From: Protofrankia sp. CiP1_Cm_nod1
GTDB taxonomy: Bacteria; Actinomycetota; Actinomycetes; Frankiales; Frankiaceae
NCBI RefSeq assembly: GCF_920888515.1
Contig: NZ_CAKKTM010000250.1
Location: 1 to 46,348 of the forward strand
Length of the DNA stretch: 46,348 bases
Direction: 5' to 3'
The position numbers and the translations under genes were made by a program. A model generated the notes under the pieces. It had not been told where the DNA came from and made no database searches. It was given only the letters and a program-made list of their open reading frames with translations. Shown in pieces: positions 1 through 46,348 of the stretch (positions are counted from its first letter, which is position 1; every line of letters starts with the position of its first letter).

Positions 1-2
1 CT

Positions 3-56
3 TCCCCGGCTCGCGCGCGGGCCGCTGCCCGGCCGGGCCGGCGGGGCCGGCGGTGA
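3..56 (+). CDS. 3' end of an upstream gene (partial, uncertain)
   Basis: An open frame enters from the window edge and stops at TGA 54-56, overlapping the GTG start of cobQ in a GTGA arrangement. The 17 visible codons are rich in Ala and Arg, as is common at the C-terminus of high-GC actinobacterial proteins. The overlap suggests a translationally coupled cobalamin gene upstream, but too little is visible to name it, and chance openness at this GC content is possible. Confidence 0.3.
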
Positions 57-1714
57 GCGGGGGAGCGCTGCTGGTCGCCGGGACGGCGTCGGACGCGGGC
101 AAGAGCGTCGTCACCGCCGGGCTGTGCCGCTGGCTCGCCCGCGAAGGCGTGCGGGTCGCGCCGTTCAAGGCGCAGAACATGGCGCTGAACTCGGTGGTGA
201 CCGCGGACGGCGCGGAGATCGGCCGGGCCCAGGCGATGCAGGCCGCCGCCGCCGGGGTCGAGCCGGAGGCGGCGATGAACCCGGTGCTGCTCAAACCCGG
301 CAGCGACCGGCACAGCCAGCTCGTCGTGCTGGGCCGCCCGGTCGCCGAGGTCGACGCGCTGGGCTACCGCCCGTACAAGGCGCGGCTGGCCGGCATCGTC
401 GCGGACTGCCTGGCCGACCTGCGCGGCCGGTTCGACGCGGTGATCTGCGAGGGCGCCGGCTCCCCCGCGGAGATCAACCTGCGGGACACCGACATCGCGA
501 ACATGGGCCTGGCCCGGGCCGCGAACCTGCCGGTGCTCGTCGTCGGCGACATCGACCGCGGCGGGGTGTTCGCCGCCCTGTTCGGCACCCTCGCGCTGCT
601 CGACGCCGGCGACCAGGCGCTGGTCGCCGGCTGGATCGTCAACAAGTTCCGCGGCGACCCCCGGCTGCTCGAGCCCGGGCTGCGCCAGCTCGAACGGCTC
701 ACCGGCCGTCCGGTACACGGGGTGCTGCCGTGGCGCTCCGGGCTGTGGCTGGACGTCGAGGACTCCCTGGACCTCGCCTCCTATCCGGCCTCCTACCCGG
801 CCCACCCGGACGCCGGCAGCGCCGGCACACCCAACGCTGCCGACACCCACAGTGACGAAACTGCCGCCGACGGTACCGGTAGTACCGGCGGCAGCAGCAC
901 CAACAGCTACCCGGGGGACGTCCTGCGGGTGGCGGTGATCCGGCTGCCGCGGCTGTCCAACATCACCGACATCGACGCGCTGCGGGCCGAGCCCGGGGTG
1001 CTGGTGGGCTTCGCGACCCGCCCCGACGACCTCACCGACGCCGATCTGGTGGTCGTCCCCGGAACCCGGGCGACCGTCGACGACCTCGGCTGGCTGCGCC
1101 GGCGCGGCCTGGACGCCGCCCTGCGCGCCCGGGCCGCGCGGGGCCGGCCGGTGTTGGGGATCTGCGGCGGCTACCAGATGCTCGGCCGGCGCATCGACGA
1201 CCCGGTCGAATCCGGCGCCGGGACGGTCGACGGCCTCGGCCTGCTGCCGGTGACCACCGCCTTCGCCCCCGACAAGCTGCTCGGCCGCCGTATCGGGACG
1301 ACCCCCGACGGCCTGACCGTGACCGGCTACGAGATCCGCCATGGCCGGCTCACCGTCCACGACACCGGGCCGGTCGCGGCGTCGGCGGGTGGGTCGGCGA
1401 GAGGGGCGGTCGGGGGATCGGCCGCCGAGCCGTTCGCCGCGGACGGGGTGCGGGCCGGCGCGGTCGCCGGCACGAGCTGGCACGGGCTGCTGGAGAACGA
1501 CGAGTTCCGCCGGGTGTTCCTCATCGACGTGGCGGCCCGCGCCGGGCGCTCGTTCACCCCGGCCCGCACCTGTTTCGCCGACGTCCGCCGCCGCCGCCTG
1601 GACGCCCTCGGCGACCTGGTCGCGGACCATCTCGACACCGCGGCCGTCCGCCGGCTGCTCGAGGGCGGCCCGCCGGCCGGCCTGCCCTTCGTCCCGCCGG
1701 GAGCACCGAGGTGA
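53..1714 (+). CDS. cobQ: Cobyric acid synthase (glutamine-hydrolysing)
   Basis: CobQ/CbiP amidates the b, d, e and g carboxylates of adenosylcobyrinic acid a,c-diamide, using glutamine and ATP, in the cytosol. The N-terminal half is a dethiobiotin-synthetase-like P-loop domain with GTASDAGKS at residues 10-18. The C-terminal half is a class I glutamine amidotransferase: Cys371 lies in GICGGYQM and His477 in [10 protein letters not shown]. At 553 residues it is longer than the usual roughly 490-510. The excess sits in two low-complexity Gly/Ser/Thr/Ala inserts, near residues 245-285 between the domains and near 440-460. GTG 53 was chosen because the P-loop domain begins immediately after it and it overlaps the stop of an upstream frame. 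A hairpin terminator follows. Confidence 0.95.
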
Positions 1715-1747
1715 CAGCGGCCCCACGGCCGGCCGCCGGGCGCCGCG

Positions 1748-1772
1748 CGGACGGCCGCCCACCGGCCGTCCG
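1748..1772 (+). terminator. Hairpin after cobQ
   Basis: A perfect 10-bp stem (1748-1757 with 1763-1772) encloses a 5-nt loop, starting 34 nt after the cobQ stop. No clear U-tract follows, which is common for terminators in high-GC actinobacteria. It is the best transcript-end candidate for the cobQ unit. Confidence 0.55.
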
Positions 1773-2056
1773 GAGAAATGACCGTTATGGCCGGCTCGAC
1801 GTGATCCGGAACGGCTGTCGTTCGTCCCGGCCGGCGCGCCGGCCGATGATCGGCTCGTCCTGGCCTGTCGGTAATCCGTCGGCGGGGATCCGCTCATCTG
1901 TTTCCCGTCACAGCGTCAGGCGCTGTATACCGGTCTGGCCGGGACGAGCAGGATCCGCGGGAGTGGTCAGGCCTGCCCGGGTAATGACCATCCGGGCGGG
2001 CGGAAGGCCCGGAAGAGGCGCCGAAGTCGGAACAGGCTCTCAAGGGGGTACCGAGC
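1773..2056. other. Intergenic region upstream of the membrane-anchored protein gene
   Basis: Together with 1715-1772 this gap is about 340 nt. Apart from the cobQ hairpin I see no RNA gene or convincing promoter. A purine-rich ribosome binding site (AAGGGGGT, about 2042-2049) lies at normal spacing from TTG 2057. Short open frames here lack coding character. Confidence 0.4.
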
Positions 2057-2776
2057 TTGTCGAACGACCCGTGGTGGCGAAATCCCAATATCGTCATTCC
2101 CTCCCTCGTGGCTGTGCTGACGGCGGTGCTGGGGCCGCTGGTGGCCCTGGCCCTCACCGGCAGCGGGACGGTGCAGCCCCCGCCGCCGCCCCCGCCCTCG
2201 ACCTCGCCGTCCACCAGGACACCCGCACCCACGCCCACGCCGACCAGGAGCCACACGCCGAGCCCGGTCCGTACGACGCCGACGTCCCGGCCGCCGTGCA
2301 CGCCGGGGACGGCCTCGCCGGCCCTTGACACCGATCAGGCGGCCGTCTGCGCGCTGCTGAGCAGCAGCAAGATCGATCGTCGCTCCTGCTACAGCCGTCC
2401 CGACCTGGAGTCGGTGGCCCCCTGGAACGCCCTGACCGCGATCACGTGCGAGACCGCCACGGACTCCACCAAGATCCAGTTCCTGCGCTACCGGACCGTC
2501 GCGGACCTGAACGCGTACCTGGACCGCGCCGCGGGCTCCGTCAACGGCCTGGGCAACTGCAAGGAGGGCCAGGAGGCGAACACCACCTGGTACCACTCGT
2601 CGGGCTCCGTCAAGGAGACGCTGGGCCGCAAGGTGTGCATCTTCCTGAAGGACGGCAAGTTCCAGATCAACTGGGCGTTCGACTCCGAGCGCGTCGTGGC
2701 GGTCCGGGAGGACCAGTCGGCCGTCTCCGTGGCCTCCTGGTGGGACAAGAACGCCTGCCTGCTCACATCCTGCTGA
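2057..2776 (+). CDS. Membrane-anchored Cys-rich hypothetical protein
   Basis: I do not recognise a family. The 239-residue product has a short N-terminus, one hydrophobic segment at about residues 10-33 (likely a signal anchor), then a Pro/Thr-rich linker at about 37-80 like those tethering extracytoplasmic domains. The C-terminal domain of about 160 residues contains eight Cys, an even number consistent with disulfides outside the cell, and ends in a Cys. The TTG start at 2057 is supported by AAGGGGGT seven bases upstream. No related functional partner is adjacent: it lies alone between cobQ and cobN, with a hairpin before it. A sensor, lipoprotein-like or wall-associated role is guesswork. 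Confidence 0.75.
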   Translation: MSNDPWWRNPNIVIPSLVAVLTAVLGPLVALALTGSGTVQPPPPPPPSTSPSTRTPAPTPTPTRSHTPSPVRTTPTSRPPCTPGTASPALDTDQAAVCALLSSSKIDRRSCYSRPDLESVAPWNALTAITCETATDSTKIQFLRYRTVADLNAYLDRAAGSVNGLGNCKEGQEANTTWYHSSGSVKETLGRKVCIFLKDGKFQINWAFDSERVVAVREDQSAVSVASWWDKNACLLTSC

Positions 2777-3343
2777 CCGCGGGAAACACCGGTCGCGTGA
2801 CGCGCGGCCCGGCCTGGGCCGACCATCCGCGTCCCGCTTCTGCCGGCTTATTGCCCGGCTCATTGCCCGGCTGGCCGTTCCCGTTGTTCCCGTTGTTCCC
2901 GTGTCCGCGGACGCCGGCCGGCAGAGGTGGGCGAGGGTGGGCGAGGGTGGCCGAAGAGCCCGGATCCGGCGGAACAGCCCCTGGCCCGTCCCGTCCGGCT
3001 ACAGTGTGCCGTTGGTATGCCGTTGGTCGACCGGACTGTGAGGGTCAGCATGCGGTGGCAGGTCCGCAACGCCGGGCAGCGGCACGGCGGTGAGGTACCG
3101 GGTGCCGCGGAGGTACCGGGTGCCGCGCATGACAACGGCCCACGGGCCGCCACCCGGCCCGGCATGGACGACATCGGAGCCGGACGCGCCACCGGCCTCC
3201 CCCGGGAGATCGTTCTCTCCGACGGCTGCCTGGCCATCTCCTGAAACACCGACGTCCCACCCGGGACCAGGACGTCGACCACCTGGGTTCGCGTGCCGCA
3301 CCCGTCCGCCGGCTGATCCTTTCTTCTCATCGGGAGTATCGAC
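2777..3343. other. Long intergenic region with clustered short duplications upstream of cobN
   Basis: This 567-nt stretch has no convincing gene. It contains several adjacent short direct duplications: repeated TTGCCCGGCTC and GTTCCC units near 2848-2902, a repeated GTGGGCGAGG near 2927-2950, and a perfect 2 x 18 bp repeat at 3092-3127. I looked for a cobalamin riboswitch core and B12 box here and did not find one, in contrast to the region before the chelatase gene at the right edge. Confidence 0.5.
3092..3127. repeat. 2 x 18 bp perfect tandem repeat
   Basis: Two identical adjacent 18-bp units (3092-3109 and 3110-3127), each starting GAGGTACCGG, lie about 215 nt upstream of cobN in non-coding DNA. 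Function unknown; slippage is the simplest origin. Confidence 0.9.
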
Positions 3344-6300
3344 GTGACACCTCCTGGCAGCGAGCCGGTGATCGTTCTGCTGTCCACCGCCGACACCGAG
3401 CTGTTGGCGGCCCGGGCCAGCGGGATGCCGTGGCGGGTGGCGAACCCGGCCCGGCTCGCCGCCGACGGCGTCCCCGGCCTGCTGCGGGGCGCGGACGCGG
3501 TGGTCGTCCGGCTGCTCGGGGGGCAGCGGGCGTGGCCCGACGGGCTGGCGGCGGCGCTCGCCGCCGGGCTGCCCACGGTCGTCCTCGGCGGGGAGGCGGT
3601 GCCCGACGCCGACCTGATGCGCCGTTCCACCGTGCCGGCCGGCGTCGCCACCGAGGCGCTCGCCTACCTGGTGGAGGGCGGCGCGGCGAACCTCGCCGAG
3701 CTGTACCGCTTCCTCGCCGACACGCTGCTGCTGACCGGGTTCGGGTTCGCCCCGCCCACGCCGATGCCCGCCGCCGGGGTGCACGGCATGCGCGCGGCGA
3801 AGACGGACCGTCCCACCGTCGGTGTCGTGTTCTACCGGGCGCACGCGACGTCCGGGAACACCGCCTTCGTGGACGTGCTGTGCGACGCGCTGGAGGCGCG
3901 CGGGGCCAATGCCCGGCCGGTGTTCGCCGCCTCCCTGCGCGGGCTGGGCTCGGCGTCCGACGACGTCCTCCCGCTGCTGGCCGGGGTGGACGTGCTGATC
4001 GTGACGATGCTCGCGGCCGGCGGCACCCGCCCGGCGGACGCGTCCGCCGGCGGGGACGAGGAGGCCTGGGACATCGGCGCGCTCGCCGCGCTCGACATCC
4101 CCGTGCTCCAGGGCCTGTGCCTGACGTCGTCGCGGGCGCAGTGGGCGGGCAGCGACGCGGGGCTGTCGCCGATGGACGCGGCCATGCAGGTCGCGATCCC
4201 CGAGTTCGACGGCCGGATCATCACCGTGCCGTTCTCGTTCAAGGAATCCGGGCCGGACGGGGTGCCCGTCTACCTGGCCGACCCCGAGCGCGCCGCCCGG
4301 CTGGCCGGGACCGCCGCCCGGCTCGCCCGGCTGCGCCACGTCCCGAACGTCGAGAAGAAGATCGCGCTGGTGCTGTCGTCGTACCCGACCAAGCACGCCC
4401 GGGTCGGCAACGCCGTGGGCCTGGACACCCCGGCGTCCGCCATCCGGCTGCTGGCCGCGCTGCGGGCCGCCGGCTACGACCTGGGCGAGAACGGGCCGGG
4501 CGGACGGGGTGTCCCCACCGACGGGGACACGCTCATCCACACGCTCATCGCCGCCGGCGGGCACGACGTCGAGTGGCTGACCGAACAGCAGCTCGCGGCC
4601 GCCCCGGCACGGGTGCCGGCGGGCGTGTACCGGCGCTGGTTCGACGCGCTGCCGGCGTCCCTGCGCGAAGGGATGCTCCGGCACTGGGGCGATCCGCCCG
4701 GCAGCCTCTACGTCGACCCGCCCGTACTCACTCCCGGTGACGTTCCCGGCGGCTCCGGCGGCGGGAACGACCGGGGCGGCGCAGGCGGCGGGGGTGGCGG
4801 CCGGCCGCGGCCCGCGGACGGGCCGGAGCCCGCGATCGTGCTGGCCGCGCTGCGGTTCGGCAACGTCCTGCTCATGATCCAGCCGCCGCGCGGGTTCGGA
4901 GAGAACCCGGTGGCGATCTACCACGATCCGGACCTGCCGCCGTCCCACCACTACCTGGCCGCCTACCGCTGGCTGGACGAGGAGTTCGGCGCGGACGCGG
5001 TCGTGCACCTGGGCAAGCACGGCACGCTGGAGTGGCTGCCCGGCAAGGGCCTCGGCCTGTCGGCCGGGTGCGCGCCGGACGCGGTCCTCGGCGACCTGCC
5101 GCTGGTCTACCCGTTCCTGGTCAACGACCCCGGGGAGGGCACACAGGCCAAGCGCCGGGCGCACGCGGTCATCGTCGACCATCTGGTGCCGCCGATGGCC
5201 CGCGCCGACACCTACGGTGACATGGCCCGGCTGGAACAGCTCCTGGACGAGCACGCCACCCTGGCCGCGCTCGACCCGGCCAAGCTGCCGGCGGTCCGCG
5301 CCCAGATCTGGACGCTGATCCAGGCCGCCCAGCTCCACCACGATCTCGGGCTGGACGAGCGTCCCGGCGACGACGACTTCGACGACTTCCTGCTGCACGT
5401 CGACGGCTACCTCTGCGAGGTGAAGGACACCCAGATCCGCGACGGCCTGCACATCCTCGGCGACGTCCCGGCCGGGGACGCGCGGGTGAACCTGGTGCTG
5501 GCGATCCTGCGGGCGTCGCAGGTGTGGGGCGGCACGGCGGGGGCGCTGCCGGGCCTGCGGGCCGCGCTCGGCCTGGTCGAGGGCGGCGGTGCCGCGCGGG
5601 TGAAGGTCGACGGTTTCGAGGCGGCCGCCCGCGCGCTCGTCGCCGGCATGGAAGCCACCGGCTGGGACCCGGCCGCGGCGGCCAGGGTGTGCGCGGACGT
5701 CCTCACGGACAGTGTTCTTCCCACTGACGCTCTCCCATCCGGCGCCGCCCAGCCCGCCGCCGAGGAGAACGCGGGGAGCATGACCACGGGCAGCGGCAGC
5801 GCGGGGAGCAGCGGCAACACCGCCGCAGGCGCCGCCGGCAACGCCCTCGCCGAAGCTCCCGGCACCGTCGAGGGCATCGGAGCCACCGGAGCCACCGGGG
5901 ACGCCGAAGCGGCCGAAGACACCGGGACAACCGGCGGCGGCGAGGCTGGCGGCGGCGAGGCTGGCGGCGGCGAGGCTGGCGGCGGCGCCTGCGGCCCCGG
6001 GTACGCCGAGGTCGAACGGGTGCTCGCGTTCGCCGCCGCCGAGGTGGTGCCGCGCCTGGACCGGACCTCCGACGAGATCACCAACGTGCTGCGGGCGCTG
6101 GGCGGCGGGTTCGTGCCCCCCGGGCCGTCCGGCTCGCCCACCCGGGGGCTGGTGGGCGTGCTGCCGACCGGGCGGAACTTCTGCTCGGTCGACCCGAAGG
6201 CGATCCCGTCCCGGCTGGCCTGGGAGACCGGCCGGGCGCTCGCCGACTCGCTGCTGGCCCGCCACCTCGCCGACACCGGCTCCTACCCGGCCTCGGTGGG

Positions 6301-7378
6301 CCTGACCGTCTGGGGCACCTCCGCCATGCGCACGCAGGGTGACGACATCGCGGAGGTGCTGGCGCTGCTCGGCTGCCGTCCGACCTGGGACGACGCCTCC
6401 CGACGGGTGACCGGTTTCGAGGTGGTGGCGCTGGCTGAGCTCGGCCGGCCCCGGGTGGACGTGGTGGTGCGGATCTCCGGTTTCTTCCGGGACGCCTTCC
6501 CGCACGTGATCGCCCTGCTCGACGACGCGATCACCACCGTCGCCGGGCTCGACGACGAGGCCGACGCCGACAACCTGCTCGCCGCGCACGTCCGCGCCGA
6601 CCTCGCCCGCGACGGCGCCGCCCACGGCGACCGGCGGCGGGCGACCAGCCGGATCTTCGGCTCGAAGCCAGGGGCGTACGGCGCCGGCCTGCTGCCCCTG
6701 ATCGACTCACGGGAGTGGCGTTCGGACGCCGACCTCGCCGAGGTGTACGCGGTCTGGGGCGGCTACGCCTACGGCCGCGGCCTCGACGGGCGTCAGGCCC
6801 GCGCCGACATGGAGCAGGCGTTCCGCCGCATCCAGGTGGCGGTGAAGAACGCCGACACCCGCGAGCATGACCTGGTCGACTCCGACGACTACTTCCAGTA
6901 CCACGGCGGGATGGTGGCGGCGGTGCGGGCGCTCACCGGCGCGTCCCCGGCCGCCTACATCGGCGACAGCGCCGTACCGGACGCGGTGCGCACCCGCACC
7001 CTGCGGGAGGAGACCCACCGGGTCTTCCGCGCCCGGGTGGTCAACCCGCGGTGGATCGCGGCGATGCGCCGCCACGGCTACAAGGGCGCGTTCGAGCTGG
7101 CCGCGACCGTGGACTACCTGTTCGGCTACGACGCCACCGCCGGTGTCGTCCAGGACTGGATGTACGAGTCGCTGGCCGCCTCCTACGTCTTCGACCCGGA
7201 AACCCGCGACTTCATGCGGGCGTCCAACCCGTGGGCGCTGCGCGGCATCGCCGAACGCCTGCTGGAGGCCGCCGACCGCGGCCTGTGGGAGAAGCCGGAC
7301 CCCGCCACCCTCGACGGCCTCCGCCAGACCTACCTCGACCTCGAAGGCGACCTCGAAGGCCCCGGCGAGAACACCTGA
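3344..7378 (+). CDS. cobN: Aerobic cobaltochelatase large subunit CobN
   Basis: CobN is the large, substrate-binding subunit of the ATP-dependent chelatase that inserts cobalt into hydrogenobyrinic acid a,c-diamide. It works with ChlI/ChlD-type AAA+ and VWA subunits, one of which lies at the far right of this window. The 1344-residue protein is homologous along its length to CobN/BchH, including GKHGTLEW at residues 557-564 and VGLTVWGTSAMRTQGDD-type and NADTREHDLVDSDDYFQYHGG-type blocks in the C-terminal half. It is somewhat longer than typical because of a Gly-rich insert near residues 468-488 and an Ala/Gly/Thr-rich insert near 787-885 that contains three exact 15-bp repeats. GTG 3344 precedes the conserved N-terminus directly. 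A strong terminator follows. Confidence 0.95.
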   Translation: MTPPGSEPVIVLLSTADTELLAARASGMPWRVANPARLAADGVPGLLRGADAVVVRLLGGQRAWPDGLAAALAAGLPTVVLGGEAVPDADLMRRSTVPAGVATEALAYLVEGGAANLAELYRFLADTLLLTGFGFAPPTPMPAAGVHGMRAAKTDRPTVGVVFYRAHATSGNTAFVDVLCDALEARGANARPVFAASLRGLGSASDDVLPLLAGVDVLIVTMLAAGGTRPADASAGGDEEAWDIGALAALDIPVLQGLCLTSSRAQWAGSDAGLSPMDAAMQVAIPEFDGRIITVPFSFKESGPDGVPVYLADPERAARLAGTAARLARLRHVPNVEKKIALVLSSYPTKHARVGNAVGLDTPASAIRLLAALRAAGYDLGENGPGGRGVPTDGDTLIHTLIAAGGHDVEWLTEQQLAAAPARVPAGVYRRWFDALPASLREGMLRHWGDPPGSLYVDPPVLTPGDVPGGSGGGNDRGGAGGGGGGRPRPADGPEPAIVLAALRFGNVLLMIQPPRGFGENPVAIYHDPDLPPSHHYLAAYRWLDEEFGADAVVHLGKHGTLEWLPGKGLGLSAGCAPDAVLGDLPLVYPFLVNDPGEGTQAKRRAHAVIVDHLVPPMARADTYGDMARLEQLLDEHATLAALDPAKLPAVRAQIWTLIQAAQLHHDLGLDERPGDDDFDDFLLHVDGYLCEVKDTQIRDGLHILGDVPAGDARVNLVLAILRASQVWGGTAGALPGLRAALGLVEGGGAARVKVDGFEAAARALVAGMEATGWDPAAAARVCADVLTDSVLPTDALPSGAAQPAAEENAGSMTTGSGSAGSSGNTAAGAAGNALAEAPGTVEGIGATGATGDAEAAEDTGTTGGGEAGGGEAGGGEAGGGACGPGYAEVERVLAFAAAEVVPRLDRTSDEITNVLRALGGGFVPPGPSGSPTRGLVGVLPTGRNFCSVDPKAIPSRLAWETGRALADSLLARHLADTGSYPASVGLTVWGTSAMRTQGDDIAEVLALLGCRPTWDDASRRVTGFEVVALAELGRPRVDVVVRISGFFRDAFPHVIALLDDAITTVAGLDDEADADNLLAAHVRADLARDGAAHGDRRRATSRIFGSKPGAYGAGLLPLIDSREWRSDADLAEVYAVWGGYAYGRGLDGRQARADMEQAFRRIQVAVKNADTREHDLVDSDDYFQYHGGMVAAVRALTGASPAAYIGDSAVPDAVRTRTLREETHRVFRARVVNPRWIAAMRRHGYKGAFELAATVDYLFGYDATAGVVQDWMYESLAASYVFDPETRDFMRASNPWALRGIAERLLEAADRGLWEKPDPATLDGLRQTYLDLEGDLEGPGENT
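5933..5977 (+). repeat. 3 x 15 bp in-frame repeat in cobN
   Basis: Three exact 15-bp units encode Gly-Gly-Gly-Glu-Ala three times, inside the low-complexity insert of CobN. The period preserves the reading frame, so copy changes would alter linker length only. Confidence 0.9.
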
Positions 7379-7491
7379 CCGGATACCGCCGGCGGGAACA
7401 CCCGGCACCGGCCCGGCTCCCGCCCCGGGCTGGTCGCCGGCCATGCACCGGCGGCCGTTGCCACGCGGGAGAATGGTGGCCACAGATGGGC

Positions 7492-7525
7492 CCGCGGGCC
7501 GCCCGGTGTCGTGGGCGGCCCGCGG
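7492..7525 (+). terminator. Strong hairpin terminator after cobN
   Basis: A perfect 13-bp GC-rich stem (7492-7504 with 7513-7525) encloses an 8-nt loop and is followed by a T-rich run (ATTTCTCTCC). It lies 113 nt after the cobN stop and marks the left boundary of the accessory region. It could also end transcripts arriving from the opposite strand. Confidence 0.75.
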
Positions 7526-7724
7526 ATTTCTCTCCCCGTCGTCCGGCGGAAAGGTGCCGGTGCGCGCCGGCGGTCTCAGGCACGATGTCCCGGCCGTGGG
7601 ATTCCTGCGGGCGCCGTCATGGCCGGCATGAGCCAGCCGGCGGCTGACTGTCCCACCGGCTTTCCCGGCGGACGAACGGGGTCGTTCACCCGGCTCCCGT
7701 CACCATGGGGCCGGTGACTCCCAC
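7526..7724. other. Gap between the cobN terminator and the 24-bp repeat array
   Basis: With 7379-7491 this forms a gene-free stretch of about 345 nt. I see no ORF with coding character and no RNA gene. It is the presumed 3' region of the minus-strand secreted protein gene that begins at 8099. Confidence 0.4.
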
Positions 7725-7820
7725 CTACTTGCAGGACTTGCCCTGCACCTACTTGCAGGACTTGCCCTGCACCTACTTGCAGGATTTGTCCTGTGCCTAC
7801 TTGTAGGACTCGTCCTGGTG
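7725..7820 (-). repeat. 4 x 24 bp array repeating the 3' end, including the stop, of the adjacent gene
   Basis: Four 24-bp units start at 7725, 7749, 7773 and 7797. Read on the minus strand in the frame of the neighbouring gene they encode HQDESYK-stop, AQDKSCK-stop, VQGKSCK-stop and VQGKSCK-stop. The first is the true C-terminus of the gene; the next three lie just past its stop, two of them identical. The downstream units contain a 6-bp inverted repeat (TGCAGG...CCTGCA), perfect in the two most distal units, so the array could also form serial hairpins. Confidence 0.9.
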
Positions 7821-8099
7821 GAACTTGCCGTGCCCGTCGTACCAGCCATGGCCGTCGTACCATTTGCCGTGGTCGTACCAGCCATAACCGTACCAGTCGT
7901 GGTCGAATTTCTTGTGGTCGAAGTCCTTGAAACCATATGACTTGAAGTCGTACTTACCGTAGTCGTACCCGCTCCCGTACGACTTGTCGAAATGGCCCGT
8001 TGACGGAGCCGCCTGCGCGGCCGCCGGGGCGACCAGGACCGCAGAGAGGGCCACGCCCACCGCGGGCAGCAGGTACAGGGGCTTTTTCACGAGCTTCAT
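7797..8099 (-). CDS. Small secreted Tyr/Asp/His/Gly-rich protein
   Basis: A 100-residue protein of no family I recognise. Residues 1-31 are a classical Sec signal peptide: MKLVKK, a hydrophobic core, then a likely AQA cleavage site before AP. The mature part of about 70 residues is strongly biased, with about 11 Tyr, 11 Asp, 4 Trp and 7 His plus many Gly and Lys, and contains repeats such as WYDHGK, WYDGHG, WYDGHG. No Cys occurs in the mature chain. ATG 8099 is preferred over an in-frame ATG at 8114 because AAGGGA lies at good spacing before it. It is the only gene on its strand here. Such composition could suit adhesion, aromatic cross-linking or metal binding; these are guesses. Confidence 0.75.
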   Translation of the reverse strand: MKLVKKPLYLLPAVGVALSAVLVAPAAAQAAPSTGHFDKSYGSGYDYGKYDFKSYGFKDFDHKKFDHDWYGYGWYDHGKWYDGHGWYDGHGKFHQDESYK

Positions 8100-8616
8100 G
8101 TCGTTTCCCTTCATGGTCGGCCGGTAAGCCGCTGGCTTCAGGAACCGGCGCCTTGCTCCAGGATGCCCGGCCGCCGTGTGATGGTAAACATTGCCATCTT
8201 CACCCGTTTTTCTGACGGGGCGTGACAGTGGCGGATGCGGTTCCGCCGGCCGGCCGTTAACATTTCCGCCCCATCCGTCCCGGCGCACGGTCCCGGAAGC
8301 GGCCGGAGAACCACCGGCACCGGTGCCCCGCGAAAGCATCGGCTAATACGATGGCGGCCCGCCGCCCACCGGGCGGGAACTGTCCGGATTCTCCGCCCGG
8401 TTCACACCACCACACATCCCCCCGGCCCCGGCGGTGGCGGTGGCGGTGGCGTCGCACGCCCACCGCGCCCGGAGCTCACCCGACGGGGTCCGGCGACGGG
8501 AGCAGACCATGGTCACAGGTGCGGGGACGGGTGAGGACGGCGCCCGGTTCCAGCTCGTCCTCCCCGCAGCCGGATGGAGTAGGTGGCACCGCGTGGCTGG
8601 ACCGCGTGACCGGTTC
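8100..8616. other. Non-coding region upstream of the secreted protein gene
   Basis: About 520 nt with no convincing gene. It should contain the minus-strand promoter of the secreted protein. Less GC-rich patches occur near 8185-8215. A GGT/GGC microsatellite lies near 8430-8450. Several overlapping frames stay open but have no recognisable protein features. Confidence 0.35.
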
Positions 8617-8880
8617 CTACCCGGTGGACGGCTGGGAGGGGCGGGCCGGCCGGCGGCCGCGGCGGCGTGGACGCGGGGTGACGCCCGGCTCGCGGGTGCC
8701 GCGGTGGTCGAGCATGAGGGCGAACGGGCGGCCGGGCGCCTGCCCGGCCATCGCGCGCTCCACACGGGCGAGAAGATCGTCGAAACGCGACGCGCGCAGG
8801 ACCTCGGCGGAGGGCAACACCGCCCACCATCTGTCACCATCGGCGCTCTGGCCGAATATGACCACCGGCGGCTCTGTCAT
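8617..8880 (-). CDS. Small hypothetical protein
   Basis: An 87-residue frame that reads as protein in its first 60 residues: mixed hydrophobic and acidic composition, WWAVLPSAEVL, and an amphipathic stretch SRFDDLLARVERAMAGQ. The tail is Arg/Pro-rich and low complexity. No family recognised and no strong ribosome binding site at 8880. The opposite strand is also open, but with an Arg/Pro/Ala-rich pattern typical of shadow frames. It lies upstream of nothing obvious and points toward the secreted protein gene. Confidence 0.4.
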   Translation of the reverse strand: MTEPPVVIFGQSADGDRWWAVLPSAEVLRASRFDDLLARVERAMAGQAPGRPFALMLDHRGTREPGVTPRPRRRGRRPARPSQPSTG

Positions 8881-9083
8881 GACGACAACATTGCCGGTCG
8901 TCCGCGGACGACCGGCGGCAACAGAGTGAACATACGGTTACGTACAGCCAGGCGACTGGATGACGGCGCCCGGCGTCCAGGCTCGCCGTCACGCCCGTCC
9001 GCCGCATTGCCGCGTAAACCCGACAACGGCAGGGTCCTGCCGTCGAACGCGCCGCCCTCGTCGCGGGCGCCCGTCTGCGTCCG

Positions 9084-9854
9084 TCAGCGTCGGCTGAGCC
9101 CTGCCGGCGGCCAGGGCCCGGCCGCGCCGTCGAAGGCCACCACGAAATCCGCCGCCTCGTCCGGTGCTCCGTCGAGAGCGATACCGGCGCGGGCGGCCAA
9201 CGCGACCGCCGCCAGCCCGGAATGGACCTCAAGCTTGCCGAGCAGGTTCTGGACGTGGGTGCGCACGGTGTTCGAGGACAGGAACAGCTGGGCGGCGATG
9301 GCGCCGCGGTCGAGCCCGTTCACCATGCACTGCAGGATCTGCCGTTCGCGGCGGGTGAGGGTGGCGAGCTTCCGCTGCGCGGGGGACGGCTGCGCCGACC
9401 GTGCCAGCTCGGTGAGAACAGCCCCCAGCAGGGACGGCGGAAACCAGCTCTCACCGTCACGAATACCTCGTACCACGGATATCAGGTGGCGCAGGCCCAG
9501 CCGTTTCGGCACCCACGAACGTACTCCGGCGCGTACCGCGGCGGCGGCCAGACGTGGGTCGTCCAGATCGGTCACAACGATCGTCGGCAGCCGTTCGCAC
9601 AGCCGTCGCAGTCGCCTGGCGAGTTCGGCCGCGTCTTCACCGAGCAGTTCCACGTCAAGTAGAAGAATGTCCACCTGACGCATGTCCAGAATCCTGTTCG
9701 CCGTCTCCAGGCTGGGCACCGCGTCCAGCACCGTGAAATCGTTCTCGATACGTATGGCGGCGGCGATGACACTGCTGAAGGCACGCTGGGAATCGACGAT
9801 CAGTAGCCGGCTCGGTTGCATGCTGGACATGTACCGTCCGGGTGCTTCCAGCAC
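9084..9854 (-). CDS. NarL/LuxR-family response regulator (orphan)
   Basis: A 256-residue DNA-binding regulator. The receiver domain runs from about residue 15 (LLIVDSQRAF) to 135, with the phosphoacceptor Asp in DILLLDVELL, the Thr in IVVTDLDD and the Lys in WVPKRLG. The usual acidic pair after beta-1 is Asp-Ser rather than Asp-Asp. The C-terminal LuxR helix-turn-helix starts at LTRRERQILQCMVNG and contains SSNTVRTHVQNLLGKLEVHS. GTG 9854 gives the longest frame; ATG 9830 is equally plausible, since no ribosome binding site decides. No histidine kinase is nearby. It lies downstream of a second regulator of the same family in the same orientation. Confidence 0.85.
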   Translation of the reverse strand: MLEAPGRYMSSMQPSRLLIVDSQRAFSSVIAAAIRIENDFTVLDAVPSLETANRILDMRQVDILLLDVELLGEDAAELARRLRRLCERLPTIVVTDLDDPRLAAAAVRAGVRSWVPKRLGLRHLISVVRGIRDGESWFPPSLLGAVLTELARSAQPSPAQRKLATLTRRERQILQCMVNGLDRGAIAAQLFLSSNTVRTHVQNLLGKLEVHSGLAAVALAARAGIALDGAPDEAADFVVAFDGAAGPWPPAGLSRR

Positions 9855-9929
9855 ACCTCCGACGCACCTGCGATCAGCCCGGGAATCGCTCGCGGAAGGG
9901 CCGGCCGAAGGCGCGTCAATTGTGGAAGA

Positions 9930-9990
9930 AGCCCTGTCGTGGCAGGGGCCCCGGCAGGGCAGGAACCTCAGGATCCCTGTCGTGGGAGGG
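9930..9990. promoter_or_regulatory. Paired 16-nt direct repeats upstream of a regulator gene
   Basis: Two near-identical copies of CCCTGTCGTGGCAGGG-like sequence begin at 9930 and 9975, 45 nt apart. The first has an internal 5-bp inverted repeat (CCCTG/CAGGG). They lie in the gap between the two minus-strand regulator genes, about 80-140 nt upstream of the first regulator's start, a suitable place for an operator. Which protein would bind is unknown. Confidence 0.35.
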
Positions 9991-10018
9991 CCGGCCGGGG
10001 CCGCGAGGGAAAGCGGGG

Positions 10019-10657
10019 TCAGCCGGCGCGGTCCAGCAGGCCGGACCTGGCCGCCAGCGCGGCGGCTTCCAGCCGGCTGTGTACGCCGAGTTTGGTCAGC
10101 ACGTTCTGGATGTGCGAGCGTGCCGTGTTCACCGTGATACCGAGATCCGCCGCGAGAACGGCGGTGCTCTGCCCCCGCCCGAGCCGGACGAGCACGTCCC
10201 GCTCCCGGCTGGTCAGCAGGGTGTCAACGGTGGCCGGCGCGCCGGAGCGGCGGGGGGTGCGCGCACCTCGCACGACGGCGCACACGTTGGTCATCGTCTT
10301 TCCACGGCCGACGCGTTCCGCGATCGCGATGACCCGTTCGATGTCCTGCGTCTTGGACGCCATCCCGCCGGCACCGGCCCGGATGGCGGCACTGATCGCC
10401 GCGACGTCGGTGGAGCCGGTGAGCAGCAGCAGATTCGTCACCGGTGCCAGGCCGGCGAGGGAACGAATCAGATCCAGGCCGTCGCCGTCCGGGAAACCGA
10501 GGTCGATCATCCCCAGGTCGGGCCGGTGACATCGGATCGCGTTCTCGGCGTCGGCGGCGGTGAACGCCACCGCGCACACCGTCCAGCCGCGCGCGGTCAG
10601 CATCGTCGCCATACCTTCGACGAACATGCGATGGCCGTCGCAGAGAACCACCCTCAC
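10019..10657 (-). CDS. NarL/LuxR-family response regulator (orphan)
   Basis: A 212-residue response regulator. The receiver starts at VRVVLCDGHRMF, has the phosphoacceptor Asp in GMIDLGFPDGDG, Thr/Ser in LLLTGS and Lys in MASKTQD. The acidic pair is reduced to Asp-Gly. The LuxR DNA-binding domain begins at LTSRERDVLVRLGRG and includes TVNTARSHIQNVLTKLGVHS. GTG 10657 was chosen because it begins exactly at receiver beta-1 and overlaps the stop of a small upstream frame in a GTGA. An in-frame TTG at 10744 would add 29 residues without homology. No sensor kinase is adjacent. Confidence 0.85.
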   Translation of the reverse strand: MRVVLCDGHRMFVEGMATMLTARGWTVCAVAFTAADAENAIRCHRPDLGMIDLGFPDGDGLDLIRSLAGLAPVTNLLLLTGSTDVAAISAAIRAGAGGMASKTQDIERVIAIAERVGRGKTMTNVCAVVRGARTPRRSGAPATVDTLLTSRERDVLVRLGRGQSTAVLAADLGITVNTARSHIQNVLTKLGVHSRLEAAALAARSGLLDRAG

Positions 10658-10704
10658 GACACGCCCCGACGGATACCGCGGGCCGTGTCGGTCGGCGCCA
10701 TCAT
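10654..10704 (-). CDS. Possible 16-codon leader ORF overlapping the regulator start
   Basis: ATG-ATG at 10704/10701 is preceded by a good Shine-Dalgarno (GGGGGAAG). The frame encodes MMAPTDTARGIRRGVS and stops at TGA 10654-10656, overlapping GTG 10657 of the regulator. The arrangement suggests translational coupling. The peptide has no recognisable function. Whether it is translated, or whether the regulator instead starts further upstream, cannot be settled from sequence. Confidence 0.35.
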   Translation of the reverse strand: MMAPTDTARGIRRGVS

Positions 10705-10851
10705 AAACTTCCCCCAATACTCGCGAAATCTCTTCGCCCGACAACCGTGTCCTCGCTCGACAACGAGGACCACTGACTCGTACCCGGCCACCGCGGCGGT
10801 ATGCCGTATGCGCTCCGCGACACAGCGCGCGGCCCGGCCGGGACCGCCTTC

Positions 10852-11303
10852 AGTAGCGCAGAATCAGCCGGTTGTCGGGCTTGAGAATTATCTTTCCTCT
10901 TGTGGTGTCCGGTATGGGCACCCCGGTGGGGAACACGAGCAGTTCGGGATCGGCGGTACGGGCCCCGGTCCCAGACGTCGATCTGGCCGATGACGCGGGC
11001 GGCGAGCTGGCGGCCGTCGGGGCCGTGGCCGATGGCGCCGAGCTGCCAGCGTCCCGGCGTGGCTGTCCGGCGGATGGTGAGGTAAGCCAGTGAGCCGCCC
11101 TCGACCAGAGCGGGGCTGCGGGACGCGACCGCCGGTGTGCACAGCCCGGACGCGGCCGCCCGCTGGTCGGCCTCGATGCGGACCGTGCCGTCATCGGCAG
11201 CCAGGAGGTTGCTGCCGGCCCCGATGACCCTTGGCGCACTCCCCGCGCGACCGGCGGCGGCGACGAGTTCGGGAAAGTCGCCAGGGTCGTCGAGGACGGC
11301 CAC
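10852..11303 (-). pseudogene. Frameshifted remnant of an FxLD-type methyltransferase C-terminal domain
   Basis: Two minus-strand frames each carry part of one protein. One contains GLCTPAVASRSPALVEGGSLAYLTIRR and continues through GAIGHGPDGRQLAARVIGQIDVWDRG. The next frame continues with TADPELLVFPTGVPIPDTTR and ends ILKPDNRLILRY-stop near 10852. Together these resemble the C-terminal region of the isoaspartyl-methyltransferase-like proteins of FxLD lanthipeptide systems (SLAYLT, HGP, WDR, a P-x-GTP-like block and a final basic beta strand). The frames join near 10962-10975, indicating a one-base frameshift. No intact methyltransferase core or precursor peptide is nearby, so this is a decayed fragment. 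Confidence 0.55.
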
Positions 11304-11829
11304 TTCCTGGGCGGGGCCACCGAGGGCGCAGCGTGGTCAGCGAGGCGAGTGGGACGTTCGTGGCCAGCCACATGAACGGGGTCTCCTCGTGCCCTCTGTG
11401 CGTGCCCTCCAGCGCCACCAGGCTACGCGTGGATGCGGCCGCGACCCTGTCGGCGGCCTCGATGGCCTGGCTCGCCGTCGACGCGGCGAGTGCGGTGCGC
11501 AGCTCGGCGAGGCGGGTGCGGACGCGGCCGGAGTCTTGTCCGGCGGTCAAAGCGAGTGCCTGATCGGTGGCCTGGACCGCGCCATCTGGCTGGCGGGTGA
11601 GCAGCATGGCCTGGGCGAGGGATACCCCGTGCAGCAGGCGGTTGCGCGGCTGGCTGTGCCCGAACAGGCGCAGTCCATCGTCCAACAGCGGGATGGCCTG
11701 CTCCGGCCGTCCCGCCTCCAGCCAGGAGCGGCCAGCGTCGGCGACCCCGGGGTACACCACCCCTGGATCGGTCGGCGCCGGACTACTGGTCGAACTTGCC
11801 GTCGCGGATCGGCATACGGGCGGAATCAT
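11304..11829 (-). pseudogene. Truncated TPR-regulator C-terminus joined to methyltransferase-like debris
   Basis: A minus-strand frame shows the tetratricopeptide tail typical of actinobacterial XRE/TPR regulators: AGRSWLEAGRPEQAIPLLDDGLRLFG, QPRNRLLHGVSLAQAMLLTRQPDGA and RVRTRLAELRTALAA. There is no N-terminal helix-turn-helix or start with a ribosome binding site. After the TPR part it runs into ETPFMWLATNVPLASLT, which looks like part of the methyltransferase-like protein downstream, and then loses coding character. It seems to be two broken genes fused by deletion. Confidence 0.5.
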
Positions 11830-12155
11830 CGGCGACTGCCACTGGCGGTGGCCGCGCTGGCGCGGCGCGGCATGTATCCGTCGGGTACGGCAGGGGAATC
11901 ATCCGGGATTTGGTGGGCATCACCATCGGTACCGGGATTCCATGCGCATCCGGACATATCCCGACGAACGGTGAGCGACATGATTCCCGCGGTCGCGGCA
12001 CGGATGGTCCGCGCTGACTCCATGTGTTTCGCCGGACTGTCGGCGTGATGATACCGATGTGTGCGTCCATACGTCGTTGTTCGGATTTGGGTGTACCGGG
12101 AGGAAGCTGTTAGGGTGCCTCCGCCCGGGGGGGTTCGTTCCCGTGAGGAAGTAGT
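11830..12155. other. Intergenic region before the polysaccharide locus
   Basis: About 325 nt between the pseudogene remnants and the lipoprotein gene. It is less GC-rich than the surroundings, for example near 12030-12080, and should contain the promoter of the plus-strand polysaccharide genes. GAGGAAG at about 12144-12150 is the ribosome binding site for GTG 12156. No RNA gene seen. Confidence 0.4.
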
Positions 12156-13274
12156 GTGCCCAGAAATCACCTGCCCGCGCCGTTGTCCGGTCCGTTCGAA
12201 ATATCCGGATCGTCCACTCCGTCCGGCCCGGATGTTCCCCGCGGTCCGCGATCCCGGGCCCGGCACCGAGCTGCCGTGTTGCTGTCGGCTCTGCTGGCGC
12301 TGGTGGCGGGCGCCGGTCTCCAGGCCTGCCAGGAGCCGCGGCCGCCGGCGCCCACCCCGCCGCCCCCCTCGGCCGGCGCACCGGCGCCAGCGCTCTACGC
12401 GCCGACGAGCCCGTGGAACACCCCGGTCCCAGGGGACGCGCAGGCCGACGCGCACTCGGCCACGATGCTGCACACGGTCGTCGAGGCCGCGCGATCACGA
12501 AGCTTCGTGATCGCGGTCGGGGAGTGGTCGAGGCCGCTGTACCACGCCGACGCGGCCACCCCACGACACACCGTCACACTGACCGCCCCGTGGGCACCGG
12601 CGTCGACGATCTCCGACGTCCCGATCCCCGCGAACGCCGTCCCCGACCCGGCCGGCGACGGCCACATGGTGATCGTCGACCGTGCGACCGGGTGCGAGTA
12701 CGACTTCTGGCAGGCGGTGCGGGGCGCCGACGGCGGATGGTCGGCGTCCTGGGCGAACGCGACCTCCACGGCCGGGCCGGGCTGGTACCCCCGCGGCCTG
12801 TCGGCGACCGGTTCGGGCGCGGCCGGTGCCGCGGGGGTGATCCGCCCCGAGGAGCTACGGGACGGCGAGATCCGGCACGCCCTGTTCTTCGCCTATCCGG
12901 ACACGAGAGCCGGCGCCCCCGTCCTGCCGGCCACCGAGGGCGACGGGCGGAGCACGAATGCCGGCGCGATCCCCGAGGGTGCGCGCCTCCAGCTCGACCC
13001 GGGCGTGGACCTCTCCGCCCTCGGCCTCAACCCGTACGAAACGATCGTTGCTCGCGCGCTCCAGCGGTACGGGATGATCCTCGGCGACACGGGCGGCGGC
13101 GTCGGTCTCGTCGCGCAGAACCCGCTGTCGACCACGGTGCCCTACCCCTGGGGGGACCAGACGTACGTCGACCTGCCGCCCAGCCTGCTCACCCACATGC
13201 GGGTCCTCGCCCTCGGCCAGCCGCACGACAACACCGCCTCCCTCGAGCCCACCCCCTGCGCGACCCTGCGCTAG
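12156..13274 (+). CDS. Secreted lipoprotein-like hypothetical protein of the polysaccharide locus
   Basis: A 372-residue exported protein. A long basic N-terminus precedes a hydrophobic core at about residues 42-56 ending LQAC, a lipobox-like site, followed by a Pro-rich linker. The mature domain (about residues 75-372) contains SPWNTPV, GDGHMVIVDRATGCEYDFWQA, a Gly-rich GWYPRGLSATGSGAAGAAG, RPEELRDGEIRHALFFAYP and RYGMILGDTGGGVGLVAQNP. I do not recognise a named family or catalytic residues. Its position before a methyltransferase and glycosyltransferases suggests a role at the cell surface, perhaps binding or trimming the glycan. GTG 12156 has GAGGAAG upstream. Confidence 0.8.
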   Translation: MPRNHLPAPLSGPFEISGSSTPSGPDVPRGPRSRARHRAAVLLSALLALVAGAGLQACQEPRPPAPTPPPPSAGAPAPALYAPTSPWNTPVPGDAQADAHSATMLHTVVEAARSRSFVIAVGEWSRPLYHADAATPRHTVTLTAPWAPASTISDVPIPANAVPDPAGDGHMVIVDRATGCEYDFWQAVRGADGGWSASWANATSTAGPGWYPRGLSATGSGAAGAAGVIRPEELRDGEIRHALFFAYPDTRAGAPVLPATEGDGRSTNAGAIPEGARLQLDPGVDLSALGLNPYETIVARALQRYGMILGDTGGGVGLVAQNPLSTTVPYPWGDQTYVDLPPSLLTHMRVLALGQPHDNTASLEPTPCATLR

Positions 13275-13373
13275 ATCACGAGTCAGCGCGCAGTCACGTC
13301 ACGTCCTGTGACCAAACGTCGACGATGGGGCCGGACCTGGTTACTTCACGCGTACGGGGGCAGAGGAGCGGAC

Positions 13374-14231
13374 ATGGACCGAGCGAGCCTCCTCCGCGAC
13401 AGCATCGGCTGGGACGTGACGAACTGGTCGAGATGCCTGTCCTTCTGGGAGGAGCACAGCAGGTTCCGGGGAAACAGCAGGTTCCGGGACGACGGCGGAT
13501 TCCGGGGGAAAAATGGCGGGGCAGACGCGGCCACCCCCAGCGTCCTCGAGATCGGTTTCGGTGGGACGCATGGTGGCCTCTCGCTGTGGCTGGCCACGAA
13601 GGGATTCCAGGTCGTGTGCTCCGGCCTTCAGGAGCCGTCGCCGGCCGCCCGGCGGCTGCACGCCGAGTACGGCGTCGGCGACGCGGTCACCTACGAGCGG
13701 ATCGACGTGCTGAACCTCCCGTACACGGCCGCCTTCGACGTCGTCGCCTTCAAGTCCCTGCTGCCGGGAATGACCACCGGCGGTGACAGCTGGCCCGTCC
13801 CGCAGCGGAAGGCGGTCGCGAACATGTACCGGGCGCTGAAACCCGGCGGCGAGCTGTGGTTCGCGGAGAACGCGGCGGGGACGAGAATCCACGGTTTCTT
13901 CCGCACCCATTTCGGCTGGGGCCGGAAGGGATGCAGTTATCTGTCGGCCGAGGATGCCGTCGGGCTGTTGTCCGCGTTCGGGACGGTCGACTACACGACG
14001 CTGGGGATACTCGGTGGATTCGGCCGTTCCGAACGGCAGCGGCGGGCGCTCGGCACCGTCGACCGGGCCCTGTGCGAACGGGTCACCCCGCGGAACTGGC
14101 GGTACATCATCGCCGGTGTCGCCCGCGGGGATATCCAGGGGGAAACCGGATGGCACGCCGAGCACGAACGTCCCGGGAAAGAGCCTCCCAAGGTCGGCAC
14201 GCCGGACGTGGCAGCTCGCCCGGCACCCTGA
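13374..14231 (+). CDS. SAM-dependent methyltransferase
   Basis: A 285-residue class I methyltransferase. Motif I is VLEIGFGGTHGG, a post-II acidic region lies around VTYERIDVLNLPY, and AFDVVAFKSLLPG and NMYRALKPGGELWFAENAAG are typical of the fold. The substrate is unknown; the locus suggests a sugar or glycan. ATG 13374 was chosen because AGAGGAGCGGAC precedes it; a GTG at 13308 is possible but poorly placed. Near the N-terminus three 18-bp units encode HSRFRG/NSRFRD/DGGFRG, an insertion before motif I. The Lys/Pro-rich C-terminal tail is variable. The next gene begins one base after the stop. Confidence 0.85.
   Translation: MDRASLLRDSIGWDVTNWSRCLSFWEEHSRFRGNSRFRDDGGFRGKNGGADAATPSVLEIGFGGTHGGLSLWLATKGFQVVCSGLQEPSPAARRLHAEYGVGDAVTYERIDVLNLPYTAAFDVVAFKSLLPGMTTGGDSWPVPQRKAVANMYRALKPGGELWFAENAAGTRIHGFFRTHFGWGRKGCSYLSAEDAVGLLSAFGTVDYTTLGILGGFGRSERQRRALGTVDRALCERVTPRNWRYIIAGVARGDIQGETGWHAEHERPGKEPPKVGTPDVAARPAP
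13455..13508 (+). repeat. 3 x 18 bp in-frame repeat in the methyltransferase gene
   Basis: Three 18-bp units, the first two nearly identical and the third diverged, encode Ser-Arg-Phe-Arg-type hexapeptides upstream of the SAM-binding motif. The period keeps the frame. Confidence 0.8.
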
Positions 14232-14232
14232 C

Positions 14233-15492
14233 ATGGCGGCCGAGAATGCCGGGACGGAGGGCGCCGTGCCACCGGCCGGCCAGCGTGACATCACGGTCTG
14301 GAACACCCCGGACGGGAACACCCTGGCCCGAAGAACAGCCGACCAGGAAACGGCAGACCAGGAGACAGCAAACCGAGAGGAAACAGACCGGGAAACGACG
14401 GACCAGGAAATGACAGAGCGGGAAACGATAGACGTCATCATCTCGACATATGACGAGGAACGCTACGTCGGGTGCTGCCTGGACGCAGTGCTGGCGCAGG
14501 ACTATCCGGCGGAACTGGTGCGGGTCTGGCTGGTCGACGGCGGCTCCCGGGACCGCACCGTCGCGATCGCGGCCGAACGGGCGGCCACCGACCGGCGCCT
14601 GAGCGTGATAGCCGACGGGCGGCGCCGCAACCTGCCCGCGGCGTTGAACCTCGCCATCAGCCTCTCCGGCAACGGCCTGGTCGCGAAGGTGGATGCGCAC
14701 GGCTACCCGGAGCGTGACTTCCTGCGCCGTGCTGTCGCCGTGCTGCGGGACGGCCCGCCCGACGTCGCCTGTGTGGGCGGACGGCCGCGGCAGCACGGCG
14801 ACACCCGGTTCGGCGCGGCGGCCGCACTCGCCCGCACGTGCCGTTTCGGTGTCGGGGGCAGCGAATACGCGGGCCGGGCGGAACACGCGTTCGTCGACAC
14901 CGTCCAGTGCGGGATCTACCGGCGGGCGGCGCTCGAACGTGTCGGCCTTTTCGACCCCGACATGGTCTGCGGCGAGGACGAGGAGCTGAACTGGCGGCTG
15001 CGGCGGGCCGGCTACCGCATAGTGCTCGACACCTCGATCGGGTTCCACTATCTGGCTCGGCCCTCCTGGCGGGCCGCGTTCGGCCAGTACTACGGATATG
15101 GCCGGGCCCGGGTACGGGTGTGCCGGGCACACCACGGCATGCTCCGGCCCCGGCATCTGGCGCCGGCGTCCTTCCTGCTCGCACTTGTGGGGCTGGCGGG
15201 AGCGTCGGTCTTTGCGTCCAGAACGCATCGGGCGGTCCTTGCCGCCAGGGCGCGGACGGCCCTCACCGTTGGTGCGCTGGCATATCCCGCCGCCGCGTCG
15301 CTGTCGGCGGCCACGGCGGTGAGACGCGCGCGCCGAGGCGGGCCCGTTCCCGGCATGACCGTCGCCGGGGGCCACCCGGACGGGTTTCCGGCGATGACAG
15401 CCAGGGTCGCGGCCTGTTTCGGGGCGCTGCACGCGGGCTACGCCCTCGGCACCCTGCGCGGGCTTCTCGACCGGCCACGGCGACACGGCTGA
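14233..15492 (+). CDS. Family 2 glycosyltransferase
   Basis: A 419-residue GT-A glycosyltransferase. The catalytic domain begins at about residue 60 (IDVIISTYDEERYVGCCLDAVLAQDYP), with LVDGGSRDRT, a VAKVDAHGYPE segment in place of the usual DxD region, and the acceptor motif VCGEDEELNWRLRRAGYRI; W-R-L follows the ED motif as in polymerising or chain-extending GT2 enzymes. The C-terminus carries two likely membrane helices (about 315-375). ATG 14233 gives an N-terminal extension containing exactly six 15-bp repeats (DQETA-like); ATG 14409 is an alternative start next to the catalytic domain. It probably adds a sugar to the lipid-linked glycan at the cytoplasmic face. Confidence 0.85.
   Translation: MAAENAGTEGAVPPAGQRDITVWNTPDGNTLARRTADQETADQETANREETDRETTDQEMTERETIDVIISTYDEERYVGCCLDAVLAQDYPAELVRVWLVDGGSRDRTVAIAAERAATDRRLSVIADGRRRNLPAALNLAISLSGNGLVAKVDAHGYPERDFLRRAVAVLRDGPPDVACVGGRPRQHGDTRFGAAAALARTCRFGVGGSEYAGRAEHAFVDTVQCGIYRRAALERVGLFDPDMVCGEDEELNWRLRRAGYRIVLDTSIGFHYLARPSWRAAFGQYYGYGRARVRVCRAHHGMLRPRHLAPASFLLALVGLAGASVFASRTHRAVLAARARTALTVGALAYPAAASLSAATAVRRARRGGPVPGMTVAGGHPDGFPAMTARVAACFGALHAGYALGTLRGLLDRPRRHG
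14341..14430 (+). repeat. 6 x 15 bp in-frame repeat in the GT2 gene
   Basis: Six consecutive 15-bp units span exactly 90 bp and encode DQETA, DQETA, NREET, DRETT, DQEMT and ERETI. The units have diverged by point changes but never in length. They form an acidic, probably helical or disordered extension just before the catalytic domain. Confidence 0.85.
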
Positions 15493-15515
15493 AACGGCTG
15501 AAACGAAAAAACGGG

Positions 15516-16901
15516 TCATCCGTCGCCGCGGAATGTGTTCACCGTCGCCGCCCGGGAGGGCACCAGCCGCGCTGAGAAGCGCAGGCCGACGCGCCCGAGC
15601 ACGCGCGCGTCACCCCATCGCGGGACAAGAATGCCCCAGCCCGTCCCCAACGCCCGCGCGAAGATGACCGCGACCGCGATCCCGCCGGCCGAATACGCCA
15701 GCACCGAGGCGACCGACGCTCCGACACCGCCGTGCCCGGGGATGAGCATGATGTCGAGCGCCACCGTGGCGGCGAACGCGATGCCCACCGCGGCGGTCTC
15801 CAGCAGCGGTTTCCCCCGCGCGGTCAGCGCGTTGCCCAGCAGCTTGAGCGCGACGACCCCGAACGCGCCCACCGTCAGAACGCGCAGCTGGACGACCGAG
15901 TCCTGGAACTCGGCGCCGAAGACGGTCACGCAGAGAAAAGGCGCGGCCAGGACCAGACCGGCGCCGACCAGAAACGTGATAAGGACCGCCACCCGGAACA
16001 CGGCCGCGGCCTGCGGGCCGGCATCGCCCCCATGGGAACGCACCAGGTCCGGGCGCTGCACGGCGGCCAGCGCCGTCGGCAGATAGAACAGCGCCTCGGC
16101 CCAGGCGACCGCCACGCTGTAGACACCCAGCTGGTGGGCACCGGCGATGGCGCCGACGAGCCACTGGTCGAGCTTGTAGTTGGCGAGCAGCATCGTCTGC
16201 CCGGCGTGCGCCTTCATCCCGAAGCCGAGCGACCGTCGCGCCAGGCGCAGGTCGGGGCGGCCGAACCCGGCCGCGCGGCGTCCCACATACCAGGCCATCA
16301 GCGCGGTGCCCAGCACCTGGCCGCCGATGCAGGCGGCGACCGCGACGGCGACGCTGAGCATGCCGAGGGCGGCGAGCAGGCCGTCGACGGTGACGTTCAC
16401 CAGCGGGGCGAGCAGGTACACCGCGTTCGCGAACCCGAAGGCGTAGTCGGCCTGTGCCAGGAACAGCAGGTAGACCTGCATGATCAACAGTGGGACCGAT
16501 GCGAGGACCAGCCAGCGCAGCCCGGCCGACGAATGCCCGCCGACCTGGGGGAAGAGCGCGATCAGGCCGCCGACCGCGCCGGCGGCGGCCGTCCCCAGCA
16601 GGAGGGCGAGCAGCACCGAGTTGGTCGCCAGCGCCGGCCGCAGCCCGGGTTCGGCCGAGGCGAAGTTGACGTTCGCCTGTTCCACGCCCAGCAGGGAGAG
16701 CTGGGAGACGACGTAGGCGATCACCGTGAGGAAGGCGACGTCGCCCCGGCCCGTGGCGCCCAGTGACCGCGCGACGATCAGGACGTTGGCGAGGGAGAGG
16801 ACGGCGACCGCAAGCTGTGTGCCCCAGGTCGCGAGCGCCGACGAGACGAAGCTGGGATGCCGGGGGCCGCCGTCGCCATCCCCCCGCCAAGGCGCGGCCA
16901 T
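15516..16901 (-). CDS. Polysaccharide flippase (Wzx/MATE-like)
   Basis: A 461-residue polytopic membrane protein of the MOP superfamily, with about 12-14 hydrophobic segments beginning at FVSSALATWGTQLAVAVLSLANVLIVARSLG. That opening, followed by TGRGDVAFLTVI, is typical of O-antigen and exopolysaccharide flippases. It would move lipid-linked oligosaccharide units across the cytoplasmic membrane. The gene is convergent with the GT2 gene (24 nt between stops) and divergent from the downstream GT4 gene. ATG 16901 begins the only good N-terminus. Confidence 0.9.
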   Translation of the reverse strand: MAAPWRGDGDGGPRHPSFVSSALATWGTQLAVAVLSLANVLIVARSLGATGRGDVAFLTVIAYVVSQLSLLGVEQANVNFASAEPGLRPALATNSVLLALLLGTAAAGAVGGLIALFPQVGGHSSAGLRWLVLASVPLLIMQVYLLFLAQADYAFGFANAVYLLAPLVNVTVDGLLAALGMLSVAVAVAACIGGQVLGTALMAWYVGRRAAGFGRPDLRLARRSLGFGMKAHAGQTMLLANYKLDQWLVGAIAGAHQLGVYSVAVAWAEALFYLPTALAAVQRPDLVRSHGGDAGPQAAAVFRVAVLITFLVGAGLVLAAPFLCVTVFGAEFQDSVVQLRVLTVGAFGVVALKLLGNALTARGKPLLETAAVGIAFAATVALDIMLIPGHGGVGASVASVLAYSAGGIAVAVIFARALGTGWGILVPRWGDARVLGRVGLRFSARLVPSRAATVNTFRGDG

Positions 16902-17263
16902 TCTCGGCAGCCTATATCCACTGTCCGCTGTCCGCCGCTCGCCGTCCGCTCACGGCCGTCCGCTCACGGCCGTCCGCTCACTACCGCGCGTTCTTCTTCG
17001 CGTCCTCCTGGCGCACCGGCCCGGGAGGCGACGGGCCAGCGGCTCTCGGCCCTGCCGCTGTCGTCCGTCGTCCCCGCCGTCCCCGCCGTTGCCGGCGCGC
17101 CAGGAGGACTGGCCCGCTGCCGGGAGCCGGACTACGCTGATGACTATCCGCTTAATGCCAATGATCAAAGGTGGCAATCTTGCCTCCTCTGGCCGTTCTT
17201 GTGCCGCTTTTTGGCATTCTTTGTCACCGAACACCGATCGGGATGACCGAATGATGACCGAAC
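16902..17263. promoter_or_regulatory. Divergent promoter region between flippase and GT4 genes
   Basis: This 362-nt gap lies between two divergently transcribed genes and must hold both promoters. It contains nearly three copies of a 14-bp unit (CGTCCGCTCACGGC) at 16943-16981. An inverted repeat TGCCA-N11-TGGCA lies at 17156-17176, in an unusually AT-rich stretch (17140-17250) close to the GT4 start. The inverted repeat is a candidate operator; the binding protein is unknown. Confidence 0.45.
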
Positions 17264-18622
17264 ATGGACGGACGCCTGGGCGTCTACTCCGACGACGTCT
17301 TCCGGCTTGAGCGGACCGCCGACGGTCCGCGGATCTCCTCCGACCAGGCGTTCCTCCTCTTCACCTGCGCGGTCGGGCAGCACTTCGACCGGCTCGTCCT
17401 CTTCGGCCGCACACTCCGCGCGGACCGGCCCGCGGACCACGTCCTGCCGCCCGGCACCGAACTCGTCGCGCTGCCGTACTACGCCAGCCTGCGCCGGCTG
17501 GGCGCGTTGGCGCGCGCGGCGGCCGGCACCGCCACCGGGATGTGGCGGGGACTGGCGCGGGTGGACGTCGTGTGGGTGCTCGGGCCGAACCCGTTCGCGA
17601 TGCTCCTGATCGCGCTCGCTCTCCTGCGGCGAAGACGGGTCGTCCTCGGGGTCCGTCAGGACACCCCCGCCTACTTCCGCAGCCGCCTGCCCGGCCGCCG
17701 GTGGGCACCGGCGCTCGTGCCGGTCTGGGCACTGGACAGGAGCTACCGTCTGTTGGCGCGGTGGCTGCCGACAACGGTCGTCGGGACGGAACTCGCCCGC
17801 GGATATGGCTCCCGCCGATCCCGTTCCGGCGCCCGGCCTCGACTCCGGCCTCGACTCCGGTTGTGGTTGCGGTTACGCCGATGGGAACAGCGCCGGTGGG
17901 CCGGGTTTCCCGGCCACGGGTTTCCCGGCCACGGGTTTCCCGGCCACGGCGGGCGGCGGCGGGCGGCGGTCCTGCCGATGACGGTCACCCTGGTCCCCGC
18001 CCGGGACGTCGCCACGGCCGTGCCACAGCGTGACTGGACAGGGCCACTCGAACTGCTCGCCGTCGGCCGTGTCGACCGGGAGAAGAACCCCCTGCTGCTC
18101 GTCGACGCCCTCGCCCACCTGGAGCGGCAGCGGCCGGGGCGCCATGTGCTGCGGCTGCTCGGCCGCGGGCCGCTGGAGGACGCGGTCCGGCGGCACGCCC
18201 GCCGGCTCGGCGTCGACGGGCGCGTCGTCTTCGGGGGTTACGTCCCCTTCGGCCCGGCTCTGCTGCGGTTCTACCGGCAGGCGCACATCCTCGTGCACGT
18301 CTCGCTCACCGAGGGTGTGCCGCAGGTGCTGATGGAGGGCCTTGCCTGTGGGACGCCCGTCGTGGCGACCGACGTCGGCGGCGTGCGCGCCGCGCTCGAC
18401 GGGGGACGCGCCGGCCTGCTCGTGCCGCCCTCGGACGTCGGGGAGCTGGTGGCCGCGATCAACCGCCTCGTCGACGACGCCGGCCTGCGGGATCGGCTGG
18501 TCGCCCACGGCCTGGACACGGCCCGGGCGGTGACCCTGGAAGCCGAGGCCGGCCGGGTCGCCCGCTTCATCGCCGGGGGGAGGCCGGGCCCGGGCGGCTC
18601 CCGCCACCCGCATCTGGCGTAG
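17264..18622 (+). CDS. Family 4 glycosyltransferase with repeat insertion
   Basis: A 452-residue GT-B enzyme. The C-terminal domain has the GT4 signature: LELLAVGRVDREKNPLLLVDAL, LLGRGPLEDAVRRHA, VVFGGYVPFGPALLRFYRQAHILVHVSLTEGVPQVLMEGLACGTPVVATDVGG, with the catalytic E-x7-E equivalent in EGVPQVLMEG. The N-terminal Rossmann domain (residues 1-180) has GVYSDDVFRLE. Between the domains, at about residues 185-240, lies a non-homologous insert: RPRLRPRLRLWLRLRR, then three copies of GFPGH encoded by exact 15-bp repeats, then an Arg run. It transfers a nucleotide-activated sugar to the growing glycan in the cytosol. ATG 17264 begins the fold directly. Confidence 0.88.
   Translation: MDGRLGVYSDDVFRLERTADGPRISSDQAFLLFTCAVGQHFDRLVLFGRTLRADRPADHVLPPGTELVALPYYASLRRLGALARAAAGTATGMWRGLARVDVVWVLGPNPFAMLLIALALLRRRRVVLGVRQDTPAYFRSRLPGRRWAPALVPVWALDRSYRLLARWLPTTVVGTELARGYGSRRSRSGARPRLRPRLRLWLRLRRWEQRRWAGFPGHGFPGHGFPGHGGRRRAAVLPMTVTLVPARDVATAVPQRDWTGPLELLAVGRVDREKNPLLLVDALAHLERQRPGRHVLRLLGRGPLEDAVRRHARRLGVDGRVVFGGYVPFGPALLRFYRQAHILVHVSLTEGVPQVLMEGLACGTPVVATDVGGVRAALDGGRAGLLVPPSDVGELVAAINRLVDDAGLRDRLVAHGLDTARAVTLEAEAGRVARFIAGGRPGPGGSRHPHLA
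17903..17947 (+). repeat. 3 x 15 bp exact in-frame repeat in the GT4 gene
   Basis: Three identical 15-bp units encode Gly-Phe-Pro-Gly-His three times in the interdomain insert. A 12-bp duplication encoding Arg-Pro-Arg-Leu sits just upstream, near 17839-17862. Confidence 0.92.
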
Positions 18623-18850
18623 CGGAGTTGGTGCCGATGGGGGAGCCGGTGGCGGCAGGGGCGGACGTACGGTGACGATGCGGTTTCCAGACCCGTCGGC
18701 GACCGGTGGAACACCTGCCCCGGGCCGTCCGGCCCGGCCTCCGGCCCCCGGATCCAGCGGGATCCGCCGGACCCAGCCCGGCCACCGGTGGAATCCGCCG
18801 GGCCCGGCTGGCGGTGCGCCACCGGCCGACGTGGAAAGCAGGGGGAGGAC

Positions 18851-20113
18851 GTGGTCCGTCGTACGGACGATTTTCATGCGGCCGAACCGGCTCCGACCGC
18901 CACGGCCGGGATATCGGAGCGCATCCGGCGAGCTTTCACCACCATCTCGGCACCGGATATCTCGGCACCGGATATCTCGGTGACGGGAATCTCGGTGACG
19001 GGAATCTCGACGACAGATATCTCGGCGCCGGGACCCATGACGACAGAACCCGCGCGGGCGGAACATCCGGTAGCGGAACGCGCGCATTCGGCCGCGGGGT
19101 GCCCGTCCAGCGAAGGATCCGTCTTCCGCGGAATGCCCAGCGCGACGGGTGCGACCGGGCGGACCCGCGGGGAGGCACTTCTCGCTGGGACGAAGATGGT
19201 CGCCGAGATGCTGCTGGCGGCTGTCCTGCTGCTGCTGGCCCTGCCCGCGCTGCTCCTGATCGCTCTTGCCATCAAGATCGAATCAAGGGGGCCGGTGTGC
19301 TACCGGGCGCTGCGGGTGGGCCATCAGGGCAGGCCACTGGCCGTCCTGAAATTCCGGAAAATGCGGGTGGGGACGTCGGGGCCGCCGGTGACGGCGGCCG
19401 GCGACGAACGGTTCACCCGTATCGGCGCCTTTCTCGCGCGCCGGCGCATCGACGAGATCCCCCAGCTGTGGCACGTCCTGCGCGGGCAGATGAGCCTGGT
19501 CGGCCCGAGACCGGAGGATCCCAGGTTCGTGGCCCTGCACCCGCGGGCCTATCAGGAGATCCTGACGGTCCGTCCCGGTCTGTCGGGATGGACCCAGCTC
19601 GTCTTCCGGGACGAGGGCGACCTGATCGGCGCCGGGCGGGACGTGGACCCGGTACGCCGCTACGTCGACGACCTGCTGCCGGAGAAGGTGCGGCTCGACC
19701 GCCTGTACGCCGGTGACCGTCGGCTCACCACCGACTGCAAACTGCTGCTGTGGACCCCGCTCGTGCTGTTCTGCCGTTTCGATGTCGAATACGCCGGGAA
19801 AGCAGAACATGACGGGGGAACCGAGCTCCACAGCAAGTCCGGGCACGACGGGAAAACCGTCGGGTGCGACGGGCGAAAAGAGCTCTTCCGGCTGGTCCGG
19901 AATTCTTCTGCCAACGACACGCGAGCCGGACGTGCCACCTGCCGGAGCAGACGGGTTCCGCACCGGGGGGCCGAGGATGGGGATGCCGATGAACGGGACG
20001 AACGGGATGAACGGTCTGTCGCACATCAGGGCGGTTGTCCTTGCCGGCGGGCTCGGCACCAGGCTGCGCCCGTACACGACAATCATCCCCAAACCACTCG
20101 TGCCGGTCGGTGA
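18851..20113 (+). CDS. Undecaprenyl-phosphate sugar-phosphate transferase
   Basis: A bacterial sugar transferase (polyisoprenyl-phosphate hexose-1-phosphate transferase) that would start glycan assembly by loading the first sugar phosphate onto undecaprenyl phosphate. The membrane segment MVAEMLLAAVLLLLALPALLLIALAIKI is followed by SRGPVCYRALRVG, VLKFRKMR, RIDEIPQLWHVLRGQMSLVGPRPED and RPGLSGW, all family hallmarks. GTG 18851 is chosen for the GGGGGAGGAC directly upstream. The N-terminus before the membrane helix carries six 15-bp repeats. The final 100 residues beyond FCRFDVEYAGK lack homology and the last 137 nt overlap the next gene in another frame, so the natural stop may have been lost. 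Confidence 0.9.
   Translation: MVRRTDDFHAAEPAPTATAGISERIRRAFTTISAPDISAPDISVTGISVTGISTTDISAPGPMTTEPARAEHPVAERAHSAAGCPSSEGSVFRGMPSATGATGRTRGEALLAGTKMVAEMLLAAVLLLLALPALLLIALAIKIESRGPVCYRALRVGHQGRPLAVLKFRKMRVGTSGPPVTAAGDERFTRIGAFLARRRIDEIPQLWHVLRGQMSLVGPRPEDPRFVALHPRAYQEILTVRPGLSGWTQLVFRDEGDLIGAGRDVDPVRRYVDDLLPEKVRLDRLYAGDRRLTTDCKLLLWTPLVLFCRFDVEYAGKAEHDGGTELHSKSGHDGKTVGCDGRKELFRLVRNSSANDTRAGRATCRSRRVPHRGAEDGDADERDERDERSVAHQGGCPCRRARHQAAPVHDNHPQTTRAGR
18944..19033 (+). repeat. 6 x 15 bp in-frame repeat in the sugar transferase gene
   Basis: Six consecutive 15-bp units fill exactly 90 bp and encode ISAPD, ISAPD, ISVTG, ISVTG, ISTTD and ISAPG. Adjacent pairs are identical (units 1-2 and 3-4), which points to recent duplication of single units. 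Confidence 0.92.
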
Positions 20114-20717
20114 ACGCCCGATCCTGCAGCACATCATCGACCGGCTGCGAGCCGTCGGGGTGACCAGGATAGATCTCTGCGTGAACTATCTGGGCGGGCT
20201 CATCGCGGCCTATTTCTCCCAGGCCCGGCTCGAACCGGGCCTGGAGCTGCACTGGCACTGGGAGGAAAGACCGCTGGGCACGGCCGGAGCGCTGCGGGCC
20301 GTCCCCGGTCTCGACCAGACGTTCATCGCCATGAACGGCGACGTGCTGACCGGCCTCGACTACCGTGAACTGGTCGACTTCCATGTCGAGGCCGGCGCCG
20401 CCCTGACCATCGCCACCCACAAGAACCCGGTCGACATCGATCTCGGCGTGCTCGAGACCACGGACGGTTATGTCAGCTCCTACCGGGAGAAACCGACGCT
20501 GCACTACGACGTGAGCATGGGCGTCTACATCTACGAGCCGCGGGCGCTGAAATACCTCCCGCGTGGTGAATGCCAGTTCCCGGAACTGGTCCAGCGCCTG
20601 CTCGCGGCCGGTGAGAAGGTCGCGGCATATCCCAGTGACGCCCCCTGGTACGACATCGGCACGCCCCAGGAATACGAACGGGCGGTACAGGACGTCTCAC
20701 TTCTCACCGAGCAGTGA
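19977..20717 (+). CDS. Sugar-1-phosphate nucleotidyltransferase
   Basis: A 246-residue nucleotidyltransferase with the signature VVLAGGLGTRLRPYT, then IPKPLVPVGERPILQHIIDRL, HWHWEERPLGTAGAL, FIAMNGDVL and a C-terminal WYDIGTPQEYERA block. It activates a sugar-1-phosphate with an NTP to supply the glycosyltransferases. ATG 19977 is the first of three close in-frame ATGs (19977, 19983, 19989), all before the signature. It overlaps the preceding gene by 137 nt and shares GTGA with the following aminotransferase, implying translational coupling. Confidence 0.9.
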   Translation: MGMPMNGTNGMNGLSHIRAVVLAGGLGTRLRPYTTIIPKPLVPVGERPILQHIIDRLRAVGVTRIDLCVNYLGGLIAAYFSQARLEPGLELHWHWEERPLGTAGALRAVPGLDQTFIAMNGDVLTGLDYRELVDFHVEAGAALTIATHKNPVDIDLGVLETTDGYVSSYREKPTLHYDVSMGVYIYEPRALKYLPRGECQFPELVQRLLAAGEKVAAYPSDAPWYDIGTPQEYERAVQDVSLLTEQ

Positions 20718-21961
20718 CAATGACGAAACAGGCCATGACAGAGCAGGCCATGACGAACCGGGCCGAGGCGGGCTGGGCCGTGCCGCTGTCGGATCTCGTC
20801 ATCGCGGACGACGACCTGCGGGCGGTGACCGACACCTACCGGTCGGGATGGCTCAGCATGGGCCCGCGCACCCAGGAGTTCGAGGGGCTTTTCGCGCGCT
20901 TCGTCGGCACCCGGCACGCCGTCGCGGTCACGAACGGGACCGCGGCGCTGCACCTGATGTGCCTGGCGGCCGGGCTGACCGCCGGGGACGAGGTGATCGT
21001 CCCGTCGCTGACGTTCGTGGCGACCGCCAACGCCGTGCGCTACACGGGCGCGACACCGGTCTTCGCCGACATCGCCGGGCTCGCGCGGCCGTGGCTGTCC
21101 GCGGCCGGCTGCGAGCAGCTGATCACAAGCCGGACGAAGGCCGTCCTGTACGTCGCCTACGGCGGGCACCCCGGGGAGATCGGCGCCCTGCGCGACCTGT
21201 GCGCCCGCCGCGGCCTGATCCTCCTCGAGGACGCGGCACACGCCGCCGGGTCGTGGTGGCACGGCCGCCACCTGGGCACCTTCGGCGCCGCCGGCGCCTT
21301 CAGCATGTTCGCGAACAAGAACCTCGCGGCCGGCGAGGGCGGCGTCGTGGTGACCGCGGACCCGGTGATCGCCGACCGGGTCCGGCTGCTGCGCTCCCAC
21401 GGCATGACCACGCTCACCTGGGACCGCCACCGGGGCCACGCGCAGACGTACGACGTCGTCGCACTCGGTTACAACTACCGCATCGACGAGCCGCGGGCCG
21501 CGCTGGCCGCCTGCCGGCTGCGGCGGCTGGCCGCGGAGAACCAGCGGCGGGCCCGGCTGGACGCCCGCTACCGGGCGGCGCTGGGCGGCCTCGACATCGT
21601 GATCCCGGGCCGTCCCGCGGACGACGGGTGCGCCCGCTCGCATCATCTGTTCACCGTCGTGCTGCCCGCGGACGCCGACCGGGACGCCTTTCGCGGCCAC
21701 CTGTCCGACCAGGGCATCCAGACCAGCGTCCACTATCCGCCGGTCCACCGCAGCACCGTCCACGCGGCCCCGCCGGAAGCGGCCCGGCGGGAACTCCCGC
21801 TGACGGACCGGTACGCGGCACGCACGGTCACCCTGCCCATGTTCGCCCACATGCGCGACGACCAGCAGGAACAGGTCGTGGCCGCGGCGGGGAAGGCCCT
21901 GGCACTCGCCAGAACAAGCTCCCGGCGCCGGGACAGCGGCGACGAGACGCCTGCGAGGTGA
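20714..21961 (+). CDS. DegT/DnrJ/EryC1/StrS-family sugar aminotransferase
   Basis: A 415-residue PLP-dependent aminotransferase that adds an amino group to a keto-deoxy nucleotide sugar. Visible landmarks are the cofactor region TNGTAALHLMCLAAGL, DEVIVPSLTFVATANAV, LEDAAHAAGS and the Schiff-base Lys202 in FANKNLAAGEGG. The C-terminal substrate region has YNYRIDEPRAALA and VHYPPVH. GTG 20714 overlaps the upstream stop; ATG 20720 is equally possible. With the LegB-like dehydratase two genes downstream it forms a dehydratase-aminotransferase pair typical of 4-amino-4,6-dideoxy-hexose synthesis. Short MT-x-x-A repeats occur at the extreme N-terminus. Confidence 0.92.
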   Translation: MTMTKQAMTEQAMTNRAEAGWAVPLSDLVIADDDLRAVTDTYRSGWLSMGPRTQEFEGLFARFVGTRHAVAVTNGTAALHLMCLAAGLTAGDEVIVPSLTFVATANAVRYTGATPVFADIAGLARPWLSAAGCEQLITSRTKAVLYVAYGGHPGEIGALRDLCARRGLILLEDAAHAAGSWWHGRHLGTFGAAGAFSMFANKNLAAGEGGVVVTADPVIADRVRLLRSHGMTTLTWDRHRGHAQTYDVVALGYNYRIDEPRAALAACRLRRLAAENQRRARLDARYRAALGGLDIVIPGRPADDGCARSHHLFTVVLPADADRDAFRGHLSDQGIQTSVHYPPVHRSTVHAAPPEAARRELPLTDRYAARTVTLPMFAHMRDDQQEQVVAAAGKALALARTSSRRRDSGDETPAR

Positions 21962-21965
21962 CGAC

Positions 21966-23039
21966 ATGGAGCCACCGATAAAGCCACCGGAGAAACGTCC
22001 CACGACGCCATCCACACCGACGTCCCCGATGCCGGGGGCGGCTCCGGGGGCGGCTCCGGAGACGCCGCCGTGGCGGGACGGCCCCGCGTGGGGGCGGGAC
22101 GACGAGCGTCCCGCCGGCGACCTGCGGGCCTTTCGGGCGCACCGGCTGCTGGTGACGCTGGTCACGCTCGCCGCGCTCGGCGGCGGCCTGCTGGCGCTCG
22201 CCCTGCGCCCGACCACCTACCACGCCAGGGCGGACGTCCTCGTGACACCGCTGGCGCAGGACGACGACCACCTGCTCGGGCTGCCGCTCGTCCGCGACCT
22301 GGGGGACCCGATCCGGACGATCCAGACCGCCGCCGCCGCCACGGACAACCGCGGCATCGCGCAGGTCACGGCCACCCGGCTCGGCGCACCCTGGACGGCG
22401 GAACGCGTCCAGCGGGCCGTCGACGTGATGCCGAAGGGGCAGACCAACATCCTTGAGGTCACGGCCGCCGCGCCCGCGGCGCGGACCGCGACGGATGTCG
22501 CGAACACGTACGCGCACTCCCTGATCGACACCCGGCAGGCCACGCTGCGGCGGCTGGTCGACGCCTCGGCCCGCCCGCTCCAGGCCCGGCTCGACGCGCT
22601 GCGCAACCAGCCCGGCGCCGCCAGCCAGCAGAGCGCCACCGCCGCCGACCTCGAGCAGCGGCTGATCGAGCTGGGCCAGGTCCGCGACAGCGGTGATCCC
22701 ACCATGTCGCTGCTGCAGGACGCCGCGCTCCCGCGCTCGGCCGCGGGCGCCCCGGCCTGGCTGGTACTGACGATCAGCACGCTGGCCGGCCTCGTCCTCG
22801 GATCGGCGGCGGCGGTCATGACCGAACGGCTCGCCCGCGCCCAGCGCGGCCGGCAGGGCCCCGCCCGGGACGCCGGGCCCGTCCGCGCGACGCAGCCGCA
22901 GCCGGCCCCGGGTCCGGCGGACACGAGACCGACAGGCACGACGCCGACCGGCACAGGCTCCACCGGAACGGTACCGGCAACGGACCCGGCGGCCACGGTG
23001 GAGGCGCTGGACGGCCAGCCGGCCGGGCCCGCCCGGTGA
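21966..23039 (+). CDS. Wzz-like chain-length determinant protein
   Basis: A 357-residue membrane protein with two transmembrane helices, at about residues 59-80 and 256-280, flanking an extracytoplasmic domain. This is the Wzz/polysaccharide co-polymerase topology. The first helix is followed by TTYHARADVLVTPL, the usual beta-rich opening. There is no cytoplasmic tyrosine kinase domain: after the second helix only a Pro/Thr/Gly-rich tail remains. The N-terminal 45 residues are also Pro-rich. It would control the length of the polymer made by the O-antigen polymerase or ligase. It starts four bases after the aminotransferase stop and overlaps the dehydratase gene (GTGA). Confidence 0.82.
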   Translation: MEPPIKPPEKRPTTPSTPTSPMPGAAPGAAPETPPWRDGPAWGRDDERPAGDLRAFRAHRLLVTLVTLAALGGGLLALALRPTTYHARADVLVTPLAQDDDHLLGLPLVRDLGDPIRTIQTAAAATDNRGIAQVTATRLGAPWTAERVQRAVDVMPKGQTNILEVTAAAPAARTATDVANTYAHSLIDTRQATLRRLVDASARPLQARLDALRNQPGAASQQSATAADLEQRLIELGQVRDSGDPTMSLLQDAALPRSAAGAPAWLVLTISTLAGLVLGSAAAVMTERLARAQRGRQGPARDAGPVRATQPQPAPGPADTRPTGTTPTGTGSTGTVPATDPAATVEALDGQPAGPAR

Positions 23040-24019
23040 TCGCGCGGACAGTGCTCGTCACGGGGGCGGGCGGGTTCATCGGCGGGCACCTGGCCGCCGC
23101 GCTCGTCCGCGGCGGCAGCCACGTCCGCGCCTTTCTCCGGTACAACTCCCGGGGCGAGCGGGGCAGCCTGGAATGGCACGACCAGCACGTCGTCCGCGAC
23201 ATGGAGATCGTCTTCGGTGACCTGCGCGACGTCGAGCCGGTGGCGCGGGCGGCCGCCGGCGTGGAGGTCGTCTTCCACCTCGGGGCGCAGATCGCCATCC
23301 CGTACTCCTACGTCAACGCCCGGGACTTCTTCGAGACGAACGTCCTCGGGACCCTGAACGTCGCCGAGGCCGCGCTGCGCGCGGGGGTGCGCCGGGTCGT
23401 GCACACCTCGACGAGCGAGGTGTACGGCACCGCCCGCACCATTCCCATGACCGAGAATCATCCGCTGGCGGCGCAGTCCCCCTATGCCGCCAGCAAGACA
23501 GGCGGCGACCAGCTGATGGAGGCGTTCCACCGCTCGCACCAGCTGCCGGTGACCGTGCTCAGGCCGTTCAACACCTACGGCCCGCACCAGTCGGCCCGCG
23601 CGGTCACGACCACCGTCATCACCCAGGCGCTGGCCGGGGGGACGCTGCGCCTCGGGGAACTCGACACCCGCCGGGACCTCACCTTCGTCTCGGACACCGT
23701 CGCCGGTTTCCTCGCCGCGGCGGAGTCCGACGCCGCCGTCGGGCGGACCGTCCACCTGGGCACCGGGCACGACGTCTCGGTGGCGGAGCTCGTCACCGCG
23801 GTCGGCGATCTGCTCGGCCGGAAACTGGCCGTCGACGTCGACCGGGCCCGGCTGCGGCCGCCGCACAGCGAGGTCGCCCGGCTGGTGTCGAACCCGGCGC
23901 TGGCCCGGGAACTGCTCGGCTGGGCGCCCAGCGTCGATCTCGACACCGGGCTCACCACGACGATCGGATGGATCAAGTCGAACATGGGCCGGTTCCGCGT
24001 CGGCGAATACGCGCGATGA
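23036..24019 (+). CDS. NAD-dependent nucleotide-sugar 4,6-dehydratase (LegB-like SDR)
   Basis: An extended short-chain dehydrogenase of 327 residues. The nucleotide-binding motif TGAGGFIG is at about residues 8-15 and the catalytic Tyr150-x3-Lys154 is in YAASK, with HTSTSEVYG contributing the Ser/Thr. FHLGAQIAIPYSYVNARDFFETNVLGTLNV and RDLTFVSDTVAGFLAA match the LegB group, which makes UDP-4-keto-6-deoxy-GlcNAc for legionaminic-type or bacillosamine-type sugars. No NeuB-like synthase is in the window, so a 4-amino-4,6-dideoxy sugar is the likelier end product. GTG 23036 overlaps the preceding stop. Confidence 0.88.
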   Translation: MIARTVLVTGAGGFIGGHLAAALVRGGSHVRAFLRYNSRGERGSLEWHDQHVVRDMEIVFGDLRDVEPVARAAAGVEVVFHLGAQIAIPYSYVNARDFFETNVLGTLNVAEAALRAGVRRVVHTSTSEVYGTARTIPMTENHPLAAQSPYAASKTGGDQLMEAFHRSHQLPVTVLRPFNTYGPHQSARAVTTTVITQALAGGTLRLGELDTRRDLTFVSDTVAGFLAAAESDAAVGRTVHLGTGHDVSVAELVTAVGDLLGRKLAVDVDRARLRPPHSEVARLVSNPALARELLGWAPSVDLDTGLTTTIGWIKSNMGRFRVGEYAR

Positions 24020-24289
24020 CCGGCGTGTTCCACCCCTGGACGGCCCGGCCCGCCCGCCGGCGGGCCGGATATCGGCGACTCCCGTATCGAGTAAGGTCTG
24101 CTGGGAACAGGGCGTGCCGGCAGCGGGACACCGGCGTATCCGGCCATGGGTGTCCGGTCATACCGGACGGTGCCGTGGCGGTGACGCAGCGGAATCGGTG
24201 CACCGACCGTCCCCACGCCCGTGGGGACGGCACGCGGGCACGGCGGGCACGGCAGACGCGGACAAGGCAGACAGGGCAAGGACGACGTG
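24020..24289. other. Intergenic region upstream of thrS
   Basis: About 270 nt separates the dehydratase from a small leader ORF, with thrS beyond it. I looked for a T-box leader (specifier loop, T-box consensus) and saw none. Short inverted repeats occur, such as CCCACGCCCGTGGG near 24213-24226. This region likely contains the thrS promoter. Confidence 0.35.
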
Positions 24290-24364
24290 ATGTGTAAGAG
24301 AAGGCCCGGCGGCCGGTCACCGCTGACCGGCGCCCACGGCAGCCGGAGCGGGGGGCGGTCATGA
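24290..24364 (+). CDS. Possible 24-codon leader ORF overlapping thrS
   Basis: ATG 24290 (with an in-frame GTG just before it) is preceded by AAGGACG. It encodes a 24-residue Arg/Gly/Ser-rich peptide that includes rare AGA and AGG codons at positions 4-5, and stops at TGA 24362-24364 overlapping ATG 24361 of thrS. The overlap would allow coupled translation. It has only one Thr codon, so it does not look like a classical threonine attenuator. Confidence 0.35.
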   Translation: MCKRRPGGRSPLTGAHGSRSGGRS

Positions 24365-26193
24365 GCAAGGTCCCCCAGACTGACGCCGAGTACCGGGCAT
24401 CCACGCTCTACGCCAAGCGCCATTCGGTGGCGCACCTGCTCGCCCACGCGGTGGTGGAGAAGTTCCCGGACGCCAAGCTGGGCGTCGGCCCGCCGACCCG
24501 GGACGGCTTCTACTACGACTTCGCGCTCCCGCGTCCCCTCACCCCGGAGGACCTCACCGAGCTCCAGGAGCGGGTACGCGCCCTCATCCGCGGCGGTGTG
24601 CGCTTCGAGCGGCACGAGCTGACCACGGACGAGGCCACCACCAGGTTCGCCGACCAGCCGCTGAAGCTGGAACTCATCCGCGACATCGTCGCCGGCGGCG
24701 TCGACGACAACGGCGAGCCGATCGAGGGGCCGGTCGAGCTGTCGGTCTACGAGAGCGGTGACTTCGAGGACCTCTGCCGCGGCCCGCACATCGAGGACAG
24801 CAGCGTGGTCCACCCCGACGCGGTGGCGTTGCTGCGGGTCAGCGGCGCCTACTGGCGGGGCGACGAGAAACGCCAGCAGCTCCAGCGCATCTACGGCACC
24901 GTGATGGACTCCCCCAAGGAGCTGCGCCACTACCTGTGGCAGCTGGAGGAGGCCAAGAAGCGGGACCACCGGGTCATCGGCGAGGCGCTGGACCTGTTCG
25001 CCTTCAGCCCGGCGGTCGGCAAGGGGCTGCCGCTGTGGCTGCCGAACGGCACCGTCGTGCGCGACGAGCTGGAGACCTGGGCGCGCGAGGTCGAACGCGC
25101 CCACGGCTACCAGCGCATCGTCACCCCGCACATCACCAAGAGCGACCTGTACTACATCTCCGGGCATCTGCCGTACTACGCGGACGACCTCTACTCGCCC
25201 ATCGACATCGACGGCGAGGAGTACTACCTCAAGCCGATGAACTGCCCGCACCACCACATGGTGTATAAGGCACGCCCGCGCAGCTACCGGGAACTGCCGC
25301 TGCGGCTCGCCGAATACGGCACGGTCTACCGCTACGAGCGCTCCGGCCAGCTGTTCGGGATGATGCGGGTACGCGGTTTCGCCCAGAACGACGCGCACAT
25401 CTACTGCACGCGGGAACAGGCCATCGACGAGTTCCTCGCCGTCATGCGCCTGCACGCCCTCTACTACGACAAGCTCGGCATCGAGGACTACCACATGGTC
25501 CTCGCCCTGCGGGACCCGAAGAACACCGAGAAATACCACGGCGACGAGCTGATGTGGCAGGACGCCGAACGCATCACCCGCGACGCCATGGAACGCTCCG
25601 GGATTCCCTACGTCGAGGACATCGGCGGCGCGGCGCACTACGGGCCGAAAGTCGACTTCATCCTCACCTCGGTCACCGGCCGGGAGTTCGCCGCGTCCAC
25701 GAACCAGGTCGACCTCTACATGCCCGAACGGTTCGGTCTCACCTTCACCAACCGGCACGGTGAGGCGGAGCAGGCGGTCGTCCTGCACCGGGCGCCGCTC
25801 GGCTCGCACGAGCGTTTCGTCGCGTTCCTCATCGAGCACTTCGCCGGCGCGTTCCCGGTGTGGCTCGCCCCGGTCCAGGTACGGGTCGTCCCGATCAGCG
25901 ACCGGCAGGCCGACGGCGCCGCCGCCGTCTGGCGCCGCCTGCGCGACGCGGGTGTCCGCGCGGAACTCGACGACAGCGACAACACGATGCAGGCGAAGAT
26001 CCGCAGGGCCGAGCAGCAGAAGGTGCCCTACGTCGCGGTCATCGGCGACCGTGAGCTGGAGAACGACTCGGTGTCCGTCCGCGCCCGCGGGCGGCGCAAC
26101 CTGGGCTCGCGGCCCGTCCCCGAGCTGATCGAGAAGCTCGGCCGGCTCATCGCCGACCGCGCCATGACCCTCGACCTGGACCCGGCCGGCTGA
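24361..26193 (+). CDS. thrS: Threonyl-tRNA synthetase lacking the TGS domain
   Basis: A 610-residue class II synthetase charging tRNA-Thr. It contains the editing (SAD) domain with HSVAHLLAHAV and CRGPHIEDSS, the catalytic core with LPLWLPNGTVVRDELE, MNCPHHH and RYERSGQLFGMMRVRGFAQNDAHIYC, motif 3 around LHRAPLGSHERF, and a C-terminal anticodon domain (PVWLAPVQVRVVPISDRQ). The zinc ligands are Cys295, His346 and His476. It lacks the roughly 60-residue N-terminal TGS domain common in bacterial ThrRS. MNCPHHH has His where many have Gly, and Met454 occupies a position often Leu near the borrelidin-sensitive site. It may be a second, specialised copy. ATG 24361 has GGGGGGCGG upstream. Confidence 0.93.
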   Translation: MSKVPQTDAEYRASTLYAKRHSVAHLLAHAVVEKFPDAKLGVGPPTRDGFYYDFALPRPLTPEDLTELQERVRALIRGGVRFERHELTTDEATTRFADQPLKLELIRDIVAGGVDDNGEPIEGPVELSVYESGDFEDLCRGPHIEDSSVVHPDAVALLRVSGAYWRGDEKRQQLQRIYGTVMDSPKELRHYLWQLEEAKKRDHRVIGEALDLFAFSPAVGKGLPLWLPNGTVVRDELETWAREVERAHGYQRIVTPHITKSDLYYISGHLPYYADDLYSPIDIDGEEYYLKPMNCPHHHMVYKARPRSYRELPLRLAEYGTVYRYERSGQLFGMMRVRGFAQNDAHIYCTREQAIDEFLAVMRLHALYYDKLGIEDYHMVLALRDPKNTEKYHGDELMWQDAERITRDAMERSGIPYVEDIGGAAHYGPKVDFILTSVTGREFAASTNQVDLYMPERFGLTFTNRHGEAEQAVVLHRAPLGSHERFVAFLIEHFAGAFPVWLAPVQVRVVPISDRQADGAAAVWRRLRDAGVRAELDDSDNTMQAKIRRAEQQKVPYVAVIGDRELENDSVSVRARGRRNLGSRPVPELIEKLGRLIADRAMTLDLDPAG

Positions 26194-26223
26194 CCCCGCC
26201 CCGCGCACCGGCCCTGTCTCCCG

Positions 26224-26274
26224 CCGGGTGTCCTTCCCCCACCGCGCGGGCTGCTGCGGGAAAGAGACACCCGG
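26224..26274. terminator. Bidirectional hairpin between thrS and the O-antigen ligase gene
   Basis: A 9-bp stem CCGGGTGTC/GACACCCGG (26224-26232 with 26266-26274) is extended by a TTCCC/GGGAA pairing inside. It lies between two convergent genes, 31 nt after the thrS stop and just before the minus-strand stop at 26289, as expected for a shared terminator. Confidence 0.65.
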
Positions 26275-26288
26275 CCACGGGGAACGGC

Positions 26289-27848
26289 TCACGACGAGCT
26301 GCCCACCGGGCTTCTTTCCGGCCGGCCGTGGAGCATTCCCTCGGTGGACGAGCTCCCCACGGGCGGACCCGGGCTGTCGGTTGCCGCCCGCAGCAGCGCC
26401 GGGCCCAGCGCGAGCAGGAACCACAGGCGCTTGTCTGTCGCGTTGGACAGGAAGACACCTGAGATGGTCATGCTGAACGTGGCCAGCAGGACCGCGTTCG
26501 CCATCGCCGCGTTCCGCCGGTCGCCGAGCGCCTCAAAACGCCGGGCGGCGAGGAACGCCGACCGCAGACAGAGTGCGAGAAAGGCCAGAAACAGGGCGGA
26601 TCCGACGATCCCGTTCTCCGCGAGCAGCTGGAGATAGGCGTTGTGCACCTCGTGCGCGCGGCTGACGATGATGTCGAGCCACGGCACCGGCCCGACCCGG
26701 CGCACGTAGTCGCCTTCCACCGCCGTGTAGTTGTTCAGCCCGACCCCCAGAAGCGGATGGTCCCGTACGACGCTCCAGGCGACCTTCCACAGGTCCACCC
26801 GGCCGTCCCCGCGGTCGTTCGTCGTGATGCGCTCCCAGGCCGTGGGCGACATCGCCAGCCAGGCGGTGGCCACGGCCGTGACCAGCAGGATCAGCCCGGC
26901 CAGCTGCCGGCGGTGGCGCCGCAGCAGGACGAGCGCGGCAAGGGCGCTGGCGACGGCGGCGACAAACGCCCCGCGGGACAGTGTCGCGGCGAGCCCGACG
27001 GCGGCGATGCCGCCGGCCGCGACGAGGAGCCGGCGCAGCGCCCGGTTCTCGCTCGCCGCGATAAGACCAACCGTCAGGATCAGCGCCGCCAGCAGCCATG
27101 ACGCGAGGAAGTTGGGATCACCCGCCCCGCCCTGCAGCCGGGTGGCCCCGGCCGTGTCCGCGGGGTTGCTCGGCCACGGGCCGGCGCCGGCCAGGCCGAC
27201 GGCCACCGAGAGCACCGCACCGGCGAGAAACGCGCCACTGGCCATGCGCACGGCCCCCACGTCAGCCATTGCCGTGCCCACCACAACGAAGATCACTACC
27301 AGCGCCCACCAGTGCCACAGGTCGGTGGCGGCCGCCCCGATGTCGACAGCCCACAGCAGCGACAGCGACAGCCACACCAGCAGCAGCACGCCCACGATGA
27401 CGAGCCCCGGCCGCTGCCGGAGAGCGCGGAAGCCAACGCCCCGTCCCGCCGCCCACCGTGCCCCGTACTCCGCTGTCAGCCCTGCCGTCCCTGCCGTCCC
27501 TGTCAGCCCTGCCTGCTCTGCCGGCCCCCGCGCTCCGTGCCCCGGCCGTCCCGCCGGCTCCTGTGCCGGTCTTCCCAGCGCCGTGAGCCAGCGCAGGATG
27601 ATGACCAGACCGGCCGCTTTCGCGCCGAGGTTGAGGGCCGGGACGGCCTCGAAGAACAGCGTCGGCGCCCACAGGGCGATACCGAGCCGCAGGTTCACGG
27701 TGGCCAGGGCGACGTACAGCACGAACACGAGCAGCGCCAGGCCCACCCACACCCGTTCGGCCATGGCGGCACCGACGAGCCCGGCACCGACGGTGGCGGC
27801 GACGGCGACCACCGTCTCCGGCCGGCCATCTCGTCGAGGCACGTGCAC
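26289..27848 (-). CDS. O-antigen ligase/polymerase (Wzy/WaaL-type) membrane protein
   Basis: A 519-residue polytopic protein with about 11-12 hydrophobic helices and the Wzy_C/WaaL signature in one large outer loop: NDRGDGRVDLWKVAWSVVRDHPLLGVGLNNYT followed by VHNAYLQLLAENGIVG. The loop Arg residues and the VHN(A/S)-type His are the conserved functional ones in the family. It would polymerise or ligate lipid-linked glycan units at the outer face of the membrane, after the flippase and under the Wzz-like protein. A cytoplasmic loop at about residues 95-135 is Gly/Ala/Thr-rich low complexity. The start at 27848 is taken as the first start in frame (MHVPRRDGRPE). Confidence 0.88.
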   Translation of the reverse strand: MHVPRRDGRPETVVAVAATVGAGLVGAAMAERVWVGLALLVFVLYVALATVNLRLGIALWAPTLFFEAVPALNLGAKAAGLVIILRWLTALGRPAQEPAGRPGHGARGPAEQAGLTGTAGTAGLTAEYGARWAAGRGVGFRALRQRPGLVIVGVLLLVWLSLSLLWAVDIGAAATDLWHWWALVVIFVVVGTAMADVGAVRMASGAFLAGAVLSVAVGLAGAGPWPSNPADTAGATRLQGGAGDPNFLASWLLAALILTVGLIAASENRALRRLLVAAGGIAAVGLAATLSRGAFVAAVASALAALVLLRRHRRQLAGLILLVTAVATAWLAMSPTAWERITTNDRGDGRVDLWKVAWSVVRDHPLLGVGLNNYTAVEGDYVRRVGPVPWLDIIVSRAHEVHNAYLQLLAENGIVGSALFLAFLALCLRSAFLAARRFEALGDRRNAAMANAVLLATFSMTISGVFLSNATDKRLWFLLALGPALLRAATDSPGPPVGSSSTEGMLHGRPERSPVGSSS

Positions 27849-28091
27849 CCTCCCGGTCCGCGCGGCACCTGCCTGGCCGCCGGCCTGTCCGACGGTTCGT
27901 CACCATCCCGTCCCCATCTGTCGTACCGTGGTCGACCGTATGCCGGCCCGGCCGTGCGCAGGCCCCGCAGGCGCGGTAGTTCGCCTACGCCGGATGCGGG
28001 TGGCAGGCGCCGATGCCGATGCCGATGGGATGGTTCGTCCGCGTTCACGGGCGGTTCGGCGGGCCCGCTGCCGCGCTGGTGGCGACCTGCG

Positions 28092-28127
28092 GCCTACGAC
28101 TTTCGTCGTAGGCGTTTCGTCGTAAGC
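28092..28127. promoter_or_regulatory. Palindrome with additional half-site
   Basis: GCCTACGAC (28092-28100), a TTTC loop and GTCGTAGGC (28105-28113) form a perfect 9-bp inverted repeat. A third copy GTCGTAAGC follows at 28119-28127. The symmetric arrangement plus repeated half-site suggests a multimeric regulator site, although a transcript hairpin is also possible. Confidence 0.5.
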
Positions 28128-28430
28128 GGGTGGTACCAGCAGGCTGGTGGTGCCGTGCCGCGTCCCGGAATCCCAGGTCAGCAGGACTTCGGGCGGAAAG
28201 GCCGCGGGCTGGGAAACAGCACGTCTCCGTCCCAGGATGGATGTCGAAAAGCCAGACCTGAGCCGGAAGACGCCGCCGCCGGCCGCCCGTAGCGTGGAAC
28301 ACGTCCCAGTGGGAGCCGTGGGCCACAAGTGCGCACCGCGGACGTTTTCAGCTTCAGCTGTACGGCCGTGCATCCCTGACCCGGCATCATCCGGGCGCGA
28401 AAACACGCCCGCGGGTCAGGGCCGCGCCGT

Positions 28431-28454
28431 TTCGTCGACGTCTTCGTCGACGTC
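28431..28454. repeat. 2 x 12 bp tandem repeat upstream of the monooxygenase operon
   Basis: Two identical units TTCGTCGACGTC lie end to end about 50 nt upstream of ATG 28502. Each unit contains the palindromes GTCGAC and GACGTC. The position overlaps the probable core promoter or 5' untranslated region. Confidence 0.8.
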
Positions 28455-28501
28455 ACCGACGGCTGAACTCCGAGGGACCGGTGTCGCCGAAGGGGGCGGG
28501 G

Positions 28502-28834
28502 ATGACAGGCATGATCAGGGCGGAGTTACGGATGCGGGTGCGTCCGGGCTGCGAGGACGCGTTCGAGCGGGCCTGGCGCGAAGCGGCCGAGGAAATCGCG
28601 CAGGTTGCGGGAAACCTCGGCCAGGCGCTCATCCGCGATCTCACCGATCCGCGTACGTACGTCATCACCAGCGACTGGGCGGACCGGCAGCGCCTGGAGG
28701 CGTTCGGCGGCAGTGATTACCGCGAACGGCTCACCACCGCGCTGCGTGACTTGCGGGAGGACGCGCAGCGGCGCGTCTACGAGGTACGGGACGCGATAAC
28801 CGGCCCGTGTCCGACGTCGACGGAGGACGCATGA
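28502..28834 (+). CDS. ABM-superfamily monooxygenase-like protein
   Basis: A 110-residue dimeric alpha-beta barrel protein of the antibiotic biosynthesis monooxygenase type. It opens with IRAELRMRVRPGCEDAFERAWREAAEEIAQ, followed by LGQALIRDLTDPRTYVITSDWADRQRLEAFGGSDYRERL, the ferredoxin-like pattern of two beta-alpha-beta units. Such proteins oxidise anthrone-type intermediates or assist cyclisation in type II PKS pathways. ATG 28502 follows a GGGGGCGGGG stretch; a GTG at 28481 is less likely. It overlaps the next gene by ATGA and the two look like a duplicated pair that could form a heterodimer. Confidence 0.8.
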   Translation: MTGMIRAELRMRVRPGCEDAFERAWREAAEEIAQVAGNLGQALIRDLTDPRTYVITSDWADRQRLEAFGGSDYRERLTTALRDLREDAQRRVYEVRDAITGPCPTSTEDA

Positions 28835-29139
28835 GCATCAGAGTGATGTTGTACACGGAGGCTCCCGAGGGCGGCGAGCAGGAGTTCGAGGAGGCATACC
28901 GCCAGGTCGCGGTGCAGATGCGCGGCGTCGACGGGCACATCGCCGACGAGCTCCTGCGCGAGCCGGGGAGCAGTCGCTACCTGCTGTTAGCGGAATGGGA
29001 GGACGAGCGCCGTTTCACGGCCTGGGTCAGCGACCCCGCCCACACCGCGCGTACCGGGCCGCTCGTGCCGTATCTGGAGCGGACGTTCCAGCGCGCGGTG
29101 TACGAGGTCGCGGTGCGCCCGGCGGACCAGCGAGGGTGA
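28831..29139 (+). CDS. Second ABM-superfamily monooxygenase-like protein
   Basis: A 102-residue relative of the preceding protein: IRVMLYTEAPEGGEQEFEEAYRQVAVQMRG, then IADELLREPGSSRYLLLAEWEDERRFTAWVSDPAH, giving the same ferredoxin-like fold. ATG 28831 overlaps the preceding stop, so the two are probably translated together. Its likely role is oxidation or folding of the aromatic polyketide; the substrate is unknown. Confidence 0.8.
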   Translation: MSIRVMLYTEAPEGGEQEFEEAYRQVAVQMRGVDGHIADELLREPGSSRYLLLAEWEDERRFTAWVSDPAHTARTGPLVPYLERTFQRAVYEVAVRPADQRG

Positions 29140-29142
29140 CCG

Positions 29143-29598
29143 GTGCTCGCAGGGACGATCGCGGTGGCGGTGGTGATCGGCGCGGGGCTGCTCGCCGGCG
29201 CGCTGCTCGCGGTGGAGAAAGCCGTCATACCGTATTTCGCCTCGCTGCCGGCGGGCCGGTACGTCCCCACCCTGACGTTTCTCGACGACAGGTTCGACCC
29301 GTTCATGCCCTGGCTGGCCAGGGTCAAGGCACTGGTCACGATCGCCGCGATCGTGACCGCGCACTCGACCGCCTCCCAGGTGCTCTTCGGCGCCGGGCTC
29401 CTCTGCACGGCAGGTGTAGGCATTGTTTCGGAAAGTATCAATGTCGCGTTGAACCGCCGGATCCGCTCCTGGGATCCCGGCCATCCGCCGCCGAACTGGG
29501 AGGCGGTACGGCGGCGCTGGGCGTGGGGCAACCGGCTGCGCCTCGCCCTGGCAATAGCCGGGCTCGCCCTGGACTGCGCTGCCGCGACGGCCCTGTGA
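29143..29598 (+). CDS. DUF1772 (anthrone oxygenase-like) membrane protein
   Basis: A 151-residue membrane protein with four hydrophobic segments: at about residues 4-23, 62-76, 80-98 and 132-150. It has the DUF1772 pattern, including a middle NVALNRRIRSWDP followed by W...RRRWAWGNRLR, the conserved loop of the family. Members occur in aromatic polyketide clusters and are described as anthrone oxygenase-like. GTG 29143 starts four bases after the preceding stop, so it belongs to the same operon. Confidence 0.8.
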   Translation: MLAGTIAVAVVIGAGLLAGALLAVEKAVIPYFASLPAGRYVPTLTFLDDRFDPFMPWLARVKALVTIAAIVTAHSTASQVLFGAGLLCTAGVGIVSESINVALNRRIRSWDPGHPPPNWEAVRRRWAWGNRLRLALAIAGLALDCAAATAL

Positions 29599-29644
29599 GT
29601 GGCGGACGCGACTGGCGGTGTCATGAGAGGGAGAAGGAAAAGCA

Positions 29645-30619
29645 ATGATCATTGCGGTGACGGGTACCTCCGGGCGTCTTGGTAACGATCTCGTGCCGCT
29701 GCTGCGCGCGTCCGGGCACGACGTCGTACGCCTGGTCCGTCGGGAGCCGGCCGCTCCCGACGAGGCACGCTGGGACCCCGCGACCGGCTCGGTCGACCCC
29801 GCGGCCCTGGAACGGGCCGAGGCCGTGGTGCACCTCGCCGCCGAGAACATCCTCGGCCGCTGGGAGGATCCGCAGGTACGCCACCGCATCCGGTCGTCCC
29901 GGGTGGATGTGACACGGCGTCTCGCCGAACAGCTGGCCACCGGCCGGTACGCCCCGCGCACCCTGGTGAACGCGGCGGCGATCGGCTACTACGGCCTCGG
30001 GCACACCGACGAGACGCTGACGGAGAACAGCCCACCGGGGCAGGGCTTCCTCGCGGAACTCGGACGTGACAGAGAGGCCGCCGCGATGGTCGCCGCCGAC
30101 GGCGGCCTGCGCGTGGTCAACCTGCGCGTCGGCGTGGTCCAGGCCCCGGACCAGGGCATGCTCCGCTTCCTCCTGCCGCGGTTCCGGCGCGGCCTGGGCG
30201 GGCGCGTCGGCCGCGGCCGCCGATACCTGGCGTGGGTGACGAGGCTGGACACGGCCCGGGCATGCCAGCACGTCCTGGAGCATCCGGAGGTGTCCGGGCC
30301 GGTCAACGCCGTCGCGCCGAACCCGGTGACCAACGCCGAGTACACCCGCACCCTCGGCCGTGTCCTGGGCCGGCCGGCTGTGCTGGCCGTGCCGCCGTTC
30401 GTCCTGCGCAAGGCGCTCGGCTCCTTCGCGGAGGAAACCCTGCTGCGCAGCACCCGCGCGCTGCCGGCACGCCTGTCGGACACCGGGTTCACCTTCAGCT
30501 TCCCCGAGCTCGAGGCGGCGTTGCGCCATGTTCTCGCCCCATCCGCGGCCGGCGACGCCGGCCCGGCGCCGGCACGGACCGTGACACGGACGACGGCCGC
30601 ATCCAGGAGCCGCTCATGA
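29645..30619 (+). CDS. TIGR01777-family NAD(P)-binding SDR protein
   Basis: A 324-residue extended SDR-like protein. The Rossmann motif is VTGTSGRLGNDLVPLL and the family signature segments are VVHLAAENILGRWEDPQVRHRIRSSRVDVTRRLAEQL, NAAAIGYYG and AWVTRLDTARACQHVLEHPEVSGPVNAVAPNPVTNAEYTRTLGRVLGRP. TIGR01777 (YfcH-like) proteins are mostly uncharacterised and are not standard polyketide ketoreductases. It may act on a polyketide intermediate. ATG 29645 has AGAGGGAGAAGGAAA upstream. It overlaps the exporter gene by ATGA. Confidence 0.88.
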   Translation: MIIAVTGTSGRLGNDLVPLLRASGHDVVRLVRREPAAPDEARWDPATGSVDPAALERAEAVVHLAAENILGRWEDPQVRHRIRSSRVDVTRRLAEQLATGRYAPRTLVNAAAIGYYGLGHTDETLTENSPPGQGFLAELGRDREAAAMVAADGGLRVVNLRVGVVQAPDQGMLRFLLPRFRRGLGGRVGRGRRYLAWVTRLDTARACQHVLEHPEVSGPVNAVAPNPVTNAEYTRTLGRVLGRPAVLAVPPFVLRKALGSFAEETLLRSTRALPARLSDTGFTFSFPELEAALRHVLAPSAAGDAGPAPARTVTRTTAASRSRS

Positions 30620-32292
30620 CCGGCCTGGCCGATCCCACCGCCACCGGTCCCACCGCCACCGGTCCCGCCGCCAGTCCCACGGGCTCGGCGGCACCGGTGG
30701 CAGGCCATCCCCGCCGCTGGCCGGTCCTCGCGGTTCTCGTCCTGTCGGTCCTGCTCACCGTCCTCGACGGGACGATCATCAACGTGGCGCTGCGGGTCCT
30801 CGCCGATCCGGAGCAGGGGCTGGGCGCGACCCAGACCCAGCTCGAGTGGGCGATCAACTCCTTCACACTCGTCTTCGCCGCGCTGCTGTTCACCTGGGGC
30901 ATCCTCGGTGACCGGATCGGGCACCGGCGCACGCTGGTGACAGGGATACTGATCTTCGGAGCGTCCTCCGTCGGCGCCGCGTACGCGGACACGCCAGCCC
31001 AGCTCATCCTGTGGCGGGTGGTGATGGGAATCGGCGCGGCCGCTCTGCCGCCGGCCACACTGGCGATCATCATGCATGTCTTCCCGCCGTCCCAGCGTCC
31101 CCAGGCGATCGGCATCTGGGCTGGTTCGAGCGGCCTTGCCGCGGTACTCGGGCCCATCGTCGGCGGCATCCTGCTCGGCCACTTCTGGTGGGGATCGATC
31201 TTTCTGATCAACATACCCGTCGTGCTCGTGGCGCTCGCGGGCACCGTGGCGCTGGTCCCCGAGTCCCGTGACCCCGCGCCCGGGCGGCTCGACCCGCTCG
31301 GGGTGGGGCTGTCGATCTCCGGCATCATGCTGCTGGTCTTCGGCATCGTCGAGGGCGGGCGGCTCGCGGACTGGACGCAGGGCCGGGTGCTCGGCCCGCT
31401 GCTGGGTGGCCTCGCGCTCCTGGTCGCGTTCGTCCGCTACGAACTGGCCATCGGCCATCCGGCGCTGGACGTCCGGCTCTTCCGTGACCGCCGGATGTCC
31501 GCGGCGGCCGTCGCCGTCGGGCTGGCCTTCTTCGCGATCTTCGGACTGACCTTCTTCATGGTCTTCTATCTCCAGAGCATCCGCGGGTACAGCCCGCTGG
31601 AGAGCGGACTGGCGCTGCTCCCGCTGGCCGTCGGCCTCGGGATGTTCTCGGCACGCTCCCCGAAGCTGGCCGAGCGGCGCGGCTACCGGCTGGTGGTCTC
31701 GGCTGGCCTGCTGCTCGCCTCGCTGTGTTTCTTCGGCTATGCGTTCCTGGACGCGGACTCGCCTGTCTGGGCGATACTGTTGATCTTCTTCCTGCAGGGC
31801 ATCGGTATGGCACACGTGATGCCCCCGGCTACCGAGGCGGTGATGAGCCTGCTGCCGGCGAGCAGGGCGGGAGTGGCCTCGTCGATCACCAACGTGACCC
31901 GTAACCTCGGCGGAGCCCTGGGCATCGCCGTGCTCGGCTCGCTGCTCGCCGTCCGGTACCGGGACGGGCTGGAGCCGCACCTGGCCACTGTGCCCCCATC
32001 CGCCCGGGCGGATGCGACCGAGTCGGTGGAGGCCGCCCGTGTCATCGCGGCGTCGCTCGGACCATCCGGGAGGACGTTGTGGGCCGACGCGTCCGACGCC
32101 TTCGTCTCGGCGATGCACAGCACGGCGATCGGGTGCGGGCTCGCGGGGCTCCTCGGGGCGGCCGTGGTCGCGGTGGGGATGCCTGGCGCGCGGGAGTCGG
32201 CGACCATGCACCACCAGATCCCCCAGCCGGCCGCGCCGGGCCCCCAGCCGGCCGCTTCCCGCCCGGTGGGATCGCGGCCGTCGCAGTCGTAG
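30616..32292 (+). CDS. DHA2-family MFS drug/metabolite exporter
   Basis: A 558-residue major facilitator with about 14 transmembrane helices, the DHA2 (EmrB/QacA-like) architecture. Motif A is GILGDRIGHRRTLVTG, motif D1/C-like segments are VLDGTIINVALRVL and GIWAGSSGLAAVLGPIVGGIL. It would export the aromatic product by proton antiport, giving self-protection. The N-terminal 30 residues contain Thr-Ala-Thr-Gly-Pro repeats. ATG 30616 overlaps the SDR stop; a longer open frame upstream of this start is a shadow of the SDR gene. Confidence 0.92.
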   Translation: MTGLADPTATGPTATGPAASPTGSAAPVAGHPRRWPVLAVLVLSVLLTVLDGTIINVALRVLADPEQGLGATQTQLEWAINSFTLVFAALLFTWGILGDRIGHRRTLVTGILIFGASSVGAAYADTPAQLILWRVVMGIGAAALPPATLAIIMHVFPPSQRPQAIGIWAGSSGLAAVLGPIVGGILLGHFWWGSIFLINIPVVLVALAGTVALVPESRDPAPGRLDPLGVGLSISGIMLLVFGIVEGGRLADWTQGRVLGPLLGGLALLVAFVRYELAIGHPALDVRLFRDRRMSAAAVAVGLAFFAIFGLTFFMVFYLQSIRGYSPLESGLALLPLAVGLGMFSARSPKLAERRGYRLVVSAGLLLASLCFFGYAFLDADSPVWAILLIFFLQGIGMAHVMPPATEAVMSLLPASRAGVASSITNVTRNLGGALGIAVLGSLLAVRYRDGLEPHLATVPPSARADATESVEAARVIAASLGPSGRTLWADASDAFVSAMHSTAIGCGLAGLLGAAVVAVGMPGARESATMHHQIPQPAAPGPQPAASRPVGSRPSQS

Positions 32293-32337
32293 CTGTCGAA
32301 ACCATGGTCCAGTGACGTCGCGGCATCAGGAGAACCG

Positions 32338-33027
32338 GTGACATATCGTGGTGGTACGGGGACGTCCGAACAGGATTCCGCTGTCCGGGCGGCGCAGTCG
32401 GACGACCGGTCCCAGGAGTTCTGGCGGGCCCACTTCCTGCGGGAATCGACGCGTTCCCTGTCGTCCGCGGCGGCCCACCTTGCCGGCGGCGAGGCTGTCG
32501 AAGCGCTGTACCTGGCGCGTCAGGCACGCTTCTTCGTAGAGGCGATGCTGGCGCAGGCGGCCGCGGAGGCACGGGCGGCCGGGCACAGCTGGGATCGCGT
32601 CGGAGAGGTCCTCGGCCTGAGCGGGACAGCGGCTCGTGACGCGTACGCGGATGGCGCGGCGCGGGGATTCGTCGCCGAAGCGGGTGGCGTCGAGGTGCTG
32701 ACCCGTATCGTCGACCGCTTCTACGGCAAGGTCGCGGCGGACGACGTACTCGGGCCGATGTACGGGGAGGACATCGCCGGCGCCGCCGAGCGGCTACGCG
32801 CCTTCCTGATCCAGTACTGGGGAGGCCCGCGTAGCTACTCCCCGCTGCGAGGACATCCGCGGCTGCAGATGCGCCACGCTCCCTTCCCGATCAATGCCCG
32901 GGCCCGGGAGTCATGGCTGCGCCTGATGGCGCAGGCCCTGACCGAGGAGGGCCTGCCCGCGCCGCTGGAACGCATGCTCTGGGAATACCTCGTGGACGGG
33001 GCACATGCCCTGACCAACACCGGGTGA
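32338..33027 (+). CDS. Group II truncated haemoglobin with N-terminal helix-turn-helix-like domain
   Basis: A 229-residue protein, nearly twice a normal trHbO. Residues about 113-229 form the globin: VEVLTRIVDRFYGKV with the B10 Tyr, LGPMYGEDIAGAAERLRAFLIQYWGGPRSYSPLRGHPRLQMRHAPFPI with the proximal F8 His180, then SWLRLMAQAL with the group II Trp G8. Residues about 28-110 are an extra helical domain ending in GHSWDRVGEVLGLSGTAARDAY (81-102), which resembles a helix-turn-helix. This could make it a haem-based sensor for O2 or NO rather than a simple oxygen carrier or NO dioxygenase. GTG 32338 is the start with GGAGAACCG upstream. It follows the exporter in the same direction. Confidence 0.85.
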   Translation: MTYRGGTGTSEQDSAVRAAQSDDRSQEFWRAHFLRESTRSLSSAAAHLAGGEAVEALYLARQARFFVEAMLAQAAAEARAAGHSWDRVGEVLGLSGTAARDAYADGAARGFVAEAGGVEVLTRIVDRFYGKVAADDVLGPMYGEDIAGAAERLRAFLIQYWGGPRSYSPLRGHPRLQMRHAPFPINARARESWLRLMAQALTEEGLPAPLERMLWEYLVDGAHALTNTG

Positions 33028-33087
33028 CGCGAGGGGCGGACGCCGGCTTCACCCGCGGGCAGGGCCGGGTGGGTGGCGGCGGCACTG

Positions 33088-33876
33088 TCAGGCGGGCTCG
33101 GGCGATCCGGTGATGCGGCCGCGATGGGCATAGATCGCAAGCTGGGTCCGGTCCCGCAGGTCCAGGCGTCGCAGGACCGCCGTCAGGTGGCTTTTCACGG
33201 TGGCCTCGGTGACGAACAGACGGGCAGCGATCTCCGCGTTGGACAGCCCGTCGGCGACCAGTTCCAGCACCTCGCGCTGCCGCTGGGTGAGGCGGATGTC
33301 CACACCCTTCATCGCGGTGCCGACCGTGGGAACGGGTGCGGAGGGTGCGGAGGGTACGGAGGGCGCGGTGTCGCCGCCCCCGGTCGGCCCGGTGGAGGAC
33401 GGCCGCCCTGCCCAGCAGGCCGCGAGGTGGCTGGCGACGGTAGGCGCCAGGGTGATGTGACCGGCCGCGGTCGCGCGGATGGCGTCGAGAAGATCGGCAG
33501 GCGGGATGTTCTTGATCAGATAGCCGCGGACGCCGAGGCGCAGCGCCTCGGCCGCCAGGTCGTCGGAGCCTCGGCGGGCGGTGATGATGATGTGGGGGCG
33601 GCGATCCGGCAGGGCCGCGGACAGCTTGCGGATGAGCGGGAGGACGCCGGCTCCGTCCAGGTCGCGGTCGACCATGCAGATGTCGGGCTGGAACTCCTGC
33701 GCCGCCAGCAGGAGATCCGCGCTGTCCGCCACGTCCCGCACGACGGTGATGTCCGGTTCCCGGCTGAGAATCACCCGCATCCCCGTCCGTACCACGTCGC
33801 AGCTTTCGGCGAGAAGCACCCGTATCGTCCGGGTGGGCCGGGCTGTGGCATGTCCGGACACTCCGGGCTTGGACAC
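33088..33876 (-). CDS. NarL/LuxR-family response regulator (orphan)
   Basis: A 262-residue regulator. The receiver begins IRVLLAESCDVVRTGMRVIL, with phosphoacceptor Asp in DICMVDRDLDGAG, Thr in IIITARR and Lys in GYLIKNIPP. The acidic pair is Ala-Glu. A Pro/Ser/Thr-rich linker precedes the LuxR domain LTQRQREVLELVADGLSNAEIAARLFVTEATVKSHLTAVLRRL. GTG 33876 is preferred because GGAGGAGG lies at ideal spacing; in-frame ATGs at 33996/33993 with GAAGGGG would add about 40 residues. It is convergent with the haemoglobin gene and divergent from the next regulator. Confidence 0.85.
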   Translation of the reverse strand: MSKPGVSGHATARPTRTIRVLLAESCDVVRTGMRVILSREPDITVVRDVADSADLLLAAQEFQPDICMVDRDLDGAGVLPLIRKLSAALPDRRPHIIITARRGSDDLAAEALRLGVRGYLIKNIPPADLLDAIRATAAGHITLAPTVASHLAACWAGRPSSTGPTGGGDTAPSVPSAPSAPVPTVGTAMKGVDIRLTQRQREVLELVADGLSNAEIAARLFVTEATVKSHLTAVLRRLDLRDRTQLAIYAHRGRITGSPEPA

Positions 33877-34065
33877 CTGCGCCTCCTCCGGGGAATCCAC
33901 AGACGACACGCACACGGCCCGGCCGGCGGCATCGACGGGTGGGCGGCCGTGGAAGAGCCCACCTTCAAGGTCTTCATGGACGGTGTACGGCATCATAACC
34001 CCTTCGACCGTCACGGGAACGATCTCGGCTACCCGGGGCCGCTTGTCCGGTGGGTCCGCGAGCAT

Positions 34066-34654
34066 CCGGGTAGTTGAACAACCTGTATATCAACCCGGCG
34101 CCACGCACACACCATCGTCAGATAGATGATACCGCTCCGCCGGCGGCGGAAGATTTTCGTCCTTCTCCCGGATGGCTTCTCGCACCCGAGAATACCAGCC
34201 GCCCGACAATAACTGTCCGTGTACGGCGGCGGGCCGGGGCCCGGCGGCGGTGGGCCGCCGCCGAAGCCGCCGCGGCGCCGGATCCGGCCCGCGTCGATGT
34301 GATCCGGGCCGTGACCAGGAAGACCAAAGCCGGAATGATCATATATCTTTGACGTTACCGGGGGCCGGAGTCACCGGATCATCGGCTGGCAACACCGGAG
34401 ATCGTCTTCGAAGTGGCCCACCTGGTGTTCCTTATCGCCGTTTGCCTTCCAGGAGGTGCGCCACCCGTGCCGTGATGAGACGTAACGCGGCCGGCACCGG
34501 AATCTGAGTCTGTCGTAACCGCGACAGACCTTTTCCTCGATCATGCCGGCACGGCAGGCTACGGCATGAGTCCAGAACAGGATACGCCGCCCTGCGTCGG
34601 CAGCTGAGGATGCGCCGGCAGGCAGCCGGTCGCCGTCCGGACGGGGGGAGCGGA
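34066..34654. promoter_or_regulatory. Divergent intergenic region between two response regulator genes
   Basis: A 590-nt region, partly AT-rich for this genome (34075-34140 and 34325-34360, including ATGATCATATATCTTTGACG). It must hold the promoters of both regulators. I see no open frame with protein character and no RNA gene. GGGGGAG at 34644-34650 is the ribosome binding site for ATG 34655. Confidence 0.4.
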
Positions 34655-35362
34655 ATGGATGGACGCTCAGGGCCGGATATCGCGGCGGAGAATACGGTGC
34701 GCGGAGCGGGCGACGAGTCCACCCGCCCCGTACGGATTCTGCTGGTCAACGGCCATCCTGTCTTCCTGGCGGGGCTGCGTGCGCTGTTGGAGGCCACCGC
34801 GGTGGGCGAGGTGGTCGGTGATCTCACGAACGGCGCCGACATCATCCCCGCGGCTCGACGGCTGCGTCCGGATGTCGTCATCTTCGATTTCGACGACGAC
34901 GACAACGATGTGCTGGCGCTGACCCAGCGCATCTCGCGGGAATGCCCGAGGACCGCCGTACTCGTCCTCACCGGACGGCATGACCAGCGGACCGTCGCGG
35001 CCGTGGTGCGGGCCGGTGCCCGCGGATGCGCCTTCAAGGCGGCGCGGCCGGAGGACCTCGCGCGCGCGGTGGAGGCGGTCAGCCACGGCGAGGTGATCTT
35101 CGGTGCCCATATCGCCGACAGCGTGTTACGCCACTTCGACGCCGCCGGGGCGGAGCAGCCTCCGTTCCCCGAGCTCACCGAGCGGGAGCGCGTGGTGCTC
35201 TGCCTCGTCGCGGACGGCTACTCCACGGCCGCCATCGCCGGTGAGCTGGCCCTCACCACGAAAACGGTGCGCAACTACCTGTCGAAGATTTTCGCGAAAC
35301 TGGAAGTGCGGGACCGCGCCGAGGCCGCGGTCATTGCCCGGCGTGCCGGGCTCGGGGGCTGA
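34655..35362 (+). CDS. NarL/LuxR-family response regulator with incomplete receiver pocket
   Basis: A 235-residue regulator. The receiver starts VRILLVNGHPVFLAGLRALLEAT; the Asp-Asp pair is replaced by Asn-Gly, while the phosphoacceptor Asp in DVVIFDFDDDDND, Thr in LVLTGRHD and Lys in GCAFKAARP are kept. The LuxR domain is LTERERVVLCLVADGYSTAAIAGELALTTKTVRNYLSKIFAKLEVRDRAEA. ATG 34655 is chosen for GGGGGAG five bases upstream; an in-frame start at 34610 is weaker. It lies upstream of the PKS core genes in the same direction, so it is a candidate pathway regulator. Confidence 0.87.
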   Translation: MDGRSGPDIAAENTVRGAGDESTRPVRILLVNGHPVFLAGLRALLEATAVGEVVGDLTNGADIIPAARRLRPDVVIFDFDDDDNDVLALTQRISRECPRTAVLVLTGRHDQRTVAAVVRAGARGCAFKAARPEDLARAVEAVSHGEVIFGAHIADSVLRHFDAAGAEQPPFPELTERERVVLCLVADGYSTAAIAGELALTTKTVRNYLSKIFAKLEVRDRAEAAVIARRAGLGG

Positions 35363-35893
35363 ACAGCCCGCGGAATGAACCCCGGGGAAATCTCCCGCAA
35401 TCACCGCGGCTACCCGCTGCCGACAGCATATGCCGGCGGCTGTCCCCCGCTGGACAGTGAGGTACGTCACCATCTGGGATGCGTATTGTCGTCCAGCCGA
35501 CTCCGCCACCGCCCGTCTCCACCTTTTGTCGAAACCGTGGCCCGGAAAATTCCCAGGCAGTTGGGACATCTGACTCATGACGCTGGGACAAATCATCGGG
35601 GACGATGAAACAGCCGCAAGGCGATGACAGCCGGACCACGTATTTCCAGGAGATCGCCGAACAACGACATCTGACCGGCAGGCATCCACCCCGCCGGTGC
35701 CCCCGAAAGCACCGGCCGGTGCTGTTCACCGGCGTTCCCGTTCGACGGCCCGACGTGAAATCCGCGGCAGCCCGGCCATCGCCGGACGGCGAGACGGTAC
35801 CAGCCCTGGGCGGGTGCTGGTTCGCCCGCCGGTGGATTTCCCCGAAGCGGAACACCGCACAGCAGGACGTGGCACAGAGGTGAAGGCGGAACC
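35363..35893. promoter_or_regulatory. Promoter region of the PKS core operon
   Basis: About 530 nt upstream of the cyclase gene, which begins a run of ten closely spaced plus-strand genes. It includes moderately AT-rich parts (35460-35620). No gene or recognised RNA is evident. The main promoter of the PKS and carboxylase operon probably lies here. AGAGGTGAAGGCGGAACC precedes ATG 35894. Confidence 0.4.
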
Positions 35894-36262
35894 ATGCAAA
35901 GGACGTTGATCGTCGCAAGGATCACGCCGGGCGCGGAAGCCGAGGTCGCGCGTATATTCGCGGCCTCGGACCGTACCGGCCTGCCCCAGGTCGCCGGGGT
36001 GTCGCACAGATCCCTTTACAGCCTGGGTGACCTGTATGTCCATCTGCTCGAAACCGAGCATGAAAGCACCCGCGTGCTGGCCGACATCAGGAGCCAGGAG
36101 GAGTTCGGGCGGGTGACCGCGGAGCTGGCGCATTTCATCCAGCCCTATCTGCCCACCTGGCGGTCACCCCGGGACGCAGTGGCGCGCTGCTTCTACACCT
36201 ATGAACCGGACGGCTCCCCGGCGAGACGGGTCGCGACCGGGCCTGCGCGGGCCGAGGCATGA
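35894..36262 (+). CDS. TcmI-family type II polyketide cyclase
   Basis: A 122-residue ferredoxin-fold cyclase of the TcmI/WhiE-VII type. It has RTLIVARITPGAEAEVARIFAASDRTGLPQVAGVSHRSLYSLGDLYVHLLETE, then FIQPYLPTWRSPRDAVARCFYTYEP, all family landmarks. It would close a later ring of the polyketide after the first-ring aromatase. ATG 35894 follows GAGGTGAAGGCGG. It overlaps the carboxyltransferase gene by ATGA and heads the core operon. Confidence 0.9.
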   Translation: MQRTLIVARITPGAEAEVARIFAASDRTGLPQVAGVSHRSLYSLGDLYVHLLETEHESTRVLADIRSQEEFGRVTAELAHFIQPYLPTWRSPRDAVARCFYTYEPDGSPARRVATGPARAEA

Positions 36263-38046
36263 GCCCGGCGGCCACCACCCCGGCCACCACCGAATGGGTG
36301 CGCTGCCGGGCCTGCTCCGCGCTCGTCTACGGGAAACGGTTCGCGCGCAACCTGTTCGTCTGCCCCGAATGCGGTGACCACGGGCGGGTCGGCGCACGCC
36401 AGCGGATCGGGCACCTGCTCGACCCGGACAGCTTCACCCCCCTCGAGCTCACCCCGACCGGCTACGATCCCCTCGATTTCTCCGACGGCAGACGGTACGA
36501 GGAGCGCTGGCACGAGGCGCGCCGCCGCACCGGCCTGCCCGAGGCGGTGCTGTGCGGCACGGGCCGCATCGGCGGGCGCGAGCTGGCCGTCGCCGTCATG
36601 GACTTCTCCTTCATGGGCGGCAGCCTCGGTTCCGCCGCCGGAGAAATGATCACCTTGACCGCGGAGCTGGCCCGGGAGCGCCGGCTGCCGTTCGTGGTCG
36701 TCACAACCTCGGGAGGCGCCCGCATGCAGGAGGGCGCCCTGTCCCTGATGCAGATGGCGAAGACGAGCATCGCGGTCGGCCAGCTGCGCCGCGACGGGCT
36801 GCTGACCGTCAGCGTCGTCACCGACCCGACCTACGGCGGGGTGGCGGCGTCCTTCGCCACGAACACCGACGTGGTCCTGGCCGAGGCCGGGGCCCGGCTC
36901 GGCTTCGCCGGCCCCCGGGTCGTCCGGCAGACCACCGGCGAGCGGCTGCCCGACGGCTTCCAGGGAAGCGCCTTCCTCGCCGCCCGGGGGCATGTCGACC
37001 TGGTCGTGCAACGCGCCGAGCTGCGCCCCTGCCTGAGCAGGCTGCTGGCGGTGGCCGCGCCCGGGCGCCGCCCGACGAAGACCAGGCCGGCCATCCGGGA
37101 GCCCCGGCCCCCGGCGCCGCGGCAGGAACATGATCCGGTCGCCGCGGGTGCGGCGGCGCGGGTACTGATCCGGGATCCGCGGCAGCTGCGCGACCGCGAC
37201 CCGTGGGAGCGGGTACGCCTTGCCCGCGACCTCGGCCGCCCCACCACCCTCGACCTCGCCGCCCGGGTGTTCGACTCGTTCCTGGAGCTGCGGGGCGACC
37301 GGACGCACGGCGACAGCCCGGCGATCGTCGCCGGGCTGGCCGAGATCGGCGGTGTGCCGGTGGCGGTGGTCGGCCACCAGAAGGGGCACACCACCGCGGA
37401 ACTGCTCAGCCGTGACTTCGGCCTGGCCAAGCCGGAGGGGTACCGCAAGGCGCTGCGCATCATGGAACTGGCCGAACGCCTCGGCCTGCCCGTCGTGACG
37501 CTGGTCGACACCCCCGGCGCGCACCCTGGGGTCGAGGCGGAGGAACGCGGCCAGGCCTCGGTGATCGCCAACGCCATCCAGCGGATGAGCGCGCTGCGGG
37601 TACCGGTGGTGTCGGTCGTCACCGGCGAGGGCGGCAGCGGGGGCGCGCTCGCCCTCGCCGTCGCCGACCAGGTGCTCATCGTCGAGAACGGCGTCTACAC
37701 GGTCATCAGCCCCGAAGGATGCTCCGCGATCCTGTGGAACAACAGCGCCCGCGCCCCCGACGCGGCCCGCTCACTGGGCCTGGACCCGCGGACGCTGCTG
37801 CGGGCCGGCATCGTCGACGCGGTCGTGCCCGAACCACCCGGAGGCACACAGGCCGACCCCGGGACGGCCGCGGACACGCTGCGCGCGGCCGTACTCGAAG
37901 CCCTCCTCCCGCTGCTGGCCGTGCCGCCCGACGAGCTCGTGGCCCGGCGCGCGGCCCGCTTCCGCGGCTTCGGCGCGGAAGCGGTGGACGTACCGGCCCG
38001 CACCGGACGCCGGCAGGAGCAGGAATACGCGCAGGTGCCGGCATGA
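36259..38046 (+). CDS. Fused acetyl-CoA carboxylase carboxyltransferase (AccD-AccA)
   Basis: A 595-residue protein joining beta and alpha carboxyltransferase. Residues 14-39 carry a four-Cys zinc ribbon (CRAC...CPEC) typical of AccD. The beta half has MDFSFMGGSLGSAAGE and TSGGARMQEG. After an Arg/Pro linker at about 280-300 the alpha half has THGDSPAIVAGLAEIGG, GHQKGH, RDFGLAKPEGYRKALRIMELAERLGLP, DTPGAHPG and EGGSGGALALAVAD. With the BCCP and biotin carboxylase that follow, it makes malonyl-CoA for the polyketide synthase. ATG 36259 precedes the zinc ribbon; the gene overlaps accB by ATGA. Confidence 0.93.
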   Translation: MSPAATTPATTEWVRCRACSALVYGKRFARNLFVCPECGDHGRVGARQRIGHLLDPDSFTPLELTPTGYDPLDFSDGRRYEERWHEARRRTGLPEAVLCGTGRIGGRELAVAVMDFSFMGGSLGSAAGEMITLTAELARERRLPFVVVTTSGGARMQEGALSLMQMAKTSIAVGQLRRDGLLTVSVVTDPTYGGVAASFATNTDVVLAEAGARLGFAGPRVVRQTTGERLPDGFQGSAFLAARGHVDLVVQRAELRPCLSRLLAVAAPGRRPTKTRPAIREPRPPAPRQEHDPVAAGAAARVLIRDPRQLRDRDPWERVRLARDLGRPTTLDLAARVFDSFLELRGDRTHGDSPAIVAGLAEIGGVPVAVVGHQKGHTTAELLSRDFGLAKPEGYRKALRIMELAERLGLPVVTLVDTPGAHPGVEAEERGQASVIANAIQRMSALRVPVVSVVTGEGGSGGALALAVADQVLIVENGVYTVISPEGCSAILWNNSARAPDAARSLGLDPRTLLRAGIVDAVVPEPPGGTQADPGTAADTLRAAVLEALLPLLAVPPDELVARRAARFRGFGAEAVDVPARTGRRQEQEYAQVPA

Positions 38047-38546
38047 CCCGCGACGAGGCCCCCGAGGTGGCGCCCGACGGGCGGATCGAGCTGCTGGCGG
38101 CGGTGCGGGAGCACGTCAGCCGCCTCACCCGCGACCTGCCCGGCCAGCCCAGCCGCCTGCGGCTGCGCTCCGGCGACGTCGTGCTGGAGGTGGAGTGGGC
38201 AGCCCCGCCGGCGGCCGGGCCGTTACCGGCAGGTGCGGCCGACAGCACCGGGATCCAGCCGGCGCGGCAGGCGAGCGACGCCGAGGCGTCCGGCACGCCG
38301 TCCGGGCCGGTCGTCACCGCACCCATGGTCGGGACCTTCTACCGGTCCCCCCAGCCGGGGGCGGAGCCGTTCGTGCAGGTCGGCGACCTGGTCGCACCGG
38401 GGGACACGGTCGGAATCCTGGAGGCGATGAAGCTGATGAACCCGGTGCGCGCCGAGGCCGCCGGCAAGGTCGACCGGATCGCCGTCGCCGACGGGGAGCC
38501 GGTGGAGTTCGGGCAGGTGCTCATCACGCTGGTGCCCGTCGGATGA
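38043..38546 (+). CDS. accB: Biotin carboxyl carrier protein
   Basis: A 167-residue BCCP. The C-terminal biotinyl domain runs from about 95 to 165 with VTAPMVGTFYRSPQPGAEPFVQVGD and the biotinylation site Lys130 in EAMKLMN. The N-terminal part (IELLAAVREHVSRLTR...) is the usual AccB helical region, followed by a Pro/Ala linker. ATG 38043 overlaps the carboxyltransferase stop. It shuttles carboxybiotin between the biotin carboxylase and the fused carboxyltransferase. Confidence 0.93.
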   Translation: MTRDEAPEVAPDGRIELLAAVREHVSRLTRDLPGQPSRLRLRSGDVVLEVEWAAPPAAGPLPAGAADSTGIQPARQASDAEASGTPSGPVVTAPMVGTFYRSPQPGAEPFVQVGDLVAPGDTVGILEAMKLMNPVRAEAAGKVDRIAVADGEPVEFGQVLITLVPVG

Positions 38547-38597
38547 GCGGGCTGGCCAGCGCTGCGGCCGGCGGCGCGACACATGGGGTGATGTGAG

Positions 38598-39974
38598 GTG
38601 TTCCGGAAGGTACTGATCGCGAACCGTGGGGAGATCGCGGTACGGGTGGCGCGGGCGTGCCGCGAGCTCAACCTCGCGGTCGTCGGCGTGCACTCCACCG
38701 CGGACGACGTCGAGGCGCTGCGCCGGCACGTGGACGAGACCGTCTGCATCGGGCCGGGCCCGGCCGGGCGCAGCTACCGCAACGCCGCGGCACTGGTGGA
38801 GGCGGCCCGCAGGACCGGCGCGGACGCCGTCCACCCCGGGTACGGGTTCCTGTCGGAGGACCCCGACTTCGCCGAGATCTGCGCCGCCAACGACCTGGTG
38901 TTCATCGGGGCGCCCGCGCAGGTCATGGCCTGCCTCGGTGACAAGAGCACGGCACGCACCCTGATGCGGGAGGCCGGGCTGCCGCTGCTGCCCGGCAGCC
39001 GCGAGGTACCCGGCGACGTCGACGAGGCGGCCCGGCTCGCCGCCACCGTCGGCTATCCCGTCATCATCAAGGCAGCCGCCGGCGGCGGGGGCAACGGGAT
39101 GACCGTCGTGCGCGAGCCCGGTGGCTTCGCCCGCGCGTTCGCCGAGACCCGCGCCGTGGCGCGCGCGGTCTTCGGTGACGACCGGGTCTACGTCGAGCGC
39201 TATCTGGAACGGGCGCGGCATGTCGAGGTACAGGTCCTCGTCGACGAGCAGGGCACGGGGATCCACCTCGGCACCCGGGAGTGCTCCGTGCAGCGACGCC
39301 ACCAGAAGCTGCTGGAGGAGGCGCCCGCCCCGGGGCTGGATCCGCAGCAGGCCGCCGCGATCGCGCGGGACGCCGTCCACGGCGCGCTCGCCACGGGCTT
39401 CCGCGGTGCCGGCACGGTCGAGTTCCTGGTGGACGCCGACGGCCGGCACTACTTCATGGAGATCAACTGCCGGATCCAGGTCGAGCACCCGGCCACCGAA
39501 ATGGTCACCGGCTGTGACATCGTCCGGGAGCAGGTGCGCGTCGCGGCGGGCCTGCCCCTCGGTCTGACCCAGCAGGACGTGCAGATCCGCGGCACCGCCC
39601 TGGAGTGCCGGGTGAACGTGGAGGACCCCGCCAACGACTTCAGGCCGACCCCCGGCCGGATCGAGCGCTTCCTCCCGCCCGGCGGCCCGTTCACCCGGGT
39701 CGACACCCATGCCTGGCCGGGGTACGTCGTCGGGCCGCACTACGACTCGCTGCTGGCCAAGGTCATCGTCTGGGCGCCGCGGCGCGACGAGGCGATCGCG
39801 CGGGCCGACCGGGCACTGGCCGAGTTCGAGGTAGCCGGCCCGGGGGTGCGGACCACCATCCCGTTCCTGCGCCGCGTCCTCGCCGACGAGGAGTTCGCCA
39901 GCGGGCGTTACGCGACGTCCCTGGTCGACCGCCTGCTGGCCGGCACGCCACCGGAGCCGGGCAGGCGGCGCTGA
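38598..39974 (+). CDS. accC: Biotin carboxylase
   Basis: A 458-residue ATP-grasp biotin carboxylase. It begins FRKVLIANRGEIAVRVARACRELNL, contains HPGYGFLSEDPDFAEICAANDLVFIGAP, the Gly-rich ATP loop KAAAGGGGNGM, RDCS-equivalent TRECSVQRRHQKLLEEAPAP and the catalytic FMEINCRIQVEHPATE. The length is standard. GTG 38598 begins the conserved N-terminus, 51 nt after the BCCP stop. It carboxylates biotin on the preceding BCCP. Confidence 0.95.
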   Translation: MFRKVLIANRGEIAVRVARACRELNLAVVGVHSTADDVEALRRHVDETVCIGPGPAGRSYRNAAALVEAARRTGADAVHPGYGFLSEDPDFAEICAANDLVFIGAPAQVMACLGDKSTARTLMREAGLPLLPGSREVPGDVDEAARLAATVGYPVIIKAAAGGGGNGMTVVREPGGFARAFAETRAVARAVFGDDRVYVERYLERARHVEVQVLVDEQGTGIHLGTRECSVQRRHQKLLEEAPAPGLDPQQAAAIARDAVHGALATGFRGAGTVEFLVDADGRHYFMEINCRIQVEHPATEMVTGCDIVREQVRVAAGLPLGLTQQDVQIRGTALECRVNVEDPANDFRPTPGRIERFLPPGGPFTRVDTHAWPGYVVGPHYDSLLAKVIVWAPRRDEAIARADRALAEFEVAGPGVRTTIPFLRRVLADEEFASGRYATSLVDRLLAGTPPEPGRRR

Positions 39975-40126
39975 GCCTCGGCCGGCCGGCCGGCCGAGGA
40001 AAGCCCGTCCGGCCCCTGGGCCTCCCTGGGCCAGATCGGTGAGCCGACAAACAGACGAACAGGAACTCGCGGAAAAAGAAACCGGCGGAAAGCCGGCGGG
40101 AAAAGAACAGAAAGGGAAGAAGGACT

Positions 40127-40877
<751 letters not shown>

Positions 40878-40914
40878 CCGGCCGCCCGCACGGCGACGCG
40901 AGAAGGGAACACCC

Positions 40915-41370
40915 ATGAGCAGCACCGGACCCAAGGTCCTGTCCATCCACGACGTGCCACCGAATACCCGCCGGGGCGGTGACATCCGGACCCTGCTGTC
41001 ACCGGCCACCGTCGGCTCGACGTCAGGTTTCCTCGGGACGCTGGCCCTGCGGCCGGGGGAGGTCGTCACCGAGCACTGGCATCCGTACTCCGAGGAGTTC
41101 CTCTACTGCGTGACCGGGAACATCACCGCACGCCTCGACGGCCAGGACACCGCGCTGCCGGCCGAGCACGGCCTGCTGATCCCCCTGGGGACGCGCCACC
41201 GGCTGGTCAACACCGGCGACGAGACGGCGTTCCTCGTCTTCCACCTCAGCCCGCTGGCCCCACGGCCGGACCTCGGCCACGTCGACACCGAGCCCCTGCC
41301 CACCCTCGTGCCCGCGCCGGCCGGGGCGGGCGGCAGCGGGGACGGCGACCCACGGAAGGCACCAGCATGA
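40915..41370 (+). CDS. Cupin-domain polyketide synthesis protein
   Basis: A 151-residue single cupin. Metal-binding motif 1 is [21 protein letters not shown] (His, His, Glu) and motif 2 is [14 protein letters not shown] with the fourth His. Cupins directly before KS-alpha are characteristic of spore-pigment type II PKS loci (WhiE-II-like), where they are thought to assist cyclisation or stability. ATG 40915 has GAGAAGGGAA upstream. The Pro/Ala/Gly tail overlaps KS-alpha by ATGA. Confidence 0.88.
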
Positions 41371-42668
41371 GCACACATACGAGCACGAGCGCGGGCCCGA
41401 GAAGGACGGTGGTCACCGGCGTCGGCGTCATCGCCCCCGGCGGGACGGACAGCCGCGCGTTCTGGACCCTGCTGACCGAGGGCCGGACCGCGACCCGGCG
41501 GATCTCGTTCTTCGACCCGGCGCAGTTCCGGTCGCAGATCGCGGCCGAATGCGACTTCGACCCCGCCGCCGCCGGCCTGGACGCGCAGGAGATCCACCGC
41601 AACGACCGGTTCATCCAGTTAGCGCTCGCCGCGGCCGCGGAGGCGGTCACCGACAGCGGCCTGGACCTGCCGGCCGGCGCCCCCGACGGCGGATACGGCG
41701 TCGGGGTCAGCCTCGGCAGCGCCGTCGGCGCCACCACCCGCCTCGAGGACGAGTACGTCGCGGTCAGCAACAGCGGCCGTGACTGGCTGGTGGACCCGGC
41801 ATACGCCTCGTCCTTCCTCTACCACGCCCTGGTGCCCAGCAGCCTCGCCGGCGAGGTGGCCCGCAGGTTCGGCGCGCGCGGCCCCGCCGCGGTGGTGTCG
41901 ACGGGCTGCACCTCGGGGATCGACGCGATCGGCCGGGGCCACCAGCTCATCCAGGACGGCGCGGCCGACGTGGTCATCGCGGGTGCCACGGACGCGCCGA
42001 TCTCACCGATCTCGATCGCCTGCTTCGACGCGATCCGGGCGACCTCAGCGCGCAACGACGACCCGGAGCACGCCTCCCGGCCGTTCGACGCCACCCGGGA
42101 CGGGTTCGTGATGGGGGAAGGCGCCGCCGTGCTCGTCCTGGAGGAGTGGGAGCACGCCCGCCGCCGCGGCGCCCACGTCTACTGCGAGGTCACCGGCTAC
42201 GCGTCCCGCTCCAACGCCTACCACATGACCGGGCTGCGACCGGACGGTGTGGAGATGGCCGAAGCGATCACCAGCGCGCTCCGGCAGGCCCGCACCCCGG
42301 CCACGGCGGTCAGCTACGTCAACGCCCACGGGTCGGGCACCAAGCAGAACGACCGGCACGAGACGGCCGCCTTCAAACGCTCCCTGGGATCGCACGCCTA
42401 CCAGGTACCGGTCAGCTCGATCAAGTCCATGGTCGGCCACTCGCTCGGGGCCATCGGCGCGATCGAATGCGCCGCCTGCGCGCTGGCCATCGAGCACTCC
42501 GTGGTGCCGCCGACGGCCAACTGGGAGAACCGCGACCCCGACTGTGACCTGGACTACGTGCCCAAGACCGCCCGTGACCAGCGGATCGACGTGGCGCTGT
42601 CGGTCGGCAGCGGTTTCGGCGGCTTCCAGTCCGCGATCCTGCTCGAGCGCGCGACGGTGACCCGGTGA
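41367..42668 (+). CDS. Ketosynthase alpha (type II PKS)
   Basis: A 433-residue beta-ketoacyl synthase. The active-site Cys181 is in [10 protein letters not shown] and the catalytic His residues are His321 (VNAHGSGT) and His358 (VGHSLGAIG). [15 protein letters not shown] opens the protein and [12 protein letters not shown] closes it. It condenses malonyl-ACP units with the following KS-beta. Start ATG 41367 overlaps the cupin stop, and its end overlaps KS-beta by GTGA. Gene order and sequence favour the spore-pigment/pentangular class. Confidence 0.97.
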
Positions 42669-43936
42669 GCGCCCCGGGCCAGTCCGCGGTGATCACCGGT
42701 ATCGGCGTCGTGGCACCGAGCGGCATCGGGGCCGAGGCGCACTGGTCGTCCACGCTGCGCGGCGAGGTCAAGGTCGCCCCGGTCACCCGCTTCGCCACCC
42801 CCACGCCCGCCGCCGTCCTGGCCGGTACCGCGGCGCCCGCCGCCGTCCTGGCCGGTGAGGTGGACGGCTTCCAGCCCGAGGATCATCTCGACCCCCGGCT
42901 GATCGTGCAGACCGACCGGTGGAGCTGGCTGGCCCTGACCGCCGCCGGCCTCGCCCTCGATGACGCCGGCTACCGGCCGTCCGATCACGATCCGTACGAC
43001 ACCGCGGCCATCCTGGCCAGCGGCTCCGGCGGCAACGAGTTCGGGCAGCGGGAAATCGGGCGGCTGTGGAGCCAGGGCCGCCGGGCGGTGGGGGCCTACC
43101 AGTCCATCGCCTGGTTCTACGCGGCCAGCACCGGGCAGATCTCGATCCTCCACGGGCTGAAAGGCCCCTCAGGAGTGATCGTCTCCGGTGAGGCCGGCGG
43201 CCTGGACTGCCTCGGCGAGGCCCGCCGGGCCATCCGGCGGGGGACCCGCGCCGTGGTGGCGGGCGCCACCGAGGCCGCGGTCGCACCGTATGCGATGACC
43301 TGCTACGCCACGAGCGGGATGCTGACCGCGGGCACCCGTCCCGAGGAGGGCTACCGGCCCTTCTCCCGGCATGCCGACGGGTACGCGCCGGGCGAGGGCG
43401 GCGCCCTGTTCGTGGTGGAGGACGCCGCGGCGGCGCACGAGCGCGGCCACCGCGGCTACGGACGGATCGCCGGCTACGCGGCCACCCACGACGCCCACCA
43501 CGACCGGCGCCCGGCACCCGGGCCGGACCCCCTCGTGCAGGCGATGCGACGCGCGCTCGACGACGCCGGCCTGACCCCCGGCAACGTCGACGTCGTCTTC
43601 GCCGACGGCATGGGAACACGTGAGCACGACCTGCTGGAGGCACGCGCCCTGGGCGAGGTCTTCGGTGACCGCCTCGCCCACCTGCCGGTGACGGCCCCGC
43701 ACAGCCTGGTCGGGCGCCTGTGCGCCGGGACGCCGGCGCTCAACGTGGCGACCGCGCTCCTGGCGATGCGGGACGGCGTGGTCCCTCCGGTGGGCAACCT
43801 GACCGATCCGGACCCGGCATACGGGCTGCACCTGATCACGGGAGAACCACGCGGAATGCCGACGAACGTCATCATGATCAACGCCCGCGGCTACGGAGGG
43901 TTCAACAGCTGCCTCATCCTCACCTCGACTCCGTGA
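42665..43936 (+). CDS. Ketosynthase beta / chain-length factor
   Basis: A 423-residue KS homologue without the nucleophilic Cys. The corresponding position is Glu176 in VSGEAGGLD, where antibiotic-type chain-length factors usually have Gln. [13 protein letters not shown] starts the protein and [11 protein letters not shown] ends it. It pairs with KS-alpha to set polyketide length. GTG 42665 overlaps the KS-alpha stop. A duplicated [16 protein letters not shown] segment near residues 47-65 comes from a short internal repeat. It is the last gene of the core operon. Confidence 0.96.
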
Positions 43937-44119
43937 TCGACACCGCCGTGACCGACGTCGCGGGGGAGGCGACATCGCGACCGCGGTCAACCGGCCGCGG
44001 CGGTTCAGCTCCGACGGCCTCCCATCCCGCGGCCATCCCGTCCGACATGCGCGGCACGGGTGCCCGCGTGCTCCTGAAGCGAGTGCGGGCAGGGTGAAGG
44101 GGTCCGCGTGGTGGCGGGT

Positions 44120-44292
44120 TGTGCCATGCTGGGTGGGCGACGGCAGTGGAGGAAGCCGGTGGGAATCCGGCGCGGTCCCGCCACCGTAACCGGGGAGCGA
44201 ACCCTCACCGTGTGTCACGGACGTGTAGGCGTCCGGAAGGCCGAGGGGGAGCGGTGATCCGGGAGCCGGGATACTTCGGCCGTCCGCACCGT
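44120..44292 (+). ncRNA. Cobalamin riboswitch
   Basis: The region 44151-44190 matches the conserved core of the adenosylcobalamin riboswitch: GGAAGCCGGTGGGAATCC, then CGGTCCCGCCACCGTAAC. A B12-box-like element GGAGCCGGGATACTTCGGCC lies at about 44262-44281. Spacing between the core and the B12 box fits the class. It lies about 90 nt upstream of the chelatase gene on the same strand, so it should repress that gene, and any cobalamin genes beyond the window, when coenzyme B12 is abundant. The outer limits are approximate. Confidence 0.9.
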
Positions 44293-44328
44293 TACCGAGG
44301 GCGAGGAAACCCGAGGGAGGACCGCGGC

Positions 44329-44382
44329 ATGCCCGTTCACGCCCGTCAGCCGGTGCCCGGCGCACGGTCGGGAGCACGATGA
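44329..44382 (+). CDS. Possible 17-codon leader ORF between riboswitch and chelatase
   Basis: ATG 44329 is preceded by GGGAGG with 8-nt spacing. It encodes [17 protein letters not shown] and stops at TGA 44380-44382, overlapping the chelatase ATG 44379. The chelatase start itself has only a closely spaced GGAG, so coupling to this leader could be how the riboswitch controls its translation. The peptide has no known function. Confidence 0.4.
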
Positions 44383-46348
44383 CGGCCTACCCGCTGTCCG
44401 CGGTGGTGGGTATGGACGACCTGCGGCTCGCTCTCGTCCTCAACGCCGTGTCACCGGCTATCGGCGGGGTACTCGTCCGGGGGGAGAAGGGCACCGCCAA
44501 GTCGACGGCGGTACGGGGGCTCACCGCCCTGCTCCCGCCCCTGGCGGTGGTGGCCGGCTGCCGGTTCGCCTGCGACCCGGCCGCCGGTGACGCCGACTGC
44601 CCGGACGGCCCGCATCCACCCGAGGCTCCCGCCGTGACCCGGGCGGCGCGGATGGTGGAGCTGCCGGTCGGCGCCTCGGAGGACCGGGTGACCGGGGCGA
44701 TCGACCTCGACCGGGCGCTCACCGAAGGCGTCACGGCGCTGCGCCCCGGGCTGCTGGCCGCCGCCCACCGCGGCCTGCTCTACGTCGACGAGGTCAACCT
44801 CCTGCACGATCATCTTGTCGACCTGCTGCTGGACGCGGCCGCGCTCGGCGTCGCCCACGTCGAACGCGACGGGGTGTCGGTCCGCCACGCCGCCCGGTTC
44901 CTGCTGGTCGGGACGATGAACCCGGAGGAGGGTGAGCTGCGCCCGCAGCTGCTGGACCGGTTCGGGCTGACCGTCGAGGTCGCCGCCAGCCGGGACCCGC
45001 GGGTGCGGGCCGAAGTGGTGCGCCGCCGGCTGGCCTACGATGCCGGCCCGCGGGCCTTCGCCGCCGCCTGGGCGGAGCAGGACGCCGCCCTCGCCGCCCG
45101 GATCGCCGCCGCCCGCGACCGGCTGCCCGCCGTGGAGCTCTCCGAGACGGCGTTGCGCCAGGTCACCGCGGTCTGCGCCGCCTTCGACGTGGACGGGATG
45201 CGCGCGGACGTGGTCACCGCCCGCACCGCGATCGCGCTGGCCGCCTGGGAGGGCCGCGAGCGCGTCACCGCCGACGACATCCGCCGCGCCGCCCGCCTGG
45301 CCCTGCCACACCGGCGCCGCCGGGGCCCGTTCGACGCCCCCGGCCTGGACGAGGACACCCTCGCCGACGCTCTGGAACAGGCCCTGGAACAGACCGGGGA
45401 GCCACCCACGGACGACCCTGACGGACCGCCACCGGCCGGCGGCGGGGGCGGCGGAGGCAGTGGCGGCGGTGGCGGCGGTGGATCCGCCGGCGGCCACGGC
45501 AACGGCGGTGCCGCTACCGACAGTGACGAGAATACCGGTGCCGGGCCGCCGTTCACGTCGGCCGGCGACCTGCCGGCCCCGCGCCCGGCGGAATCGGAGC
45601 CCCTGCACCGGGCGGAAACGCAACAGACGGAGACGGACGCGGAACCGTGGCCCGCCGGCGGGCCGGCCACCGCGTCCGAGCACAGCCGGTACGAGCAGCC
45701 CGACCCGTCGCGCGGACGGGCGGACGCCGCTGGCAGCGCACACCCCGCCGGCCCGCCCGGCCCGGTGTTCCGCCCCCGCCGCCTGGAGATCCCCGATGTC
45801 GGTACCGGTCTCGGCGCCGCCGGGCGGCGCTCCCGGGCCCGTACCCGCCACGGCGCGGTGGTCACCGCCTCGCCGGAGGCCCCTGGCCTGCACCTGCCGG
45901 CGACCCTGCGGGCCGCCGCGCCCTGGCAGCAGGCCCGCGGACGCCACGGGCCGGGGCTGCTGCTGCGGCCGTCCGACCGGCGCGGCGCCGTCCGGGAGGG
46001 ACGCGAGGGCAACCTGGTGCTGTTCGTGGTGGACGCCAGCGGCTCCATGGCCGCCCGCGCCCGGATGCGCACGGTCACCACCGCCGTGCTCTCCCTGCTC
46101 CTGGACGCCTACCAGCGCCGCGACCGGATCGGAATGATCACCTTCCGGGGTGCCGACGCCGAGGTCGTCCTGCCGCCGACGTCGAGTGTGGAGGTGGGCG
46201 CGGCCCGGCTGCGTTCCCTGCCGACCGGTGGGCGCACCCCGCTCGCCGCCGGGCTCACCCGCGCCGGGCAGGTGCTGGCCGCCGAACGCCGGCGTGACCC
46301 CGACCGGCGCGCGCTGCTGGTCGTCGTCACCGACGGCCGGTGCACCAC
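44379..46348 (+). CDS. ChlI/ChlD-type cobalt chelatase AAA+/VWA subunit (truncated by window end)
   Basis: At least 656 residues are visible and the frame runs off the window. It fuses a ChlI-like AAA+ ATPase to a ChlD-like VWA domain. The Walker A motif GEKGTAKS is at residues 35-42, with [26 protein letters not shown] (Walker B region) and [25 protein letters not shown] Gly/Asp-rich and acidic linker spans about residues 345-470. The VWA MIDAS DASGS begins at Asp552. Such proteins power CobN in aerobic cobalt insertion, and the cobalamin riboswitch just upstream supports a cobalt rather than magnesium role. ATG 44379 overlaps a small leader ORF. Confidence 0.92.

Follow-up and report, generated by a model that had tools for sequence, protein, structure and literature searches.

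Our analysis of a 46,348-nucleotide stretch of DNA from Protofrankia sp. CiP1_Cm_nod1 (the window) identifies a gene in which a helix-turn-helix (HTH)-fold module of the ClpC2/RelI kind is joined in frame to a group II truncated haemoglobin (trHb). The parts are known and their fusion is new; among the genomes searched, it is the single known example of an HTH-module/trHb protein. The residues of the haem pocket are intact and a basic residue conserved in the module's homologues is lost, and DNA binding by the fusion protein is, judged from its sequence, doubtful. We lean slightly towards the idea that it is a dimeric haem protein and away from the haem-globin transcription factor that had been suggested for it.

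One frame, two domains

The earlier note on this DNA described a trHb with about 110 extra N-terminal residues, and these do belong to the globin's reading frame. A continuous frame opens with a GTG at 32338, a Shine-Dalgarno-like AGGAG precedes it (Table 1), and the G+C content of residues 28-106 by codon position (0.79/0.58/0.81) is of coding type and similar to that of neighbouring stretches. The note had also raised the alternative that translation begins near residue 110 to give a standard trHbO. This is ruled out because no start codon lies there, the only other in-frame starts ahead of the globin core being an ATG at residue 70, within the N-terminal domain, and a GTG at residue 120, within the first globin helices. 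The fusion looks real on these sequence features.

The C-terminal half, as aligned, is a complete group II trHb, in agreement with the first description of it. It matches the Pfam Bac_globin profile over positions 7-120 of 121, the full domain (PF01152, 1.4e-26), and this is the only Pfam domain in the fusion chain, with no ABM domain beside it. It also matches the trHb of T. fusca (2bmm, 5.6e-38) and M. tuberculosis HbO (1ngk, 7.6e-32), and by alignment to both the haem pocket is complete, with Y129 (TyrB10), Y142 (TyrCD1), W193 (TrpG8) and, as the proximal ligand, the H180 (HisF8) singled out earlier. AlphaFold2 models the globin's F-helix region poorly (pLDDT ~40). The same genome also carries a standard trHbO on another contig, which groups with the trHbOs of its family (support 96/91). 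The fused globin has the longest branch of the globin tree (1.68 vs a median of 0.3) and is a divergent second copy, one that the tree does not trace to an origin.

A second fusion was found neither with the full-length query in 146 related genomes, nor with join-spanning queries in 395 genomes of the class, 396 of the phylum and 35 of the order, nor with the N-terminal query in 35 genomes of the family, these sets overlapping one another. Thirteen matches to the full-length query reached the N-terminal region, and those recovered are ordinary trHbOs that lack the module. No place in plasmids covered 80% of the fusion query, and the fusion was unmatched in viral contigs. The two-domain architecture, a search for which had been suggested, was likewise absent from the 20 kb stretches read of nine related type II polyketide synthase clusters, discussed below.

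Table 1. Features of the fusion gene and its surroundings (window positions)
Feature	Position	Strand	Basis or remark
ABM-like monooxygenase 1	28481..28834	+	Likely start ATG 28502; sequence; tandem ABM-like genes in related clusters match by tblastn
ABM monooxygenase 2	28807..29139	+	Pfam PF03992, 1.1e-13
Anthrone-oxygenase-like protein	29143..29598	+	Pfam PF08592, 4.6e-7
SDR/epimerase with DUF1731	29645..30619	+	Pfam PF08338, PF01370
MFS exporter	30613..32292	+	Pfam PF07690, 6.9e-57
AGGAG, Shine-Dalgarno-like	32328..32332	+	5 nt before the GTG of the fusion gene; from sequence
HTH-module/trHbII fusion gene	32338..33027	+	229 aa, single open frame
N-terminal ClpC2-N/RelI-type HTH-fold module, residues 37-108	32446..32661	+	Query-left-out HMM, viral-homologue HMM, AlphaFold2
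E68 ... R79, aligned to the ClpC2 D46-R57 dimer salt bridge	32539..32574	+	Alignment to 8ADA; inferred
Helix-turn-helix, helices 85-92 and 96-103	32590..32646	+	AlphaFold2 model; pattern common to 51 homologues
Ala102 codon	32641..32643	+	Homologue alignment: Arg in 50 and Lys in 1 of 51
Group II truncated haemoglobin domain, residues 116-226	32683..33015	+	Pfam PF01152, 2bmm match
LuxR-type response regulator, convergent	33088..34065	-	Pfam Response_reg and GerE
Second LuxR-type response regulator	34610..35362	+	Pfam Response_reg and GerE

The N-terminal module

Searches of Pfam and NCBIfam with the N-terminus alone gave no match. Genome searches recovered many actinobacterial proteins that share the module, in which a long helix is followed by the pattern ARxxGxSWxxIGxxLGxSxxAAxxR[FY], and a profile built from the query and 20 homologues matched the solved structures of RelI (9SDC, 2.7e-20) and of the N-terminus of ClpC2 (8ADA, 3.4e-7). 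To avoid circularity, an HMM was made from 34 bacterial homologues with the query omitted; it detected the fusion N-terminus at E=7e-14, and an independent HMM of 17 viral-contig homologues did so at E=4e-9. In the control for both HMMs, 2000 shuffles gave at best E ~0.2-0.3. By these matches the HTH-like stretch is beyond chance and the N-terminal domain is of a known kind, belonging to the small actinobacterial HTH-fold family of ClpC2-N and RelI; with the trHbII match they substantiate the two-domain architecture proposed earlier. The module's core residues W85, G93 and R79 are intact in the fusion protein, and other members of the family resemble HTH proteins by Pfam (HTH_23, Sigma70_r4). 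The same module is also present in 21 IMG/VR viral-contig loci, with the last-helix arginine kept in 17/17 of those aligned.

Structure prediction of the N-terminus had been named beforehand as a way to check for a helix-turn-helix, and it returned one. Prediction from the single sequence was of low confidence; the AlphaFold2 model used here was made from an alignment with the viral-contig homologues. It contains helices at 53-80, 85-92 and 96-103, with block pLDDT of 82-97 over residues 31-100 and ~96 in the helix-turn-helix itself (residues 85-103), and it has the layout expected of the module, a long helix and then a helix-turn-helix. Because these helices are modelled at high block pLDDT, the HTH geometry is supported at the level of the model. 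Among the best 50 Foldseek matches listed from the PDB, the leading ones are truncated haemoglobins and the solved ClpC2 and RelI domains do not appear; against viral proteins, the HTH part lies over small phage HTH or sigma-region-4 proteins with an rmsd of 0.8-2 Å across 46-49 residues and E >1.

The further suggestion that the protein is a DNA-binding transcription factor fared less well. At the last-helix position of ..AAxxR[FY], which is basic in 51/51 homologues, the fusion protein has Ala102; this arginine or lysine is a conserved residue of the module and not a published criterion of membership. The net charge of the helix pair is -2, the lowest of the set, with one homologue equal. 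The replacement of a near-invariant residue and the net negative helix pair make DNA binding doubtful, and they would favour dimerisation or protein contact instead. Because the module's most conserved positive charge is gone, we would go only as far as to call a DNA-binding gas-sensor role possible.

What is known of the module's relatives points the same way. Residues 4-72 of ClpC2 fold as a bundle of four helices, which pairs into a dimer by means of a salt bridge, D46-R57; the positions of this bridge are kept by alignment in the fusion protein, as E68/R79. Full-length ClpC2 is a DNA-binding autorepressor that acts at a palindromic operator and is relieved by cyclomarin, its authors assigning DNA contact to the C-terminal domain (PMC10030653). 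The HTH region of RelI contacts the toxin, and in the available text of PMC13284704 evidence of its binding DNA is neither found nor modelled; the same text records RelI family members with fusions to DUF3887 and DUF2812. The two relatives studied structurally use the module for dimerisation or for toxin binding, DNA contact through the module being demonstrated in neither.

Genomic context and candidate operators

The fusion gene is the last of a same-strand run of tailoring and export genes in a type II (aromatic) polyketide cluster, beginning 45 nt after the end of the MFS exporter gene. The gene for ABM-like monooxygenase 1 is presumably the first of the operon, and we infer that the fusion gene belongs to it. 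Downstream of the fusion gene lie genes for a cyclase, acetyl-CoA carboxylase subunits, KS-alpha and the chain-length factor. An earlier placement, with the exporter on one side of the gene and two orphan regulators on the other, is correct as to position, but it is more apt to see the gene as closing the biosynthetic operon upstream and converging on the first regulator. In nine other actinobacterial clusters that contain KS, CLF, cupin and AnthOx genes, and in most cases ABMs as well, neither the fusion protein nor a globin was matched in the 20 kb stretches read. A globin is thus not generally required for this chemistry, and the fusion gene supplements a cluster of a type already known.

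A whole-window search for operators of the ClpC2 type gave nothing above chance. The sequence GTGACGTC occurs in the window only 5' of the operon's first gene and 5' of the fusion gene, and it is not enriched (2 found vs 3.8 expected); we regard it, together with the upstream inverted repeats, as a weak lead. A tandem 12-bp repeat, TTCGTCGACGTC x2 (28432-28456), lies just 5' of the first ABM-like gene and could be a regulator site, and an imperfect inverted repeat, CCGGGTAGTTGAACA / TGTATATCAACCCGG (34066-34098), directly 5' of the minus-strand response regulator could be an operator.

Two other genes of the window deserve mention. A threonyl-tRNA synthetase gene (24361-26193) adjoins the polyketide cluster and is probably a housekeeping gene and not a resistance duplicate, since the 87%-complete genome has no second full copy. 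At the contig edge lies an open-ended ORF (44379-46346) that has the Walker-type motif GEKGTAKST and, near its C-terminus, a VWA-like stretch; by eye, it resembles a Mg-chelatase-type ATPase.

Possible functions and relation to known systems

We envision a scenario in which the HTH-fold module makes the fusion protein a homodimer, E68/R79 standing in for the ClpC2 salt bridge, and may also dock it to a partner. The haem domain would bind O2, and NO or peroxide, and the dimer would serve or protect the oxygenation steps of the two ABM monooxygenases and the anthrone-oxygenase-like protein, either by holding O2 or by removing NO and oxidants. The HTH fold would be used for dimerisation and protein contact, with most of its ability to bind DNA gone. 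That the protein is a dimer serving or protecting the O2-dependent tailoring enzymes of its own operon is, in our estimate, not quite an even bet. It accords with the membership and modelled fold of the module, the dimerisation of ClpC2 and the toxin binding of RelI, Ala102 and the charge of its helix pair, the intact haem pocket and the position of the gene, which closes a same-strand run that also encodes two ABMs and an anthrone-oxygenase-like protein; a trHb-ABM chimera in S. avermitilis (Bonamore 2007, as cited in the available text of PMC7082302) offers a parallel. Against it stand the likeness of other module members to genuine HTH proteins, autorepression by full-length ClpC2, the nine related clusters that lack a globin and the occurrence of the fusion as a single example.

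Several of these points lend themselves to a haem-globin transcription factor, an HTH dimer that represses or activates and in which O2, NO or the redox state at the haem domain would control binding to DNA. Such a protein would act as ClpC2 does, in which the same layout of module and C-terminal ligand-binding domain yields an autorepressor relieved by its ligand (PMC10030653), and the confidently modelled HTH geometry, the HTH_23 and Sigma70_r4 likeness of the homologues, the two adjoining response regulators and the two sites of GTGACGTC are all in its favour. The loss of the conserved arginine in a net negative helix pair, the assignment of ClpC2's DNA contact to its other domain, the empty operator search and the lack of enrichment of GTGACGTC weigh against it, as does a gene that ends a biosynthetic run and is neither alone nor divergent; we consider it a real but lesser possibility. 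The proposal of a dimeric HTH regulator on the ClpC2 plan, with its trHbII sensing O2 or NO and controlling the pigment or polyketide operon, is rather less likely than not in our view; if the protein does regulate, it would by itself connect O2 or NO directly with the making of an aromatic polyketide. The joining could instead be recent and near-neutral, with the globin an ordinary trHbO and the module a decaying remnant of a regulator. Its single occurrence, the long globin branch, the lost arginine and the separate standard trHbO would all fit, yet frame, module core and haem pocket are intact, and we think this quite improbable. The host genome is a fragmented draft (5.2 Mb, 476 contigs), in which a misassembled or frameshifted contig might have brought two genes together; a join in frame without a stop, continuous codon composition and flanks that form one coherent polyketide cluster leave little room for such an artefact, which we hold to be very improbable.

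The fusion protein resembles several known systems. As in group II trHbs such as 2bmm and 1ngk, the whole globin domain and its haem-pocket residues are present; those proteins are single-domain, whereas the fused copy evolves fast, is without the usual N-terminal start and has the HTH module attached. Globin-coupled sensors also combine a globin with a putative output domain, but theirs is an N-terminal 3/3 globin followed by the output, while the fusion protein has a C-terminal 2/2 globin. The S. avermitilis chimera of a trHb and an antibiotic monooxygenase and the multidomain trHbs (Hade 2017), as far as the available text of PMC7082302 describes them, share the fusion of a trHb to a second domain and, for the chimera, the link to an ABM-type monooxygenase; in the window the ABMs are encoded by genes of their own, upstream, and what is fused to the trHb is an HTH-fold module. 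RelI (Rv2664) belongs to the same module family, in which fusions to other domains already occur, and differs as a stand-alone antitoxin with the last-helix arginine that the fusion protein lacks; the available text of PMC13284704 mentions no globin fusion. Few domains are known in fusions with the ClpC2/RelI module, and a globin can now be counted among them; the biochemistry of the module itself has only begun to emerge. ClpC2 itself (Rv2667, M. tuberculosis) shares the order of an N-terminal HTH-fold dimerisation module and a C-terminal ligand-binding domain, and its AR motif and the acidic partner of its salt bridge are kept; in place of a globin, its C-terminal part is a cyclomarin-binding Clp N-domain, and DNA-binding autorepression is demonstrated for ClpC2 only. 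The fusion protein offers a clean test of whether the module binds DNA or merely dimerises.
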